From positions 124,001-188,000 of the forward strand of contig JANRJM010000017.1 in NCBI GenBank assembly GCA_033763975.1: a DNA stretch of 64,000 bases. Direction: 5' to 3'. A program made the translations under genes and the position numbers. The notes below the pieces were generated by a model. It saw only the letters and a list, made by a program, of their open reading frames with translations, did no database searches and was not told where the DNA came from. The stretch's first letter is position 1, and each line of letters begins with the position of its first letter. Of this stretch, positions 1 to 64,000 are shown piece by piece. The stretch comes from Planctomycetota bacterium. GTDB taxonomy: Bacteria > Planctomycetota > Phycisphaerae > Phycisphaerales > UBA1924.

Positions 1-170
1 CTCTCGGCCGGGTGATGAGCATTCCCGCGCGGCACGCGCCACGGGGGGCTCGGTCGGTTTCTAGCGGATCTCTCTCGTCAACTCCGACGCCCAGAGTACG
101 CCCGGGCCCGCGCAAGGGCAACGTCCGCACCGCCGCCGGCAGCGCTAAGACTCCGTGAACAGCCCCCGGC

Positions 171-1328
171 CTACCCGTTGCGCTTCGCGAAGTCCCGCAT
201 GAACTCCGCCAGCGCCCGGCACCCGTCCATCGGGAACGCGTTGTAGATGCTCGCCCGCATCCCGCCGGTGTTGCGGTGCCCCTTCAACTGGTCCATGCCG
301 TTCTTCCCGGCCTCCTTCACGAACTGGTCATCCAGCGCCTCCGTCGGGCACCGGAACGTCAGGTTCATCAGGCTGCGGCAGTCGGGCCGCGCGTGCCCCT
401 TGTAGAACGGCGTGGAATCCAGCACGTCGTAGATCACCTTCGCCTTGGCCACGTTGTTCCGGTGGATCGTCTCCAGCCCGCCCTGCGCCAAAATCCACTT
501 GAACACGAGCCCGCTCAGATAGATCGCGAACACCGGCGGGGTGTTGTGGCGGCTCTGGTCCTTCGCCATCACGTCGTACCGCAGCATCGACGGCAGCGTC
601 CGCACCGGCTTCAGCAGGTCCTCGCGGATGATCACCACCGTCGTGCCCGCCACGCCCACGTTCTTCTGCGCGCCCGCGTAGATGATCCCGAACTTCGTCA
701 CGTCGATCGGGCGGCTGTACATGTCGCTGCTCATGTCGCACACCAGCGGCACGCCCTCGGGCACCCGCGGCAAACGGATCGAACCGTCCGCGTTGCGCCA
801 CTGCGTCCCGTACAGCGTGTTGTTCGAGCACATGTGCACGTACACCGGGCGGTCCGCGTACGTAATCTCGCTGTCCGCGGGGCAGTGCGTGTGCTTTGTC
901 GGCCGCCCGTCGAACGCCTCGTAGCAGCGGTTCGAATAGACCTTGCTCTCTTCCCACGTCCGCTCGGCCCAGTACCCGGTTGTCAGGAATGCCGCCACCC
1001 CGTTGTCGGGCAGGATGTTGGCCGGAACCTGGAAGTTCTGGCTCGTCGCCCCGCCCGTCAGGAACAGCACCTTGTAGTTCGCGGGAATCCCCGCGATCTT
1101 GCGGCAGTTCTCTTCCGCGTCGGCCAGCACCTTGTCGAACGTCTTGCCCCGATGGCTGTGCTCGAGGATCCCTACGCCCGTGGCGTCGATGTTCCAGATG
1201 TCCTGCTGCGCCTGGCGGAGCACCTCGTCGGCCAGGCACCCCGGCCCGGCCGAGAAGTTGAACACGCGGCCCGAGGCGGTCTGCTTGACGGCGGGTACAC
1301 CCATCGACGGTGCGGGGGCGGTTGTCAT
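171..1328 (-). CDS. serC: Phosphoserine aminotransferase
   Basis: A 385-aa fold-type I PLP enzyme that converts 3-phosphohydroxypyruvate and glutamate to phosphoserine and 2-oxoglutarate, the second step of serine synthesis in the cytoplasm. The N-terminal FNFSAGP motif is at residues 23-29, SHRGK at 58-62, the phosphate-binding LTGGAT stretch near 90-95, and the PLP lysine is K222 in AGAQKNVG. Length fits the family (about 360-390). The ATG at 1328 is chosen because homology begins shortly after it; the frame stays open upstream but that stretch is low-complexity R/G and overlaps the next gene. There is no Shine-Dalgarno; TACACT lies 6 nt upstream, so the mRNA may be leaderless. serA lies 1.3 kb away on the same strand. 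Confidence 0.96.
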   Translation of the reverse strand: MTTAPAPSMGVPAVKQTASGRVFNFSAGPGCLADEVLRQAQQDIWNIDATGVGILEHSHRGKTFDKVLADAEENCRKIAGIPANYKVLFLTGGATSQNFQVPANILPDNGVAAFLTTGYWAERTWEESKVYSNRCYEAFDGRPTKHTHCPADSEITYADRPVYVHMCSNNTLYGTQWRNADGSIRLPRVPEGVPLVCDMSSDMYSRPIDVTKFGIIYAGAQKNVGVAGTTVVIIREDLLKPVRTLPSMLRYDVMAKDQSRHNTPPVFAIYLSGLVFKWILAQGGLETIHRNNVAKAKVIYDVLDSTPFYKGHARPDCRSLMNLTFRCPTEALDDQFVKEAGKNGMDQLKGHRNTGGMRASIYNAFPMDGCRALAEFMRDFAKRNG

Positions 1329-1334
1329 GCGGAA

Positions 1335-1340
1335 AGTGTA
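1335..1340 (-). promoter_or_regulatory. Putative -10 box of serC (leaderless type)
   Basis: TACACT on the minus strand ends 6 nt before the serC ATG, which places a predicted transcription start on the start codon. No convincing -35 is visible. It belongs to a recurring pattern in this window. Confidence 0.45.
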
Positions 1341-1396
1341 CCCCCGGCGCGCCCAATCCGTCGTCCCGGCGATGCGCCCGAGCACGCCCGGCCGCA

Positions 1397-2491
1397 TCAC
1401 GGAAACCCGACGCGCGCCAGCAACCCCCTGTGGTCGGACCCGGTCTTGCCGCCTTTTTCCGCGTGCCAGACCGCCAGCCCCCCACCGACGAACACGTGGT
1501 CGATCTTCACGCCGACCGCCGAGAAGAGCCCCGCGTCCACGGGCCACGTGTTTCCGGGGCCGAAGCCCCGCGCGTCCCACGCCTCACGCAGCCCGGCGCC
1601 TCGCAGCCATCCCGCGCCCTGCGACTCGGGCGTGCAGTTGAAGTCTCCCGCCAGGATCACGGGGCGCGGCTCGTTCGCCGCCCACGCCGCGAGCGCCCGG
1701 ATCAGCCGGCGCTGCTCGCGCAGGTGCTCCACCGATACCGGGGGCAGCGTGTGCACGCCCTGCACAACGACCTCGCGCCCATCGACGCGCACCACGCAGC
1801 GGATCTGGGGCTCGGTGAGCGCGACGCCGAGGTCGGGGTAGGCCCGCGGGACGTCCGCGAACTGGCGCTTCGAGAGTACCGCCATGCCGAAGGCGTCGTC
1901 GCGCAGCGATTCGAAGACGTGCGGGTAGCGCTCGCGCAGCGCGGGCAGCACCGCGTGCAGGCGCGGGTGGTGCTCGATGATGACCACGATGTCCGCGTCG
2001 AGCCGCTCGATGTCGTCGCGCAGGCGCACGGGGTCCACATACCCGATCTGCGCGTTGACGCTGTAGACGCTCAAGGTCTCGCCCCCGGGCGGCGGGGGCG
2101 CCCCGCGCGGGCGCAGCGACCACAGCGTGGGGACCGCGCACCAGAGCGCGAGCGTCAGCGTGAGCGCCCCGGCGAAGCGGACGCGTCGGAGCATCATGAG
2201 CAGCGAGAGCAGGCCCAGCGCGATCGCCGTGTGCAGCGAGAACGTCCGTCCGGCGAACGCCAGCCAGTTCAGGGCGCCCACCACGCGGCCTTCGTCGCCC
2301 ATGTCGGGCCAGAGCCACGCGAACAGCACCCAGCACGCCGCCAACCCGGCCACCAGCCAGGCCAGCACGCGGATCCCGCGCGGCGCACGCCGCCGGCCTC
2401 CGGGTTGGGCGGCGCGCGTGATGTCCGGCTCGTTGACGTGCTCGGCTTGTCGCTTCGCGTCTGACCCGCCAGCCTCGTCGTGCTCGATCAT
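1397..2491 (-). CDS. Membrane-anchored endonuclease/exonuclease/phosphatase family protein
   Basis: A 364-aa protein. A charged N-terminus is followed by three hydrophobic segments (about 41-62, 84-101, 107-125) and a C-terminal EEP (DNase I-like) domain from about residue 137. Family signatures visible are the metal-binding acid E173 (IIEHH), GDFN at 282-285, IDHVF at 330-334 and terminal SDH at 352-354. The catalytic domain should lie after the third membrane segment, probably outside the cytoplasm, as in other small membrane EEP proteins. The substrate (nucleic acid, phospholipid or inositol phosphate) cannot be told from sequence. The ATG at 2491 is preferred over an in-frame upstream start because the extra residues show no conservation-like character. 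It lies between serC and serA on the same strand but has no obvious link to serine synthesis. Confidence 0.85.
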   Translation of the reverse strand: MIEHDEAGGSDAKRQAEHVNEPDITRAAQPGGRRRAPRGIRVLAWLVAGLAACWVLFAWLWPDMGDEGRVVGALNWLAFAGRTFSLHTAIALGLLSLLMMLRRVRFAGALTLTLALWCAVPTLWSLRPRGAPPPPGGETLSVYSVNAQIGYVDPVRLRDDIERLDADIVVIIEHHPRLHAVLPALRERYPHVFESLRDDAFGMAVLSKRQFADVPRAYPDLGVALTEPQIRCVVRVDGREVVVQGVHTLPPVSVEHLREQRRLIRALAAWAANEPRPVILAGDFNCTPESQGAGWLRGAGLREAWDARGFGPGNTWPVDAGLFSAVGVKIDHVFVGGGLAVWHAEKGGKTGSDHRGLLARVGFP

Positions 2492-2603
2492 GCGTGAGGC
2501 GTACGAGGTGACGCGTCGCGGAGTTCGCAAAACGCCGACGCGTGCTTGACCTCGTCACCGATCGCCAGCGCGGTGAGCGGGGCGTGGCATCGCCCCGCCC
2601 GGC

Positions 2604-3590
2604 TCACTCGTTCACGCAGTTGAGGCAGCGCCCCGTGTCCTTGAAGGACCGCACGATGCGCACCGTCTCGACGGCGACGGCGTTCTGCGCCTGCTCCGTG
2701 CTCGCGCCGGAATGATGCGTGCCGACAAAGCCGGACAGGCGGGCGGTCGCCGGATCGAACGCGCCCTCGCTCTCGGCCGGTTGATTCTCGTACACGTCGA
2801 GCCCGACGCGCAGCCCCTTGGCCGCCACCGCCTCGCGGAGCGCCGCCTCGTCGACGATGCCGCCCCGGCTCGTGTTGATGAAGTACGCCCCGGGCTTCAT
2901 CGCATCGAAGAACGCCTTGTTGAACAGGCGGCGCGTCGTATCGGCCAGCGGCAGGTGCACGCTGATCGCGTCGGCGCGCGACGCGAGCGCCAGCAGCGCG
3001 GGCGTGTCCGTCCCGCCGAACTCCGCGTTGAGCGCCCCCGCGTGCTGCGGCGTGATGCCGCGGCTCCAGATGACCACGCGCATGCCGAACGCCGTCGCGC
3101 GCTTCACGACCTCCTGCCCGATCGCGCCCACGCCCACCACGCCCAGCGTCAGGCCCATGAGCCCGCGGGCGCCGCCAGCGCCCGTCTTCGAGAACTCCTT
3201 CTTGTTCCAGCGCCCGGCGCGCAGCTCGGCCGTCTGGTCGGCGATCCGCCGGTCGCAGCACAGCAGCAGCCCCATCGTGAGCTCCGCGACCGCGACGGCG
3301 TTCATGCCCGGGCAGTTGCAGACCTTCACGCCCTGCGCGCTCGCCGCCCCGACGTCGATGTTGTCTACGCCCGCCCCCGCCCGCACGATCATCCGCAGCG
3401 ACGACGCGCCGGAGATCACCGACGCGGGCACTTTGGTTGATCGCACGATCAGCACATCGGCGCGGCTTTCGGCGAGGGCCGCCCCGAGCTTGTCGGTGCC
3501 GATGCCGGGCTGATTGACGACGGTGCACCCGAGCGCGGCCAGCCCGTTGAGCCCGGCCTGTTCGAACTTGTCTGCGACGAGCACGATCAC
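2604..3590 (-). CDS. serA: D-3-phosphoglycerate dehydrogenase-like 2-hydroxyacid dehydrogenase
   Basis: A 328-aa NAD-dependent D-2-hydroxyacid dehydrogenase, probably oxidising 3-phosphoglycerate in the first step of serine synthesis given serC close by. The Rossmann motif GVGAIG is at 153-158, the catalytic Arg is in NTSRGG (R242) and the catalytic His in THHSGAS (H293). The position that normally carries the catalytic Glu (as in ..VF.xEP) reads Gln270 in VYENQP, which is unusual. It is short and lacks the C-terminal ACT regulatory domain, so no serine feedback through ACT is expected. The start is the GTG at 3590, supported by GGAGG with a 7-nt spacer; a TATCCT -10-like hexamer lies further upstream. 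Role as SerA rather than another hydroxyacid dehydrogenase is likely but not proven. Confidence 0.88.
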   Translation of the reverse strand: MIVLVADKFEQAGLNGLAALGCTVVNQPGIGTDKLGAALAESRADVLIVRSTKVPASVISGASSLRMIVRAGAGVDNIDVGAASAQGVKVCNCPGMNAVAVAELTMGLLLCCDRRIADQTAELRAGRWNKKEFSKTGAGGARGLMGLTLGVVGVGAIGQEVVKRATAFGMRVVIWSRGITPQHAGALNAEFGGTDTPALLALASRADAISVHLPLADTTRRLFNKAFFDAMKPGAYFINTSRGGIVDEAALREAVAAKGLRVGLDVYENQPAESEGAFDPATARLSGFVGTHHSGASTEQAQNAVAVETVRIVRSFKDTGRCLNCVNE

Positions 3591-3612
3591 GCGTGGTCCT
3601 CCGAGGGAGCGC

Positions 3613-3618
3613 AGGATA
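3613..3618 (-). promoter_or_regulatory. Putative -10 box of serA
   Basis: TATCCT on the minus strand, 22 nt before the GTG start, leaving room for a short leader that contains the GGAGG ribosome-binding site. No clear -35. Confidence 0.35.
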
Positions 3619-3652
3619 TCCGGATCGCACCCCACGCGCCTCGGGAAAGAAA

Positions 3653-3676
3653 AACCCCCGCCGTGGGGCGGGGGTT
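3653..3676 (-). terminator. Rho-independent terminator of the prepilin-like gene
   Basis: A perfect 10-bp inverted repeat (AACCCCCGCC / GGCGGGGGTT) with a 4-nt loop. On the minus strand the stem is followed directly by TTTCTTTC after the closing TT, giving a U-rich tail. It sits between the stop of the prepilin-like gene (3713) and the start of serA, so it separates the two transcripts. Confidence 0.85.
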
Positions 3677-3712
3677 GGGTGAGCAACTCGTGCCGAACAG
3701 TCGAGGAGAGGA

Positions 3713-4777
3713 TTACCAGCCGGTGGTGTTGACCTCAGAGCCCTCGAAGTCGACGCCGTTCAGGCCGGCGCGCGTCCAGCGGTAGAAGCCCGCGACGTTG
3801 TCCGGGCCGCCCGCGCCCTGGTAGCCGCCGTTGATCTTGGGGGCTTCCCACAGTTCGGGGTCGTAGCTGTAGAACGTGACGATGAGCATGTTGCGCGGAG
3901 AGACGGGGTCCCAGCCGTCGTTCGCATCGCCGGGGGTGCGCAGCGCGCCGGTGACGCGCAGCTTGACGGCGTTGTCGAAGAAGAGCAGCGGCACGCGGGC
4001 GTTGGCCGCCGCGTAGTACCACCAGCGCTTGCCGAAGTGGCGCGCGTTCGAGTCCATGATGTGGACCTTCTGCGAGGCGAACGCGACCTGGCTCAGGCGG
4101 CGCTTGCCGAGCACGTTGCTCGCGGTGGGCCCGAAGTACGTGCGGTGCGTGCTGCCCTGACGCACGGAGTTGCTCGCGCTGGTGCCGAGCGGGCGGTCCG
4201 GGGCGTACGAGTACGGCACGGTCTCGTAGCTGCTGCTGTAGGGCCAGCGCCAGGTGGCGCTCGCGCCGTCGGGCACGGGGCTCATCATGGCGTAGTTCAC
4301 CGGGTCCGTCTGCCACTGCAGGCGGAACTTGTCCTCGGGGCACACCACCATGCGCTCCGGAAGGCGCTGGGCCAGGTAGTCCTGCAGCACCAGGTGGTTG
4401 TACAGCACGTGAGGAATCCAGGAGTCCGGGGGCGCCACGTCGTCCCGCCCGGCCCGGCGACGCACGATGTCCGTCGCCTGCGCCGCCGCGGCCGGCAGGT
4501 CGCCACCGCCCGCGTGCGCCTGCAGGTCCGGGTACGCCAGCCGGTCGGCCGACGCGGGCGTCACGGTGAACGACCACAGCTTGTCCTGGTAATCAGTCGA
4601 GTAGCTCTGCGTCGCCACTCCGAACTGCTGCATGTTCGCCAGGCAGATCGAGAGCTTGCCGGCGCGGCGAGCCTCCGCCAGCGACGGCAGCAGGATGCCG
4701 ATCAGCAGGGCGATGATCGCGATCACCACCAGCAACTCGATCAGCGTGAATCCCCGACGATGGTCCAAACGCAACAT
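3713..4777 (-). CDS. Type II/IV prepilin-like protein
   Basis: A 354-aa protein with a class III prepilin signal: a short basic leader, then G9/F10 cleavage site, Glu at +5 (E14), and a hydrophobic helix to about residue 31. It would be processed by prepilin peptidase and either assembled into a pseudopilus or left membrane-anchored. The rest is a large globular domain with many aromatic residues, far longer than classical pilins. This is typical of the multi-copy prepilin-like proteins of Planctomycetota (PulG/DUF1559-like), whose function is mostly unknown. Start ATG has GGAGG with a 7-nt spacer. It has its own promoter about 220 nt upstream and a strong terminator downstream, so it is monocistronic. 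Confidence 0.87.
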
Positions 4778-5097
4778 CTGAGGGCCTCCGTTCGATCTCC
4801 CGCTCTTCGCGGCTTCTCGTCTGCCCGCGCCGAAGGCGAGCAGACACCCCGTACCCCGAGACTACCACGCGACGCAACGCCCGTCCAGCCGCTTTTCCAG
4901 GCCGGACATCCGATCAACGAACTGTTTCGAGCAACGCAACCAGAATCAGTCCATTAGCCGGGGGGCGCCGAGTGGGCCCGGATCCGACCGCTGCATCTAC
5001 GCAAGGTACTTCGTCCGGATTCACCTGTCAAGCCCCATATTCTCTTTGTTTTTCGGCCGGTCTTCTTCGTCCCTCCACCCGAAGGAATCCTCTCCCC
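4778..5097. other. Divergent intergenic region (320 bp)
   Basis: No coding signal on either strand. It contains one good minus-strand promoter (5003-5031) directed at the prepilin-like gene, leaving a predicted leader of about 220 nt. No equally good promoter is visible for the plus-strand lipoprotein gene. The centre is locally less G+C-rich than the genes around it. Confidence 0.6.
5003..5031 (-). promoter_or_regulatory. Sigma-70-like promoter of the prepilin-like gene
   Basis: Minus strand TTGACA (5031-5026), a 17-nt spacer and TACCTT (5008-5003). The -35 is a perfect consensus and the spacing is ideal. Predicted transcription start is near 4996, giving an unusually long leader of about 220 nt before the ATG at 4777. 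Confidence 0.65.
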
Positions 5098-6078
5098 ATG
5101 CGGCGTTCCCTAACCATCTTCGCCATCGGGGCGTACGTCTGCGCCTCGATTCTCCTTGGCGGGTGCGCCGCCCCAGACGCCTCGCCCGGTGCGCCGGCGC
5201 CACCCTCCTCATACCCCGCCGCCGGCAACGGGGCGCCCCTCGCGCTCGTCAACGGTGTTCCGGTTTACGCCACCGAACTGCACCCAACCCTGGCGGAGTA
5301 CGCCGGCGCCGCGGCCCTCGCCGACCTCATCCTCGATCGCGCGCTCGCCGCCGAACTTCGCAGCCGCGGAGTTTCCATCTCACCCGACGATCTCGAACGC
5401 GAGCGTTCGCTTCTCGCCAGCGGCGTGGCCAGCGCGTCCGACGCCGACGGCTCGCAGATCGCCGAACTGCTCACGGGCCTGCGGCGCGCGCGCGGGCTGG
5501 GCCCCCAGAACTTCCCCGCATCGCTTCACCGTTCCGCCGCGCTACGTGCCTTGGCCGCCGGACGGCAGATATCGGACGCCGACCACGACGCCGCGTTCGC
5601 GCTGGAGTTCGGCCCGCGCGTGCGGGCGCGGGTCATCGTGGTTCCCGACCGACGCCGCGCCGTTGCGTTGGCGGACGAACTGCGCCGTGCGGTTGGCGCG
5701 GGGTTGATCTGGGAGTTCGCCTCGCGGGCCGCGGCAGAGTCCCGCGGCTCGACCGCCGGTGCCGGCGGGCTCCTGCCGGACGCCAGCCCGGCGGATCCGG
5801 CGTGGCCGCCCGGGCTCCGCACCGCCCTGGAGTCGCAGGTTCCGGGCGAGGTCGGGCCGGTGATCGCCGTGGACGGCGCTTACGCCATCTTGCTGGTCGA
5901 GTCGCGCACGCCTGCACGCACCCCGGGGGCCGACGAACTGGCGGCGTTCGAGGCGCGCCTGCGTGCCCGGATGGACCGGCTGGCCATGGAAGAACTCGCG
6001 TCGTCGCTGCTCGCGCGCGCGAACGTAACGGTCCTGGATCCGTCGCTGGGCTGGGCGTGGGGAGCCCGACGCCCGTAA
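5098..6078 (+). CDS. Parvulin-like (PpiC/SurA-type) peptidyl-prolyl isomerase lipoprotein
   Basis: A 326-aa predicted lipoprotein: basic start, hydrophobic stretch and lipobox LGGC with the acylated Cys at 23. The mature part opens with an Ala/Pro-rich linker, then ALVNGVPVYATEL (about 48-61), the typical start of SurA/PpiC chaperone helices. A rotamase-like segment runs from about residue 168 to 270, ending in a VAVDGAYAILLVESRTP-type strand. It probably assists folding of secreted or outer-membrane proteins in the periplasm. Catalytic residues of parvulins are not all obvious, so it could be chaperone-only. The start at 5098 is chosen because it yields the signal peptide; GAAGGA lies upstream. 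It converges on the next minus-strand gene with only 9 bp between stops. Confidence 0.75.
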   Translation: MRRSLTIFAIGAYVCASILLGGCAAPDASPGAPAPPSSYPAAGNGAPLALVNGVPVYATELHPTLAEYAGAAALADLILDRALAAELRSRGVSISPDDLERERSLLASGVASASDADGSQIAELLTGLRRARGLGPQNFPASLHRSAALRALAAGRQISDADHDAAFALEFGPRVRARVIVVPDRRRAVALADELRRAVGAGLIWEFASRAAAESRGSTAGAGGLLPDASPADPAWPPGLRTALESQVPGEVGPVIAVDGAYAILLVESRTPARTPGADELAAFEARLRARMDRLAMEELASSLLARANVTVLDPSLGWAWGARRP

Positions 6079-6087
6079 CCGCCCGCG

Positions 6088-6318
6088 TCAAACTTCGTAC
6101 AGGACGCAGACGAGGATGTCGGACGGCGCGAACCGGCGGATGCCCCCGTCGGCCGCCAGCCCGGCCCGGGACTCCGAGGACGGCAGGACCGACTGCGGCG
6201 CGATGTTGCCGAAGACCTGGACCACCTTTGCGCCGCTGGTGCGGAGCCATTCGTTGATCTCGTTCTCCAGCGCGCGCATCGCGTCTTCGCTGCCCTCGAA
6301 CAACTTGATCTGGTGCAT
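6088..6318 (-). CDS. Conserved-looking 76-aa protein of unknown function
   Basis: A small soluble acidic protein of 76 aa beginning MHQIKLFEG, with a predicted amphipathic helix (about 10-28, ALENEINEWLR) and a hydrophobic C-terminal strand (DILVCVLYEV). I do not recognise a named family. The ribosome-binding site is very strong (GAGGAGG just before the ATG), supporting translation. It lies 32 bp downstream of RNase Y on the same strand and is likely co-transcribed with it. A role with RNA turnover is only a guess from position. Confidence 0.72.
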   Translation of the reverse strand: MHQIKLFEGSEDAMRALENEINEWLRTSGAKVVQVFGNIAPQSVLPSSESRAGLAADGGIRRFAPSDILVCVLYEV

Positions 6319-6350
6319 GAGCGCCTCCTCACCCCACGGGGGCCGCGATT

Positions 6351-7943
6351 CTACCGCGCGTACTCGATAGCGCGGGTCTCGCGCAGCACGGTGACGCGGA
6401 TCTCGCCCGGGAAGGTCATTTCCTCGCTGACCTTCTTCGCGATCTGGTGGGCGATCAGGAACGCCTCGTCGTCGTCGACCTTGGCGGCGTCGATCATGAC
6501 GCGGACCTCGCGCCCCGCCTGGATGGCGTGCGCCTCGGTGACGCCCTTGAACGCGAGGGCGATGTCCTGCAACTGCGTCAGACGCTGCACGTACCGCTCG
6601 ATGCTCTCGCGCCGGGCGCCGGGGCGGGCCGAGCTCACCGCGTCGGCGGCCATGACGATCGGCGTGTAGAAACTGGTGGCGGGGATGTCGGCGTGATGCC
6701 CGCCGATGACGTTGAGGATCGGCTCGCGCTCGCCGAACTGGCGCGCGAAGTCCATCCCGATCTTCGGGTGCCCGCCCTCCATCTCGTGGTCCATCGCCTT
6801 GCCGATGTCGTGCAGAAACCCCGCGCGCCGGGCGATGGTCCCGTCCAGCCCCAACTGATCGGCGATGACCTGGGCGACGTACGCGACCTCGACGGAGTGG
6901 CGCAGCACGTTCTGCCCGTAGCTCGTGCGGTAGTGGAGCTTGCCCATGGCCTCGACGACCTTGGGGTGCAGGCCCCGCAGGTTCACCTCGAGGGCAGCGT
7001 CTTTGCCAGCCTTGAGGACCTTCTCGTTCACCTCGCCGCGCACTTTCTCGACGACCTCTTCGATGCGGGTCGGGTGCATGCGTCCGTCGGCGACGAGTCG
7101 CTCGAGCGCCTCGACCGCGACGGCCTGGCGGATCTTGTCGAAGCACGACACCACGATGACGCCGGGCGTGTCGTCCACGATGATGTCCACGCCCGTCGCC
7201 TTCTCGATCGCGCGGATGTTCCGCCCTTCGCGCCCGATGATGCGCCCCTTCATGTCGTCGCTGGGGATCGCCACGCTGCGCACCGTGCTCTCGCTCGAGT
7301 GCTCGCCCGCGTAGCGCTGGATCGCCATGAGCGTGATCTCCTGCGCACGCTTCTTGGCGTCCTCCTCGGCCTCTTCGATCACCTTGCGCGTGATCTTCGC
7401 GACCTCGTGGCGCGATTCGTCTTCAACGCGGGCGATCAGCACCTCGCGGGCGCCCTCGCGCGTCATGCCCGAGACCCGGGTGAGCGCCTCCATCTGGGCG
7501 GCCAGCGTCTTCTCGACCTCCTGCTCCCGTTGTGTCAGACGCTCTTCCCGCCGGCGGATGGTCTCGCCCTCGCGCGCGAGGTGCTGCTCCTTGGCGAGCA
7601 CGGCCTCCTCCTTGCGGTCGAAGGCGTCCTCGCGCTTCGCGAGCCGGCGTTCCGCGTCGCGGACCTCTTCCCACGTCGCCTCGATCTCGCTCTCGGCCTT
7701 CTGCTTGCGCTCGAGGACGGCCTTGTCGGCCTCCAGCCGTGCCCGCTCCGCCGCCGCCCGCCCCTCGGCCTCGATCCGCGCCGCGGCGGCCTTCGCCTCG
7801 TCCGACGCCTTCGCGATCGCCTTGGCGCCCAGCAGCCGGGCGAGGAAGAACCCCCCCGCCGCCCCCGCCAGCAGCGCCAGCACCGTGATGCCGAACACCG
7901 CCCCGTCCGAAACGCCCAGCACCAAGCCGCCGACCTGCACCAT
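6351..7943 (-). CDS. rny: Ribonuclease Y
   Basis: A 530-aa endoribonuclease that initiates mRNA decay at the membrane. Order: N-terminal membrane helix (about 15-37), long coiled coil (about 45-205, very rich in Ala, Glu, Arg), KH domain with GRIIGREGRN at 233-242, and an HD domain with H349 and the metal-binding HD pair H378-D379 in LHDIGK. The C-terminus DAIALAFKGVTEAHAIQAGREVRV region is also typical. Length and order match RNase Y of Firmicutes (about 520). ATG at 7943 has GGAG with a 7-nt spacer. The 76-aa gene follows in the same direction. Confidence 0.97.
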   Translation of the reverse strand: MVQVGGLVLGVSDGAVFGITVLALLAGAAGGFFLARLLGAKAIAKASDEAKAAAARIEAEGRAAAERARLEADKAVLERKQKAESEIEATWEEVRDAERRLAKREDAFDRKEEAVLAKEQHLAREGETIRRREERLTQREQEVEKTLAAQMEALTRVSGMTREGAREVLIARVEDESRHEVAKITRKVIEEAEEDAKKRAQEITLMAIQRYAGEHSSESTVRSVAIPSDDMKGRIIGREGRNIRAIEKATGVDIIVDDTPGVIVVSCFDKIRQAVAVEALERLVADGRMHPTRIEEVVEKVRGEVNEKVLKAGKDAALEVNLRGLHPKVVEAMGKLHYRTSYGQNVLRHSVEVAYVAQVIADQLGLDGTIARRAGFLHDIGKAMDHEMEGGHPKIGMDFARQFGEREPILNVIGGHHADIPATSFYTPIVMAADAVSSARPGARRESIERYVQRLTQLQDIALAFKGVTEAHAIQAGREVRVMIDAAKVDDDEAFLIAHQIAKKVSEEMTFPGEIRVTVLRETRAIEYAR

Positions 7944-8354
7944 GCGAGTTCTCCGCCCGACGCGACGAACGCGGGAGGCGCTCTCATTCCGGCCGGGCGG
8001 GATTCATCACGCGCTCTTCACACCACACTCACACACACGCCCCGCGCAGACTCGCAGAAACGGGTGTCTGTGCCCGAACGCAACGCGGCGAGCGGCGTCG
8101 AAACGCCCGGCCCGGAGGCCGAGGGACCGCTGTGCCCGCCATTCGTGAGGCGTGCTTGTCAATCCTTCTCCACACGGGAGCGCCGATTGAACGCGACAGC
8201 ATCATTCATCCGACATGAAGGGCGACGCGCCGTGTGGTGACTTGCTCGTGATTCATCCGACCCGCCGGGCGTGAGAGGGCTATACCCCCGTCCGACCAGC
8301 GAACACGATGGTAGCATGTTCTTCGTCTCGGTGGATCCCCGCAGGAACCCTCGC
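7944..8354. other. Divergent intergenic region (411 bp)
   Basis: No coding signal. It separates RNase Y (minus) from a lipoprotein gene (plus). A minus-strand TTGACA occurs at 8162-8157 but has no -10 at proper spacing. A plus-strand TAGCAT at 8312-8317 is a plausible -10 for the lipoprotein. Two exact copies of ATTCATCCGA (8204-8213 and 8251-8260) could be operator half-sites. Confidence 0.5.
8312..8317 (+). promoter_or_regulatory. Putative -10 box of the DUF4097-like lipoprotein gene
   Basis: TAGCAT, 37 nt before the ATG at 8355. The same hexamer occurs upstream of the genes at 15391 and 50664. No clear -35. Confidence 0.35.
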
Positions 8355-9074
8355 ATGTCCCGAATGTTCTCCGTGCTTTCCCTGGCCGTCGCCGTCACCT
8401 CCGGCTGCGCCTCCCTTCCCCCCCACGGCCAGTTGGCCCTCGCCCCGCTGCCCCCCGGTGTCGACTGGTCGCGCCCCGTCGCGGTCGATGTCGACGCCGG
8501 CGCCGGCAGCGTGTTCATCGAGTTCGACGATGCGCTGAAGGAGCCGCAGGTCGTCGCCATGACCGACGGCCCGGAGGGGCGTCGCGTCGCGGCGTCGTGG
8601 GCCGCCACGAGCGTCGAGGCGGCCGAGCCGCACCCGATCTTCCGGGTGCTCGCGGTCGACGAGGGCGATGCCGCGGCGGACGTCGTGATCCGCGTGCCGC
8701 GATGCGCGGGGCTGCGCGTGCGCAACATCGCCGGGGGCGTGCGGGTGATCGGCGCGGCGGGCGCGATCGATGTGCAGAGCGGGTCCGACGTGACGCCGGG
8801 GGGGAACGTGTCGGTCTCGCTGGCCGAGCCGCTCGACGCGCCGCTGCTGGTCCGCTCCGCCTCCGGCCAGGTGCACCTCGACCTGCCGGCGGGTTCGCGC
8901 GGGGTGTTCGCGCTCACGAGCGGGATCGGCATGACCTCGTTCCTCGCGCCGGAAGAGGAACTGACCGGCGCGAGCGGCACGCACGGGGAGTGGCGGGGCG
9001 TGCTGAACGGCGGCGAGCACGAATGCCGCGTCATCGCGGACAATGCCCGGGTCGAGGTGCGGGTGCGTCGGTAG
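8355..9074 (+). CDS. Putative lipoprotein with DUF4097-like beta-repeat domain
   Basis: A 239-aa protein with a short signal peptide and possible lipobox TSGC (Cys18; the -3 Thr is weak). The body is made of short beta-strand repeats (VRNIAGGVRVIG, AIDVQSG, LLVRSASGQVHLDLPAG). These resemble the putative adhesin/DUF4097 beta-helix, where successive strands carry motifs like SxxGxVxV. It is probably on the cell surface or in the periplasm. Function is unknown. The ATG at 8355 is preferred to upstream in-frame starts because it gives the signal peptide directly; an ATG three codons later is also possible. It converges on the PilZ gene. Confidence 0.68.
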   Translation: MSRMFSVLSLAVAVTSGCASLPPHGQLALAPLPPGVDWSRPVAVDVDAGAGSVFIEFDDALKEPQVVAMTDGPEGRRVAASWAATSVEAAEPHPIFRVLAVDEGDAAADVVIRVPRCAGLRVRNIAGGVRVIGAAGAIDVQSGSDVTPGGNVSVSLAEPLDAPLLVRSASGQVHLDLPAGSRGVFALTSGIGMTSFLAPEEELTGASGTHGEWRGVLNGGEHECRVIADNARVEVRVRR

Positions 9075-9129
9075 CACGACGGGGGTTGCACCCCTGCGCG
9101 ACGGACTCCGAGACGGTCTGTGCGGCCGT

Positions 9130-9948
9130 CTAGGCGGCGGCACGCGTCGGCAGGGCGACGCGGATGTACCGCCCGATCTGATCGACGATGAACGCGCGGT
9201 GCGCGGGGTTGAAGTCGAAATCGAACGCGGCGCCTACGTAGAGGTTCTGCTCGCTGTCGAGGTGCGTGTGCACGACGCGGGCCGTCATCGCGATGGGGGC
9301 GGCGATCTCGGGCGTGAGGTCGATGCGCAGCCACAGCAGGCGGATGCTCGAGGCGTTGGACGCCTCGTTCTTGTTGACGACCAGCCCGACGCCCCCGCCG
9401 CCCATGTTCATCAGCGCGGCGCCGAACTTCGGGCCCACCTCGGGCAGGATGTCCTCGGTGAAGGCGAGCGGGCGGGGATCGTCGCCCTGCATCGAGATGA
9501 TGCGCTCGCGGTTGGCGGCCTCGGCGGGCACAACGGTGATGGGATCAAGCAGGGGCCAGCACTCGACCGTCGGCAGACGCAGTTGGGCGGTAGGCACGCG
9601 GAGGAACTCGCGCCGCGCGCAGCGATCGACGTGGTCGGGCATCGCGATGCGCGCGAGCGCGCCGGTCTCGCCCATCACGGCGGAGCGGAACATCCAGCGG
9701 TTCTGCCCGACGGTCATGACGCACACGAGCGGCGTGCCCGAGGCGAGGGCGTAGGGCTTGCCCGCGGCGGCCGGAGCTTCCACCACGAGCGAATCCGGCT
9801 GCACGCGCACGAGACGCACCCGCCACATGAGGTCGGCGCCGCGGTCCTGCCCGTCGCGCGCGACCGTGATCTCCAGCCCGCCGCCCCGCTGGGCGATGGA
9901 CTCCAGCAGTTCGCGCCATCGTTCGGTTCTGGATCGGTTGGCTGGCAC
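9130..9948 (-). CDS. PilZ-domain protein (candidate c-di-GMP receptor)
   Basis: A 272-aa protein in which the RxxxR part of a PilZ domain appears as RREFLR (about 112-117) and the second half as NMGGGGVGL (about 181-189), corresponding to D/NxSxxG with Ser replaced by Gly. An N-terminal beta domain of about 100 aa precedes it, as in YcgR-type proteins. It could bind cyclic di-GMP and control motility or exopolysaccharide; FliM at 49.5 kb shows that a flagellum exists. I use the GTG at 9948, which has GGAGA with proper spacing; an ATG at 9987 is also in frame but lacks a ribosome-binding site. Confidence 0.78.
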   Translation of the reverse strand: MPANRSRTERWRELLESIAQRGGGLEITVARDGQDRGADLMWRVRLVRVQPDSLVVEAPAAAGKPYALASGTPLVCVMTVGQNRWMFRSAVMGETGALARIAMPDHVDRCARREFLRVPTAQLRLPTVECWPLLDPITVVPAEAANRERIISMQGDDPRPLAFTEDILPEVGPKFGAALMNMGGGGVGLVVNKNEASNASSIRLLWLRIDLTPEIAAPIAMTARVVHTHLDSEQNLYVGAAFDFDFNPAHRAFIVDQIGRYIRVALPTRAAA

Positions 9949-10057
9949 CGGGCGTCTCCGTGAAGGGGGCGTGCCCCCACCCAGCATCGTGCGGCGTCGG
10001 GCGGCGCTTCAGCGGGGCGCGTCGTCCGTCTGCGCCGAGCGGCGGCCTGTACGGACC

Positions 10058-12250
10058 TCACGGCCGAGAACCGGCGCGCAGCGTCGCCATCGCGCGGCGG
10101 AGATCGTCCGGCGCGGGCGGCCGCCCGGCGAACACCCAGGCGTACACGAGTTGCACCGCGAAGAGCTCTTCCGCGGGCGCCCGGGCCTGGCGCCCCCAGT
10201 CCAGCAGCGTCGCCCCGGGTTCTCGGGGCATGCGCCGGGCGAAGGCGCGCTCGACCTGTGAAACCAGGCGTGCGGCCCCGGGGTCGAGCCCGGCGTAGGG
10301 CGTGCGCCTGTTCCGCCCGGCCCGGCGGAGCGCGCCGCGCACCGCCAGGAACACCCCCACCACCACCGCGGCGCCCAGCGCGGGCAGGCCCACCCGACGC
10401 ACCAGGCTCGGGCGCGCCTCTCCGGAATCTCCGCCGTCGCCCTGCACGCGCCGGCGCAGATCCTCGATCCACCCCGCGCTCCACGGCTCGCCCGGGCGGG
10501 TCCGCCGCCCGAGCAGCCGCGACTGGGCCGCGTGGTCGAAGGTGGCGATGCGCGAGTTCCAGGTGTTCTCGACGGCGTCGAGCCAGCGGTCAAGGCGGGA
10601 GAGCACGCCCCCCTGGTTGGTCAGTCGCTGCACCTCCGCGGTGGGCGTGCCGTCAAACGTGCGCCAGACGTCGAAGCCCGCGCGCACCTCGACCCAGGCG
10701 TGCGCGTGCGCCTGGCGGACGACGTACGCGCCGGTCTCGGGGTCGACCTCGCTGGTCATGTACCCGGCGATGACGTTGGCCTCGATGCCCGCGGCACGGC
10801 AGAGCAGCGCGAGCGCCGAGGCGAAGTGCTCGCAGTGCCCGCGCCGCGTGGTCCGCAGGAAGTGCTCGGTCGCCTCGGCACGCAGCGGCGGGGCGGGCGT
10901 GTCGAGCGAGTACTCGAAGTTCAGCCGCAGATACTGCTCGAAGACCCGTGCCACCATCACGTCGTCCTGGACGGGGCGCTTCGCGGGGTCGGCCTCGATC
11001 GCCGCCTCGCGCAGAATGTCGCGGGCGAGTTCGATCACGCCCGGCGGCGGCGGCGTGACGGCGCGCCGGGCCCAGTCGTCGTCGGGGACCTCCTGCGTCT
11101 CCGGGAGCGAGCGCACGTGGTAGCGCAGGACCGGCGTCGCGGCGGTGCGCAGCGAGACGACCTTCCATCGGTCGTCGACCGTGAACTCAACCTCGCCCTG
11201 CTCGCGCGAGGTGACCTGGGCGCTGACGGGGCGGTTGAGCATGAAGACGGGCGTGCGCGCCACCGTGCCGCGCGGGCGGAACTCCTGCAGCACGATGCCC
11301 GTGACGCGCCGATCGCTGCGCAGTCGCAGGCGCTGGCCGGGCTCGCGGCGCTCGATCCGGGTCACGTCCTGCGCGATGGAAGCGGACCAGACCCCGGCCT
11401 GGTACTCGTCGAGCACGCGTCCGCGGAAGTACCGCGGGGCGAACGCGGGGCGTTCGCTGGCCGCGCTGTCGGACCGGATGCGCACTTCCATCACGGTCGC
11501 CTGCGACTCGCTGATGAGGCCGCCGCGCCCGATGTCGACGCGATCGGTGAAGCCGGTCTGGCGCCCGGTGGTGGTGGTCGAGATCGCCGCGAACTGCTGG
11601 AAGCCCACCCCGCGGGGCACGATGACGAACACGCCCCCGGCGATGAGATACCCGCCGACGACCATGAACGCGATGAGGCCGACGATGCCGGGGCGCAGCG
11701 GGCGCCACGGGACGCCCTGGGGATCGCGTTCCTGCCCGGACGAGCGGATCGCGCGGACCTGCGCCACGTACACCTGGTACGCCATCACCGCGAACGCCAG
11801 GAGCGGGGTGAGCACGCCGATCGCCACGCCCACCCACAGCGTGGTCGCTGTGAGCACCGCCCCGATGACCAGGAACACGCTGAGCGTGAGCAACTGCCCG
11901 TAGTCCTGCGCCTCGCGCTGCTCCCACAGCTTCAGCACGATGATCGCGCCCAGGAACGTCGAGAACGCCGACACCGGCGGGGCGCCCTCGATCGACCGCA
12001 CGACCGCGCCGACCAGCACGCCGAACAGGATGATCGTCGCGGCCCATCGCGGGAGGCCCCGGCGCGCCGGGCCCAACTCCGTGAAGCACCAGCCGGCGAG
12101 CGCGCCGATGATGAGCCCGGACGTCACCAGCGCGTCACCCTCGGCCATGCCGAACGTCAGCAGGCTGAGCAGCACGACCGCCAGCACCCCGACCTGCACC
12201 CGGCGGGCGAGCATGCCGCGGCGCGGCCCATCGGCGACGACGGCGCTCAT
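10058..12250 (-). CDS. TgpA-like transmembrane transglutaminase-domain protein
   Basis: A 730-aa membrane protein. The first about 220 residues hold several transmembrane helices, followed by a DUF3488/TgpA-type extracytoplasmic region. The transglutaminase core has the Cys-His-Asp triad C473 (GHCEHF), H517 (AHAHAW) and D533 (FDGTP). One more membrane helix lies at about 621-638, with a DUF4129-like tail (LLDWGRQ). The family is thought to be a periplasmic cysteine protease or transglutaminase; the substrate is unknown. The start overlaps the stop of the DUF58 gene by 4 bp (ATGA), indicating translational coupling. TgpA and DUF58 genes are commonly neighbours, often with a MoxR ATPase, which is not present here. 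Confidence 0.9.
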   Translation of the reverse strand: MSAVVADGPRRGMLARRVQVGVLAVVLLSLLTFGMAEGDALVTSGLIIGALAGWCFTELGPARRGLPRWAATIILFGVLVGAVVRSIEGAPPVSAFSTFLGAIIVLKLWEQREAQDYGQLLTLSVFLVIGAVLTATTLWVGVAIGVLTPLLAFAVMAYQVYVAQVRAIRSSGQERDPQGVPWRPLRPGIVGLIAFMVVGGYLIAGGVFVIVPRGVGFQQFAAISTTTTGRQTGFTDRVDIGRGGLISESQATVMEVRIRSDSAASERPAFAPRYFRGRVLDEYQAGVWSASIAQDVTRIERREPGQRLRLRSDRRVTGIVLQEFRPRGTVARTPVFMLNRPVSAQVTSREQGEVEFTVDDRWKVVSLRTAATPVLRYHVRSLPETQEVPDDDWARRAVTPPPPGVIELARDILREAAIEADPAKRPVQDDVMVARVFEQYLRLNFEYSLDTPAPPLRAEATEHFLRTTRRGHCEHFASALALLCRAAGIEANVIAGYMTSEVDPETGAYVVRQAHAHAWVEVRAGFDVWRTFDGTPTAEVQRLTNQGGVLSRLDRWLDAVENTWNSRIATFDHAAQSRLLGRRTRPGEPWSAGWIEDLRRRVQGDGGDSGEARPSLVRRVGLPALGAAVVVGVFLAVRGALRRAGRNRRTPYAGLDPGAARLVSQVERAFARRMPREPGATLLDWGRQARAPAEELFAVQLVYAWVFAGRPPAPDDLRRAMATLRAGSRP

Positions 12251-13449
12251 GCGCGTGCCCCCAGCCCCAGACGCTCCAGCAGGCCCCGGCGCAGCCCGCC
12301 GACGCTCATCGTGCGCACCGGCGGTTCGGGGTCAGGGTCTACGCCCAGCGCCTGCGGCGTGAACACGCCCGCGAGGTTCGAGGCGTCGATCGCGCCGGGG
12401 TCGTCCGTCACGAGCAGCACCGCGTCGCCGGACGGCGCGGGCGTCGGCGCGGACAGGCCCGGCTCGGCCAGCGCGAGCGCGTCGAGGCAGGCGCCCGCGT
12501 GCCGAGCACTCGCCGCCGGCGCCACGCGCGACGAACCGCCCAGCGCGTCGACCCCGACCTCGAGCCCCCGCGCGAGGGCGACGTTCACCAGGCCCGCGGC
12601 GGCGGAGACCACGGCCTCGGCGTGCGCGCCCTCGCTCGCGAATCGGACCGCGATCCACACGCGCGTGCCGGGGCGCTCCGCCAGTTCTCGAACCACCGGG
12701 CGGGCCAGGCGGGCGCTGGCCCGCCAGGAAATCCGGCGGATGCTGTCGCCCGGGGTGTACTCACGCAGCGCGTAGAACTCATCGCCCGTGCGCCCGCGCC
12801 GCACGGCGCGCGGAGACTCACCCCGCCCGATGCTGCGCGGAAGAACGGCGCCGTCGATCCGGGCGGCCCGCGGACGGATGATCGCCTCGCCCGGCTGCTC
12901 GAAGGTCACGCTCTTGCGGGTCAGCCCGAAAGGAAACGTCGTCGAGACGCGCACGCGGGCGAACGTCGCGCGCCCGCGGGCGCGGGGCGTCACGATGAAG
13001 ACCGAGTCGGCGGCGCCGCCGGCGCGCACGTGGGGACAGACGCTCGTGAGGGGCGCAAATCGCGCGGGCCAGGAGGCCGCGCCGTCCGGGCCCGGGAGTT
13101 CCTCGATCGTGAGGGCGAACGCCGGGATGAGGCGGTTGGAGTTTCGCAGGCGGTAGCGGATCTCGAAGGGTTCGCCGGTGGTGCCCGCGCAGGGCACATC
13201 GCGCGAGAGTTCCAGGCCCATGAGGGCGGCGCCGCTCAGCACGCCCGACATCAGCAGCCCCGCGACCCCGAGCCCGAACAGCCAGAAGAGCAGGTTGTTC
13301 TGCCCGTTGACGGCGCCCAGGACGATCACGATGACCGTGGCGGCGTACGCGACCCCGGGAATATGGAAGTGGTACCGCCGGCGCACCACGCGCGCGGGTT
13401 CGTCCCCCGGGAGGGCTCCGCCGGCCGCGGTTCGAGACATGCCCAGCAC
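12247..13449 (-). CDS. DUF58 domain-containing protein
   Basis: A 400-aa protein with two N-terminal membrane helices (about 32-47 and 52-75), a beta-rich middle with TTFPFGL (170-176), and the DUF58 signature near 221-250 (GDEFYALREYTPGD then IRRISWRASAR). A vWA-like fold follows. DUF58 proteins act with MoxR ATPases and transglutaminase proteins in cell-envelope assembly or stress, but the molecular role is unsettled. The GTG at 13449 has AAGG with an 8-nt spacer; an ATG three codons later is an alternative. It starts 3 bp after scpB stops and overlaps the transglutaminase gene, so the three form an operon. Confidence 0.9.
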   Translation of the reverse strand: MLGMSRTAAGGALPGDEPARVVRRRYHFHIPGVAYAATVIVIVLGAVNGQNNLLFWLFGLGVAGLLMSGVLSGAALMGLELSRDVPCAGTTGEPFEIRYRLRNSNRLIPAFALTIEELPGPDGAASWPARFAPLTSVCPHVRAGGAADSVFIVTPRARGRATFARVRVSTTFPFGLTRKSVTFEQPGEAIIRPRAARIDGAVLPRSIGRGESPRAVRRGRTGDEFYALREYTPGDSIRRISWRASARLARPVVRELAERPGTRVWIAVRFASEGAHAEAVVSAAAGLVNVALARGLEVGVDALGGSSRVAPAASARHAGACLDALALAEPGLSAPTPAPSGDAVLLVTDDPGAIDASNLAGVFTPQALGVDPDPEPPVRTMSVGGLRRGLLERLGLGARA

Positions 13450-13452
13450 GCG

Positions 13453-14088
13453 TCACGCCTTCGGCTTGAGTTCCGCGATGGTCGGCAGGTCTTGCAGCGA
13501 CGCGAGCCCGAAGGCATCGAGGAACGACCTGGTGGTGGCGTAGAGGAGCGGACGCCCCAGCTCCTCCGCACGCCCCTGCACCGTTACGAGCCGGCGCTCG
13601 ATGAGGTTCTTCAGCACTTCCCCGCACGACACGCCCCGGATGGCCTCGAGCTGCGCCCGCGTCACGGGCTGGCGGTACGCGATGATCGCCAGCGTCTCGA
13701 CCCCCTGGCGCGAGAGGCGCGACGACTGGCGGGCGCGGTGCAGTGCCGCGATCGTCGGGGCGAACGCCGGGAGGGTGAGCACCCGCAGCCCGCCGGCGAC
13801 CTTCTCGATGCGGAACGACCGCCCGGTGCGCTCGTACGAGGTGTTCAGCGCTTCCACGCACTCCTCGATCTGGGCCAGGGCGCCGTCGCGCGCCTGGTCG
13901 CGCACGCGGGCGCGCGTCCCCTCGGCGGGCGCGTCGTCGGGGGCGGGCGTCAGCAGCCCCACCGCCTCGGCCAGCCGGGTGGGCGGGAGCGGACGGTCCG
14001 CGCACATGAGGGCGGCCTCGACGTGCGCGGCGAGGGACGCGTCGGCCGGGGGCTGCTCGACACTGGGCGAAGGCTGCGGGGCGTCCAC
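13453..14088 (-). CDS. scpB: Segregation and condensation protein B
   Basis: A 211-aa protein of the ScpB (kleisin-associated winged-helix) family, which with SMC and ScpA forms the bacterial condensin for chromosome segregation. The family signature is clear: ETLAIIAYRQPVTR at about 130-143 followed by EAIRGV, and a C-terminal GRPLLYATT strand. The first about 20 residues are a Pro/Ser-rich extension. GTG start with AGGAGG and a 9-nt spacer. scpA, the usual neighbour, is not in the window; downstream genes are DUF58 and transglutaminase, an atypical partnership. Confidence 0.93.
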   Translation of the reverse strand: MDAPQPSPSVEQPPADASLAAHVEAALMCADRPLPPTRLAEAVGLLTPAPDDAPAEGTRARVRDQARDGALAQIEECVEALNTSYERTGRSFRIEKVAGGLRVLTLPAFAPTIAALHRARQSSRLSRQGVETLAIIAYRQPVTRAQLEAIRGVSCGEVLKNLIERRLVTVQGRAEELGRPLLYATTRSFLDAFGLASLQDLPTIAELKPKA

Positions 14089-14115
14089 GAACGGCGTCCT
14101 CCTGGCGATCCCCGC

Positions 14116-15285
14116 TCACGGGGCCGCGAGCAACTCGAGCAACTCGGGCACTCCCTGCCCCTTCGTGGCGACAGTCTCAACGATCCCGCGCCGGCCGGCG
14201 ACGTCGCGCAGGTCGCGGACGAGCTCGTTCTCGCCCGGGTGGTCGGCCTTGTTGCAGACGAAGATGTCGGCGATCTCGAGGATGCCGGCCTTGTCCATCT
14301 GCACCGCGTCGCCCATGCCGGGCGTGAGCACCACCGCCGTGCGATCGACGAAGCCGCGGATCCGCGTCTCGTTCTGCCCGGCGCCGACAGTTTCGACGAA
14401 GAGCAGTTCGACCGCGTCGGGGCCGGCGAAGGCCCCGCCGATGAGCTCGATGATCTCCGGCAGTGCGTGGTAGTCCTCGCCCCGGATGGCCAGGCTGCGG
14501 TAGTACACGCCCTCGTCGAGCGCGTTGAAGTCGACGCGGAGCCGGTCGCCCAGGAGCGCGCCGCCGGTGATGGGGCTCATGGGATCGAACGCGACGACCG
14601 CGCACCGCCGGGGGCACAGCGGGTCGCCGGCGCGCGAGCGCCGCGTGTACTCCCCCGCCATCTGGGCGACGAGCGTGCTCTTGCCGGCGCCGGGCGAGCC
14701 CGTGACGCCGATGACCCGGCGCGGGCGCCGGCGGGGCGCCCCGGGGCGGACGGCGCCGCTGTCGTGCAGCACGGAGATATCGCGGGCGAGCTGGGCCGCG
14801 GGCGTGGATGACGCCTCGAGCACGGGCAGGCGCGGGCGGACGGCATCGCGGACGGCGTTGACGATGTCGAGCAGGCCGACGCCGGTGGTGAAGCAGCGCT
14901 TGATGCCCAGGTCGAGCAGCTTGGCGACGTCCTCGGACGGGAGAATGCCCCCCATGTAGACGGGCAGGTCCGGGCGTCCGAGGCGGGCGAGTTCCTGCAC
15001 CAGCCGGGGCCCGAGCACGAGGTGCGAGTTGCTCATCATGCTGGCGGCGATGACGTCGCAGTCTTCGTCGCGCGCGGAGATGGCGAGGCTGCGGGGCGTC
15101 TGCCAGAGCCCGCTGTAGATGACGTGCACGCCGCTGTCGCGCAGCGCGCGGGCGATGACCTTGACGCCCCGATCGTGCCCGTCGAGGCCCATCTTGCCCA
15201 GCAGCACGCGCGGGCGGTGCGGGAGGTCGGCGCACCGGTCCTTCTTTTCAAACTCGGTCGTCGCGACGTTGAGCGTGGTTGTCAT
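14116..15285 (-). CDS. Fusion of cobalamin-binding domain and MeaB/ArgK-type G protein
   Basis: A 389-aa protein with two domains. Residues about 24-155 are a B12-binding domain of the methylmalonyl-CoA mutase small-domain type, including the lower-ligand motif DGHDRG (35-40). Residues about 188-389 form a MeaB-like GTPase: Walker A GSPGAGKST (196-204), FDPMSP then TGGALLGDR (233-249), ETVGAGQNE (298-306) and NKAD (345-348). This is the order found in the N-terminal half of fused isobutyryl-CoA mutase IcmF, but the mutase barrel is absent. It may chaperone or serve as the B12 subunit of a separately encoded acyl-CoA mutase. The start at 15285 has no good ribosome-binding site. No mutase gene is in the window. 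Confidence 0.9.
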   Translation of the reverse strand: MTTTLNVATTEFEKKDRCADLPHRPRVLLGKMGLDGHDRGVKVIARALRDSGVHVIYSGLWQTPRSLAISARDEDCDVIAASMMSNSHLVLGPRLVQELARLGRPDLPVYMGGILPSEDVAKLLDLGIKRCFTTGVGLLDIVNAVRDAVRPRLPVLEASSTPAAQLARDISVLHDSGAVRPGAPRRRPRRVIGVTGSPGAGKSTLVAQMAGEYTRRSRAGDPLCPRRCAVVAFDPMSPITGGALLGDRLRVDFNALDEGVYYRSLAIRGEDYHALPEIIELIGGAFAGPDAVELLFVETVGAGQNETRIRGFVDRTAVVLTPGMGDAVQMDKAGILEIADIFVCNKADHPGENELVRDLRDVAGRRGIVETVATKGQGVPELLELLAAP

Positions 15286-15332
15286 GGGTTCCGCATCCGC
15301 GTTGGGAACTGCACCGAACCATCCGGGTCGAG

Positions 15333-15338
15333 TAGCAT
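15333..15338 (+). promoter_or_regulatory. Putative -10 box of the YhhQ-family gene
   Basis: TAGCAT, 52 nt before the ATG at 15391, in the short divergent spacer between the B12/GTPase gene and the transporter. No clear -35. Confidence 0.35.
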
Positions 15339-15390
15339 GGATCGTACGGCGGCCGCCGGGCCGGCGCGATGTCCCACCGCGAGGCCCCGC

Positions 15391-16113
15391 ATGACCCACG
15401 AGCCGCACGCGTTCACCGTCCCGCAGCGGGTGTTCGTCTGGCTCGCGGCGGCGAACCTGACCGCCCTGCTGCTCGCGAACGTCGTGGGCGTCAAGCTCTT
15501 CCGGTTCGAGGTGCCCGCGTTCGGGCGGATCATCCCCGTCGAGCACACCGCGGGAATGCTCGCCTTCCCCGTCACGTTCCTCCTGACCGACCTCATCAAC
15601 GAGTACTTCGGGCGCAAGGCGGCCCGGCGTGCGGCGTACGTCGCGTTCGCGATGGCCGGGCTCGCGTGGACGCTGCTCTGGGTGGCGCGAAAGGTGCCCG
15701 TGCTGGAGGGGATCCCCGGGACGGCGACGCAGGCATCGTTCGACAACGTATTCGGGGCCGCGGCCCTGATGTACATCGCGTCCATCGTCGCCTTCCTCTT
15801 CGGCAACCTGCTCGACATCTACCTCTTCGGCGTGTTCAAGCGCCTCACCGGCGGGCGGCTGGTCTGGCTCCGGGCCAGCGGGAGCACCGTCGTCTCGCAG
15901 TTCTTCGACAGCATCATCGTGACTTTCGTGTTCTTCCAACTCCTCCAGCGGTGGATGGGCCAGGAGACGCCCTCGCTCGAGTGGACGGCCCAGACCGCCG
16001 CGACCGGCTACGTGCTCAAGTTCGTGATCGCCGTCGCGCTCACGCCCCTCATCTACGCGGGGCGCTGGACGATCCGCAACGTCTTCGGGCTCACGCCCTT
16101 GCCGCCCGAGTAA
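15391..16113 (+). CDS. yhhQ: Queuosine precursor transporter (YhhQ/VUT family)
   Basis: A 240-aa integral membrane protein with about six transmembrane helices. The family landmarks are ANLTALLLANVVGVKLF near the N-terminus, FPVTFLLTDLINEYFG (about 60-75), and ASGSTVVSQFFDSIIVTF in the second half. YhhQ proteins import preQ0/preQ1 (queuosine precursors). The ATG at 15391 is preceded by GAGG with a 6-nt spacer. It is divergent from the B12/GTPase gene and followed by an unrelated small membrane protein gene. Confidence 0.92.
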   Translation: MTHEPHAFTVPQRVFVWLAAANLTALLLANVVGVKLFRFEVPAFGRIIPVEHTAGMLAFPVTFLLTDLINEYFGRKAARRAAYVAFAMAGLAWTLLWVARKVPVLEGIPGTATQASFDNVFGAAALMYIASIVAFLFGNLLDIYLFGVFKRLTGGRLVWLRASGSTVVSQFFDSIIVTFVFFQLLQRWMGQETPSLEWTAQTAATGYVLKFVIAVALTPLIYAGRWTIRNVFGLTPLPPE

Positions 16114-16156
16114 TCGGCCCTGCCTCGGGCGGGCCGGTGCGCGGACGGCGGCGCGG

Positions 16157-16162
16157 TATGCT
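16157..16162 (+). promoter_or_regulatory. Putative -10 box of the gene at 16191
   Basis: TATGCT, 28 nt before the ATG, with the GGGAGGG ribosome-binding site lying between. No clear -35. Confidence 0.35.
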
Positions 16163-16190
16163 CGCCCCCGCGGCTCGGGAGGGCGGAACC

Positions 16191-16730
16191 ATGGGCAAGG
16201 CGGTGGTCATCGGCATGGGCGTCGTGGCGGTCGGGCTCTTCGCGGGCGTTGGCGTGCTCGCGTTCGTGAAGAGCAAGGACAAGTTCGCGGAGGCGCTGAA
16301 GCCCGCGCCCCCGCCGCCGCCCGTCGAGCCCCCGGCGGACGCACGCATCCTCGAGGACGATGTTGAGCCGGGCATGGTCGTCGGGTCGATCGTCGGCGTG
16401 CGTCGCGAGGCCGACCGGCGCGCGATCGAGGCTTCGTACGTCGGCACGTGGACGCCCAATCGCGGCTGGGAGGGCGAAGTCGTCGACGTCACCGACGAGC
16501 GCTCGGGCGTCGCGCTGCGGCTGTTCTACGCGCAGGGCGGCATGCTCTCGAGCGGGTTCTACGTCATCGCCGTGGTGCCCGCGAACGACCAGGGCGTGCA
16601 GAAGGGCGATGTCGCGACGGTGCAAGGGCGGATCAGCAAGCTCGAGATGCTGGAGACGCAGCCGCTGCCGACCTTCCGGGTCGTGCTCGATCCTGCGCGG
16701 GTGCTGCGCAATCGCACGCGGAGCCGGTGA
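16191..16730 (+). CDS. Single-pass membrane protein of unknown function
   Basis: A 179-aa protein with one N-terminal transmembrane helix (about 4-25), a Pro-rich linker (PAPPPPPVEPPAD, about 42-54) and a soluble C-terminal domain. The last about 60 residues (GDVATVQGRISKLEM to RVVLDPARVL) read like strands of a small OB-fold (tRNA_anti-like), but I cannot confirm this. No named family is recognised. The ATG has a good GGGAGGG ribosome-binding site. It converges on the RRM gene with a 5-bp gap. Confidence 0.68.
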   Translation: MGKAVVIGMGVVAVGLFAGVGVLAFVKSKDKFAEALKPAPPPPPVEPPADARILEDDVEPGMVVGSIVGVRREADRRAIEASYVGTWTPNRGWEGEVVDVTDERSGVALRLFYAQGGMLSSGFYVIAVVPANDQGVQKGDVATVQGRISKLEMLETQPLPTFRVVLDPARVLRNRTRSR

Positions 16731-16735
16731 GGGGC

Positions 16736-17059
16736 TTACCAGCCGCCCCGCCCGCCGCCCCCGCCAGACCCGCGCCCGCCGCCCCCGCCGCCGAACCCGC
16801 GCCCGCCGCCGCCTTCGCGGGGCTTGGCCTCGTTCACGACGAGCGGCCTGCCGCCGAAGTCGGCGCCGTTCAGCGCCTCGATGGCCTGTGCGGCTTCGGC
16901 GTCGTTGGGCATCTCGACGAACCCGAACCCGCGCGAGCGCCCTGTTTCGCGGTCCATGACAACCTGCGCCGAGGCGACCTGCCAGCGCTCCTCGAAGATC
17001 TGGCGGAGTTCTGCGTCGTTCGTGCTGTAAGGGAGATTGCCGACGTACAGCTTCTTCAT
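16736..17059 (-). CDS. Glycine-rich RNA-binding protein with one RRM
   Basis: A 107-aa protein: one RNA-recognition motif with RNP2 LYVGNL (4-9) and RNP1 RGFGFVEM (43-50), followed by a Gly/Arg-rich tail (about 82-107). This is the small Rbp type known from cyanobacteria and planctomycetes, where members often respond to cold. The ATG at 17059 lacks a strong ribosome-binding site. A TACACT hexamer at 17191-17196 suggests a leader of about 125 nt, which would resemble the long leaders of cold-responsive genes. Confidence 0.93.
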   Translation of the reverse strand: MKKLYVGNLPYSTNDAELRQIFEERWQVASAQVVMDRETGRSRGFGFVEMPNDAEAAQAIEALNGADFGGRPLVVNEAKPREGGGGRGFGGGGGGRGSGGGGGRGGW

Positions 17060-17190
17060 GTTAACCGTGGCCCTGCCCCGGGTTAGCCGCCCCGACACGA
17101 GACAGGCTCGACGCGACCCGGCGTGCGCCCCGAGCGTGCCGGCCGACGCACGCAACACGCTCGCCGCGATGCGTCGACCAGTTGAGCACC

Positions 17191-17196
17191 AGTGTA
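17191..17196 (-). promoter_or_regulatory. Putative -10 box of the RRM gene
   Basis: TACACT on the minus strand, about 132 nt before the ATG, in the 147-bp spacer between the collagen-like gene and the RRM gene. A TGGACA lies upstream but only 14 nt away, too close for a standard -35. Confidence 0.35.
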
Positions 17197-17206
17197 GCGA
17201 TGATCG

Positions 17207-18880
17207 TCACTGTCCACCGCCTGCTCCGGGGAACGGCGCGAGCGGGCGCGACCGACGGAACTCGCCCTGCGCGGGCGGCGCGCCGTGCAGCTCCGGGTGC
17301 AGGTAGGTCCCGCGCAGCGACGCCGGCTTCTCGAGCTCGTCCTGCGCGCCGTGCGTGCGGGCCCAGGCGTCGTGGCGCACGCCGGTGACGCCCCACGACA
17401 CGCGCCCGCCCGGCAGGCCCCCGGCGATACGGAACCGCCCGTCGCGCACAGTCTCAGCGACGTGCAGGCCCGGCATGGGCGCACCGAGCGGCGTGAGGCT
17501 GTACGTCTCGTCGTGGTTGATCGACTCGTAGTACGCGGGCAGCTCGACGACCGCCCCGCCGCTCGCGTCGAGCGTGACGTTGCCCCGGTAGAGGTTGAAC
17601 GGGCGCGGGCCCTCGAGCGCAAAGTGGTTGAGGTACTTGTTCGCCGGGTCGAGCGGGTGGTCGATGCGGAACTGCTTGTTGCCGGTGGTGATCGAATCGC
17701 CGATGCACACCACGCCGAAGCCCTCGGCGCTGTCGCAGATGCCCAGCACGCCGTACGTCTGCCCGGTGGTGTTGGCGGCGTAGCCGAAGACGCCCGCCGC
17801 GCCGGCGGTGCTGCTGGAGATGACGCCCCAGACGCCGGTGGTGACGCCCGCGGACGCGGAGGCGGCGCCGTACACGCCCGTCGCCTCGTCGGTGCTCGAG
17901 TCGACGCGGCCGAGCAGGCCGGTCGTGACGCCCGTGCTGGCGGTGGCGTGCCCCACCCCGCCGGTACCCTCGGTGCTGGCGGAAACACCCCAGAGCCCCC
18001 ACGCGTCGCCGGTCGTGGCGCTCGCGTAGGCGAAGACGCCCCGCCCGGTGGGGCTGACGCTCTCGCCCTGGATGCCGATGCTCGCGCCGGACGTGGCGCT
18101 GTTGATGCCCACGAGCCCGATCGCCTGCGCGCTGTTCGCCCGCGCGAAGAGCCCGAAGCCCGCGCCGCTGGTCGAGGTGGAGTAGACGTAGCCGCCGCGC
18201 GGCTGGGAGGTCTCAACGTGCAGCGGGTACTGCGGGGAAGTCAGGCCGACCCCGAGATTGCCGCTCGTGAACACCGCGTTGCCCGCGTTCAGCGTGAAGG
18301 GCGATGCACCGGCCGGACCCGCCGGGCCCTGCGTGCCCGCCGGGCCTGCGGGACCGGTCGCACCCGCCGGGCCGGTCGCACCCTGCGGGCCTTGTGGGCC
18401 CTGTGGGCCCTGCGCGCCGGGCCACCCGGCGGGGCCTTGTGGTCCTTGAGGTCCGGCCGGCCCGGGCGGACCGGGCGGGCCTTCGATGCCGCCCGTGCCT
18501 TGCACCGCGAACAGCGCGTAGGGCGTGGCGGTCAGCACCTGGCGGGGCGTGAGGGTCGTGTACCCGCCGCTGCCCGACGGATGACGCACCGCGATCTCCA
18601 TGAAGCGTGCGTTGCCGTCCCAGGGCGCCAGGCCGAAGTCCAGCGTCGCGTTGAAGCGCCCCTCGACGACCGCGACGTTGACGAGCGTGAGCATGGGGCC
18701 GATCTGCGTGCCGCCCGCGGCCCGGTCGAAGAGCGCCACGCGCAGGTCCGCCAGGCCCGTGATGCGCACGCCGTCGCGGACGATCTCGCCCTGGTACGTG
18801 AACCCGGACGAGATCGGACCCTGGGCGCGAGCGGTGAGGGCGAGTGCGAGCGCGATGAGCGCGGCGGCGAGTCTGCGCAT
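17207..18880 (-). CDS. Secreted protein with collagen-like repeats
   Basis: A 557-aa predicted secreted protein. Signal peptide about 1-19 (cleavage after TARA), an N-terminal beta domain (about 20-128), a run of 21 Gly-X-Y triplets (about 131-193), a region of short repeats rich in T/S-T-G ([18 protein letters not shown]; about 230-390), and a C-terminal domain containing [18 protein letters not shown] and later [14 protein letters not shown]. That last domain occurs at the end of many bacterial surface or fibre-like proteins. A trimeric fibre is likely from the collagen run. The start has GAGGAG with good spacing. Adhesion or an envelope role is inference. Confidence 0.8.
18302..18490 (-). 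repeat. Collagen-like Gly-X-Y repeat coding segment
   Basis: 189 bp encoding 21 consecutive Gly-X-Y triplets (GPP, GPQ, GPA, GAT, GTQ and others) inside the gene at 17207-18880. Proline is frequent at X, glutamine and alanine at Y. The DNA is correspondingly repetitive (GGCCC-type units). Confidence 0.9.
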
Positions 18881-18984
18881 GGGAACTCCTCGGGCGGGTT
18901 GCCCTCCCATACGTCGGCGGTCCGGGGGTGCGTCGAAAGCGAATCCCGCGTCCGATAGCGGTGCGGCGGGCCGGTGTGCGCTGA

Positions 18985-20262
18985 TCAGGCCGTGCGGGCG
19001 GCACGCGGCGGATCGAACGACGCGCCCGACGCCGACGCCGCAATCTGTGCAAGAGCCGCGAGGAGCGCGTCGACGTCGGCCTCGGTGACGAACGGCCCGT
19101 AGGAGAACCGCACGCCCCCGGCGCGTTCGAGCGTACCGAACGTGCGGTGCGCGCCCGGCGCGCACGTGAGCCCGGCGCGGACGAGCAGGCCGAAGCGGGC
19201 CTCGAGCACGCCCGCGATCTCCGCGGGGTCGAGCTCGTCGTGCACGAGCGTAAAGACGCCGACGCGCTGCGAAGCCTCGGGCGGCCCGAGCAGGCGGAAC
19301 GACGCCCCGGGCGCGTCGCGTTCGGGCCATGACGCGTGGCGCACGCCCAGGTCGCGCAGGCCCTCGAGCGTGCGGTCGATGAGCGCGAGTTCGTGCGTGC
19401 GGATCGCGTCGAGGCCCCGCTCGTGCAGCCACGCGACGGCGGCGGAGAGACCGGCGATGCCGATGGTGTTGTGGCTGCCCGCCTCGAACCGCTCGGGCAT
19501 GGACGAGGGGTGATCGTCCGACTCGCTCCATGATCCCGTGCCGCCCTCGCGCGTCGTCGCGAGTTGTTCTTCGATCGCGGGGCGGATGTACAGCCCGCCG
19601 GTGCCCTGCGGGCCCAAGAGGCCCTTGTGCCCGGGGAAGGCGAGCAGATCGGCGTGCAGGCTCTGCACGCCCACCGGCAGGTGCCCGAGGGCCTGGGCCG
19701 CGTCGACGAGGAACAGCACTCCCCGCGCTCGACAAAGTTCGCCGAATCGCGCGACGTCCTGGATGCTCCCCCCGACGTTGCTGGCCATGTTCGCCGCGAG
19801 CAGCAGCGGGCGCGGCCCGTCGTCGAGCACGCGCGCAACGTCCGCGGGATCCACCAGCCCCGTGTCGGGGGCCGCGGGCACGTGGTCGATGCGCACGCCC
19901 TCGTCGGCGAGCGCCTGGAAGGGGCGGAGCACCGAGTTGTGGTCCATGGCGGTGGTGACGAGGCGGATCGAGCCGTGGGCCACGCCCCGCAGGCGCGCGC
20001 CGCGCACGACGCCCTTGATCGCCAGGTTCAGCGCGTCGGTGGTGTTGAGCGTGAAGACCACGTGGGCCGCGCTCTCGCCACCGATCAGCCGGTTGATGCG
20101 TTCGCGGCATTCACGGATGACCCGCGCGCCCTCGCGGCTCTCGGCGTACTGCCCCCGCCCGGGTGAAGCGCCCACGCCCCGCCCGTACGCGAGCATCGCG
20201 TCGAAGACGCCGGGTGGTTTGGGGAAGCTGGTCGCCGCGTTGTCGAGGTACACACGCCGCAC
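18985..20262 (-). CDS. Cysteine desulfurase family class V aminotransferase
   Basis: A 425-aa PLP enzyme. [13 protein letters not shown] starts at residue 4; the PLP-stacking His is in MDHNS (H108), DAAQALG (187-193) carries the PLP-N1 Asp, and [13 protein letters not shown] has the Schiff-base lysine K213. A Cys near 367 in [11 protein letters not shown] matches the catalytic loop of the subgroup resembling TIGR01977. It may mobilise sulfur from cysteine or selenocysteine. No iron-sulfur assembly genes are next to it, so the role in the cell is open. GTG start at 20262 has no ribosome-binding site but TATCGT 6 nt upstream. Confidence 0.88.
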
Positions 20263-20268
20263 GGAGCA

Positions 20269-20274
20269 ACGATA
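20269..20274 (-). promoter_or_regulatory. Putative -10 box of the cysteine-desulfurase family gene (leaderless type)
   Basis: TATCGT on the minus strand, 6 nt before the GTG start; no Shine-Dalgarno lies between. Confidence 0.45.
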
Positions 20275-20351
20275 GACGCGCGCGGGGCGACATCTCTCGG
20301 CGTGGAGTATCTCGCGCGGGCGGCCCGGTGCACGCCGCGGGAAACGCCGGA

Positions 20352-21482
20352 TTACGACGCCTTGGGCAGCTTGTAGAACGGGAGCGGCGCGACCTTCGCG
20401 GGCAGCACGCCCTTGCCGGTGTCGAGCTCGACCTCGGTCCCGGGTGCCGTAAGCGTCCGATCGAGAAATCCCATGGCGATGCAGTTGCCCAGTGTCGGGC
20501 TCGGGCATCCGCTTGTCACCACCCCGACCTCGCGCCCCGCGTGCAGCACCTTGGCGCCCTGTCGCGCGGCGCGGCGGCCTTCGATCGTGAACCCCGCGAG
20601 CGTGCGGGGCGTGCCGCCGGCCTCCTGCGTCTTCTTGAGCGCCTCCATGCCCACGAAGACTTCGCCCCGCTCGCCCTGGTCCTTGTCGAGCGAGATGGCG
20701 AAGTCCACGCCGCACGAGAGGGCGTTGATGTCTTCGCCCAGTTCGTGCCCGTAGAGGGGCATGCCGGCCTCGGTCCGCAGCGTGTCGCGTGCGCCCAGCC
20801 CGGCCGGACGCAGCGCCGCACCGGCCGACTTCATGTCCGTCCCCTGCAGCAGGTACTTCATCGCCAGCCCCACCGCGCCCGACGGCAGGATGACCTCGAC
20901 CCCGTCCTCGCCGGTGTAGCCGGTGCGGCTCACGATCAGTTTCGCGATCAGCAGGTTCTTGAGCGCGAACCGGTACCGCTTCAGCGTGGGGATCTCGCGG
21001 CTGTACTGCCCCACCATCTCGACCACCTTCGGGCCCTGGAGCGCGACCATCGCGGTGTCCATCGTCTGGTCGTCCATCTTGAACGACAGGTCCCACGCCG
21101 TGCGGAGCGTCTCGAAGTGTCCGAGCATCTTCTCGCGGTTGCTCGCGTTCACCACCATCAGGAACTCGTCGTCGTCCAGGCGGTAGACGATCACGTCGTC
21201 GCGGACGCCCCCCTGGTCGTTGCACACCAGCGAGTAGCGGCACTGGCCGGGCTGCATGTCGCTGATGCGCCGGGTGCACACACGTTCGAGGAACTTGCGT
21301 GCCCCCCGCCCGGCGAACTTCACGCGCCCCATGTGCGAGACGTCGAAGATCCCGCCCGAGGCGCGGACCTGCTTGTGCTCGTCGATCAGGCCGTAGTAGG
21401 TGAGAGGCATCTCCCAGCCGGCGAAGTCCACCATGTGGGCCTTGTGGTCGAGATGGAACTGGTACAGCGGGGTGCGATGCAC
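20352..21482 (-). CDS. gcvT: Aminomethyltransferase (glycine cleavage T protein)
   Basis: A 376-aa T protein of the glycine cleavage system. It transfers the methylene group from the H-protein-bound aminomethyl arm to tetrahydrofolate, releasing ammonia. Landmarks: TPLYQFHLDHKAHMVDFAGWEMP at the N-terminus, FDVSHMG (about 46-52), RTGYTGEDGVE (about 190-200), LGARDTLRTEAGMPLYGHEL (about 230-250). GTG start with GAGGAG, 7-nt spacer. gcvH and gcvP are not in the window. It lies 27 bp after panC on the same strand; a TAGACT overlapping the panC stop could be its own -10. Confidence 0.96.
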   Translation of the reverse strand: MHRTPLYQFHLDHKAHMVDFAGWEMPLTYYGLIDEHKQVRASGGIFDVSHMGRVKFAGRGARKFLERVCTRRISDMQPGQCRYSLVCNDQGGVRDDVIVYRLDDDEFLMVVNASNREKMLGHFETLRTAWDLSFKMDDQTMDTAMVALQGPKVVEMVGQYSREIPTLKRYRFALKNLLIAKLIVSRTGYTGEDGVEVILPSGAVGLAMKYLLQGTDMKSAGAALRPAGLGARDTLRTEAGMPLYGHELGEDINALSCGVDFAISLDKDQGERGEVFVGMEALKKTQEAGGTPRTLAGFTIEGRRAARQGAKVLHAGREVGVVTSGCPSPTLGNCIAMGFLDRTLTAPGTEVELDTGKGVLPAKVAPLPFYKLPKAS

Positions 21483-21509
21483 AGGGTCACTCCTCGTGGG
21501 GCGATGAGT

Positions 21510-22400
21510 CTATGGATGCCGGGCGAGGGGCACCCCGCCGGCGCCGGGCGTCCAGAGCGCGTTGTCGATGAGGCGCGTCGCGCCGAACCGGGCCGCGATC
21601 AGCGCCCGCATCGCCGGTGCCGCCCCGGGTGTGCTGGGCTCCGGGCCGCCTGGCTCCAGCGTGAGCGCGTCGCGCACAACGGCGTATTCGACGTCGGCCC
21701 CAACCTCCGCCAGCACCCCCCGCATGGTCGTCTCCGCCTCCTGCGCCGTCGGCGCTCGCAGAGACTCCCGCAGCGCGCGCGACACGCCGGCCGCCCTCTG
21801 GCGTTCGGCGGGCGACAGAAACCGGTTTCGGCTGCTCATCGCCAGCCCGTCGGGCTCGCGCACCGTCTCGCCGGGGACGATCCGCACGGCGGGGTGCGTC
21901 CGCTCGGCCATCGCCGCGACGACGCGCAGTTGCTGCCAGTCCTTCTCGCCGAACACGGCCTCGACGGGGCGGGTGAGGTCAAACAGCCGCGCCACCACCT
22001 GGCACACGCCCGCGAAGTGTCCGGGGCGGAAGCGGTCTTCCAGGCCGGGCGCCGTCGCCACGCGCGGCAGGGGCGGCACGCGCGGCGCGTGGTCCGGCGG
22101 GTACACCTCGTTCACGGGCGGGGCGAGCACCACGCCGGCCCCCGCCGCCTCGCACAACGCGACGTCGGCGTCGAACGTCTTGGGATAGCGCGCGAAGTCG
22201 GCGGGATCGTTGAACTGCGTGGGGTTCACGAAGATCGTCACGACGCACGCGCCGCCCGGGTGCTTCGCGGCGAGGGCGGCGCCCTGGCGGATAATCGACG
22301 CGTGCCCCTCGTGCAGCGCGCCCATGGTGGGAACGAGCACGCACGGGGCGTCCGAAAGCCGCCAGCGGTCGAACTCCTCGAGCGAGGTTGCGACAATCAC
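21510..22400 (-). CDS. panC: Pantothenate synthetase
   Basis: A 296-aa ATP-dependent ligase joining pantoate and beta-alanine to make pantothenate (coenzyme A pathway). The nucleotidyl-transferase HIGH motif is in PTMGALHEGH (24-33), FVNPTQF (about 53-59) binds pantoate, FGEKDWQQ (about 155) and MSSRNRFLSP (about 185, the KMSKS equivalent) are present. The GTG at 22400 is the natural family start. There is no ribosome-binding site, but TACCAT ends 6 nt upstream. It is divergent from the plus-strand gene that begins only a few bases away. Confidence 0.96.
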   Translation of the reverse strand: MIVATSLEEFDRWRLSDAPCVLVPTMGALHEGHASIIRQGAALAAKHPGGACVVTIFVNPTQFNDPADFARYPKTFDADVALCEAAGAGVVLAPPVNEVYPPDHAPRVPPLPRVATAPGLEDRFRPGHFAGVCQVVARLFDLTRPVEAVFGEKDWQQLRVVAAMAERTHPAVRIVPGETVREPDGLAMSSRNRFLSPAERQRAAGVSRALRESLRAPTAQEAETTMRGVLAEVGADVEYAVVRDALTLEPGGPEPSTPGAAPAMRALIAARFGATRLIDNALWTPGAGGVPLARHP

Positions 22401-22406
22401 GGGGCG

Positions 22407-22412
22407 ATGGTA
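22407..22412 (-). promoter_or_regulatory. Putative -10 box of panC (leaderless type)
   Basis: TACCAT on the minus strand, 6 nt before the panC GTG. Its complement includes the ATG at 22407 on the other strand, which would otherwise be the first start of the divergent gene. Confidence 0.45.
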
Positions 22413-22439
22413 GAGGCGGCGACGCCCGGAGCGGATCAC

Positions 22440-23069
22440 GTGGGCGACGAACGATGGGTTTCCCTGCTCCGCGGCGCCGCACGGCGCGGGCTGGTCGGCA
22501 CCCCGCTCGCGGGAGTCGGCGAGCCGGCGACGTGGGCGCGGGGATTTGCGGACAGCGCCGGGCATCGACGCGCGGTCGACCCGTACCTGCTCGCCCGCGT
22601 GCTCGGGCTGCCTGCCGAGCACGTGGACGCGCTCCCCGGCCTCCCGCCCGACGCCGAGAGCTGGCTCCGGCTCTGGCGCGCGGTGGCGGCGGGTGATGAC
22701 CGGCGGCCGGCGTTCTCGCGCGACGACGGGCCGCTCTTCCCGGAATCGCACGACGGGCCGATCGAGGTCTGGACCGAGGGCGAGTTATGCGGGCTGCACG
22801 CGCTGTCGTGGCTGGCGACGAAGGGCGGGCCCGCGGAGGCGCGGCTGCACGCCGCCGCACGCTGGCTCATCGAGCACATCCAGCCCGACAACGCGACGGG
22901 GCGGCCTTGGGGCGTGCACGTGTTCGCCTCGATGGGGGCGAGCGACCCCGACGCGGACATGTACGCCCAGACGCTGCTGCACAACGCGCTCGCGGGCAGG
23001 AGCGAGCCGGACGTGTTCAGCGCCGTGATTCTGTGGGACGCCGCGGACTGGCTGGAGCGCGGCGTGTGA
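22440..23069 (+). CDS. Hypothetical protein
   Basis: A 209-aa soluble protein (220 aa if the ATG at 22407 is used). No family recognised. It contains several Trp and His residues and helical stretches such as LHALSWLATKG and ARLHAAARWLIEHIQPDN. These pairs of helices recall an alpha/alpha-toroid (as in terpene cyclase or glycoside hydrolase-like folds), but this is weak. The GTG at 22440 has GGAG with an 8-nt spacer, while the ATG at 22407 has none and overlaps the panC promoter. Codon bias supports coding. It converges on pyrG with a 3-bp gap between stops. Confidence 0.62.
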   Translation: MGDERWVSLLRGAARRGLVGTPLAGVGEPATWARGFADSAGHRRAVDPYLLARVLGLPAEHVDALPGLPPDAESWLRLWRAVAAGDDRRPAFSRDDGPLFPESHDGPIEVWTEGELCGLHALSWLATKGGPAEARLHAAARWLIEHIQPDNATGRPWGVHVFASMGASDPDADMYAQTLLHNALAGRSEPDVFSAVILWDAADWLERGV

Positions 23070-23072
23070 GCG

Positions 23073-25007
23073 TCAGACCGGCTGCGGGCGCTCGTGCCCG
23101 CTCACCATCCACCGGCGCAGGTCCGCGGCCCAGGGGTCGCGGGGGTCGATCGTCGGGCCGTACTTGCCCTGGATCGCCGCGGCGATGAGGCCCATGAACA
23201 GCGGCTGCGGGCGCAGCGGGCGGCTGGTGAGCTCGGGGTGGAACTGCGCACCGATGAAGAACGGGTGCGTGGGCGCGCCCGCCCGAGCGCCGGGGTCGCC
23301 GGGACGCCGCAGTTCCAGCACCTGCATGATGGGGCGCGTCGGGTGGCGCCCCGAGAACACGAGCCCGCCGGCCTCGAGACGCTCGATGTACGCGGGCTCG
23401 ACCTCGTAGCGATGGCGGAACCGCTCGCGCACCAGCGCGCGCCCGCCGCAGAGCCAGTGCGCGAGCGTGCCGGGCATGATCTGCACATCCTGGGCGCCCA
23501 GGCGCATCGTGCCCCCGAGCCCCTCGATGCGCTTCTGCTCGGGCAGTTCGCTGATGACCGGGTCGGGCGTCGCGGGCGCGAACTCCGTGGAATGTGCGCC
23601 CCGCAGGCCCAGCACGTTGCGGGCGAACTCGATCACCGCGACCTGGAAGCCCAGGCAGATGCCGAGGTAGGGCATGCCCTTCTCGCGGCAGTAGCGCACG
23701 GCGGCGATCTTCCCCTCGACGCCCCGCGTGCCGAACCCGCCCGGCACCACGACGCCGTCCAGCCCGTCCATGAGCGCGCCCACGTCGGCGTCGGTGACGT
23801 TCGTGGTCTCGAGCCAGTCGAGGTGCACGCGACACCCCAGGTGCGCGCTGCAATGTTCGCACGCCTTGTCGATGCTGGCGTAGGCGTCGCGCAGGCCCGC
23901 GTACTTGCCCAGCACGCCGACGCGGACCTCGCGCGCCTTGGGGGCCGTCAGCCGCCGGGCGAAGTGCATCCACTTCTCACGCGGGACGTCCTCGTGCGCG
24001 GTGTCCACGCGTTCGTGCAGATGCAGGATCGAGAGGATCTCGCGGTCGATCCGGTCGTGGCGCAGTTCCTCGGGGATCGTGTAGATGCTCTCGCGATCGT
24101 GCAGCGAGAACACACGCTTCAGCGGGACGTTGCTGAACATCGCGATCTTCTGCAGCACCTTGGGCGAGACGGGGCGGCTCGCGCGGCAGGCGATGAGGTG
24201 CGGCTGGATGCCGGCCTCCAGCGCCGCCTTGATGCCCAGCTGGGCCGCCTTGCTCTTCTGCTCGCCCAGCGCGGGGGGCTCGATGATGTACGTGAGCGCG
24301 ACGAAGCAGACGTTGCCGGGCCCTTCTTCGAAGGCCAGTTCGCGCATCGCCTCGATGTACACGCCGTTCTCGTAGTCGCCGACCGTTCCCCCGACCTCGA
24401 CGAAGACCACGTCGGCCGAGCGCACGCCGTCGCCCCGCAGGGCCAGTTCGCGGAGCTTGCGCTTCACCTCGCCCGTGACGTGCGGGATCCACTGGACGTC
24501 GCGCCCGAGATAGGCCCCCCGGCGCTCGCGCTCCAGGATCTCGCCGAACAGGCGTCCGGACGTCGTGAAGTTCCAGCGCGAGAGGCTCTGGTCGAGCAGG
24601 CGCTCGTAGGTGCCCAGGTCCATGTCGCACTCGGTCCCGTCGTCGAGCACGAAGACCTCGCCATGGCGGTACGGGTTCAGCGTGCCCGAGTCCATGTTGA
24701 GGTAGCCCTCCATCTTGATGGGGGCGACGACGAGGCCCTTGTCCTTGAGCATTTTCGCGAGGCTGCTGGTGAAGATGCCCTTGCCCAGGCCCGACATCAC
24801 GGTGCCGAGCACGATGACGTACTTGTGCTGCCCCCGGACGTACCCCTCGGGGATGGGGCTGTAGAACTCCGAGTCGCCGCCGCCGCCCTCGACCTGCTCG
24901 GTGAGCGAGGAGGGACGATGGCCGCGGGTCATCTCGGGAGGCACGCCCGGCGAGCGTGCGGCGCTCTGGTTCGATTTCGACTCGTCGCTCTCCGGCGCGG
25001 GGGGCAT
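23073..25007 (-). CDS. pyrG: CTP synthase (divergent, with N-terminal extension)
   Basis: A 644-aa CTP synthase converting UTP to CTP with glutamine. The amidoligase domain starts near residue 62 with the P-loop SGLGKG (72-77). The glutaminase domain has the PGGFGTRG oxyanion region (422-429), nucleophile C451 in GICLGFQ, and H590/E592 in QFHPE. It is about 100 aa longer than usual: about 60 residues of Ser/Pro/Gly-rich N-terminal extension plus insertions. The P-loop context (VLGTVMSGLGKG rather than VTGGVVSGLGKG) and the region where EQKTKPTQ is usual (GEQKSKAAQ) are divergent. Start ATG at 25007 has no ribosome-binding site and TACGAT 5 nt upstream; an internal ATG at residue 26 is another candidate. 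Confidence 0.94.
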   Translation of the reverse strand: MPPAPESDESKSNQSAARSPGVPPEMTRGHRPSSLTEQVEGGGGDSEFYSPIPEGYVRGQHKYVIVLGTVMSGLGKGIFTSSLAKMLKDKGLVVAPIKMEGYLNMDSGTLNPYRHGEVFVLDDGTECDMDLGTYERLLDQSLSRWNFTTSGRLFGEILERERRGAYLGRDVQWIPHVTGEVKRKLRELALRGDGVRSADVVFVEVGGTVGDYENGVYIEAMRELAFEEGPGNVCFVALTYIIEPPALGEQKSKAAQLGIKAALEAGIQPHLIACRASRPVSPKVLQKIAMFSNVPLKRVFSLHDRESIYTIPEELRHDRIDREILSILHLHERVDTAHEDVPREKWMHFARRLTAPKAREVRVGVLGKYAGLRDAYASIDKACEHCSAHLGCRVHLDWLETTNVTDADVGALMDGLDGVVVPGGFGTRGVEGKIAAVRYCREKGMPYLGICLGFQVAVIEFARNVLGLRGAHSTEFAPATPDPVISELPEQKRIEGLGGTMRLGAQDVQIMPGTLAHWLCGGRALVRERFRHRYEVEPAYIERLEAGGLVFSGRHPTRPIMQVLELRRPGDPGARAGAPTHPFFIGAQFHPELTSRPLRPQPLFMGLIAAAIQGKYGPTIDPRDPWAADLRRWMVSGHERPQPV

Positions 25008-25012
25008 GTCCG

Positions 25013-25018
25013 ATCGTA
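25013..25018 (-). promoter_or_regulatory. Putative -10 box of pyrG (leaderless type)
   Basis: TACGAT on the minus strand, 5 nt before the ATG; no Shine-Dalgarno. It supports the start at 25007 and thus the long N-terminal extension. Confidence 0.45.
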
Positions 25019-25120
25019 CCACAACCGCGCGCGACGCGCGTCGGGAATCGACAGGATTCGGCGCGAACCGATGCCCCCGTACGCTCTGCGGGCGAATAGG
25101 GGTGACAGGAGACGCCGTCG

Positions 25121-26905
25121 ATGCGAAGTCGGTGCGAGTTGCTGGGCGCAATCCTCGTGTGTCTGTCCACCTGCGGGAGCGCGGCCGCGCAGGACGACCC
25201 GCCCGCGCCCGACCCCCGGATCGACCCCATCACCGGACGCCAGAACGCCGTCTGGCCGACTCCCCGGCGATTCGACTTCCTCCACATGCGCCTGGAACTC
25301 GCGTTCCCCGACATGCAGGAGGCCCGGCTCGAGGGCGTCCAGACACTGCGGCTGACCCCCGTCGGTCGGGCGCGGGCTTTCCTGGAACTCGACTGCCGCG
25401 GGCCGCAGGTGGGGTCGGTCCTGTTCAACGGCGCCCCCGCGGCGTTCACGCTCGGGCAGGGCACCCTGCGGGTTGAGTTTCCGGCCCCGCTGCCGCCCGG
25501 GCAGGAGGCGACGGTCACCATCGCCTACACGCTGGACTTCTCCGAAAACCGGGGCGAGGGGCTCACCTGGGCCCGCCCGCGACCAGACGCCGAGAGCGAG
25601 AGCCGCCGGTTCCCGATGGTCCACGCCCAGGGCCAGGCCCAGCTCAACTCCATGTGGTTCCCGTGCCACGACTTTCCCAACGAGCGCCTGACCACCGAGA
25701 TCCTCGTCGACGTGGAGGACGGGTACGACGTGGTGTCGAACGGGCGGCTCGTATCGCGCGAGGCCTCGGCCTCGGGCCGCGTCCGCTGGCACTGGTCGCA
25801 GGAACAGCCCCACGTGAACTACCTCGTCACGCTCGCCATCGGGAAGTGGCACGTGCGGGACGTCGGGGGCTCAGAGTCCGCCCGCCCCGGGCTGGCCATG
25901 CCCGTGTACGTCGATCACCGCGACGCGGACAACATCGAGCCGATCTTCGGCGCCACGCCCGCGATGGTCGCGTTCTTCGAGACCCTCTTCGCCGAGCCGT
26001 ACCCCTGGCACCAGTACGCCCAGGTGTGCGTGCGCCAGTTCGCGGCCGGGGGCATGGAGAACACCGGCTGCACGCTGCTGACCGACACGACCAGCCGGGG
26101 CTCGCGCCCGGGCTCACGCGACGACCTCATCGCGCACGAACTGGCCCACCAGTGGACCGGCGACCTGCTCACGTGCAACTCGTGGGAGCACCTGTGGCTG
26201 AACGAGGGGTGGGCGAGCTACGCGGAATGCCTGTGGGAAGAGCACAAGGCCGGCGATGATCCGGCCGAGGCGAAGCGGGCCTACCTCCGCGCGGTCGTTG
26301 GATACGTCCGCCAGCAGCGCTCGCAGAACCGCGGGCGGGCGCCCGAGCAGCCCCCGATGGCGTCGAACCGCTACGAGAACCCCGACGACGTGTTCGGCAA
26401 GGCCGACGACGTGTACTCGAAAGGCGCGGTCGTGCTGCACATGCTGCGGATGAAGATCGGCGACGCGGCGTTCTTCGCCGGCGTGCGCGCGTACATCCAG
26501 CGTCACAAGTTCGGCACCGTCGAGACGAGCGACTTCCGCCGCGCGCTGGAGCGCGCGAGCGGGAAGAGCCTGGAGCAGTTCTTCGACCAGTGGGTCTACC
26601 GCCCGGGGCTGCCGGCGCTCGCCGCCGACTACGCGTGGGACGGCGCGTCGAGCACGCTGAAGATCATGCTCGAACAGACGCAGGTGATCGACCGGCTGAA
26701 CCCGGCGTACCGCCTCGACCTGCCGGTGCGGATCACGTACGAAGACGGCACGATCCAGTGGGTGCGGATGCCGCTCGCCGAGGCGAGCGCGGAGCGCACG
26801 TTCACGCTCGCGGGGCGCCCCCGGCAGGTCAGCATCGACCCCGAGATCACGCAGGCGTGCCGCCTGACCATCCGCACGCCGCTCGAGACACAGGACGGCG
26901 GATAA
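25121..26905 (+). CDS. M1-family zinc aminopeptidase (secreted)
   Basis: A 594-aa gluzincin. Signal peptide about 1-24; N-terminal beta saddle; exopeptidase motif GGMENTG near 310-316; zinc site H339-E340-x-x-H343 (HELAHQW) with third ligand E362 in LNEG. It should release N-terminal residues from peptides in the periplasm or outside the cell. The C-terminal helical domain is missing compared with PepN, giving a compact form like cold-active or leukotriene-hydrolase-like M1 enzymes. ATG with CAGGAGA, 9-nt spacer. A longer paralogue follows 110 bp downstream in the same direction, so they are likely co-transcribed duplicates. Confidence 0.93.
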   Translation: MRSRCELLGAILVCLSTCGSAAAQDDPPAPDPRIDPITGRQNAVWPTPRRFDFLHMRLELAFPDMQEARLEGVQTLRLTPVGRARAFLELDCRGPQVGSVLFNGAPAAFTLGQGTLRVEFPAPLPPGQEATVTIAYTLDFSENRGEGLTWARPRPDAESESRRFPMVHAQGQAQLNSMWFPCHDFPNERLTTEILVDVEDGYDVVSNGRLVSREASASGRVRWHWSQEQPHVNYLVTLAIGKWHVRDVGGSESARPGLAMPVYVDHRDADNIEPIFGATPAMVAFFETLFAEPYPWHQYAQVCVRQFAAGGMENTGCTLLTDTTSRGSRPGSRDDLIAHELAHQWTGDLLTCNSWEHLWLNEGWASYAECLWEEHKAGDDPAEAKRAYLRAVVGYVRQQRSQNRGRAPEQPPMASNRYENPDDVFGKADDVYSKGAVVLHMLRMKIGDAAFFAGVRAYIQRHKFGTVETSDFRRALERASGKSLEQFFDQWVYRPGLPALAADYAWDGASSTLKIMLEQTQVIDRLNPAYRLDLPVRITYEDGTIQWVRMPLAEASAERTFTLAGRPRQVSIDPEITQACRLTIRTPLETQDGG

Positions 26906-26962
26906 GACGCGGCGCGGGCCGTTCCCGCCGCGAAGAATCCACCCGGCGGGAAGCACCGCCGC

Positions 26963-26986
26963 CCGCCAGCCACACCGCCAGCCACA
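26963..26986 (+). repeat. Short direct repeat between the two M1 genes
   Basis: Two exact tandem copies of the 12-mer CCGCCAGCCACA followed by a degenerate third copy, in the 110-bp spacer between the aminopeptidase genes. No function is apparent. Confidence 0.6.
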
Positions 26987-27015
26987 CCGCCAAGCACGCC
27001 AGGAGCCACCAGTCC

Positions 27016-29637
27016 ATGCATCGTCATCCCGCACTGCTCGCCTCCGCCGTGGTCCTGTCGCTCGCCTCGCCCGCGTACGCCGGGGGCGACGGCGGGTGCA
27101 TCTGCGGCTCGCCGTTCCACACCACGCCCCAGCACCCCTCGCACGACGTGCGTTCGTACCCGCCCGACGTTCCGGCCGACTTCCGGCACATGCGCCTCGA
27201 GGTCGTGATCGAGGACATGAACACGCCCGCGTTCTCGGCGCGCCAGACGCTCACCTTCGTGCCCGTGGGCGACACGCTCGGCACGCTGCAGATCGACGCC
27301 AAGGCGCTCGCGGTCGAGTCGGTGAGCGCCGCGGGGTACGAGACGACCTTCGAGGCCGACGGCTCGCACCTGCGCGTCACGTTCGACCCGCCCGCCCCCG
27401 CCGGGCAGGAGGTCACGCTCGTGACGTCCTACCGGGTCGAGAACCCGCCGCTGGGCCTGCTGTGGACGCCCGAGAGCCCGGCCTGGCCCGGGCGCCCCGC
27501 GCAACTGCACACGCAGGGGCAGACCGAGACGAACAGCTACTGGTTCCCGTGCCACGACTACCCCAACGACCGGCTGACGACCGAGCTCGTCGTCACCGTG
27601 CCGCGCGACTTCATGGTCTCGTCGAACGGGCGGCTCGTCTCGCACACGAAGGCCATCCGCACGCGCGACCGCGCCGACGGCTCGACCGAACTGCTCCCCT
27701 ACGAGACGTTCCACTGGAGCCAGGAACAGCCCCACGTGCCGTACCTCGTGTCGCTGGTGGTCGGCAAGTTCGATGTTGTCGATCTCGCGCGCTCGCCCGT
27801 GCCGGCGAAGGTCTACGCCCCGCTCGGGCGCGCCGCCGACGTGCCCGCGACCTTCGGTCGCACCGGCGCGATGATCGAGTACTTCGCGAAGGTGCTCGAC
27901 GAGCCCTACCCCTGGGCCCGCTACGACCAGGTCGTCGTGTGGAACTTCGGCTGGGGCGGCATGGAGAACACCAGCGCCACCACGCTGCACGAGAACGTCG
28001 TGCTCACCCCGGGCTCGCTCCTCGACCACGACCAGGACGGGCTCATCGCGCACGAACTCGCCCACCAGTGGTTCGGCGACCTCCTGACCTGCAACTCGTG
28101 GGAGCACATCTGGCTCAACGAGGGCATCACCACGTTCATGAACACCCTGTGGTTCGAGGAGCGCGACGGGCGCGACGCGTACCTCGCGCGCGTCCGCGAG
28201 ACGTACGACACCCTCATCCTCAACGACCGCCCCGAAGCCCCCGCCGCCCAGGGCATGGCCAGCAAGGTCTACCGCGAGGCGTGGGAGACCTTCTCCCGCC
28301 CCGCCAACCCGTACGGCAAGGGCGCCAGCGTGATGCACATGCTGCGCACCCAGCTCGGCGACGAGGTCTTCTTCAAGGCGCTCGCGACCTACATCGACCG
28401 GCACAGGCTCTCCACCGTCGAGACCAGCGACCTCCGACGCGCCTTCGAAGACGTCAGCGGCGAGACCTTCGAGCAGTTCTTCGCCCAGTGGGTCTTCCGC
28501 CCCGGCGTGCCGGCGATCACCGTCACGCCCGCCTGGGCCGACGGCACCCTCACCCTCACCGTCGAGCAGACGCAGAACATCGACCCCGACAACCCGGCGT
28601 TCGAGTTCGATCTCCCCGTCGTCGTCGGGCCGGCCGCGGGCGCGGACAATACCAGCGCGGGCGTACCGCTCTCGGGCGCCGTCCAGGTCCGCGGGCGCAC
28701 CGCCACGCTCACGCTGCCCGCCGCCACGCCCCCCGCGTGGATCGCGATCGACCCTGACCTCGCCGTGCTCTGTCGCGTCGACCTGCGCCTCGACGAGCCG
28801 GGCGCGATGGCGCTGCTCACCAGCGGGCCCACGCTGCCGGCCCGCATCCAGGGCGCTCGCGTGCTGGGCACCTTCGCGCACGGCAGTTCCGGCTCCGTTG
28901 CCGGCACGCAGGCCCTCGTGCGCGTCGTCCAGAGCGCCTCGCAGCCCACGCCCCTGCGGGTCGAGTGCGTTCGCGCCCTGCTGGCGCGGCGGGCGGACAT
29001 CGATCTGCGCTCCGTCGCCACCTCGGCCGTCGACCACTGGGAGGTGCGCGAGGCGACGACGTCCGCGCTCGCCGACATCCTGTCGCGCGCCGGCGACGAC
29101 GCCGACCCGGCAATGCGCGAGCGCATCCTGGGGCAGCTCGCCGAGCGTGCCGCGATCGACAAGAGCCTTCTGGTCCGCGCCGAAGCGATCCGGGGGCTGG
29201 GCAAGTGCCAGGCGCTCGAGCACGAGAACCTGCTGGTGAAGGCGCTGGAAACCAACTCGCAGGGCGACCTGCTCCGCAACGCCGCGCTCGACGCGCTCGT
29301 GTCCATCGATTCACGCTGGGCGCTGCGCCGGGCGGGCGAGCTCGCCAAGCCCGGGCACGACTCGCGCACGCGGGCCCAGGCCATCAAGGCCGTCGGCACG
29401 CTCGCGAAGCACGACGTCCCGTTCGCGCTCGAGCTCGCGTCGTCGATGCTCGGCGACGTCGAGATGCGGTCGCGCCGGGCGGCCGGCGAAGCGCTCGTCG
29501 CCATCGGCGACCCGCGCGGGCTGGACGTGCTCTCGGCCCGGGCCGCCGCCGCCCGCGGGCCGGACGATCGTCGCACGGCCCAACGCTGGATCGAAGACTT
29601 GCGCACGAAGCTGGGCCAGCCGGCCGGCACGCCCTGA
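27016..29637 (+). CDS. M1-family zinc aminopeptidase with C-terminal HEAT-like extension
   Basis: An 873-aa paralogue of the preceding gene. Signal peptide about 1-22 (SPAYA), Cys-containing short linker, beta saddle, GGMENTS motif, zinc site H346-E347-x-x-H350 (HELAHQW) and E369 in LNEG. After the catalytic part (to about residue 590) a region of repeated helical pairs resembles HEAT repeats (for example ALVRVVQSAS, ADILSRAGDDADP, LLRNAALDALVSID, SRRAAGEALVAIGDPRGLD), absent from the shorter paralogue. The extension may bind substrates or partners. AGGAG with a 10-nt spacer precedes the ATG at 27016. Confidence 0.92.
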   Translation: MHRHPALLASAVVLSLASPAYAGGDGGCICGSPFHTTPQHPSHDVRSYPPDVPADFRHMRLEVVIEDMNTPAFSARQTLTFVPVGDTLGTLQIDAKALAVESVSAAGYETTFEADGSHLRVTFDPPAPAGQEVTLVTSYRVENPPLGLLWTPESPAWPGRPAQLHTQGQTETNSYWFPCHDYPNDRLTTELVVTVPRDFMVSSNGRLVSHTKAIRTRDRADGSTELLPYETFHWSQEQPHVPYLVSLVVGKFDVVDLARSPVPAKVYAPLGRAADVPATFGRTGAMIEYFAKVLDEPYPWARYDQVVVWNFGWGGMENTSATTLHENVVLTPGSLLDHDQDGLIAHELAHQWFGDLLTCNSWEHIWLNEGITTFMNTLWFEERDGRDAYLARVRETYDTLILNDRPEAPAAQGMASKVYREAWETFSRPANPYGKGASVMHMLRTQLGDEVFFKALATYIDRHRLSTVETSDLRRAFEDVSGETFEQFFAQWVFRPGVPAITVTPAWADGTLTLTVEQTQNIDPDNPAFEFDLPVVVGPAAGADNTSAGVPLSGAVQVRGRTATLTLPAATPPAWIAIDPDLAVLCRVDLRLDEPGAMALLTSGPTLPARIQGARVLGTFAHGSSGSVAGTQALVRVVQSASQPTPLRVECVRALLARRADIDLRSVATSAVDHWEVREATTSALADILSRAGDDADPAMRERILGQLAERAAIDKSLLVRAEAIRGLGKCQALEHENLLVKALETNSQGDLLRNAALDALVSIDSRWALRRAGELAKPGHDSRTRAQAIKAVGTLAKHDVPFALELASSMLGDVEMRSRRAAGEALVAIGDPRGLDVLSARAAAARGPDDRRTAQRWIEDLRTKLGQPAGTP

Positions 29638-29641
29638 AGTT

Positions 29642-29662
29642 CGCCCCGCCGGGTGCGGGGCG
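29642..29662. terminator. Hairpin between convergent genes (possible bidirectional terminator)
   Basis: A perfect 8-bp stem (CGCCCCGC / GCGGGGCG) with a 5-nt loop in the 28-bp space between the stops of the M1 gene and kdsB. There is no U-rich tail on either strand, so termination is plausible but not certain. Confidence 0.5.
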
Positions 29663-29665
29663 TCC

Positions 29666-30412
29666 TCACACCCGCGCCGCGCCGTGCCGGCGCACGAAGG
29701 CGGCGTACTGCTCGGGCGTGTCGATGCCGCCCGATCGCACCTCGCGCACCGCGACGGCGATCCGCAGCCCGTGGTGCAGCAGACGGAGCTGCTCGAGCAT
29801 CTCGCAGCGTTCGAGGGGCGACATCGGCAGTTCCACGTACCGACGCAGCACGCCCGCCGGGTACACGTACAGCCCGACATGGCGCAGCGGCGGCGTCGCC
29901 TCGCCGCCCTCACGGACGAACGGGATCCGCGCTCGCGAGAAGTACAACGCCGTGCCGTCGCCCGCGAGCACGACCTTCACCAGGTTCGGGTCCGCCGGGT
30001 CCTCGCCGGGCGCGAACGCCGACGCGACCGTGGCGGCGTCGACGCGCGATTCTCGAAGCGCCCCCACCGCCGCATCGATCACCCCCGGCTCCATCTCCGG
30101 CTCGTCGCCCTGCACGTTCACCACGATCGCGTCGTCGGGCAGGCCCAGCACGCGCGACGCCTCGGCCAGGCGGCTCGTCCCGTTCGCGTGCTCACCCGTC
30201 AGCACGCACTCGCCCCCGAAGCCCCGCACGACGCGCGCGACCTCGTCCGAGTCCGTCGCGATGACGACGCGCTCGACGCTCGACGCCTGACGCGCCCGTG
30301 CCCACACATGGCGGATCAGGGGCCAGCCGGTCTCCGCCGCGAGCACCTTGCGCGGGAATCGCGTCGAGCCGAGGCGGGCGGGGATGATCGCGACGACGGG
30401 CGGCACAGGCAC
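29666..30412 (-). CDS. kdsB: 3-deoxy-manno-octulosonate cytidylyltransferase
   Basis: A 248-aa nucleotidyltransferase that makes CMP-Kdo from CTP and Kdo for lipopolysaccharide core. Landmarks: IIPARLGSTRFPRKVL (about 9-24), ATDSDEV (about 53), TGEHANGTSRLAE (about 71-83), NVQGDEPE (about 97-104, metal-binding Asp), HVGLYVYP (about 177) and GGIDTPEQ near the end. GTG at 30412; a second GTG two codons later has the better-placed GGAG. It lies 19 bp downstream of a TPR gene on the same strand. Kdo synthesis genes are not in the window. Confidence 0.95.
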   Translation of the reverse strand: MPVPPVVAIIPARLGSTRFPRKVLAAETGWPLIRHVWARARQASSVERVVIATDSDEVARVVRGFGGECVLTGEHANGTSRLAEASRVLGLPDDAIVVNVQGDEPEMEPGVIDAAVGALRESRVDAATVASAFAPGEDPADPNLVKVVLAGDGTALYFSRARIPFVREGGEATPPLRHVGLYVYPAGVLRRYVELPMSPLERCEMLEQLRLLHHGLRIAVAVREVRSGGIDTPEQYAAFVRRHGAARV

Positions 30413-30431
30413 TCCGCGCTCTCGGGCGTGC

Positions 30432-31961
30432 TCAGGCGCCCTGCGTGCGTGCGGACCGCAGCTCCGAGAGCAGCTTCTTGATCGAGTCGCGCCGCGCCCG
30501 GATGTCCATGTACCCGATCTGCTGGAGCGCGATCGACGACGCCAGCCGGTCGGCCTCCTGGGCGGCCTCGAGATCGCGGTCCGCCTCGGCCTTGGCCTGC
30601 AGCGCGCTCATGAGCCAGTAGCGCAGTTCGAGGTTGACCTCGGGGAGCAGGTCCTTCATGTCCAGCGCGGTGCGGAGGGCGCCGATGCCCTCGTCGTTCC
30701 AGCCGATGCGGAGGAACGACTGCCCGAGCAGGCTCAGCGCCGCGCCGCGGTTGCGGGGCTCGTGCTGGGCCTCCTGGAAGACCTCGATCGCCTCCTGGTG
30801 CTGCCCGAGCTGGAACAGCCGCTTGCCGTACTCGAACTTGCGCGTCAGGTCCGTCGGGTACGCCTCGCACTGGAGCTTGTACTCGCTCGCCTCCAGTTCG
30901 ATCGCCTCGCGCTTCGCCTGGTCGTGCATGCGCGTCAGCATCTCGCTGTCGGGAGCCTTGTCCAGCATCTGGCGCAGTTCGAGGGTCTTGCGCCGCGCCT
31001 GGCGGATGCGGATGCCACCCGCGAGCTCGCGCCACCGGAACGCCTTGCTGATCTCGAAGGCCTGCATGTACAGCCCGTGCGCCTTCTCCTCGTCGGCGGC
31101 ACGCCCCCGCTCCAGCAGCAGCTTCGCGTACTTCTCGATCGAGGGCACGTCCCCCGGACGCTTGATGTGCTCGTCTTCCGCCGCCGACAGCAGGCGCTCG
31201 ATCGTGTCCTCGGTCTTCACGATCCGCTCGGCCTCCTCGAGGTGACGCTGCTTGTCGGCGTCGCGGATGTTCGCGCGGAAGCCCCCGGCCTGGCCCGTCT
31301 TGTCATACCCGCCTCGCGACATCGTCGCCTGCGCCGCCAGGCTGCGGATGTACGCCGCCAGTTCGCCGTCCGTGGGGTCGATCCGCTGGGCGTGCTCGGC
31401 CGCCTGGATCGCCTCGTTCGCCGCGCCCACGCTCGCGAGCGCCTGCGCGACCTTGAGGAGCAGGTCCTTGCGGGGCTTCTTCTCGCGCATCACCGACGCC
31501 GTCGCCCGGATTCCTACCCACACCGCGACTTCCTCGAGCTTGATCCGCGCGGTCACTTCCAGCGCCCGCACCGCGAGCACCGCGTCCGCCGGGCGCATCG
31601 ACCACTCCAGCAGCCCGAGCAGGTAGCGGTCGATCTCGCTCTTTCCCGACACAACGCGCGAGACTTCCTTGCTCAGCCCCTTCTTGCTCGCGGGGTCCGA
31701 GAGGAACGCCGCCGCCGCGCCGAAGAACCCCTCGATCCCGGGCATGTTCCCCGGGTCAAACCGCAGCCCGCTCAGCCAGAGCTGCATCGCGTACTCCGCG
31801 TTCCCCGTCTCCTGCACCGCCCGGGCGTGCGAGAAGAACTTCTGCGCCTTCTCCGGCTGCGGCTCGAGCACCCCGCCCGGCTCGGACGTGGGCTTCGCAC
31901 CCTCGTCCTTCTTGGGCTCGTCCTTGCGCGCTTCGTCCTTCTTGTTTCCGAACAGACCCAC
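30432..31961 (-). CDS. TPR-repeat protein of unknown function
   Basis: A 509-aa soluble protein with a Lys/Asp/Glu-rich N-terminus (KKDEARKDEPKKDE), then many helical pairs of tetratricopeptide type, for example AQKFFSHARAVQETGNAEYAMQLWLSGLRFDPGN (about 32-65 in part) and GAALSLLGQSFLRIGWNDEGIGALRTALDM near 430-460. A central charged helical segment (about 290-400) could be a coiled coil. No signal peptide. It is a likely scaffold or assembly factor. The start is the GTG at 31961, which has GAAGGA and an 8-nt spacer; upstream in-frame sequence is low-complexity Arg/Gly. Confidence 0.82.
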   Translation of the reverse strand: MGLFGNKKDEARKDEPKKDEGAKPTSEPGGVLEPQPEKAQKFFSHARAVQETGNAEYAMQLWLSGLRFDPGNMPGIEGFFGAAAAFLSDPASKKGLSKEVSRVVSGKSEIDRYLLGLLEWSMRPADAVLAVRALEVTARIKLEEVAVWVGIRATASVMREKKPRKDLLLKVAQALASVGAANEAIQAAEHAQRIDPTDGELAAYIRSLAAQATMSRGGYDKTGQAGGFRANIRDADKQRHLEEAERIVKTEDTIERLLSAAEDEHIKRPGDVPSIEKYAKLLLERGRAADEEKAHGLYMQAFEISKAFRWRELAGGIRIRQARRKTLELRQMLDKAPDSEMLTRMHDQAKREAIELEASEYKLQCEAYPTDLTRKFEYGKRLFQLGQHQEAIEVFQEAQHEPRNRGAALSLLGQSFLRIGWNDEGIGALRTALDMKDLLPEVNLELRYWLMSALQAKAEADRDLEAAQEADRLASSIALQQIGYMDIRARRDSIKKLLSELRSARTQGA

Positions 31962-32110
31962 TCGTTGCGTCCTTCCCCGCGCCGTTCGGCGCGTGCCCCG
32001 GGCGCCGCCCGCGCCCCGGCCAGAGGGCCCGCGCGGCCGGCGCGGCCCGTGCTCAAGTCCCCATGATAGGGTCTGGCGCGCCCCATGTCGCGCCCCGCCC
32101 CGCCCACTCA

Positions 32111-32116
32111 TACCAT
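32111..32116 (+). promoter_or_regulatory. Putative -10 box of def (leaderless type)
   Basis: TACCAT, 6 nt before the def ATG, with no Shine-Dalgarno between. Confidence 0.45.
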
Positions 32117-32122
32117 CGCCCG

Positions 32123-32689
32123 ATGCCGGCGGATCCCTCTCTCTTGCGCGTCGTTCACTACCCCGACCCCGTCCTCCGCCGCGCCGCGGTCGACGTCGCC
32201 GTCTCCGACGAGCTCCGCGCCGTCGCCAGACGCATGATCGAACTCATGCACGAGCACGAGGGCATCGGCCTCGCCGCACCGCAGGTCGGGCTGCCCTGGC
32301 GCCTCTTCGTCACCTTCGTCCCACCCACCGCCGACCGCCCCGCCGACGCCTCCCCGCTTCTGGCCGATCAGGCCGCTCGCGTCTACGTCAACCCCGTCCT
32401 CTCCGACCCCGAGGGCCCCCTCGAACCCTTCGACGAGGGCTGCCTCTCGCTCCCCGAGATTCACGGCGCGGTCCTCCGCCCCCGGTCCGTCACGATCTCC
32501 GCGCTCGACGAGCACGGCACGCCCATCACCCGGCGCGCCAGCGGCCTGCTCGCCCGCTGCTGGCAGCACGAGATGGACCACCTCAACGGCGTGCTCATCA
32601 TCGACCGCATGCCCCCCATCCACCGCCTCAAGAACCGCTCCGCACTCAAGGACCTCGAGGCCGAGTTCGAAGGGCCCGCCCGCCGATGA
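32123..32689 (+). CDS. def: Peptide deformylase
   Basis: A 188-aa metalloenzyme that removes the formyl group from nascent N-termini. All three family motifs are present: GIGLAAPQVG (47-56), EGCLSLPE (105-112, metal ligand C107) and QHEMDHL (148-154, ligands H149 and H153, catalytic E150). A short insertion (about 68-84) follows the first motif. Its stop overlaps the fmt start by 4 bp (ATGA), the classic def-fmt pair. No Shine-Dalgarno; a TACCAT hexamer 6 nt upstream suggests a leaderless mRNA. Confidence 0.97.
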   Translation: MPADPSLLRVVHYPDPVLRRAAVDVAVSDELRAVARRMIELMHEHEGIGLAAPQVGLPWRLFVTFVPPTADRPADASPLLADQAARVYVNPVLSDPEGPLEPFDEGCLSLPEIHGAVLRPRSVTISALDEHGTPITRRASGLLARCWQHEMDHLNGVLIIDRMPPIHRLKNRSALKDLEAEFEGPARR

Positions 32690-33705
32690 ACCCCGCCAGC
32701 ATCGACCCGGCCCCCGCCCCGCCCGCACGCGTTGTCTTCTTCGGTTCCGGCGCGTTCGGCCTGCCCACGCTGCAACACCTCGCCGCCGCCGGACGCATCC
32801 GCGGCGTCGTCTCTCAGCCGGACAAGCCCGCCGGCCGCGGCGGCGCGCCCACCCCGACTCCGATCGCCGCCTGGGCGAGAGAGCACCTCCCCGGCGTGCC
32901 CGTCCTCACGCCCCAGTCCTGCAACACCCCCGACATCCGCGACGCCATCCGCGCGCTGCCCGCCGACGCCTGGGTCGTGATCGCGTTCGGCCAGAAACTC
33001 GGGCCCGCCCTGCTCGCCGACCGCTTCGCCATCAACCTCCACGCCTCGCTCCTCCCGCGTTGGCGCGGAGCCGCCCCGATCAACGCCGCCGTCCTCGCCG
33101 GCGACGCCGAGACCGGCAACTCGGTCATCACCCTCGCCGACCGCATGGACGCCGGGCTCGTGCTCGCGCAGTCACGCCGCCCCGTCCCGCTCGACGCGAC
33201 CGCCGGGCAGTTGCACGACCAACTCGCGTCCGACGGCCCCGCGCTCGTCGACTCGGTCCTCGCCGCCCACGCCGCCGGCACGCTCGCGCCCGTCACGCAG
33301 GACGAATCACTCGTCACGCTCGCCCCCAAGATGTCCAAGGCCGACGGCTGGGTGGACTTCGCCCGCCCCGCGGAGGAATGCCGCGCACGGATCAACGGCC
33401 TGTCGCCCTGGCCGGGCGTCGCGGTCACGTTCCGCGCCCAGCCGCTGCGACTGCTGCGCGCCACGACGTCGCTGGCGGGCGTGCCGCCCCAGATCGCCCA
33501 CGCCGCCGTCGCGCTCGCGCACGACGCCGCGCCGGGCACGCTGCTGTCGGGTGCCGAGGGGCTGGTCGGGTGCGCGGGCGGTACGGTTGTGCGCCTGCTC
33601 GAGGTGCAGGCGCCGGGGCGGAAGGTGGTGCCCTGGCGGGATTTCGCGAACGGACAGCGCGTGGAATCCCAGGAAGTGCTGGCAGGAGGCCGCCCGTCGT
33701 GCTGA
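32686..33705 (+). CDS. fmt: Methionyl-tRNA formyltransferase
   Basis: A 339-aa enzyme that formylates initiator Met-tRNA with 10-formyltetrahydrofolate. FFGSGAFGLPTL (about 18-29) starts the Rossmann-like domain; the catalytic NLHASLLPRWRGAAPI motif is near 117-132; DAGLVLAQ follows (about 158). The C-terminal OB domain begins near 215 (APKMSKADGWVDF, GLSPWPGVAVTF). It is coupled to def by a 4-bp overlap and its end overlaps the following gene by 7 bp, so def, fmt and the zincin-like gene are one operon. Confidence 0.97.
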   Translation: MNPASIDPAPAPPARVVFFGSGAFGLPTLQHLAAAGRIRGVVSQPDKPAGRGGAPTPTPIAAWAREHLPGVPVLTPQSCNTPDIRDAIRALPADAWVVIAFGQKLGPALLADRFAINLHASLLPRWRGAAPINAAVLAGDAETGNSVITLADRMDAGLVLAQSRRPVPLDATAGQLHDQLASDGPALVDSVLAAHAAGTLAPVTQDESLVTLAPKMSKADGWVDFARPAEECRARINGLSPWPGVAVTFRAQPLRLLRATTSLAGVPPQIAHAAVALAHDAAPGTLLSGAEGLVGCAGGTVVRLLEVQAPGRKVVPWRDFANGQRVESQEVLAGGRPSC

Positions 33706-34331
33706 CGCTGTGGGATCTCATCGAGCCCGTCGCCCGCGTGCTGCGCCAGCCGTCGCGCAAGCCGCCGACCCAGCCCGCGCCGACCCAGCCCGCGCCGACC
33801 CAGCCCGCGCCGGCCAAGCCCGCGCCGACCCAGCCCGCGCCGGCCAAACTCGCGCCCGTCAAGCGCGCCCGTCCTCGCCCCGCGAAGACCGCCGCCCGCC
33901 GCCCTTCCGCGGCCGAGCGTTACGAAGCCCTCGTCCGCGAACTCCTCGCCGAACACAACATCCGCGTGCGCAAGTGGCGCTCCGGCAGTTCCGGCATCGC
34001 CGTCGTCCTCCGCTACCGCGATGGCTCGGTCCGACGCTACATCGAATGCCCCCGCCCCCGCGGCCCGATGTCCGTCGCCATCGCCCTCCACGAGATCGGG
34101 CATCACGTCCTGGGCGTCGGCGCCATCTCGCCCCGCTGCCTCGAAGAATGGGCCGCGTGGGACTACGCCCTGCGCACCATGGAGGCCCGCGGCGTGCCGA
34201 TCACCGATCGCGTCCGCCGGCGCGTCGACCGCTCGCTGCGCTACGCCGTCGCGAAAGCCCGCCGCCGCGGCCTGCGCGACCTTCCCGCCCAACTCGCGCC
34301 GTACGCCGAGCCCCGCCGCCCCGCGGCCTAG
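33699..34331 (+). CDS. Putative zincin-like metallopeptidase with Pro/Ala repeat linker
   Basis: A 210-aa protein. A short hydrophobic helix (WDLIEPVARVL) is followed by six PTQPA/PAKPA-type pentapeptides (about 23-52), a basic stretch and a C-terminal domain with HEIGHH (HExxH; H131, E132, H135). A downstream EEWAAWDYAL helix could supply a third Glu ligand, as in ImmA/IrrE-type gluzincins. No named family is recognised and peptidase activity is inference. The GTG at 33699 has AGGAGG with a 9-nt spacer and lies within the end of fmt, so translation is probably coupled. Confidence 0.72.
   Translation: MLTLWDLIEPVARVLRQPSRKPPTQPAPTQPAPTQPAPAKPAPTQPAPAKLAPVKRARPRPAKTAARRPSAAERYEALVRELLAEHNIRVRKWRSGSSGIAVVLRYRDGSVRRYIECPRPRGPMSVAIALHEIGHHVLGVGAISPRCLEEWAAWDYALRTMEARGVPITDRVRRRVDRSLRYAVAKARRRGLRDLPAQLAPYAEPRRPAA
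33765..33854 (+). repeat. Six tandem 15-bp repeats in coding sequence
   Basis: Six consecutive 15-bp units; units 1, 2, 3 and 5 are exact CCGACCCAGCCCGCG, units 4 and 6 are variants with GGCCAAG or GGCCAAA in the middle. They encode the pentapeptide series PTQPA, PTQPA, PTQPA, PAKPA, PTQPA, PAKLA. Near-identity at DNA level suggests recent expansion by slippage. Confidence 0.92.
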
Positions 34332-34343
34332 CCGCCCCCCCGG

Positions 34344-35024
34344 TCACTCGCCCCGCAGCCGCCGCATCACCCCCGCCCGCTCGCTGGGCGCGACGCCGAA
34401 CACCGCCGACGCCGCGACCAGCACATCGCAGCCCGCGTCGCGTACCTCGCCGGCGTTGGACGGCGTGATCCCCCCGTCCATCTGAAGCCGCTGGTCGGGC
34501 CGCAGCCGCTCGCGCACCGCCCGCGTCTTGCCCAGAACTCCGGGGATGAACGCCTGCCCCGCGAACCCCGGGTTCACCGACATCACCAGCACCAGGTCGA
34601 CCTCTCCCACCACCGGCAGGATCGCCTCGACCGGCGTCGGCGGGTTGATCGCCAGCCCCGCCTGCATCCCCAGCCCGCGCACCCGAGCCGCCAGCGGCCC
34701 GACCCCCGCCGCTCCCACCGCCTCGATGTGGAACGACACGTGGTTCGCGCCCGCCTTCGCGAACGCCTCCACGTACGCCCCGGGATCGGTCACCATCAGG
34801 TGCACGTCGAGGTACGCGCCCGGCAGCGCACGCCGCAGCGAGCGGCACAGGTCCGGCCCCATCGTCAGGTTCGGCACGAAGTGCCCGTCCATCACGTCCA
34901 GGTGCAGCAGGTCCGCCCCCGCGCTCAGCACATCGCGGCATTCATCGCCCAGGCGTGCAAAGTCCGCCGCCAGAATCGACGGAGCAACCAGCGGCAGTCG
35001 CGAAGGTGCATTCAAGAGGTTCAT
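34344..35024 (-). CDS. rpe: Ribulose-phosphate 3-epimerase
   Basis: A 226-aa TIM-barrel enzyme interconverting ribulose-5-phosphate and xylulose-5-phosphate (pentose phosphate pathway). Motifs: VAPSILAADFARLG (about 13-26), LHLDVMDGHFVPNLT (about 40-54, metal ligands His and Asp), DVHLMV (about 73), MSVNPGFAGQ (about 144-153) and MDGGI (about 176, second Asp). The ATG at 35024 has no ribosome-binding site, with TACAGT 7 nt upstream. It converges on the zincin-like gene. Confidence 0.96.
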   Translation of the reverse strand: MNLLNAPSRLPLVAPSILAADFARLGDECRDVLSAGADLLHLDVMDGHFVPNLTMGPDLCRSLRRALPGAYLDVHLMVTDPGAYVEAFAKAGANHVSFHIEAVGAAGVGPLAARVRGLGMQAGLAINPPTPVEAILPVVGEVDLVLVMSVNPGFAGQAFIPGVLGKTRAVRERLRPDQRLQMDGGITPSNAGEVRDAGCDVLVAASAVFGVAPSERAGVMRRLRGE

Positions 35025-35031
35025 CGCGGGC

Positions 35032-35037
35032 ACTGTA
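35032..35037 (-). promoter_or_regulatory. Putative -10 box of rpe (leaderless type)
   Basis: TACAGT on the minus strand, 7 nt before the rpe ATG; no Shine-Dalgarno between. Confidence 0.42.
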
Positions 35038-35163
35038 GTGGACGCACGCGGACATCCGCCCCCGACGCCCTGTCACTACGCACGCCGACAACGCAGCCGA
35101 CGTCTTCCCGCTCGCGCGCGCTCTCTGGTCCGACCCTTCGCGCAGCGCGCCGCCCTCCGGCTG

Positions 35164-35169
35164 TACGAT
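35164..35169 (+). promoter_or_regulatory. Putative -10 box of the UDPGP-family gene
   Basis: TACGAT, 17 nt before the ATG at 35187; the CGGAGG ribosome-binding site lies just downstream, so the leader would be about 11 nt. Confidence 0.4.
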
Positions 35170-35186
35170 CCTCGCGGAGGCCCACC

Positions 35187-36617
35187 ATGCCCGACCTTGC
35201 CCGCCTGCGTGATCGACTCGCTTCTGTCGGCCAGGACCACGTGCTCCGGTTCGTGGACGAACTCGACGCCGCACGGCGTGGGGCGCTGCTCGCGCAGATC
35301 CAGTCGCTGGACCTCGCCGCGCTGCCGGACCTCGTCGAGCGGTTCGTGAAGCACCCGCCGGCGCCCGCGCTGCCGAAGGACCTCCGCCCCGCGCCGTACT
35401 ACCCGGCGGACGCGGCCGACGCCGCGCGACCCTGGGACGCGAGCGCGGCCCGCGCGCGGGGCGAGGCGCTCATCAAGTCCGGCAAGGTCGCGGCGTTCGT
35501 CGTCGCCGGCGGGCAGGGCTCGCGCCTGGGATACGACGGGCCCAAGGGCTGCTTCCCGGCCGGGGCGGTGACTCGTAAGTCCCTGTTCCAGATCTTCGCC
35601 GAGAACCTGCTGTGGGCGCGCGACCGCTACGGCGTGCGCGTGCCGTGGTACATCATGACGAGCCCGCTGAACCACGAGGCGACGACGTCGTTCTTCGAGG
35701 CGAACAAGCACTTCGGGCTCGACGCGGCGGACGTGCGGTTCTTTCCGCAGGGCGTGATGCCGTCGCTGTCGATCTCCGACGGGCGGATGCTGCTGGCCGA
35801 CAAGCACGAGATCGCGACCAACCCCGACGGGCATGGCGGGTGCATCCGGGCGCTGCACGTGTCGGGGGCGATCGCGGACCTGATCGCGCGGGGCGTCGAG
35901 CACCTGTCGTACTTCCAGGTCGACAACCCGCACGTCAAAGTCCTCGACCCGCTGTTTCTGGGCCTGCACGCGGGCGCGCCGGATTCGTCCGCCGAGATGA
36001 GCAGCAAGATGGTGCGCAAGACCGACCCCGCCGAGAAAGTCGGCGTCTTCTGCCTCGCCGACGGGCGCACCGAGGTGATCGAGTACTCCGACATGCCCGC
36101 GGCCCTCGCGAACCAGCGCCACGCGAACGGATCGATCGCGTTCGACGCCGGTTCGATCGCGATCCACATCATCGGCGTGTCGTTCCTCGAGAAACTCGCG
36201 ACGAACCCGTCGTTCAGCCTGCCCTTCCACCGGGCCGAGAAGAAGGTGCCCTGCGTGGACCTGGCGACGGGCGAGAAGGTGTCGCCGAGCACGAACAACG
36301 CCGTGAAGCTGGAGCGCTTCGTGTTCGACGCGCTCGCGCTGGCGCAGAAGAGCATCGTCGTCGAGACCGACCGCGTCGAGGAGTTCGCGCCCATCAAGAA
36401 CGCGAGCGGCGTGGACAGCGTCGAGAGCAGCGCACGCCTGCAGACCGCGCGGGCCGCCCGGTGGCTCGAGGCCTGCGGCGTGTCGGTCCCCCGTCGCGCC
36501 GACGCCAGCCCGGACTGCGTGCTGGAGATCTCGCCGCGCACGGCCAACGGCCCGGAAGACCTGCGTCACGCGAAACTTCCCAAGGTCATCGAACCCGGGC
36601 AGGTGCTCGCGCTGTAG
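35187..36617 (+). CDS. UAP1-type UDP-sugar pyrophosphorylase (UDPGP family)
   Basis: A 476-aa nucleotidyltransferase of the family that holds eukaryotic UDP-N-acetylglucosamine pyrophosphorylase (UAP1/AGX) and UDP-glucose pyrophosphorylase. The nucleotide-binding motif AGGQGSRLGYDGPKGCF spans about 107-122; SYFQVDNPHVKV (about 250) carries the metal-binding Asp; a KAEKKVP-like segment appears as RAEKKVPCVD. It resembles UAP1 more than the bacterial GalU/GlmU types. It probably makes UDP-GlcNAc or a related UDP-sugar from UTP and the sugar phosphate. GGAGG with a 6-nt spacer precedes the ATG. Confidence 0.88.
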   Translation: MPDLARLRDRLASVGQDHVLRFVDELDAARRGALLAQIQSLDLAALPDLVERFVKHPPAPALPKDLRPAPYYPADAADAARPWDASAARARGEALIKSGKVAAFVVAGGQGSRLGYDGPKGCFPAGAVTRKSLFQIFAENLLWARDRYGVRVPWYIMTSPLNHEATTSFFEANKHFGLDAADVRFFPQGVMPSLSISDGRMLLADKHEIATNPDGHGGCIRALHVSGAIADLIARGVEHLSYFQVDNPHVKVLDPLFLGLHAGAPDSSAEMSSKMVRKTDPAEKVGVFCLADGRTEVIEYSDMPAALANQRHANGSIAFDAGSIAIHIIGVSFLEKLATNPSFSLPFHRAEKKVPCVDLATGEKVSPSTNNAVKLERFVFDALALAQKSIVVETDRVEEFAPIKNASGVDSVESSARLQTARAARWLEACGVSVPRRADASPDCVLEISPRTANGPEDLRHAKLPKVIEPGQVLAL

Positions 36618-36640
36618 GTGGAGGTTGGTCGACTATCCGA

Positions 36641-37492
36641 ATGATCGAACGTTTCGCCCAACTCCCCGCCGACCTCGCCCGGCGCACCCGCCGCGCGACC
36701 CTCGGGGGAGTACCGGCGTTGATCGCGCATCCGGATTGGGAGCACCCAGCGCCATCAATGATCTGGATGCACGGGCGCACCGTCAGCAAGGCGATTGATC
36801 CCGGTCGGTACTTGCGCTGGGTGCGCGCGGGGATCGCCGCGGTCGCGCTCGACCTGCCCGGGCACGGCGAGCGATTCGATCCGTCGATGCAGATGAACGA
36901 GCGGTCGATGGACGTCGTGAACGCGATGGTGCCGGAGATCGACCGCGTCGTTGACGCCATGGCCGCCCCGGAATGGGGCGACTATCTCGACTTTGCCCGG
37001 ATGGGCATCGGCGGGATGTCGGCGGGCGGCATGGCGGCGCTGCGTCGGCTGTGCGACGGCCACGATTTCGTGTGCGCCGCGGTGGAGGGAACCACCGGCT
37101 GGCTGGAGGGCCTGTACTTCCCGAGCGGCCAGAGCTGGCAACCGCCGCGGGGGGTCTCGATGGCCCGCGAGGGTGTGCTGGCGGCGGACGCGATGTCGCG
37201 TCTGGATACGTTCCGTCCGATCCCGGCGTTGTTCCTGCACGCGGAGACCGACCGGATCGTACCGATCGGATGCCTGACGACGTTCCTGGAGGCGCTGCGC
37301 CTCCGGTATGAACGCGCGGGAACGGATCCGGATCTCATCCGTCTGAAGACGTGGTCGCAGACGGGCGCGCCGGAAGAGCACGCCGGCTTCGGGAAGTTTG
37401 GTCACGAAGCAAAGAACGTGCAGGTCGAGTTCCTGGCGCGGTATCTTGGGGCCGCGGGTCCCGTTCGGGAGGACGGCCCTACCGTGGATTGA
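36641..37492 (+). CDS. Alpha/beta hydrolase (dienelactone hydrolase/prolyl oligopeptidase-like)
   Basis: A 283-aa cytoplasmic hydrolase. MIWMHGRT (about 42-49) forms the oxyanion strand, the nucleophile elbow is GMSAG with S127, the acid is in HAETDRIVP (about 209) and a His occurs in EEHAGFG or FGHEAK near 246-256. The substrate is unknown; short acyl esters are typical for such proteins. The start at 36641 lies 24 bp after the pyrophosphorylase stop, so the two are probably co-transcribed. A GGAGG exists but is farther upstream than ideal. Confidence 0.78.
   Translation: MIERFAQLPADLARRTRRATLGGVPALIAHPDWEHPAPSMIWMHGRTVSKAIDPGRYLRWVRAGIAAVALDLPGHGERFDPSMQMNERSMDVVNAMVPEIDRVVDAMAAPEWGDYLDFARMGIGGMSAGGMAALRRLCDGHDFVCAAVEGTTGWLEGLYFPSGQSWQPPRGVSMAREGVLAADAMSRLDTFRPIPALFLHAETDRIVPIGCLTTFLEALRLRYERAGTDPDLIRLKTWSQTGAPEEHAGFGKFGHEAKNVQVEFLARYLGAAGPVREDGPTVD
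37480..37485 (+). promoter_or_regulatory. Putative -10 box of the TlpA-like gene
   Basis: TACCGT, overlapping the end of the hydrolase gene, 37 nt before the ATG at 37523, with AAGGAG in between. No clear -35. Confidence 0.33.
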
Positions 37493-37522
37493 GTGTGCGG
37501 AAGACACCAAGGAGACTGATTC

Positions 37523-38956
<1,434 letters not shown>

Positions 38957-39069
38957 CGGGCCGTCCCGCAGGCCGATGAATCCCCACGCCGCGCCGGGCC
39001 GTCCCGGCGCGGTGCTTCGTTTTGCTCCGCGCGCACCGTTTGCACGGCGCACACCCTCGAACCCGGCGA

Positions 39070-39075
39070 TACGCT
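39070..39075 (+). promoter_or_regulatory. Putative -10 box of the MFS gene (leaderless type)
   Basis: TACGCT, 6 nt before the ATG at 39082, without Shine-Dalgarno. Confidence 0.42.
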
Positions 39076-39081
39076 CGGCCC

Positions 39082-40452
39082 ATGTGGTTGCGCGACATCT
39101 ACCCGCTGCGAGGACTCGCCCGCCCACGCCAGGTGTGGTCGTGGATCAGTTTCGACGTCGCGAACCAGTCGTTCACGCTCATCATCAACACGCTCCTGTT
39201 CTCGATCTTCTTCGCGAAGGTCGTGGTGAACGACGACGCCATCGACGACCGGCTCTGGGCCCTGACATACGGCGCCAGCATGCTGCTGACCGCGGCGCTC
39301 TCGCCGGTGCTGGGCGCCATCGCCGACGCACGCGCGTGGCGCAAGGAGATGCTCATCGGCACCGGCGTGCTGTGCGGCGTGCTCACGTGCGGGCTCGCGT
39401 TCGTGCAGCCCGGGCAGTTGTGGCTGGCGGTGCTGCTCTACATCCCGGCGAACCTCTGCTTCGCGCTGGGCGAGAACCTGCTCGCGAGTTTCCTGCCCTT
39501 CCTCGGCCCGCGCGACCGCGTGGGCGGGATCTCGGGCTTCTCGTGGGGCTGCGCGTACGGTGCGGCCCTCCTGCTGCTGGTGATCACCGCGGCGAGCATG
39601 ATCGGCCTGGGACTTAAAGACCCGGCCCAGTGGCGGCCCTTCTTCGTCTTCGCCGGCGTCTGGTTCCTCGCCCTGCTGGTGCCCACGGCCATCTGGCTCC
39701 GCGAACCCGACGTCCGCGAGCCCGCGGGCAAGGCCTCCCTCGTCGGGGCGGCGTACGAACGCCTCCGCTCGTCGGTCCGCAACGTCGCCTCGTTCCGCGA
39801 CCTCACGATGCTGCTGGTCGCGTCGATGTTCTACGGCACGGGGATGAGCGTCGTGATCTTCTTTGCGAGCAAGCTCGCGAGCGAGTACGGGTTCGAGCAG
39901 GCGGACCTGGTGATCTTCGTCGCGGTCATCACCGTCTCGGGGATCGTCGGGACGTTCGTCCCCACCTTCCTGCAGGACCGGCTGGGGCACCGGCGGTCGA
40001 CCGTGCTGCTACTGATCGTCTGGATCGTGTCGGTCGGGTTGTTCGCGCTGTACGCGTTCCGGCGTGAGGCGGCGGCGGACCCGGCGGCGTACCCCGCCTG
40101 GCCGATGTGGGCCGTGGGCAACGCGCTGGGGTTCGGGCTGGGGTCGCTGGGAACGGCGAACCGCGCGTTCGTGGGCTTCCTGGCGCCGGAATCCAAGTCC
40201 GCCGAGGTGTTCGGGGTGTGGGGGCTGGTCTTCAAACTGGCGGCGGTGCTGACCTTCCCGTTCGCGTGGGCCAAGGACACACTGGGCACGCCGGCGGCGC
40301 TGCTGGTGCTGGCGGGCTTCCTGGGGGTCGGACTGGTGCTGACGTTGCTGGTGGACGAACGGCGCGGGGCGGCGGCGGCGGCCAAGGCCGACGCGCAGGC
40401 CATGCCGCGCGACGCGCCGACGCCGGTCGCGAACCCTACGCTCCGCTCGTGA
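39082..40452 (+). CDS. MFS transporter, UMF1/Atg22-like
   Basis: A 456-aa integral membrane protein with about 12 hydrophobic helices. The start [20 protein letters not shown] is typical of the UMF1 family (W.yDwANsay), and [18 protein letters not shown] is the cytoplasmic loop 2-3 signature. Members of this family are permeases of unclear substrate, sometimes amino acids. The C-terminal tail is Ala/Pro-rich. Its stop overlaps the trpB start by 4 bp (GTGA), so the two are translationally coupled. Confidence 0.9.
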
Positions 40453-41726
40453 GCCCTCCCCCCGCCCAGATCGATGTATCAGCGCCGCCGGTGCGCTTGT
40501 CGGACGCGCCCACGCCGCAGGGCAGATTCGGCGCGTTCGGCGGGCGGTACGTTCCCGAGACGCTGTGCGACGCGCTCGACACGTTGACGGCGACGTACGA
40601 GCGCGTCTCGCGCGACGAGGCGTTCTGGGAAGAACTGCACGGGCTGCTGCGGACGTTCGTGGGGCGCAGCACGCCTCTGTACGCCGCCGACCGGCTGACG
40701 GAGCACGCGCGCCGTGGGCTCTCTCGCGAGCAGGGCGCGCGGATCTGGCTGAAGCGCGAGGACCTGGCGCACACGGGCGCGCACAAGATCAACAACACGA
40801 TGGGGCAGGCGCTGCTCGCGGTGCGCATGGGCAAGCGCCGCGTCATCGCCGAGACCGGCGCGGGGCAGCACGGGGTGGCGACGGCGACCGCCGCGGCACG
40901 GTTCGGGCTGGCGTGCGATGTGTACATGGGGGCCGAGGACGTCCGCCGCCAGCGGCTGAACGTCGTGCGCATGAAGATGCTGGGGGCCCGGGTGGTCGAG
41001 GTCGATTCGGGTTCGCGGACGCTGAAGGACGCGACGAACGAAGCGATGCGCGACTGGATGGCGTCGAGCGACGACACGCACTACGTGCTGGGCTCGGTGG
41101 TGGGCCCGCACCCGTTCCCGATGATCGTCCGCGATTTTCAGTCGATCATCGGGCGCGAGACAAAGGCGCAGTCGATCCGGATGTTCCAGAAGCTGCCCGA
41201 CGCGGTGATCGCGTGCGTCGGGGGCGGGTCGAACGCCGCGGGCGCGTTCTTTGCGTTCATCGAGGACGCCGGGGTGAAGCTGGTGGGCGTGGAGGCGGGC
41301 GGGATCTCGGCCAAGGGCGGAGAGCACGCGGCGCCGCTGGCGCTGGGCACCCCCGGCGTGCTGCACGGGTCGCTGAGTTACGTGCTGCAGGACGAATCGG
41401 GGCAGACGGCCCCGGTGCATTCGTGCTCAGCGGGGCTCGACTACCCCGGCGTGGGGCCCGAGCACGCGTACTGGAAGGACACCGGACGGGTCACGTACAC
41501 CACCGCGACCGACGAGGAGGCCCTGGAGGCCTTCACGCTGCTGGCGCGGACCGAGGGCATCATCCCGGCGCTGGAGACGGCGCACGCGCTGGCCCAGGCG
41601 GTGAAGACGGCGCGCGAGCTCAAGGCCGATCAGCACGTGGTGGTGTGCCTGTCCGGGCGGGGCGACAAGGACGTGGACGAGGCGGCCCGGTTGCTCGAGG
41701 CGCGCGGGAACAGCCGTCCCGGGTGA
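40449..41726 (+). CDS. trpB: Tryptophan synthase beta subunit
   Basis: A 425-aa PLP enzyme that condenses indole and serine to tryptophan. Landmarks: [12 protein letters not shown] (28-39), GRSTPLY (72-78), the PLP lysine K113 in [22 protein letters not shown] (about 137), GGGSNAAG (about 260) and [18 protein letters not shown] (about 325-342). This is the TrpB1 type that works with TrpA. The GTG start overlaps the MFS stop. trpA and the rest of the trp pathway are not in the window. Confidence 0.97.
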
Positions 41727-41824
41727 AGATCGCGGCGCGCCCTGACCGATGCAGCGAATGGCGAACCCAACGGGACGCCGGGCGGTAGACACACAGCGCG
41801 CGGCGCGCGAGGCGGAGAACGTCG

Positions 41825-43798
41825 GTGCGGAACAGGCGACGGGCACATCTCGCGCTGGTCTTGGCGGGCGCGTTCGCCGGCCTGGGACACGGTGCGCCCT
41901 CGCAGGCGGCCGGCCCGGCGGGCGCGGGCGAGGTCATCTCCGTTCCTCCCGACGCGACGCTCGCGACAGTCGTCGGTCTCATGCGGAACCCCGCAACGCC
42001 CGACAAGGTGCGCGTCGACGCGGCGGCCCGCCTGCTCCAGCAGAGAGAAGACACCGCATGGGCCGGGTCGATGTCGGATGTGCTCGGCGAGGCCGGTTCG
42101 CCCGCGTGCCTCGCGCTGCTGGGGGCGATCGCCGCGAGTCCCGACGCGCCGGACTCGCTCGCGTCGCTGCTCGGCGAGGCGCTCGCGCAGGCGCCGGCGG
42201 GGGCGTGCACGCCTTTCCTCGATGCCCTCGGGTCGATCCGCACGCGCGAAGCGGCGCGGCTGCTGGTGGAGCACCTGGGGGCCGAGCGTCCCGCGACCGA
42301 TCGGGCGGCCGCGGCCGCCGCCCTGCTCCGCCTGAGCGGGCTGAGCGCACCCCCGCCCGGCGGGTGGACGTCGTGGCTGGCGACGGCCGAGGAAATGGCC
42401 GACTGGGAGTGGCGCCGGCAGGTGACGGCGGCGTTCGTGCGTCGCGCCGACGCGCTGCGCGAGCAGAACGCCCGCCTGCGCGAGCAGTTGATCGAATCGC
42501 AGCGCCGACTCCACGCCCTGACCCCGCCCGCCGAGCGCGGCGCCTTCGTCGCGGGGTTGCTCGACAACCCAGAGGGCGGGGCGCGCCTCCTCGGGCTGGA
42601 ACTGGCGGCCCGCGAACTCTCCGGGTCTGGCACGCTCGGCCCGGAGGTTGGCACGCGCGTGCTCGCCCTTCTCCGCGACCCTGACCCGGCGTTGCGGGGC
42701 GGTGCGGCGAGGATCGTGCGACAGATGGCCCCGGACGGGGCGGCCGACGCTGTTACGACGGCGCTGCAACGCGAGTCCGACCCCGACGCAGCCGCCCCAC
42801 TGCTCCTCGCCGCCGCGCGCTGGCCCTCGGCCGGCATGCGCGAGGCCGCCCTCAGTTGGATGGAGCGCGAGGGCCCCGCGCGGGAGGAAGCCGCCGAGGC
42901 CGTGTGGCAGTTGTACCGGGCGGCCGAACTCAACCCCGAGAACCAGCGTCGAGCGCTCCAGGCGGCCCGGTCCTTCCCGGACGACGCCCTCGAGCCCGCC
43001 GTTCTGGGCATCCTCGCCAGCCTCGGCGGGCGAGAGGACCGGGCGAGGATCGCGCCGCTGCTGCGAGGTGCCTCGCCCGCGCGACGGGTGGCGGCGGCGC
43101 GGGCCCTGGTCTGGTATCCCGAGCACCTGGACGCCATCCTCGAGGCCGCGAAGGCCGACGTTGAACTCTTCGACGTCGCCTCGCGATCGCTCGTGCTGCA
43201 CGACGCGACCAGCGCGGGGTACGCCCGCCTGCTGGCCCTTCCCCGCCCCGCGCCCGACGTGGCGGCGGTCGCCTGGGCGCGCCTCGCGGGGGTGCTTCCC
43301 GCGGCCGATCTCTGGGCGGTCTCGACCCAGACGGAGGATCCCGCCGACCGCCGGCGCCTGCTGCGCGAACTGACGTCCGAGGGCAGGCGCCTGTCGGAAT
43401 GGAGCGACCCTGCCCAGCGGGAGGCCATCTGCCGGGGCGCCCTCGCCCTGGCGCGGATGCGCATCGACGACAACACGCCCGATGATGCGATCGCGGTGCT
43501 CGACCCCGTGCCGTTCGAGGGCCCCGACCGGGCCGAGGCGAGCGCGCTGCGCTGCGAGGCGCTGCTGGCCCTCGGACGCGTGGAGGAAGCGACGTCGCTG
43601 GACGTGGGCGTCGGGGCCTGGCTGCGCGGGCTCGCGGCGTCGCTGCGCAAGCCCCACGCCGCGCTCGTCGTGACGGCGATCGAGGAGCGATTCGGGGAAG
43701 CGCTGACCTCCGAGCAGCGTTCGGCGTTGCAGGACGCGATGGCGACGATCTCGGCCGTCGACGGGCCCATGGGCCCGCCCGCACCGCCCCCCCGCTGA
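41825..43798 (+). CDS. Secreted HEAT-like repeat protein of unknown function
   Basis: A 657-aa protein with a signal peptide (about 1-28) and many helical pairs that look like HEAT repeats (for example DVLGEAGSPACLALLGAIA, VLALLRDPDPALRGGAARI, AVLGILASLGGREDRARIAPLLRG). A short coiled-coil-like segment (ADALREQNARLREQLIESQRRLH, part near 210-232) lies in the middle. No catalytic motif seen. It is probably a periplasmic scaffold. GTG start with GGAG and 7-8-nt spacer; the upstream in-frame alternatives do not give a signal peptide. It stands 98 bp after trpB. Confidence 0.75.
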   Translation: MRNRRRAHLALVLAGAFAGLGHGAPSQAAGPAGAGEVISVPPDATLATVVGLMRNPATPDKVRVDAAARLLQQREDTAWAGSMSDVLGEAGSPACLALLGAIAASPDAPDSLASLLGEALAQAPAGACTPFLDALGSIRTREAARLLVEHLGAERPATDRAAAAAALLRLSGLSAPPPGGWTSWLATAEEMADWEWRRQVTAAFVRRADALREQNARLREQLIESQRRLHALTPPAERGAFVAGLLDNPEGGARLLGLELAARELSGSGTLGPEVGTRVLALLRDPDPALRGGAARIVRQMAPDGAADAVTTALQRESDPDAAAPLLLAAARWPSAGMREAALSWMEREGPAREEAAEAVWQLYRAAELNPENQRRALQAARSFPDDALEPAVLGILASLGGREDRARIAPLLRGASPARRVAAARALVWYPEHLDAILEAAKADVELFDVASRSLVLHDATSAGYARLLALPRPAPDVAAVAWARLAGVLPAADLWAVSTQTEDPADRRRLLRELTSEGRRLSEWSDPAQREAICRGALALARMRIDDNTPDDAIAVLDPVPFEGPDRAEASALRCEALLALGRVEEATSLDVGVGAWLRGLAASLRKPHAALVVTAIEERFGEALTSEQRSALQDAMATISAVDGPMGPPAPPPR

Positions 43799-43872
43799 GC
43801 ACGGTCTGCACTGGAGGGCATGTCGGGGGCCCCGGGCTCTCCGCACCGCGCGACCCGGCGCCGGCGCGCCTC

Positions 43873-43878
43873 TACGAT
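43873..43878 (+). promoter_or_regulatory. Putative -10 box of the HPPD gene
   Basis: TACGAT, 21 nt before the ATG at 43900, with the AAGGAG ribosome-binding site between. No clear -35. Confidence 0.4.
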
Positions 43879-43899
43879 TCCTCAGGAAGGAGTCGCGCC

Positions 43900-45129
43900 A
43901 TGACGACGATCACGCCGCAGCCCCCCTCGGGCGCCCTGACCACGACCGACCCGCTCCAGCTCATCGATGTCGACCACGTGCAGTTCTACGTGGGCAACGC
44001 GAAGCAGGCGGCGTTCTTCTACGCGCACTGCTTCGGGTTCCACATCGAGCAGGTGTCGGACCTCACGACCGGCTCGCGTGACGCGGCCCACTACCTCCTG
44101 ACGCAGGGGAACATTCGCTTCATCCTCACCAGCGGGCTGACGCCCCAGCACCCCTCCGCGATGGAAGTCGCGATGTACGGCGACGGGGTCAAGGACATCG
44201 CGTTCACGGTGTTCGACGCCGAGCGTGCCTGGGAGCGGGCCGTCCGCAACGGCGCGGAGAGCGCGTACGAGCCCAAGACGTACCGCGACGAGCACGGCGC
44301 CGTGACGATGGCGGGCATCCGCACGTTCGGGCGCGTGGTGCACACGTTCGTCAGCCGCACCGGCGCGTACGAACTGACCAAGGTCAAGCAGGGCGCGCTG
44401 TTCATGCCGCGATTCCGCAAGATCGACGAGACGGCCGGCCCGACCAGCACGAGCGTGCTGGCGATCAACCAGCACAACCGCTCGCACCCGTGCGGGCTGA
44501 AGTACGTCGACCACCTCGTGGGCAACGTCGAGCTGGGGAAGATGAACCACTGGGTGAAGTTCTACGAGAACGTGCTGGAGTTCAGCATGTTCAAGCACTT
44601 CGACGACAAGGACATCTCGACCGAGTACTCGGCGCTGATGTCCAAGGTGATGGCCAGCGGGAACAACCTGATCAAGATCCCCATCAACGAGCCGGCCCCG
44701 GGCAAGAAGAAGAGCCAGGTGCAGGAATACCTGGACTGGCACATGAACACGCCGGGCGTGCAGCACCTCGCCCTGCGCACCGACGACGAGCTGCACTCGA
44801 TCGCGGCGCTGCGCTCGCGGGGCGTGGACTTCCTGACGCTGCCCGACGCGTACTACGACCAGGTCTGGGACCGCGTGAACGGCACGCTCAGGTCGCACGG
44901 CAAGGACGTGGTGAAGGAAGACCACAAGAAGATCCACGATCTGGGGATCCTCGTGGACGCCGACGACGAGGGCTATCTGCTGCAGCTCTTCACCAAGCCC
45001 CTGCAGGACCGCCCGACGCTGTTCTTCGAGATCATCTGCCGCCGCGGGAGCCAGAGCTTCGGCAAGGGCAACTTCAAGGCGCTGTTCGAGGCGCTGGAGC
45101 TGGAGCAGGGGCGGCGGGGGAACTTGTGA
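43900..45129 (+). CDS. hppD: 4-hydroxyphenylpyruvate dioxygenase
   Basis: A 409-aa non-heme iron dioxygenase converting 4-hydroxyphenylpyruvate to homogentisate in tyrosine breakdown. Two vicinal-oxygen-chelate domains; the second holds the iron ligands H205 (VDHLVGN), H289 (VQHLALRT) and E377 (FFEIICRRG). The C-terminal helix SFGKGNFKALFEALE is characteristic. AAGGAG with 7-nt spacer. Its stop overlaps the start of the PIN-like gene by 4 bp. Homogentisate dioxygenase is not in the window. Confidence 0.96.
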   Translation: MTTITPQPPSGALTTTDPLQLIDVDHVQFYVGNAKQAAFFYAHCFGFHIEQVSDLTTGSRDAAHYLLTQGNIRFILTSGLTPQHPSAMEVAMYGDGVKDIAFTVFDAERAWERAVRNGAESAYEPKTYRDEHGAVTMAGIRTFGRVVHTFVSRTGAYELTKVKQGALFMPRFRKIDETAGPTSTSVLAINQHNRSHPCGLKYVDHLVGNVELGKMNHWVKFYENVLEFSMFKHFDDKDISTEYSALMSKVMASGNNLIKIPINEPAPGKKKSQVQEYLDWHMNTPGVQHLALRTDDELHSIAALRSRGVDFLTLPDAYYDQVWDRVNGTLRSHGKDVVKEDHKKIHDLGILVDADDEGYLLQLFTKPLQDRPTLFFEIICRRGSQSFGKGNFKALFEALELEQGRRGNL

Positions 45130-45606
45130 GCGACGCGCCGATCCGTGCATACACGGACACTTCCGTCTTCGGCGGAGTCTTCGACGACGAGTTCGCGGAG
45201 CACAGCCGCGGGTTCTTCCTGCGGGTTGAGCGTGGCGAAGTTTGTTCTGCTCGGCGATGTCACCGAGCAAGAGCTGTCGCTCGCGCCCGAACCTGTGCGT
45301 GGCCTTCTCGCGGCGGTGGCCCCCGAGGCGTGTGTTCGATGCACCGCGACCGACGCGGTGGCGCTCCTCACCGACTCGTACCTCGCGGCGGGCGTGGTGG
45401 GCAGGCGGTGGCGGGCGGACGCGATCCATGTGGCGACCGCGACGGTGCATCGCGCGGACGTGCTGGTCTCGTGGAACTTCCGCCATCTGGTGAACTTCGA
45501 CCGGATGCGCGGGTTCAACGCCGTGAACGGTTCTCTGGGGTACGCTCCGGTGTTCATCTGCTCGCCAGCGGAGGTGCGGTATGGTCGCGAGGACAAAAGC
45601 GTTTGA
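45126..45606 (+). pseudogene. PIN-domain (VapC-like) toxin, frameshifted
   Basis: Reading starts with GTG overlapping the HPPD stop and gives AYTDTSVFGGVFDDEF in one frame; the rest (FVLLGDVTEQEL, ADAIHVATATVHRADVLVSWNF) continues in another frame. Skipping one G near 45240 joins them as GEF-VLLGDV and yields a 159-aa protein of normal PIN length. All acidic positions of the active site can then be found: D11, the Glu of TEQE, and the Asp of ADAIH. So it is either a toxin inactivated by a 1-nt insertion or a sequencing error. PIN toxins cleave RNA; its small partner follows. Confidence 0.75.
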
Positions 45607-45796
45607 TTGCATCCGGATGCGTGACGAGATCCGTGAGGCGATCGAGCGCGAAACGGACGCGCTGAACACCGAGCAGTTGCTCGGGTACTACCGCCGCAGT
45701 CCGGCGACGAGTGCTGGGACGGGGGGGCCGGTGCCCCGCGCCGGGCTGGCGGAGTTTTTCGCGAAGCACCCGGTGCGCTCCGCGAACGCCCAATAG
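45581..45796 (+). CDS. Small partner (putative antitoxin) of the PIN protein
   Basis: A 71-aa protein overlapping the end of the PIN gene by 26 bp, with GGAGG and a 6-nt spacer before its ATG. The beginning, KAFDCIRMRDEIREAIERE, resembles the small proteins (KTFDCVEMK..IQ..) that are encoded next to PIN toxins of this type and are presumed antitoxins. The C-terminal part is Pro/Gly-rich then AGLAEFFAKH. If the toxin is dead, the partner may still be made. Assignment rests on position and the short motif. Confidence 0.7.
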   Translation: MVARTKAFDCIRMRDEIREAIERETDALNTEQLLGYYRRSPATSAGTGGPVPRAGLAEFFAKHPVRSANAQ

Positions 45797-45818
45797 TCGG
45801 ACACAAGGACGGCAATTC

Positions 45819-47195
45819 ATGGCGCTGTGGGGCGGACGGTTTGAATCGGGCCCGGACGAGCTTTTCCGGCGGCTGAACGACTCGCTCGCCTTCGACGCGC
45901 GCCTCGCGCCGCAGGACATCGAGGGCTCGCGCGCGTGGTCGCTCGCGCTCGAGCGCGCGGGCGTTCTGACGCCCGCGGAGGGCGCCTCCCTGCGGGCCGC
46001 GCTCGCCGACCTGGCGGCGGAGGTCGCCGCCAACCCCGCGGCGCCCCTCGGGGGCGACGACGAGGACGTGCACTCCTGGGTCGAGCGACGCCTCGTCGAG
46101 CGGCTGGGCGCGCTCGGCAAGAAGCTCCACACGGGGCGAAGCCGCAACGACCAGGTCGCGACGGACCTGCGCCTGTGGACGCGCGGGGCGCTCGACGCGC
46201 GGGTGGCGGAGGTGCGGGCGTGCCGCGCGTCGCTGGTAACGCTGGCCGAGCGCGAGGCCGACACGGTGATGAGCGGGTACACGCACCTCCAGCGGGCCCA
46301 GCCGGTGCTGTTCGCCCACTGGTGCCTGGCGTACGCGGAGATGCTGGAGCGCGACGAGGCCCGGTTCCTGGGTGCGCGCGGGCGGGCGAACGTCTGCCCG
46401 CTGGGGTCGGGCGCGCTCGCCGGCACGGCGTACCCCATCGACCGCGACGCGCTGGCGCGAGACCTGGGCTTCGACGGGGCGTCCCGCAACAGCCTCGACG
46501 CCGTGAGCGACCGCGACTTCGCGCTCGAGACGCTCGCGGCGGCGTCCATCTGCGCCACGCACCTCTCGCGCCTGGGCGAAGATCTGGTCCTCTTCGGCTC
46601 GCAGGAGTTCGGCCTCGTGGAGTTCCACGACAGCGTGTCGAGCGGCAGCTCGCTGATGCCGCAGAAGAAGAACCCCGACGCCGCGGAACTGCTGCGGGGC
46701 AAGTGCGGGCGGATCGTGGGGAGCCTGGTCGCGCTGCTCACGACGCTCAAGGGCCTCCCCCTCGCGTACAACAAGGACCTGCAGGAAGACAAGGAGCCGC
46801 TCTTTGACGCGATGGACCACCTGTCGCTGTGCCTGCGGGTAGTGCCCAAGATTCTCGACACGCTGGTCGTGCGACGCGAGGCGTGCGCCCGGGCCGCGGC
46901 GGGCGGGTACGCGAACGCGACCGACCTCGCGGACTACCTCGTGGGCAAGGGCGTGCCCTTCCGCGAAGCGCACGAGCAGGCCGGGCGCGCGGTGCGGGCG
47001 GCCCTGGCGAAGGGCGTGGCGCTCGACGCGCTGTCGCTCGACGATCTGCGGGCCATCGCACCCCGATCGGACGCGGACGTGTTCGAGCGGATCAGCCTCT
47101 CGCGCGGGCTGGCGGCCCGAGAGGTGCACGGCGCGACGGGGCCGCGGGCGGTGAAGCAGGCGATCGCGGCGGCCAAGGCGCGTCTTGGGTCGTGA
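45819..47195 (+). CDS. argH: Argininosuccinate lyase
   Basis: A 458-aa member of the fumarase/aspartase superfamily; it splits argininosuccinate to arginine and fumarate. LWGGRFESGPDELF (3-16) opens the protein; DEDVHSWVERRL (about 81), GKKLHTGRSRNDQV (about 100), THLQRAQPV (about 150) and the signature SSGSSLMPQKKNPD (about 273-286, catalytic Ser) are all present. Length matches the family. AAGGA with a 10-nt spacer precedes the ATG. It follows the PIN partner by 22 bp; other arg genes are not here. Confidence 0.97.
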   Translation: MALWGGRFESGPDELFRRLNDSLAFDARLAPQDIEGSRAWSLALERAGVLTPAEGASLRAALADLAAEVAANPAAPLGGDDEDVHSWVERRLVERLGALGKKLHTGRSRNDQVATDLRLWTRGALDARVAEVRACRASLVTLAEREADTVMSGYTHLQRAQPVLFAHWCLAYAEMLERDEARFLGARGRANVCPLGSGALAGTAYPIDRDALARDLGFDGASRNSLDAVSDRDFALETLAAASICATHLSRLGEDLVLFGSQEFGLVEFHDSVSSGSSLMPQKKNPDAAELLRGKCGRIVGSLVALLTTLKGLPLAYNKDLQEDKEPLFDAMDHLSLCLRVVPKILDTLVVRREACARAAAGGYANATDLADYLVGKGVPFREAHEQAGRAVRAALAKGVALDALSLDDLRAIAPRSDADVFERISLSRGLAAREVHGATGPRAVKQAIAAAKARLGS

Positions 47196-47265
47196 GCGCC
47201 GGCGTGTGAAGTGAAGGATCCGGGGCGAGCGGGCGGCGAGTACACCGCGGCCGTCACGCCGAAAA

Positions 47266-47337
47266 AGCGGGCGAAGGGACTTGAACCCTCGACTTCTACC
47301 TTGGCAAGGTAGCGCTCTACCACTGAGCTACGCCCGC
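47266..47337 (-). tRNA. tRNA-Gly (GCC)
   Basis: Minus strand, 72 nt. The acceptor stem is GCGGGCG/CGCCCGC, D arm GCTC..GAGC, anticodon stem CTACC/GGTAG with loop TTGCCAA (anticodon GCC at 47305-47303), T arm with TTCAAGT loop, discriminator T. CCA is not encoded. A TTGACA/TAGGTT promoter lies about 50-75 nt upstream. Confidence 0.97.
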
Positions 47338-47384
47338 GAGTTGTCAGGCTCCCATCGGACAGTTGCCCGTCGGGAGCGAGCAAA

Positions 47385-47413
47385 AACCTAGCCGGGCACA
47401 AGGCAACTGTCAA
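47385..47413 (-). promoter_or_regulatory. Sigma-70-like promoter of tRNA-Gly
   Basis: Minus strand TTGACA (47413-47408), a 17-nt spacer, and TAGGTT (47390-47385). Predicted start near 47378, giving a precursor leader of about 40 nt that includes a partial inverted repeat (GCTCCC...GGGAGC). Confidence 0.7.
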
Positions 47414-47455
47414 TGAGCGGCACCGCCCGGTGTCGGCAGCCTCCCCGCCACCGCG

Positions 47456-49366
47456 TTATCCGCCCCTGCCGGGCTCCGTGGCGCCCACCCGGGGCCCGCG
47501 GGCCTTCTCGATGGCTTCGCGGACCATCTCGGGGGTGTAGGAGTCGTAGGTGATGGGCTGCTGCAGGCCAGGGCCGTAGACCGCCAGCAGCGGGATCCCG
47601 ACCCAGTTGAGCTCCTTGAGCTTGTTCTGGCCGGGCACGTTGGTGCCGGTGAGGTCGACCTTCATGGGCGTGACGCCGGGCCCGTTCAGCAGCCCGACGA
47701 TCTCCGGGCGATGCAGCACGGCGCTCTCCAGCGCCTTGCAGTTGAGGCACCACTCGGCGGTGAAATCGACGACCACGACGCGCCCTTCGGCGGTCTGCTG
47801 CTCGAAGCGTTCGGGCGTGTACGCGACCCAGTCGATCGGGCCCCGGTCGGTAACGGCCCGGACGATGGCCAGCGTTGCGCCCGCGAAGAGCACCCCCCCC
47901 ACCGCCACGCCCGCGCGCAGCGGCGCGGACTTCGTGAGACGGAAGGTCTTCGCGATGAGCCAGATCACGGTGCCAACGACGATCGCGGCGATCAGCCACC
48001 AGTGCAGGCGGATCGGCGGGTCGATCGGCTGGCGGAGCATGGGATCCAGCCCGCTGCCCAGGAAGAACACGGCGACGGCGACCATCAGCAGCCCGATGGT
48101 CTTCTTGACGAGTTCGCTCCCCGGGCCGCTCTTGGGCACGCGGGCCAGCAGGCGCGGGAACGCCGCGAGCACGAGGTACGGGGCGGCCATGCCCAGCCCG
48201 ATCGCGCCGAAGGTGGCGAGCGTGACGAACACCGGCTGCTTGGTCGACCACGCGACGGCGCCGGCCATGAACGGGGCTGTACAGGGCGTCGAGAGCACCG
48301 CGGTCATCACCCCGAACAGGAACGAGCCCGGCACCGACTCGGTCTTCGGGTCCACCAGGTACACCACGCCGGGGAGCTGCACCGTGAACAGCCCCAGCAT
48401 GCCCACGGCCATCAGCGCGATGAACACCCCCACGCCGAGCGTGAAGACCGGCAACTGGAAGAGCTGGTTGACCGCCTTGAAGCCCGAGATGAAGACCATC
48501 GCCGCGGCGATCGCCAGCCAGAACGTGATCACGCCGATCGACATCACCACGCCCAGGAAGAGCATCCGGCGCGGGTGCCCGGCGGACTGGCTCAGCCCCA
48601 TGATCTTCAGCGGAATCACCGGCAGCACGCAGGGCGTCAGGTTCAGGACGAACCCGCCCAGCAGCGCGATGCCGAGCAGGGCGAACAGGCCCGCCCCGCC
48701 CGCGTCGAACCGGATGTCGAGCCCGAAGACGTTTGTCTGGAACGCGGACGACGACGCCTTGGCCGGCGCCGTGGCGGCGAAGGCGTTGAGATCAAACCCG
48801 CGGAAAAGCTCCGCGTTCGCCGGGTCGTTCGCGGTGACCGTGCCCGGCTCGACGACGGTGAGCACCACGGCGAAGGTCTGCGTATCAGGGAACTGGCACG
48901 TGCGGTCGTCGCACACCTGGTAGCCCACGCGCAGGGTGACGCTGGCCTTGCCCGCCGCCGTCGGCGAGACCGTCACGGGCACGTACGCGACCGCGACCCC
49001 CTCGAAGACGGCGTAGGGCTCGGGCCCGGTGCCGGCGAGGTCGAGCAGGATCTCGTGCCCGTCCGGCCATTGCACGGGATGCACGGTCAGGTGCTGCGCG
49101 CCGTCGGGCTCGATCGTGGTGGGCACCGCGGGGAAGGAACCCCAGGCGGGCGGGATCTGCGGATCGTTGGTGTGCGAGTGCCAGCCGGGCTCGAACTCGA
49201 AGCGCACGGCGATGGCGATCTGGTCGCCCGGGCGCACGGTGGTGCGTTCGGGAACGACGGAAATGGCGACCTTGGAGTCGGTCTGCGCGCCCGCGAGGGC
49301 GGGGGCCGCCAGGAGGAGCAGGGCGTACACGAGTCGCACAAACCAGGATCGCATGGGGCCTCGCAT
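47456..49366 (-). CDS. dsbD: Thiol:disulfide interchange protein DsbD-like
   Basis: A 636-aa membrane protein passing reducing power from cytoplasmic thioredoxin to the periplasm. Signal peptide, a DsbD-alpha-like beta domain (about 30-190) containing the Cys pair in YQVCDDRTCQFP, an eight-helix core with NLTPCVLPVIPLK and STPCTAPFM cysteines, and a C-terminal thioredoxin domain with AEWCLNCK (C540, C543). Order matches DsbD. The ATG at 49366 has no ribosome-binding site but TAACCT 5 nt upstream; the ATG four codons later has GAGG and is an alternative. It is followed by the tRNA-Gly transcription unit. Confidence 0.93.
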   Translation of the reverse strand: MRGPMRSWFVRLVYALLLLAAPALAGAQTDSKVAISVVPERTTVRPGDQIAIAVRFEFEPGWHSHTNDPQIPPAWGSFPAVPTTIEPDGAQHLTVHPVQWPDGHEILLDLAGTGPEPYAVFEGVAVAYVPVTVSPTAAGKASVTLRVGYQVCDDRTCQFPDTQTFAVVLTVVEPGTVTANDPANAELFRGFDLNAFAATAPAKASSSAFQTNVFGLDIRFDAGGAGLFALLGIALLGGFVLNLTPCVLPVIPLKIMGLSQSAGHPRRMLFLGVVMSIGVITFWLAIAAAMVFISGFKAVNQLFQLPVFTLGVGVFIALMAVGMLGLFTVQLPGVVYLVDPKTESVPGSFLFGVMTAVLSTPCTAPFMAGAVAWSTKQPVFVTLATFGAIGLGMAAPYLVLAAFPRLLARVPKSGPGSELVKKTIGLLMVAVAVFFLGSGLDPMLRQPIDPPIRLHWWLIAAIVVGTVIWLIAKTFRLTKSAPLRAGVAVGGVLFAGATLAIVRAVTDRGPIDWVAYTPERFEQQTAEGRVVVVDFTAEWCLNCKALESAVLHRPEIVGLLNGPGVTPMKVDLTGTNVPGQNKLKELNWVGIPLLAVYGPGLQQPITYDSYTPEMVREAIEKARGPRVGATEPGRGG

Positions 49367-49371
49367 GGGAG

Positions 49372-49377
49372 AGGTTA
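49372..49377 (-). promoter_or_regulatory. Putative -10 box of dsbD (leaderless type)
   Basis: TAACCT on the minus strand, 5 nt before the ATG at 49366; no Shine-Dalgarno. Confidence 0.4.
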
Positions 49378-49497
49378 CTCGGCCAGCCTTGGATGCGGGA
49401 GCTACGAGCGTGTGACGGGCCGGGTTCGCGCGTCCGGTTCGGAGCATGGACGGGTCAAGCGGGCGGACGTGGACGTCCGATAGAAACGACACCCCCG

Positions 49498-50511
49498 ATG
49501 AGCGACACGCTGAACCAATCCGAGATCGACGCGCTCCTGGCGGCGGCATCCGAGCCCGAGCAGGCGCCGGACAGCGCGGGGCTGCTGTTCTCGCGCTCCC
49601 GTCGCGAGGGCCCGTCGCCCGAAGTGCGCGAGTACGACTTCAAGCGGCCCGAGCGGGTGAGCAAGGACCAGATGCGCTCGCTGCAGACGCTGCACGAGGC
49701 GTTCTCCCGGAACTTCGGCGCCGCGATGTCGGGGTACCTGCGCACCATCGTCGAGGTGAAGGTCGCCTCGTGCGAACAGATGACGTATTCGGAGTTCACG
49801 GGGGGGCTGCCGAACCCGACGTCGTTCAACCTGGTGGAGGCGGACGGGCTGGAAGGCCAGATGTGCCTGGAGATCAGCCCGCTCATCATCTTTCCGATCA
49901 TCGACCGGCTGCTGGGCGGGAACACGCAGGAGCTGTTCATCCCGCAGCGTCCGTTGACGCTGATCGAGACGCGGCTGATCGGGAACGTGACGAAGCGGGC
50001 GCTGACGGCGCTCGCCGAGGCGTGGGCGAACCTGCGCGCGTTCGAGTTCCGGGTGTCGGCGTCGGAGAGCAACCCGCAACTGGTGCAGATCGTGCCGCCG
50101 AACGAGGTGGTGGTGGTGATCGCGTTCGAACTCAAGATGAGCAACCGCGCGGGCACGATGAACCTGTGCATCCCGTACAACGTGATCGAGCCGGTGATGG
50201 AGCAGTTGTCGAGCCAGAACTGGTTCGCGCACACGAAGTCGCAGGCGGTGAAGGGGCACGTCGCGCAGATCTCCGGGCTGCTGTCGCGCGCCCCGCTGGA
50301 ACTCACGGCGGTGCTGGCAGAGACGACGATGACGCTGCACGATCTCGTGCAGCTGGCGCCCGGGCAGATCGTGACAACCGAGCGTTCGGCGACGGCGCCG
50401 GTGGCGCTCGAGGTCGAAGGCGAGCGGAAGTTCGCATCGCAGATCGGGCAGCACAAGGGGCGTCGTGCGCTCAGGATCATCAGGGCGACGGGCCCGGATG
50501 AGAGAATTTAA
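49498..50511 (+). CDS. fliM: Flagellar motor switch protein FliM
   Basis: A 337-aa C-ring protein that binds phosphorylated CheY and sets rotation direction. The N-terminal CheY-binding peptide LNQSEIDALLAAA (5-17) is conserved; YDFKRPERVSKDQMRSL follows (about 48-64); the middle CheC-like domain contains FPIIDRLLGG; the C-terminal part is the SpoA (FliN-like) domain with LQLAPGQIV-type strand (VQLAPGQIVTTE). No other flagellar gene is adjacent, so it is isolated. The spacer to dsbD is divergent. No strong ribosome-binding site before the ATG. Confidence 0.96.
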   Translation: MSDTLNQSEIDALLAAASEPEQAPDSAGLLFSRSRREGPSPEVREYDFKRPERVSKDQMRSLQTLHEAFSRNFGAAMSGYLRTIVEVKVASCEQMTYSEFTGGLPNPTSFNLVEADGLEGQMCLEISPLIIFPIIDRLLGGNTQELFIPQRPLTLIETRLIGNVTKRALTALAEAWANLRAFEFRVSASESNPQLVQIVPPNEVVVVIAFELKMSNRAGTMNLCIPYNVIEPVMEQLSSQNWFAHTKSQAVKGHVAQISGLLSRAPLELTAVLAETTMTLHDLVQLAPGQIVTTERSATAPVALEVEGERKFASQIGQHKGRRALRIIRATGPDERI

Positions 50512-50594
50512 ATCCGCCCCCCCCCACCCACGCAGAAATACGTGACTCGCATGAGAAGGCGGGAGACGTCGCGGCGGAGTGTCGTGCACTCAGG

Positions 50595-50600
50595 TAGCAT
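50595..50600 (+). promoter_or_regulatory. Putative -10 box of the hybrid kinase gene
   Basis: TAGCAT, 63 nt before the ATG at 50664; same hexamer as upstream of the genes at 8355 and 15391. Confidence 0.35.
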
Positions 50601-50663
50601 CCGCGGCGCTTGATTGTCTCGCCGACATTTCGCGGTCGGCGGGATCTCTGCGCGGAGGCCGCC

Positions 50664-52706
50664 ATGAGCGAGTGTTCGATGTGCCTGACGGAGCCGCGGG
50701 CAGAGGGGAGCTTCCTCGGCAACCTGTTCTCGACGGACTTCGTGGCGCGGGCGGACTGCATCGGACAGCGGGCCGAGATCATCTGGCTGCACGTGGCGTC
50801 GGACGCGACCATCGCGCTGGCGTATTACTCGATCCCGCTGGCGCTCTGGTGGTTCACGAAGCGGCGCACCGACCTGGTGTTTCGGTGGATGTTCCTCCTG
50901 TTCGCGGGGTTCATCTTCTTCTGCGGCACCACGCACGTGTTCAACATCCTGGCGTTCTGGTACCCCATGTACCGCCTCGACGGGGTCGTGAAGGCGGGCA
51001 CGGGCGTCGTGTCGATGTTCACGGCGTTCGCGCTCTGGCCGCTCCTGCGGCGGGCCGAGCACCTGCCCTCCCCCAACGCGCTTCGCGAGGCGAACGAGGC
51101 GCTCGAGCGGGAGGTCGGCGAGCGCCGGCGCGCGGAGGCGGCGCTCTCGCTCGCCAACACGGGGCTGGAAGAGCGCGTGCGCGAACGCACGGCCCGCCTG
51201 GACGATGCCAACCGGCAGATGATCGCGCAGCTCGCGGAGTTGGAGGCGGTGTACCAGGCCGCGGCGATCGGGCTCTGCCAGTTGGACCGCGACGGCCGCC
51301 TGACGCGCTCGAACGCGGAGTTCCGGGTGCTGACGGGGATCAGGACGGCGGACGGCGAACGCCCGCGCCTGGTCGATGCCCTGCCGGAACTGGAGGGCGT
51401 CTTGCGCGGGACGGGCGAGGAAGACGGGCCGGCGGGCGAGCGGACGCCGGTGCGGATCGGGCGCCCGGGGCAGGAACTCGACTGGCTGATGGGGATCCGG
51501 CCGGTCCGCACGCCCGACGGGACATTGCTGGGGCACTCGGTGGCGATCAAGGACGTGACGGAGACGATGCGTCTGGAGCGCCAGGCGCGCCAGAGCCAGA
51601 AGATGGAGGCGATCGGGCAGCTCGCCAGCGGGGTGGCGCACGACATCAACAACACGCTGACCGCGATCTACGGGTATCTCAGCCTGGTCCGCGCGCAGCT
51701 CGCCCCCAACCACGCGGCGGCGGTCTCGCTCGACAAGATCGCGGTGGCGGCGGAGCAGACCGCCCGCATGACCAAGGCGCTGCTCACGTTCTCGCGTCCC
51801 GCGGCGACGGTGCGCGAGCCCGTCGAGCTGACGGCCGCGCTCACCCATGCGCTGGAGCTGGCGAAGGGGCTGATGCCGGCGCGGATCGAGATCTCGGAGG
51901 ACCTGACGCCGACCAGGGGCGTGTACGTGCGCGCCGACGCCACGCAGTTGCAGCAGGTGCTGCTGAACCTGGCGATCAACGCGCGCGACGCGATGCCCGC
52001 CGGCGGGCGGCTGCGGATCACCACGGGGGTGAGCAACGGGCACGTGACGCTGACGGTGGCCGACACCGGCACGGGCATCGCCGAAGAACTGCTGCCCAAG
52101 ATCTTCGACCCGTTCTTCACGACCAAGCCGCGCGGCGAGGGCACCGGGCTAGGCCTGTCCATCGTGCACGGCATCGTGACGGCGCACGGGGGGACGATCG
52201 ACGTGGCATCGGTCCCCGGGGAGGGCACGGCGTTCACGGTGACGCTGGCCCGGGTCGACGCGCCGCCCCCCGCGTCGCGTGCGGAGGCAACGCCCGACGT
52301 CGTGGTGAAGATCGGGGCGACGGTGGTGCTGGCCGACGACAACGTGCACGTGCGCGAGCTGCTGGCGATGCAGGTTCGTCGGAGCGGGTACAACGTGCTG
52401 GAAGCGCGCGACGGGGTCGAGATGCTGCGCCTGGCGCGTCAGCACGCGGGGTCGATCTCGGCGTACATCGTGGACGTGGACATGCCGAACAAGACGGGGA
52501 CGGAGTGCCTGCGGGTCTTGCGGAGCGAGGGGGACCGGGTGCCGGCGGTGCTCATAACCGGGGGGCGCGAGCCCGACGGCCCGCCGGACGCGTACACCAT
52601 CATCCTCAACAAGCCGTTCTCGGGCAGCGTGCTTCTCCGGGCGATCAGCACGCTGGTGACGGAGCCCCGCGGAAGCGACAAGCCCGGAGAAACGCGCCCG
52701 GATTGA
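50664..52706 (+). CDS. Hybrid histidine kinase with ethylene-receptor-like membrane domain
   Basis: A 680-aa sensor. The N-terminal three-helix domain (about 38-130) carries SDATIALAYYSIPL and FFCGTTHVFN. D47, Y54, I57, P58, C87 and H91 fall at the same spacing as the ethylene- and copper-binding residues of plant ETR1 (Asp25, Tyr32, Ile35, Pro36, Cys65, His69). A coiled coil (about 140-195), PAS (about 195-300), HisKA with H326 in GVAHDINN, HATPase (NxxxNARDAMP, DTGTGIAEELL, GTGLGLSIVHG) and a receiver domain with phospho-acceptor D604 and NKPF follow. Ethylene or another small hydrophobic ligand, bound through copper, is a real possibility. GGAGG before the ATG at 50664. No cognate regulator gene is beside it. 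Confidence 0.92.
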   Translation: MSECSMCLTEPRAEGSFLGNLFSTDFVARADCIGQRAEIIWLHVASDATIALAYYSIPLALWWFTKRRTDLVFRWMFLLFAGFIFFCGTTHVFNILAFWYPMYRLDGVVKAGTGVVSMFTAFALWPLLRRAEHLPSPNALREANEALEREVGERRRAEAALSLANTGLEERVRERTARLDDANRQMIAQLAELEAVYQAAAIGLCQLDRDGRLTRSNAEFRVLTGIRTADGERPRLVDALPELEGVLRGTGEEDGPAGERTPVRIGRPGQELDWLMGIRPVRTPDGTLLGHSVAIKDVTETMRLERQARQSQKMEAIGQLASGVAHDINNTLTAIYGYLSLVRAQLAPNHAAAVSLDKIAVAAEQTARMTKALLTFSRPAATVREPVELTAALTHALELAKGLMPARIEISEDLTPTRGVYVRADATQLQQVLLNLAINARDAMPAGGRLRITTGVSNGHVTLTVADTGTGIAEELLPKIFDPFFTTKPRGEGTGLGLSIVHGIVTAHGGTIDVASVPGEGTAFTVTLARVDAPPPASRAEATPDVVVKIGATVVLADDNVHVRELLAMQVRRSGYNVLEARDGVEMLRLARQHAGSISAYIVDVDMPNKTGTECLRVLRSEGDRVPAVLITGGREPDGPPDAYTIILNKPFSGSVLLRAISTLVTEPRGSDKPGETRPD

Positions 52707-52731
52707 AGCGGCGCGACCCGCACCCTATCAT
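52703..52731 (+). promoter_or_regulatory. Sigma-70-like promoter upstream of nusA
   Basis: TTGAAG (52703-52708), a 17-nt spacer and TATCAT (52726-52731). The -10 matches five of six consensus bases. It overlaps the stop of the kinase gene and would start a leader of about 395 nt before nusA. Confidence 0.6.
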
Positions 52732-53134
52732 TGGCCGGATTGGTGCAGGGTCCGTCGTTGCCGGGAGTGTCCGGGGCGGCGGCCTTGGAGTGACATTCGA
52801 TGCGCGTGAACGACAGCCATGCACGGTGACCCGGTCCAATCGAGCCCTGCGCCGCGCAGGGTCGATCGTCCGAGTCCCGCCGGGGCTGCGTCCGGCGCGC
52901 GGGGGAGCACCCGCGCGTAGGGCGCGGGATTCCCGGGGGCAGGGTGTGCCCGCCCCGGGGTGCTCGGGGTTCCCGGGAGAACTGGGGCGGGTGTCGGCCA
53001 CGGGCGTCGGTCCGTGGCCGCGGTGCTTTTGGGGCCGGGCCAACGGGTGGTCGGTGGGGTCGGGTGGGGTTGAAGTACGGGTCTGACAGGGCGGGATCAC
53101 ACATCTCGGTAAATGAAGAGCAGGAGTGGCGGCG
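52732..53134 (+). ncRNA. Long G+C-rich leader of nusA, structured
   Basis: About 400 bp with no credible ORF. It contains a perfect CCCTGCG-CCG-CGCAGGG hairpin (52845-52861) and a 9-bp stem CGGCCACGG/CCGTGGCCG (52995-53003 with 53012-53020). A CTTTT lies about 8 nt after the second stem, so it is terminator-like. In many bacteria rimP lies before nusA, but no RimP-like reading frame is seen here. Regulatory function is inference; it may just be a long untranslated region with an attenuator. Confidence 0.4.
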
Positions 53135-54505
53135 ATGAACACGGCGGAAATGCTCCGGATTCTGGACTCGATCGCGCGAGATCGGAACATCGATCGGTCG
53201 CTGCTGATCCGAGATCTCGAGCAGGCGATGGTCTCCGCCGCCCGGAAGTACTTCAACACGCTGGACCCCGAGGAGTTCGCGTGCGCGCTGGACCCGATGA
53301 GCGGGCAGTTCGTGCTGACGCGTCACGGGGAGCCGATGTCGATGCCGCCCGAGGCGTTCGGGCGGATCGCGGCGCAGACGTTCAAGCAGGTGATGATCCA
53401 GAAGTTCCGCGACGACGAGCGGAGCAGCATCTTCGACGACTTCAGCAAGCGCGTGGGCGAGATCGTGACGGGCGTGGCGCAGCGGTACGAGGGCGGGGCG
53501 CTGGTGGTGCAGATCGACCGGGCCGAGGGGTTCATGCCCCGCAGCGAGCAGATCCCCGGCGAGCAGTTCGCGGCCGGCGACCGGGTGCGCTGCCTGATCC
53601 TGGACGTGCGCGACGCGGGGAGCCAGGTGAAGATCGTGCTGAGCCGCGGGCACCCGGACTTCATCAAGAAGCTCTTCGAGGTCGAGGTGCCGGAAGTCGC
53701 GGAGAAGATCATCGATATCAAGGCGATGGCGCGCGAGGCCGGGTACCGCACGAAGATCGCGGTGGCGTCGATCGATTCGAAGGTGGACGCGGTGGGCGCG
53801 TGCGTGGGCGTGCGCGGCAGCCGCATCAAGAACATCGTGGACGAGCTGAACGGCGAGAAGATCGACATCGTGCGCTGGAACGAGAGCAGCCAGATCCTGA
53901 TCCAGAACTCGCTCAAGCCCGCCGAGGTGTCGGAGGTGAGCCTGTGCTTCGAGCTGGGGCGCGCCACCGTGGTGGTGCGCGAGGACCAGTTGAGCCTGGC
54001 GATCGGCAAGCGCGGGCAGAACGTGCGTCTGGCGGCACGCCTGACGGGGTGGGACGTGGACATCCTGACGCCCGAGGAGTTCGCGCGCGGGATCGAGACC
54101 ATGGCCGCGACGATCCAGACGGTCGAGGGCGTGACGGAGCAGCAGGCCGACAAGCTGGCGGCGCTTGGCATGGTGAGCGTGTTCGACGTGGAAGAGGTGG
54201 GCGCGGAGGTGGTGCGCGAGCAGCTCCAGGTCGAGGAGACCGTGGCGGCGGCGATCGTCGAGGCGTGCGCGGTGAAGGCGAAGGAAGTGGCGGCCCAGCA
54301 GCAGAAGGACAAGGAAGAGAAGGAACGCCGCGCGAAGGAAGACGCCGAGGCCGCCCGCAAGGCGCTCGAGGGCGGGGAGGCCACGACCGCGGGCGAGCAG
54401 GCGGCGGCGGCGATTCTGGGCGGAGGCCCGGAGGCGCCGTCGGGTGCGGCGACGCCGGACGCGAACGGCGAGGCGCGGGCGGCGGACATTCTGGGGCAGG
54501 GGTAA
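53135..54505 (+). CDS. nusA: Transcription termination/antitermination factor NusA
   Basis: A 456-aa RNA polymerase-associated factor. The N-terminal polymerase-binding domain (about 1-125), an S1 domain (about 130-200, GALVVQIDRAEGFMPRSEQIPGE in part), and two KH domains (about 205-340, VGVRGSRIKNIVDELNGEKIDI and AIGKRGQNVRLAARLTGW in part) are in order. A C-terminal highly charged, Ala/Lys/Glu-rich tail (about 385-456) replaces the acidic repeats of E. coli. The ATG at 53135 has AGGAG with 8-nt spacing; a GTG 3 codons earlier is less likely. It heads the nusA-infB-DUF503-rbfA cluster. Confidence 0.96.
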   Translation: MNTAEMLRILDSIARDRNIDRSLLIRDLEQAMVSAARKYFNTLDPEEFACALDPMSGQFVLTRHGEPMSMPPEAFGRIAAQTFKQVMIQKFRDDERSSIFDDFSKRVGEIVTGVAQRYEGGALVVQIDRAEGFMPRSEQIPGEQFAAGDRVRCLILDVRDAGSQVKIVLSRGHPDFIKKLFEVEVPEVAEKIIDIKAMAREAGYRTKIAVASIDSKVDAVGACVGVRGSRIKNIVDELNGEKIDIVRWNESSQILIQNSLKPAEVSEVSLCFELGRATVVVREDQLSLAIGKRGQNVRLAARLTGWDVDILTPEEFARGIETMAATIQTVEGVTEQQADKLAALGMVSVFDVEEVGAEVVREQLQVEETVAAAIVEACAVKAKEVAAQQQKDKEEKERRAKEDAEAARKALEGGEATTAGEQAAAAILGGGPEAPSGAATPDANGEARAADILGQG

Positions 54506-54597
54506 TGGCACGGGTGTGACGCGGGCGGGCGGGATCGCGGGCGCGGGGCCCGAGCTGGCGGACGAGTCGCAGGGCGACGGAACAGGAGCGGCGGACT

Positions 54598-57500
54598 TTG
54601 GCTCGACGAGTGTTTGAGATCGCGAAGGACCTGGGTGTCGACTCCAAGGCGATCGTGGCGAAGTGCCACGCGGAGGGCATCCCCGAAGCGACTGTCAAGA
54701 ACCACATGTCCACGATCTCCGCGGGTCTCGAGCAGACCATCCGCGAGTGGTTCTCGACCGGCGCGGGCACCGCGACAGCGGTCGAGACATCCGAGAAGGT
54801 CGACATCGACGCCGTGCGCAAGCGCGCCCCGTCGCGTCGGCGTGCGCCCGTGCGCGTCGAGCCGGGCGCCACGCCCGAGCACCGCGACACGGACACGACC
54901 GAGGACGAGTACGCGCCCGCGGTCGAGGCGTCGGGCGCCGCCCCCGCCGCGGCGCCGGCCGCGGGCCTGGCCGTGGCAGACGCCCCGCACGTGACCGAGC
55001 CCGCGAGCGCGCCCAGGCACGCACCGGCGCCGGTGCACGCTGGCGATTCGGGTGTTGAGGTCCAGCCGGCGAGCGCGGGACCTGTCGTCGAGGATCATGG
55101 GTCGGTGTCGGTGCAGACCCCTGCACCGGTCGCGGCAGCGCCCGCGGCGCCCGTGTCGGCGCCCCCCGCCGCGCCCGTTGTCGCGCCCCCGCCGAGCACG
55201 AACGCGGACGCAGCAACCCAGGTGCAGGCACCCAAGCCGCCCGCGCCCGCGGCCACGCCGCCCGGCGCTGGTCCGATGCGCGCGACGGTGTCGCCCCCGC
55301 GCCCTGTCCCCGCGCCCCCGCCCGCGCGGGTTGTTCCGCCCCCGAGCGAGCAGCGACCCGCGCAGCCCCCCTCCGGGGGCGAGGGCTCGCGGCCCGGCGG
55401 AGGCCCTGCGCCGATGCCCGTTCGCCCGCCGCTGCCGGTGCGTCCGGCGGCGTCCGGACCCGGGCAGGGCCCCGGCCCGGCCGCGGCGCCGATGAACGTG
55501 CCCCGCAGGCCGACGGTGGTAACGCCCGCGGGCCCGCGGCTGCAGCAGCCGACGGCGGTGAAGTTGAGCGGGCCGAAAGTCGTGCGAATCGAACAGGCCG
55601 AGCAGGTCGAGGCGCCGCGCGCGCGCCGTCCGGTTGCGCCGTCGGGGCCGATGCGCCCGATGGGTCCGCGCCAGGGCGGCGGGGCGGGCGGTCCGGCGGT
55701 GGAGGACGATCGCAACCGCACCCCGCGGCGCGGCGAACCCGGGAAGCGTCCGACCGGCGGCGGCGTTCCGGAGCGTCGGCGCGGGCGCACGGGAGACTGG
55801 ACGGGCCCACCGCAGGGCGTGTTCAGCGAGCAGGACCTGATCGAGCGCGAGGCACGGCTGGCGCGCGCGGGCGGGTTCCTGAAGAAGCGCAAGCAGGACC
55901 TCAAGAAGCCCGGGCAGGGCACGGCGAACGTCGGGCCGGCCGAGGGGCGGGTCCGCATCAGCGCGCCGTTCACGATCAAGGACCTGTCGGAGACGACGGG
56001 CGTCAAGGCGTCGGAGATCGTGAAGAAGCTCTTCCTGCAAGGGCTGATGAAGAAGATCAACGACCCGATCGAGGTGGAGAAGGCCGTCGAGATCATGATG
56101 GATTTCGACGTCGACCTCGAGGTAGTCGAGGCCCGGACGGCGGAGGAGACGGTCTCGGACCAGTTCCTGCAGCGCGAAGTTCGGGACCTGCGGGCGCGCG
56201 GGCCCGTGGTGACGATCCTGGGGCACGTGGACCACGGCAAGACGAGCCTGCTCGACAAGATCCGCAACACGAACGTGGCGGCGGGCGAGGCCGGGGGCAT
56301 CACGCAGAAGACCAGCGCGTTCGTGGCGGAGGTCGAGGTCGAAGGGCAGAATCGCCAGGTGGTGTTCCTCGATACCCCGGGTCACGAGGCGTTCACGTCG
56401 ATGCGTGCGCGCGGCGCGAAGATGACGGACGTTGTGGTGCTGGTGGTGTCGGCGCCCGAGGGCGTGATGCCGCAGACGGTGGAGAGCATCAACCACGCGC
56501 GGGCGGCGAAGGTACCGATGGTGGTGGCGCTGAACAAGGTCGACCGCCCGGACGCGACGGAATCGCAGATCCAGAAGACGCTGGGCGAACTCGCGAAGGC
56601 GGGCGTGAACCCGGTGGAATGGGGCGGCGACACGGAAGTGGTGCGCGTCTCGGCGGTGACGGGGCAGGGCATCACGCAGCTGCTCGAAACGCTGGACTAC
56701 CAGGCGCAGCTGCTGGAACTGAAGGCCGACTTCGACGGGGCGGCCCAGGGCACGGTGGTCGAGGCCAAGATGGAGGAAGGGCGCGGGGCGGTCGCGAACA
56801 TCATGATCCAGCAGGGCCGCCTGAAGGTCGGCGACTTCATCGTGATGGGCCGGGCGTTCGGACGCGTGCGCGACATCACCGACGACAAGGGCAAGCGCAT
56901 CAAGGAGGCCGAGCCCCCCAAGCCCGTGCAGGTGTCGGGGCTGGACCTGGTGTGCGACGCGGGCGACAAGTTCTTCGTCACGCGCTCGCTGCGCGAGGCG
57001 GAGGACGCGGCCGAGCAGCGGCGCCAGCGCGAGCGTGAGACGCAGCTCGCGCAGCCGAAGCTGACGCTGGACTCGCTCTTCTCGCAGATCCAGACGCAGG
57101 AAACGTCGTCGAAGGAGATCCGCATCATCCTGAAGACGGACCAGCAGGGCACGGTGGACGTGCTCAAGAGCGAGTGCGAGAAGATCAAGAGCGAGGAGGT
57201 CCGCGTGCGGGTGCTGCACGCGGCGGTTGGCGGGATCATGGAGAGCGACGTCACGCTGGGCGACGCCTCCCGCGCGATCATCATCGGCTTCAACGTCATC
57301 CCCTCGGGCAAGGCGCGGGCCATGGCCGAGCAGAAGGGCGTGGAGATCCGCACGTACCAGGTCATCTACGACATCACCGACGACCTCAAGAAGGCGGCCG
57401 AGGGCATGCTCGCCCCGGAACTGCGCGAGGAGGTCCTCGGGCACGCCGAGGTCCGCGCCGTCTTCAAGGTCACGAAGGTCGGCAACGTCGCGGGGTGCTA

Positions 57501-57726
57501 CGTCACCGACGGCACGGTGCAGCGCGACGCGCTCATCCGCGTCACGCGCAGCGGGATCGTCATCGAGCACGACCGCAAGCTCTCGCAGCTCAAGCGCGTC
57601 AAGGACGATGCCAAGGAGGTCCGTGCCGGCATGGAGTGCGGCATGAAGATCGACGGCTACGACGACATCAAGGAGGGCGACGTGCTCGAGTGCTACCGCA
57701 AGGTCGAGGTGAAGCGGTCGCTCTAG
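54598..57726 (+). CDS. infB: Translation initiation factor IF-2
   Basis: A 1042-aa GTPase that brings initiator tRNA to the ribosome. It has an N-terminal IF2_N subdomain ([20 protein letters not shown], residues 1-20), a very long Pro/Ala/Gly-rich disordered segment (about 75-430), a second IF2_N domain (about 452-515), the G domain with GHVDHGKTS (542-550), DTPGHEAF and NKVD, and domains II to IV. It starts with TTG (54598), supported by AGGAG and a 9-nt spacer and by the homology start. The length exceeds the E. coli protein (890) because of the disordered segment. Confidence 0.97.
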
Positions 57727-57742
57727 GCGCACCCCCGGGGCC

Positions 57743-58144
57743 ATGGTCATCGGCATCCTCCAGTTCGAGCTGCTCATCCCCGGGGCGACGTCCATCAAGG
57801 ACAAGCGCCGCGTGGTCAGCTCCCTCAAGGACCGCCTGCACCGCGAGCACCAGGTGTCGGTGGCCGAGGTCGGGCTCCAGGATTCCATGAGCGCCTCGCG
57901 CCTCGCGCTCGCGATGGTCGGCACCGACGGCCGCTACGTCGGGCAGGTGCTCGACCGCATCACCGCCAAGCTCCGCGCCCTGCACGACGCCGAGCTGGGC
58001 GACTGCGCGCGCGAGGTGCTGCGCGACCCGCAGGGTGAGGCGGCGAGCGAAGGCGGCGCCGACGAGCCCGCCGTTTGGCCTCAGGATCCGCAGCTCGCCT
58101 CCGAGATGCTCCGCCGCGGAGAGAGCGCGGGGGACCACCCGTGA
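57743..58144 (+). CDS. DUF503 family protein (YlxP-like)
   Basis: A 133-aa protein of the DUF503/YlxP family, frequently encoded between infB and rbfA. The family motif (IKDKRRVVSSLKDRL, about 18-32, then VSVAEVGLQD, about 38-47) is present. The C-terminal tail (about 95-133) is unusual and low in conservation. The function is unknown; ribosome maturation is inferred from context. Start ATG follows infB by 16 bp; its stop overlaps the rbfA start (GTGA). Confidence 0.9.
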   Translation: MVIGILQFELLIPGATSIKDKRRVVSSLKDRLHREHQVSVAEVGLQDSMSASRLALAMVGTDGRYVGQVLDRITAKLRALHDAELGDCAREVLRDPQGEAASEGGADEPAVWPQDPQLASEMLRRGESAGDHP

Positions 58145-58530
58145 CGAACCGGCACACGGAGCAACTGACGGCGGCGATCGACCGCGCGGTGCGCGAGGTG
58201 CTCGCCCGGGGCCTGCAGGACCCGCGGGTGTCGGGGCTCATCACCGTCACCGAGGTCCGGCTGTCGCCCGACCTGCGCGAGGCCGACATCGGCGTCACGG
58301 TGCTGCCCCTGGAGAAAGAGCCCCTCACGCTGCACGGGCTGCAGAGCGCCGCGGCGCACATCCGCCGGGAGGTCGGTGATCTGGTCCACACGCGCCAGAT
58401 GCCGGTTCTACGCTTCCGCGCGGACCACACGGTGCGCAAGCAGGCGGCCCTGCTGCGAGATCTGGACCGGGCTCGCGCGGACCTGGAGGCCCGCGAGCGC
58501 GGGTCGTCCGGGGAGGAGGCGACGTCGTGA
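58141..58530 (+). CDS. rbfA: Ribosome-binding factor A
   Basis: A 129-aa KH-like protein needed for 30S maturation and 16S 5'-end processing. Typical: LTAAIDRAVREVLARGLQDPRVSGLITVTEV (first half in part), DLREADIGVTVL, then LHGLQSAAAHIRREVG and LRFRADHTVRK. It overlaps DUF503 by 4 bp and the next gene by 4 bp, both GTGA, so the operon is tightly coupled. Confidence 0.95.
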   Translation: MTNRHTEQLTAAIDRAVREVLARGLQDPRVSGLITVTEVRLSPDLREADIGVTVLPLEKEPLTLHGLQSAAAHIRREVGDLVHTRQMPVLRFRADHTVRKQAALLRDLDRARADLEARERGSSGEEATS

Positions 58531-59309
58531 CACCCCCCGAGCAGAGTTCGCGCCGGCTCGCGTCGCTCGTCAAGAAACTGCGCGCCGCCGCTCCCGAGCC
58601 CGCGCCCGCGGACGAGACGGAGGTCATCCCCGGCGCCGAGGGCGGGGTGCAGCGCGTCATTCAGTCGCTCCTGCTCTGGGAAGCGTCGAGCGCGCAGGCA
58701 CGCCAGGGCCTCCGCCGCCTGCGCGAGGGCTTCGTCGACGTCAACGAGCTGCGCGTGAGCATGGCCGACGAGATCGCGTCGGTGCTGGGAGAGAAGTACC
58801 CGCTCGTCGCCGAGCGTGCGGCCCGGCTGCGCCTGGTGCTGCAGGACGTCTACCGCCGGCACTGCGCCATGACACTGGCCCCGCTCGCCCAGCTCGGGAA
58901 GCGCGAGGCCCGCGCCGTGCTGGAGGGCTTCGAGGGCATGCCCGTCTACGCCGCGGCCCGAGTCTCGCTGCTGGAGTTCGGCGGGCACGGCGTGCCGTGC
59001 GACGAACGACTGCGGGCGCTGCTGGCACGCGAGGGCGTCCTCGACGAGGCAACCGGCGTCGAGGCCGCGTCGAGCTGGCTGGAGCGGCAGGTCCGGGCCG
59101 AGGACTCGCTGGAGACCCACCGGGTGCTGCAGGCGTGGTCCGACGAAGAAGGCGCCGCGCCGCGGCGCGACCGACGGCCCGCGCCAACGTCGAGCACCGC
59201 GACGGCCGCCCCCGCGAAGCGTCCGAAGAGGCGGGCACCATCGAAGACCAAGGGCAGGGGCGAGCCGGCGGCTCGCCGCGCGGGCGGGAAGACTCGCTCG
59301 GGGGGCTGA
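58527..59309 (+). CDS. Degenerate HhH-GPD (endonuclease III-like) protein
   Basis: A 260-aa protein. Residues about 45-175 follow the order of the EndoIII helical fold: SLLLWEASSAQARQGLRRL (helix that normally reads LLSAQ.tD), a spacer, and GFEGMPVYAAARVSLLEFG in place of the HhH GVGRKTANVVL. The catalytic lysine is missing (V140/Y141 region), while an Asp (D159 in PCDER) sits where the catalytic Asp is. No Fe-S cysteines. The last 60 residues are a basic, Arg/Lys/Ala-rich tail. So it may bind nucleic acid without cutting. The GTG overlaps the rbfA stop; ribosome or RNA binding is possible from context. Confidence 0.7.
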   Translation: MTPPEQSSRRLASLVKKLRAAAPEPAPADETEVIPGAEGGVQRVIQSLLLWEASSAQARQGLRRLREGFVDVNELRVSMADEIASVLGEKYPLVAERAARLRLVLQDVYRRHCAMTLAPLAQLGKREARAVLEGFEGMPVYAAARVSLLEFGGHGVPCDERLRALLAREGVLDEATGVEAASSWLERQVRAEDSLETHRVLQAWSDEEGAAPRRDRRPAPTSSTATAAPAKRPKRRAPSKTKGRGEPAARRAGGKTRSGG

Positions 59310-59314
59310 CGCGC

Positions 59315-62300
59315 ATGAGCACGGGCCGCACCAGGCGATGGCTGAGCGGGGTGGCGTGCGCCGCGGTGCGCGGCACGTGCATCACGGGCGCCGGCGTCGG
59401 GCTGCTCCTCACGCTCGCGCCGGGCGGATGCGCCGCGCGCGGCGCACGCGGCGTGGACGGCGCCGGTGACGCATCGCAAGCGCCCGCGGCCCCGTACCGC
59501 CCGTTGCGCGACCTCGCATCCCGCCAGGCTGCCAAGCCCGATGCCAGGGCGATCGGCGCGCCGGCTCTCCCCGGGCTCTCGGGCGAGGCGCGACCGACGC
59601 CCGCGCCGGACGACCCTCGCGCGCGGCTTGATGTCGACGCGGCGCTGGCCTCGCTCACCCCGTTGCCTGTGGTTGAGCCGTCGCCCGACGCGGAACCGCC
59701 CGACCCGCGCGCAGTGTCGCTGTACATCGCGGCGCGCGCGAAGATGCTCGAGGGCCGCGCGGCGGAGGCGCTCCGCGACCTGGAAGCCGCGGCGCGCGAA
59801 GATCCTCGCGCGAGCGCCGTCTGGCGCGAGCAGGGTGAGGCGCTGCTCGCCCTCGGCCGGCGCGCCTCCGCGATGCAGGCGTTCCGTCGCGCGGTGGACC
59901 TGGGCCTGCGCGAGCCCCGCACGCTCTGGCTGGTGGGACGCGAGGAGATCCGCGCCGGGCGAGACGAGGCGGGGGCGGCGTGCTTCGCGGCGGCCCGAAG
60001 CATGTCACGCGGGCCGGTCGTCACGATCGACCTGGGCGAAGCGCTCGGGCGGCTGGGGTTCCTCCGCGCGTCGCGCGATGTGCTGGAAGAGGGTCTGCAG
60101 AACCTCCGCCCGCCCACCGGGCCGACGCGGGACATCGCCGAACTTGGCGCGATCTTCCGCCGGCGCGGCGAACTCTGGATGCGTGTGGTGGACCTCTCGC
60201 TCGCGCTGGGCGAAGAAGATCGCGCGACGCGCGCGCTCGACGCGGCCGCGGACGCGCCGGGCGTCGACCAGTCGGGCGTGCTCGCGCGGCGCGTCGATGC
60301 GCTGCTGCGCGCCGGCAAGTCGGCGCAGGCGGCGCTGCTGGTGCTGGGCGGGCTCGTGGACGACGACGGACGGGTGAACACGCACGCCACCCCGCTGCTG
60401 GCGTTCATCGCGCGCGAAACGAGCGCGGGCCCGGCGCTGGGAGAGTCCGCGCCCGACGCGCTGCGACTGCTGGGCGGGCGGGGCACCCCCACCACCGCAG
60501 GCCAGGTCGCGCGGGCGGTTGCGGCGGCGCTTCCCGAGCAAGAAGCCCGGCGGGTGCTGGAAGCACACCTCGCGAGCGGCACCGAGGACGTGAGTTCGGT
60601 GCGTGCGCTGCTCGATCTCTACGCCGACGCGGCCGACGGCGCACGGGCGCTCGCGCAGGCGGCGCGGGCGCGCCCGCTGGGGGCCGCGACCATCGCCGAC
60701 GGGCTGATGCAGCACGGGCGCAACCTCGACGAGATCGTGGCGGCGCTGGGGAAGAGCCGCGACCCCGCGGGCGTGCTGCTCGCGGCGGTGTCGAACACGA
60801 AGCTCTCGCGCCCGCAGGAGGCGCTGCGTCTGCTCGCGTCGGGGCGCCCGGACGAGGCGCTCGATGCCGCGTGGGAGGCGGCTCGGGCTGGCGCGGCGAT
60901 CGACGCGGGCGACGATGCGGCGCGGGATGCCGCACTCGCCTCGCTCGCGAGCCTCGCGGCGACGGGGCGCGACGACGCCGCCATCGCGTACGCCACCTCG
61001 CTGGCCGGCGCGGGGCGATGGGACGAAGCGCTTCGCGCGCTGCACCCTGTGCTGCGCGAGGCGGCGGATCACCCGGTGGGGCTTTTGCTCCTGGGGGCCG
61101 AACTGCACGCGAGATCGGGCGACGTCGCCGGCGCCGAGGCGCTGGTGCGGCGTGCGGTCGCCGCCGACCGGTACGACGAGCGCGGGTACGAGGCGTTGCT
61201 GGCGTTTCATAGCCGCGAGGGAACACGCCCCGACGAGCGGGCGCTGGCGGAGGCTGCCCGCGCGCTGCGCGATGCGCTGCCCGACAGCCGCGTGGCGCGG
61301 CTGATCGCGGCCCGCGAACTCGCCTCGCGGGCGCTCTGGCCGCAGGCGGATGCGGCGCTGCGGGGTCTCATGCCGCCCGACGGCGAGGACCCCGTCGCGC
61401 TCGGGCTGCTGGTGTCGGTGTGGGAGGAGAGCGTCAAGTCCGGGCCGGAGCTCGCGACGTCCGGGCGCGAGTGGCTGCGGGCGCGTCTGGCGTCTCGCCC
61501 GCGTGCGCCGTCGCTGGTGATCGCGGCGGCACGGGTCGACTCGGCGCTCGGGGACGGGGCGGGCGCCGAGGCCAGCCTCGCGTCGTTCGCGGAGGCGTGG
61601 CCGATGGGCGAAGTGCTCCGCACGCGCGAGCAGATCGTGCGGGGGGTGCTGCAAGACCCGGAGCGTGCCGACGAACTCGCCATGCAGCGCCTCGCGCGGG
61701 GCCCGCGCACGTTCGACGCCGGGCTCGAACTCGCGGAACTGCACCTGCGGCGCGGGCGGGCGCGCGAGGCGGCCGACGCGCTGGAGCGCGCGATGCCCGA
61801 GGGCTTCCGCCCGACGGAGGCGCAGTCCTCACGGGTGCTGGCGCTGCTCGGGTCGCTGCGTGCGGAGGTGCTGGGCACGCGGGCACCGGACGCGGACCGG
61901 ATGTTCGAGCTCGCGCTCGCGCGGGGCGTAGCGCTGTCGCCCCAACTGCAGATCACGCGCGTGATGCTCATCGCCGCGGGCGCGCCCGACGACACGCAGC
62001 GGTTGATCGACGCGATCGACGAGGCCGGCTCGACGGACGCGGAACTGAAGTTGGGCGCGGTGGCGCGGGTGGCGAGGGTGTTGGCGGATCTCGAGCGGCC
62101 GGGCCCGGTGCTGCGCTTTCTGCCGCGGGCCGCGGGCCTGTTCACGCCGGTGAACATCGAACTGCTGTTCGAGTGGTTCCGCCTGACGGTGGTGCGGGGG
62201 ACGGCGGAGGACGTGCGTCGGTTCGTCGACGAGGCGGACCCGGGCGTGATGTTCGACGTGCTCGAGCAGGTCGAGGTCGAGGTCGATCGTCCGGATGATC

Positions 62301-62923
62301 CGGCGCTGTACCGCGGGGCCCTGGCGTACTACCTGGGCGTGAATCTCAGTTCGCTCGAGCGGACGCCCGAGGCGATCGCGGCGTACCGGCGCGCGCTGGA
62401 ACTCGACCCGTCGCACGCCTGGACGATGAACAACCTCGGGTACGTGCTGCTCGAGACCGGGGGCGACATCGCCGAGTGCGAGCGGCTGATCGAGCGCGCG
62501 CACGAACTGCTGCCGGGCGAGCACAACGTGACGGACTCGCTGGCCTGGGTTCGGTACCTGCGGGGGCACCTGGAGGATCGGCCCGATGCGCCCGGGGCGG
62601 TCTCGCTGCTGCGCCGGGCGGTCGAGGAAGAGGGCGGGGACGACAACCCGACCATTCTCGATCATTACGCGGACGCGTTGTGGCGTGTCGGGCGCCGGGC
62701 CGACGCGCTCGTCCGGTGGCGGCAGTCGCGCCAGATCCTCGACCTGCTGGCGGCCCAGGCCGACGCGCAGCGCCGCCCGGGGACGGCCGACAACCCGGTG
62801 ATGTCGCGCCTGCGGACGGATCGCGACCGCGTGCGCGAGAAGATCGAGGCGGCGGAGAACGGGCGTGAGCCGGGCGTCGCGCCGATGACGCACGCGCCGG
62901 GCGTGCAGGGCGGGAAGGAGTAG
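59315..62923 (+). CDS. Large TPR-repeat lipoprotein
   Basis: A 1202-aa predicted lipoprotein: signal with lipobox PGGC (Cys39), a Pro/Ala-rich linker, and many tetratricopeptide repeats through most of the chain. A canonical cluster is near the end (EAIAAYRRALELDPSHAWTMNNLGYVLLETG in part, about 1020-1050). The tail is charged. It is probably anchored in the outer or inner membrane as a scaffold. The ATG at 59315 is used because upstream in-frame sequence overlaps the preceding gene and is non-coding-like. It follows that gene by 5 bp. Confidence 0.82.
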   Translation: MSTGRTRRWLSGVACAAVRGTCITGAGVGLLLTLAPGGCAARGARGVDGAGDASQAPAAPYRPLRDLASRQAAKPDARAIGAPALPGLSGEARPTPAPDDPRARLDVDAALASLTPLPVVEPSPDAEPPDPRAVSLYIAARAKMLEGRAAEALRDLEAAAREDPRASAVWREQGEALLALGRRASAMQAFRRAVDLGLREPRTLWLVGREEIRAGRDEAGAACFAAARSMSRGPVVTIDLGEALGRLGFLRASRDVLEEGLQNLRPPTGPTRDIAELGAIFRRRGELWMRVVDLSLALGEEDRATRALDAAADAPGVDQSGVLARRVDALLRAGKSAQAALLVLGGLVDDDGRVNTHATPLLAFIARETSAGPALGESAPDALRLLGGRGTPTTAGQVARAVAAALPEQEARRVLEAHLASGTEDVSSVRALLDLYADAADGARALAQAARARPLGAATIADGLMQHGRNLDEIVAALGKSRDPAGVLLAAVSNTKLSRPQEALRLLASGRPDEALDAAWEAARAGAAIDAGDDAARDAALASLASLAATGRDDAAIAYATSLAGAGRWDEALRALHPVLREAADHPVGLLLLGAELHARSGDVAGAEALVRRAVAADRYDERGYEALLAFHSREGTRPDERALAEAARALRDALPDSRVARLIAARELASRALWPQADAALRGLMPPDGEDPVALGLLVSVWEESVKSGPELATSGREWLRARLASRPRAPSLVIAAARVDSALGDGAGAEASLASFAEAWPMGEVLRTREQIVRGVLQDPERADELAMQRLARGPRTFDAGLELAELHLRRGRAREAADALERAMPEGFRPTEAQSSRVLALLGSLRAEVLGTRAPDADRMFELALARGVALSPQLQITRVMLIAAGAPDDTQRLIDAIDEAGSTDAELKLGAVARVARVLADLERPGPVLRFLPRAAGLFTPVNIELLFEWFRLTVVRGTAEDVRRFVDEADPGVMFDVLEQVEVEVDRPDDPALYRGALAYYLGVNLSSLERTPEAIAAYRRALELDPSHAWTMNNLGYVLLETGGDIAECERLIERAHELLPGEHNVTDSLAWVRYLRGHLEDRPDAPGAVSLLRRAVEEEGGDDNPTILDHYADALWRVGRRADALVRWRQSRQILDLLAAQADAQRRPGTADNPVMSRLRTDRDRVREKIEAAENGREPGVAPMTHAPGVQGGKE

Positions 62924-62925
62924 CG

Positions 62926-63684
62926 GTGGCCGGGCACAACAAGTGGAGCAAGGTGAAGCACCGCAAGGCGGTGGTGGACAAGCGCCGCTCGAAGGTGTGG
63001 AGCAAGGTCTCGCGCGCGATCATCGTCGCCGCGCGTCACGGCGGGGGCGACCCGAACTTCAATCTGCCCCTGCGCTACGCCATCGACGAGGCGCGGTACG
63101 CCAACATGCCGCGCGATGTCATCGACCGGGCGGTGCAGAAGGGCGCGGGCGGCGGCGACATGTCGGCCTACGAGAACGTGCGGTACGAGGGGTACGCCCC
63201 CGGGGGCGTGGCGGTCATCATCGACGCCCTGACGGACAACCGCACCCGCACCGCGACCGACGTGCGCAACGCCTTCAACGACAACGGGGGCAACCTCGGC
63301 ACGGGCGGGTGCGTGGCGTACCTGTTCGCGGCGCGGGGGCGCATCGGCGTCAAGGCCGCGGGCGTGACGGAGGATGCGATCGTCGAGGCCTCGCTGCAGG
63401 CGGGGGCGCTCGACGTGCTCTCGCCCGACGACGCGGGCGACGAGGACGCCGAGTGGACGGTGCTCACCGACGTGCCCGCGTACCACTCGGTGCGCGACGC
63501 GCTGGAGAAGGGCGGGTTCACGCTGGGCGAGTGCGAGCTGGGCATGCTGCCCGAGCAGTGGATCGCCGTCCGGGGCGAGCATGCGAAGCAGGTCATGGAC
63601 CTAGTCGAGCAGCTCGAAGACCTCGACGACGTGCAGAAGGTCTACACCAACGCCGAGATCGCCGACGAGCCTACGGAGCGCTGA
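62926..63684 (+). CDS. yebC: YebC/PmpR family protein
   Basis: A 252-aa cytoplasmic protein of the YebC/PmpR family, known as transcription regulators and, more recently, as factors that help ribosomes through proline stretches. MAGHNKWSKVKHRK (1-14) and ARHGGGDPNFNLPLR (about 36-50) are hallmarks; YEGYAPGGVAVII, NRTRTATDVRNAF, and GGNLGTGGCVAYLF follow. GTG start, AAGGAG with a 6-nt spacer that overlaps the previous stop. It converges with the edge gene and overlaps it by 14 bp. Confidence 0.96.
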   Translation: MAGHNKWSKVKHRKAVVDKRRSKVWSKVSRAIIVAARHGGGDPNFNLPLRYAIDEARYANMPRDVIDRAVQKGAGGGDMSAYENVRYEGYAPGGVAVIIDALTDNRTRTATDVRNAFNDNGGNLGTGGCVAYLFAARGRIGVKAAGVTEDAIVEASLQAGALDVLSPDDAGDEDAEWTVLTDVPAYHSVRDALEKGGFTLGECELGMLPEQWIAVRGEHAKQVMDLVEQLEDLDDVQKVYTNAEIADEPTER

Positions 63685-64000
63685 GCGTCTGCGCCGCAGC
63701 CGCGGGCTCGCGCAGGTGCCGCACATCGACGACGAGCGGGCCCTCGAACGAGCGTGCCGACAGCGCGCCCTCGTACAGCAGCACGTCCAGGCGCCCATCG
63801 CCCGCGGGCACGCGTCCGGCGGCCGAAAGATCGCTCAGGCGCGCGGTGGCGGGTGTCCCGGCCAGCGTCGTCACGCCTTGCACCGGGTCGGCGCCCGCGC
63901 CGAGCATCGACGCGGGGTCGATGCCGATGGCGAGCGACGCGTCGGGCCGCGCGGGCCACGCGTGGTCGGCAAGGCGTACGCCCCGACGCTCGGCCGCCAT
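63671..64000 (-). CDS. Partial protein at right edge (C-terminus)
   Basis: Minus-strand open frame running off the right end of the window; the C-terminal 109 aa are visible. An ATG happens to lie at the last three bases, but it may be internal. The visible part has beta-strand-like stretches (GRLDVLLYEGALSARSF, GPLVVDVRHLREPA) and no family I recognise. Codon bias favours this frame. Its stop overlaps the yebC stop region by 14 bp on the opposite strand. Confidence 0.5.
   Translation of the reverse strand: MAAERRGVRLADHAWPARPDASLAIGIDPASMLGAGADPVQGVTTLAGTPATARLSDLSAAGRVPAGDGRLDVLLYEGALSARSFEGPLVVDVRHLREPAAAAQTLSAP

Follow-up and report, generated by a model that had tools for sequence, protein, structure and literature searches.

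Putative ethylene receptors are reported from proteobacteria and cyanobacteria in a review (PMC7700396) and from further bacterial phyla in the paper on the Azospirillum brasilense receptor AzoEtr1 (PMC11819568). The latter describes SynEtr1 (slr1212) of Synechocystis as signalling by phosphorelay, and AzoEtr1 as binding 14C-ethylene and affecting biofilm formation (PMC11819568). For the plant receptor ETR1, a 2026 review names Cys65 and His69 as the Cu(I) ligands; it states that no high-resolution structure of the membrane domain exists and that spin-label distances favour another model over that of AlphaFold (PMC13012798). Within our literature search, which covered few subscription journals, no title or abstract opening named an ethylene receptor from a planctomycete or from the Phycisphaerae.

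The window, i.e., the whole stretch of 64,000 nucleotides analyzed here, carries a gene for a hybrid histidine kinase with an ETR1-type membrane domain. The genome had been judged planctomycete-like from its letters, and this agrees with the named Phycisphaerales MAG contig of locus L075, which is the same DNA as locus L039 of the window's family. Judging from the sequence, we consider it likely that the protein is an ETR1/AzoEtr1-type bacterial ethylene receptor, encoded by an acquired gene and responding to ethylene via Cu(I).

Domain architecture and predicted ethylene-binding site

The open reading frame (50664-52706, forward strand, stop included) starts with ATG, has no internal stop, and encodes 680 aa. 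An in-frame TTG lies farther upstream of the ATG at 50664; numbered from this ATG, the relative from Phycisphaerales bacterium SJ401 aligns from residue 4. The features of the gene are the following:

50664..52706, forward strand: ETR1-type hybrid histidine kinase, 680 aa (translation and Pfam)
50673..50684, forward strand: N-terminal CxxC, C4-S-M-C7 (translation)
50757..50759, forward strand: C32, at -15 from the essential Asp (the same in all 39 rows of alignment A2)
50778..51056, forward strand: predicted ETR1_N ethylene-binding domain, residues 39-131 (Pfam, 123.5 bits; AlphaFold2)
50802..50804, forward strand: D47, AtETR1 D25 (alignment)
50922..50936, forward strand: C87 to H91, predicted Cu(I) ligands, AtETR1 C65 and H69 (alignment)
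50991..50993, forward strand: K110, AtETR1 K91, signalling output (alignment)
51072..51185, forward strand: predicted long helix, probably a coiled-coil linker, residues 137-174 (AlphaFold2)
51237..51557, forward strand: PAS domain, residues 192-298 (Pfam)
51615..51800, forward strand: HisKA, residues 318-379, phospho-acceptor H326 (Pfam and alignment)
51936..52250, forward strand: HATPase_c, residues 425-529 (Pfam)
52323..52592, forward strand: receiver domain, matched residues 554-643, phospho-acceptor D604 (Pfam Response_reg)

According to Pfam and the structure prediction, the domain order is ETR1_N, predicted coiled coil, PAS, HisKA, HATPase, and receiver. The ETR1_N match (E 4.2e-36, 123.5 bits against a cut-off of 27) is far beyond chance; the profile search, which the original prediction had named as a possible refutation, assigns the domain to the ETR1 family. 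The predicted PAS, complete HisKA/HATPase, and receiver were likewise recovered, every domain over its Pfam cut-off: HisKA, HATPase_c, and Response_reg all exceed theirs and the PAS is barely over (23.9 bits against 22.6), while a sixth match of the kinase, HPTransfase, stays under its own. No GAF domain, which follows the membrane domain in plant subfamily-1 ethylene receptors, was matched in the protein at E 0.001, the PAS being found at residues 192-298. Alignment and direct reading located the motifs of the kinase (H326 in HDINN, NLAINARDAM, DTGTGI at 467, and GEGTGLGLS at 491) and of the receiver (D558-D559, D604 in DVDMP, T632, and K650, the last slightly past the matched residues). With HisKA and HATPase_c over cut-off, H326, and the G-boxes, the output parts of a histidine kinase are present. 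Assignment as a CckA-like or AtoS-like kinase was rejected, as the NCBIfam kinase matches (25 of 106 matches listed) are partial and far under the curated cut-offs (AtoS 231.7 of 646, CckA 225.6 of 1000). No PDB chain matched by sequence (E up to 1) or by Foldseek (E 0.001).

All seven ethylene-binding residues of AtETR1, plus the output lysine, are present when the protein is aligned with the plant receptor. The six residues originally assigned (D47, Y54, I57, P58, C87, and H91) are correct and their spacing is indeed identical to that of the plant receptor, the offsets from D47 being 7, 10, 11, 40, and 44, as for D25, Y32, I35, P36, C65, and H69; the seventh, I84, corresponds to AtETR1 I62 and has the same offset (+37). 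The ETR1 alignment that had been proposed as a check finds D25, Y32, I35, P36, I62, C65, H69, and K91 all kept. K110 is 63 residues from the Asp, versus 66 for the lysine of AtETR1, which sits in helix 3 and is coupled to Asp25; the difference reflects three fewer residues in the TM2-TM3 loop. The loop of Sp7 AzoEtr1 (D35, C75, H79, K98) is shortened in exactly the same way, and that protein has the same seven residues with the same spacing. Across 46 ETR1_N loci, a subset retained after searching phylum and family, window included, the equivalents of D25, Y32, C65, and K91 are kept without exception (46/46), I35 in 45, P36 and H69 in 44 each, and I62 in 42. Residues 1-175 were modelled with AlphaFold2 as a copper-free monomer from a 39-row alignment (A2, the window and 38 of 75 candidate rows, hand-picked for spread). 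The model (mean pLDDT 91.5, pTM 0.71) has three predicted helices (residues 37-67, 74-97, and 103-132) and a long fourth.

Additional cysteines were observed ahead of this site. The CxxC also occurs in the SJ401 relative (CSLC), and we take it to sit roughly at the position of the disulfide cysteine pair of plant ETR1, a pair that links the dimer of plant subfamily-1 receptors. Of 121 bacterial ETR1_N proteins whose upstream part spans 25 aa or more (six rows with less were set aside), 114 carry a cysteine 13-17 residues ahead of the essential Asp, 110 of them at exactly -15 like C32, and frequently after HG; we know of no cysteine at the equivalent position in plant ETR1. This cysteine is a possible metal ligand or disulfide site.

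AzoEtr1, whose matches were found among plasmid records, shares the ETR1_N domain with the window protein at 49% identity over 100 residues (Sp7) and 51% (MTCC4039), and the length of the Sp7 protein (525 aa) and its four residues given above agree with the AzoEtr1 paper (PMC11819568). Both proteins have the same TM2-TM3 loop length and a PAS followed by the kinase; however, AzoEtr1 stops after the kinase, with a separate downstream regulator predicted (PMC11819568), whereas the window encodes a hybrid kinase bearing an N-terminal CxxC, with no regulator gene adjoining. AtETR1 shares with the window protein the seven identically spaced residues, Lys91, and a receiver after the kinase. It differs in having a GAF domain instead of the PAS, a TM2-TM3 loop three residues longer, and no known counterpart of the bacterial cysteine 15 before Asp, and the plant downstream pathway is absent here. 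SynEtr1, compared by its published description, also carries a bacterial ethylene-binding domain on a histidine kinase, but it is a light sensor as well and has its own response regulator (PMC11819568), unlike the window protein with its PAS and built-in receiver. The best whole-protein match among the collected loci is a hybrid kinase of SJ401 (L075/L055) with the same ETR1_N-PAS-HisKA-HATPase-REC architecture (49% identity over 709 columns, 607 bits), followed by an acidobacterial kinase (L085, 360 bits).

The proposed identity as an ethylene-receptor-like kinase is thus borne out by the Pfam family, the seven of seven residues, and the identity to the tested Sp7 receptor. Given the complete set of ethylene-receptor residues, the kinase very probably senses ethylene through copper, and by its sequence it is a further member of the known bacterial receptor family, not a new type of system.

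Genomic setting and distribution of the gene

The kinase gene lies between two conserved genes, identified by Pfam and locus comparison and given for context:

49498..50511, forward strand: fliM, upstream flank
53126..54505, forward strand: nusA, downstream flank

A search for fliM in 41 genomes gave 37 matches, own genome included, and the surroundings of 20 of the 36 others were chosen by hand. fliM and nusA are both present in 15 of these 20 loci; in the remaining five, nusA falls outside the fetched stretch, one contig stopping shortly after fliM. Measured between match ends, the fliM-nusA gap is 376-876 bp in 14 of the 15 and 5,015 bp in one (G401); by the same measure it is 2,617 bp in the window and contains the kinase, which was matched in none of the 20 fliM loci of relatives (tblastn, E 1e-8). 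The interval is present and lacks the kinase in four congeners; in a fifth the contig ends, and a sixth has no nusA downstream. To the right of the kinase, the window retains sequence common to the relatives upstream of nusA. The kinase gene is therefore best read as an extra gene in a conserved interval, which favours a gain in the window's lineage over repeated loss. The long interval of G401, a genome of the window's family, holds about 5 kb of other sequence (L164, 5347-10361), so that this interval may be a recurrent insertion place.

As to the source, a recent foreign origin is not supported by composition, since both GC and GC3 of the gene are inside the range of its neighbours (GC3 0.949 versus 0.918-0.950); the gain was therefore not very recent, or the donor genome was similar. 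Phage gain was set aside, the domain being without a match in 50,697 phage records, and so was plasmid gain, as the 19 plasmid records matched include no planctomycete by genus name. No mobile-element protein was detected by Pfam among eight neighbours. The SJ401 gene occupies another genomic place, near acyl-CoA and 2-oxoacid dehydrogenase-like genes (judged by their first letters only) and not near fliM or nusA; this lack of a conserved neighbourhood counts against the explanation that we prefer. Separately, the sensor domain has a sole viral match at E 0.001, the BFVD model of a 289-aa viral protein (A0A8E4UZR7; E 3e-4, 25% identity), in agreement with a title on megaviruses and phytohormone receptor genes cited in PMC6944256.

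ETR1_N was found in 42 of 392 sampled genomes of the phylum, in 15 of 100 of the family, and in one of seven of the genus (own genome included in each case; among the six other congeners, two assemblies reach just 71 and 76% completeness). A second ETR1_N match is absent from the own genome (3.27 Mb, 97% complete), and 14 control genomes yielded none at all. In a separate scan of contigs, the single sequence confirmed no relative, while an alignment as query did. The distribution is patchy in genus and family, an observation new to this analysis. Together with the tested AzoEtr1 and the putative receptors of other phyla (PMC11819568), the phylum count makes the earlier view, that such kinases are known from cyanobacteria and mostly unknown elsewhere, dated.

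In a tree of 127 rows and 98 columns, the window groups with L040, L075, and L143, from the Phycisphaerae or the window's family (96/88), and this foursome falls within an 87-row set alongside domains from acidobacteria, proteobacteria, cyanobacteria, and plants (100/91), a topology to be read with the few columns, an unsettled bootstrap, and the long branch of AtETR1 in mind. Outside this set are 40 of 47 planctomycete rows; L010, L011, and L013 (family f49) are inside. The named rows are 79 of the best 80 of at least 543 confirmed loci, with window-like relatives over-represented, and the tree omits L039 (same gene as L075) and L107 (stop in frame).

The segment between kinase and nusA has features of its own. 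A 9-codon ORF (MRVNDSHAR) follows a GGAG at 52800-52829, and at 52995-53020 a hairpin and T run resemble a terminator. By eye, 9-10-codon ORFs with a late His precede nusA in 12 of 16 intervals, two of them weakly alike, and the small ORF with the hairpin is a candidate attenuator of nusA-infB. Over these elements, nothing exceeds the gathering score in Rfam. In 50400-53300 as a whole, the sole Rfam match (E up to 1) is to a snoRNA family (17.4 bits against 40) and was dismissed as chance. One weak consensus promoter site (52703-52731), downstream of the kinase, was given no weight.

Apparently kinase-less ETR1_N proteins and alternative signals

Ten of the 17 ETR1_N proteins found in the family (275-358 aa) seem to be kinase-less: five of five run against Pfam matched ETR1_N alone at E 0.01, and the other five were judged by length and eye. 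A regular expression for kinase-domain motifs (30/106) was set aside, as it missed the HATPase_c detected by Pfam in L040 and omitted L050 from the kinase-less proteins. Eight of the ten are encoded less than 4 kb from a response regulator of one clade; the exceptions are L042, on a contig without such a regulator, and L050, with the regulator 710 kb off. One of the other seven ETR1_N genes of the family is near the regulator (L044, same locus as L053). The places where an apparently kinase-less ETR1_N protein occurs with the OmpR-type regulator are:

L060, 5113-8525
L062, 7616-11886
L064, 4411-7677
L065, 4353-7606
L067, 3629-7542
L068, 2763-5751
L048 and L053, further places

In the six loci given with coordinates, the kinase-less proteins have 275-306 aa and a kinase gene adjoins the regulator (L060 by Pfam, L060 and L065 by NCBIfam, the rest by eye). 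Of the genes tested with NCBIfam, two regulators have cztR_silR_copR as best family (244 and 251 bits, under the cut-off of 279) and two kinases cztS_silS_copS (210 and 190 bits, under the cut-off of 292.6). The regulator also occurs without ETR1_N, at 30 places in 26 of 100 genomes (E 1e-50), one of these places being in the own genome, on a different contig from the kinase gene. The C-terminal half of the kinase-less proteins looks PAS-like by eye, with Pfam matching none there. Together with the regulator/kinase pair, these proteins represent a possible split copper/ethylene sensor. In two of them, L052 and L054 (L065 6755-7606 and L064 6826-7677), His69 is replaced by Arg and Pro36 by Cys, with Cys65, Asp25, and Lys91 kept; the gene that flanks them on the other side, separated by no more than a small ORF, encodes a 1025-aa protein that resembles an RND pump by eye.

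That the kinase-less proteins of the family adjoin a regulator and a kinase nearest to heavy-metal families, albeit at sub-cut-off scores, would fit a Cu(I) site that is retained while the physiological signal is copper or Cu(I) availability, and not ethylene. For the window protein we regard this as unlikely: the copper-type pair is not beside its gene, the one regulator match of the genome being on another contig; Y32, I35, P36, and I62, required for ethylene binding, are also kept; and AzoEtr1, the nearest tested protein compared, binds ethylene. Copper-type kinases, moreover, normally sense via a periplasmic domain, which speaks against a copper signal as well. A broader proposal for the family, to which we give distinctly low credence, is that the ETR1 domain would be a general Cu(I)-dependent membrane sensor, occurring both in the acquired hybrid kinase and, joined to a C-terminal domain, as a kinase-less modulator of a CopRS/CusRS-like two-component pair, with copper or copper-redox sensing as the older role and ethylene as a specialisation.

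Several small gases, unsaturated or Cu(I)-binding, are ligands of Cu(I) sites, and ethylene could be a weak stand-in for one of these (e.g., CO, propene, or a microbial olefin); the literature search found no planctomycete ligand test. Yet the retention of all ethylene-binding residues, and the response of Synechocystis and Azospirillum to 8 ppb ethylene (PMC11819568, PMC6682694), render another gas quite improbable. The patchy distribution, and neighbours not common to the sole full-length relative, would be compatible with an acquired gene that is unused or degenerate and functionless in this strain, but the frame is open, binding and catalytic residues are kept, and GC3 is like that of the neighbours, so we hold this to be very improbable.

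Predicted signalling and implications

As an acquired ethylene receptor, the reading that we favour, the protein would coordinate Cu(I) through C87 and H91 in a dimeric three-helix membrane domain whose D47 positions the site; ethylene from the surroundings would bind there, as the conserved residues suggest. Binding would alter helix packing and, through the coiled coil, act on the PAS. The signal would then modulate H326 autophosphorylation and phosphotransfer to D604 in the built-in receiver, both parts being present in the protein and the transfer between them predicted. By analogy with SynEtr1 and AzoEtr1, ethylene would most likely decrease kinase activity as an inverse agonist; inhibition of autophosphorylation by ethylene is the model proposed for bacteria in the AzoEtr1 paper (PMC11819568).

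Regarding the output, no stand-alone Hpt was found in the own genome, where the two Hpt matches are both in one 853-aa frame, probably CheA. Pfam identified the eight neighbouring proteins as glyoxalase/HPPD-like, ArgH, DsbD, FliM, NusA, IF-2, DUF503, and RbfA, with no response regulator among them. Because of the missing stand-alone Hpt and neighbouring regulator, it is more likely that the receiver tunes the kinase, or that the kinase serves a distant regulator, than that a classical Hpt relay operates. Adjacency to fliM hints at motility by position alone and was given no weight, because this position is not conserved. The own genome also has 18 protein-kinase (PF00069) matches, a count from which nothing was concluded.

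The analysis documents a complete predicted ETR1-type binding site in a planctomycete. Since the kinase stands as an additional gene within a conserved core interval, ethylene sensing may travel between bacteria as an optional trait. The window and SJ401 pair, set against the separate planctomycete-type domains, would allow the residues that serve ethylene to be compared with those that serve copper.
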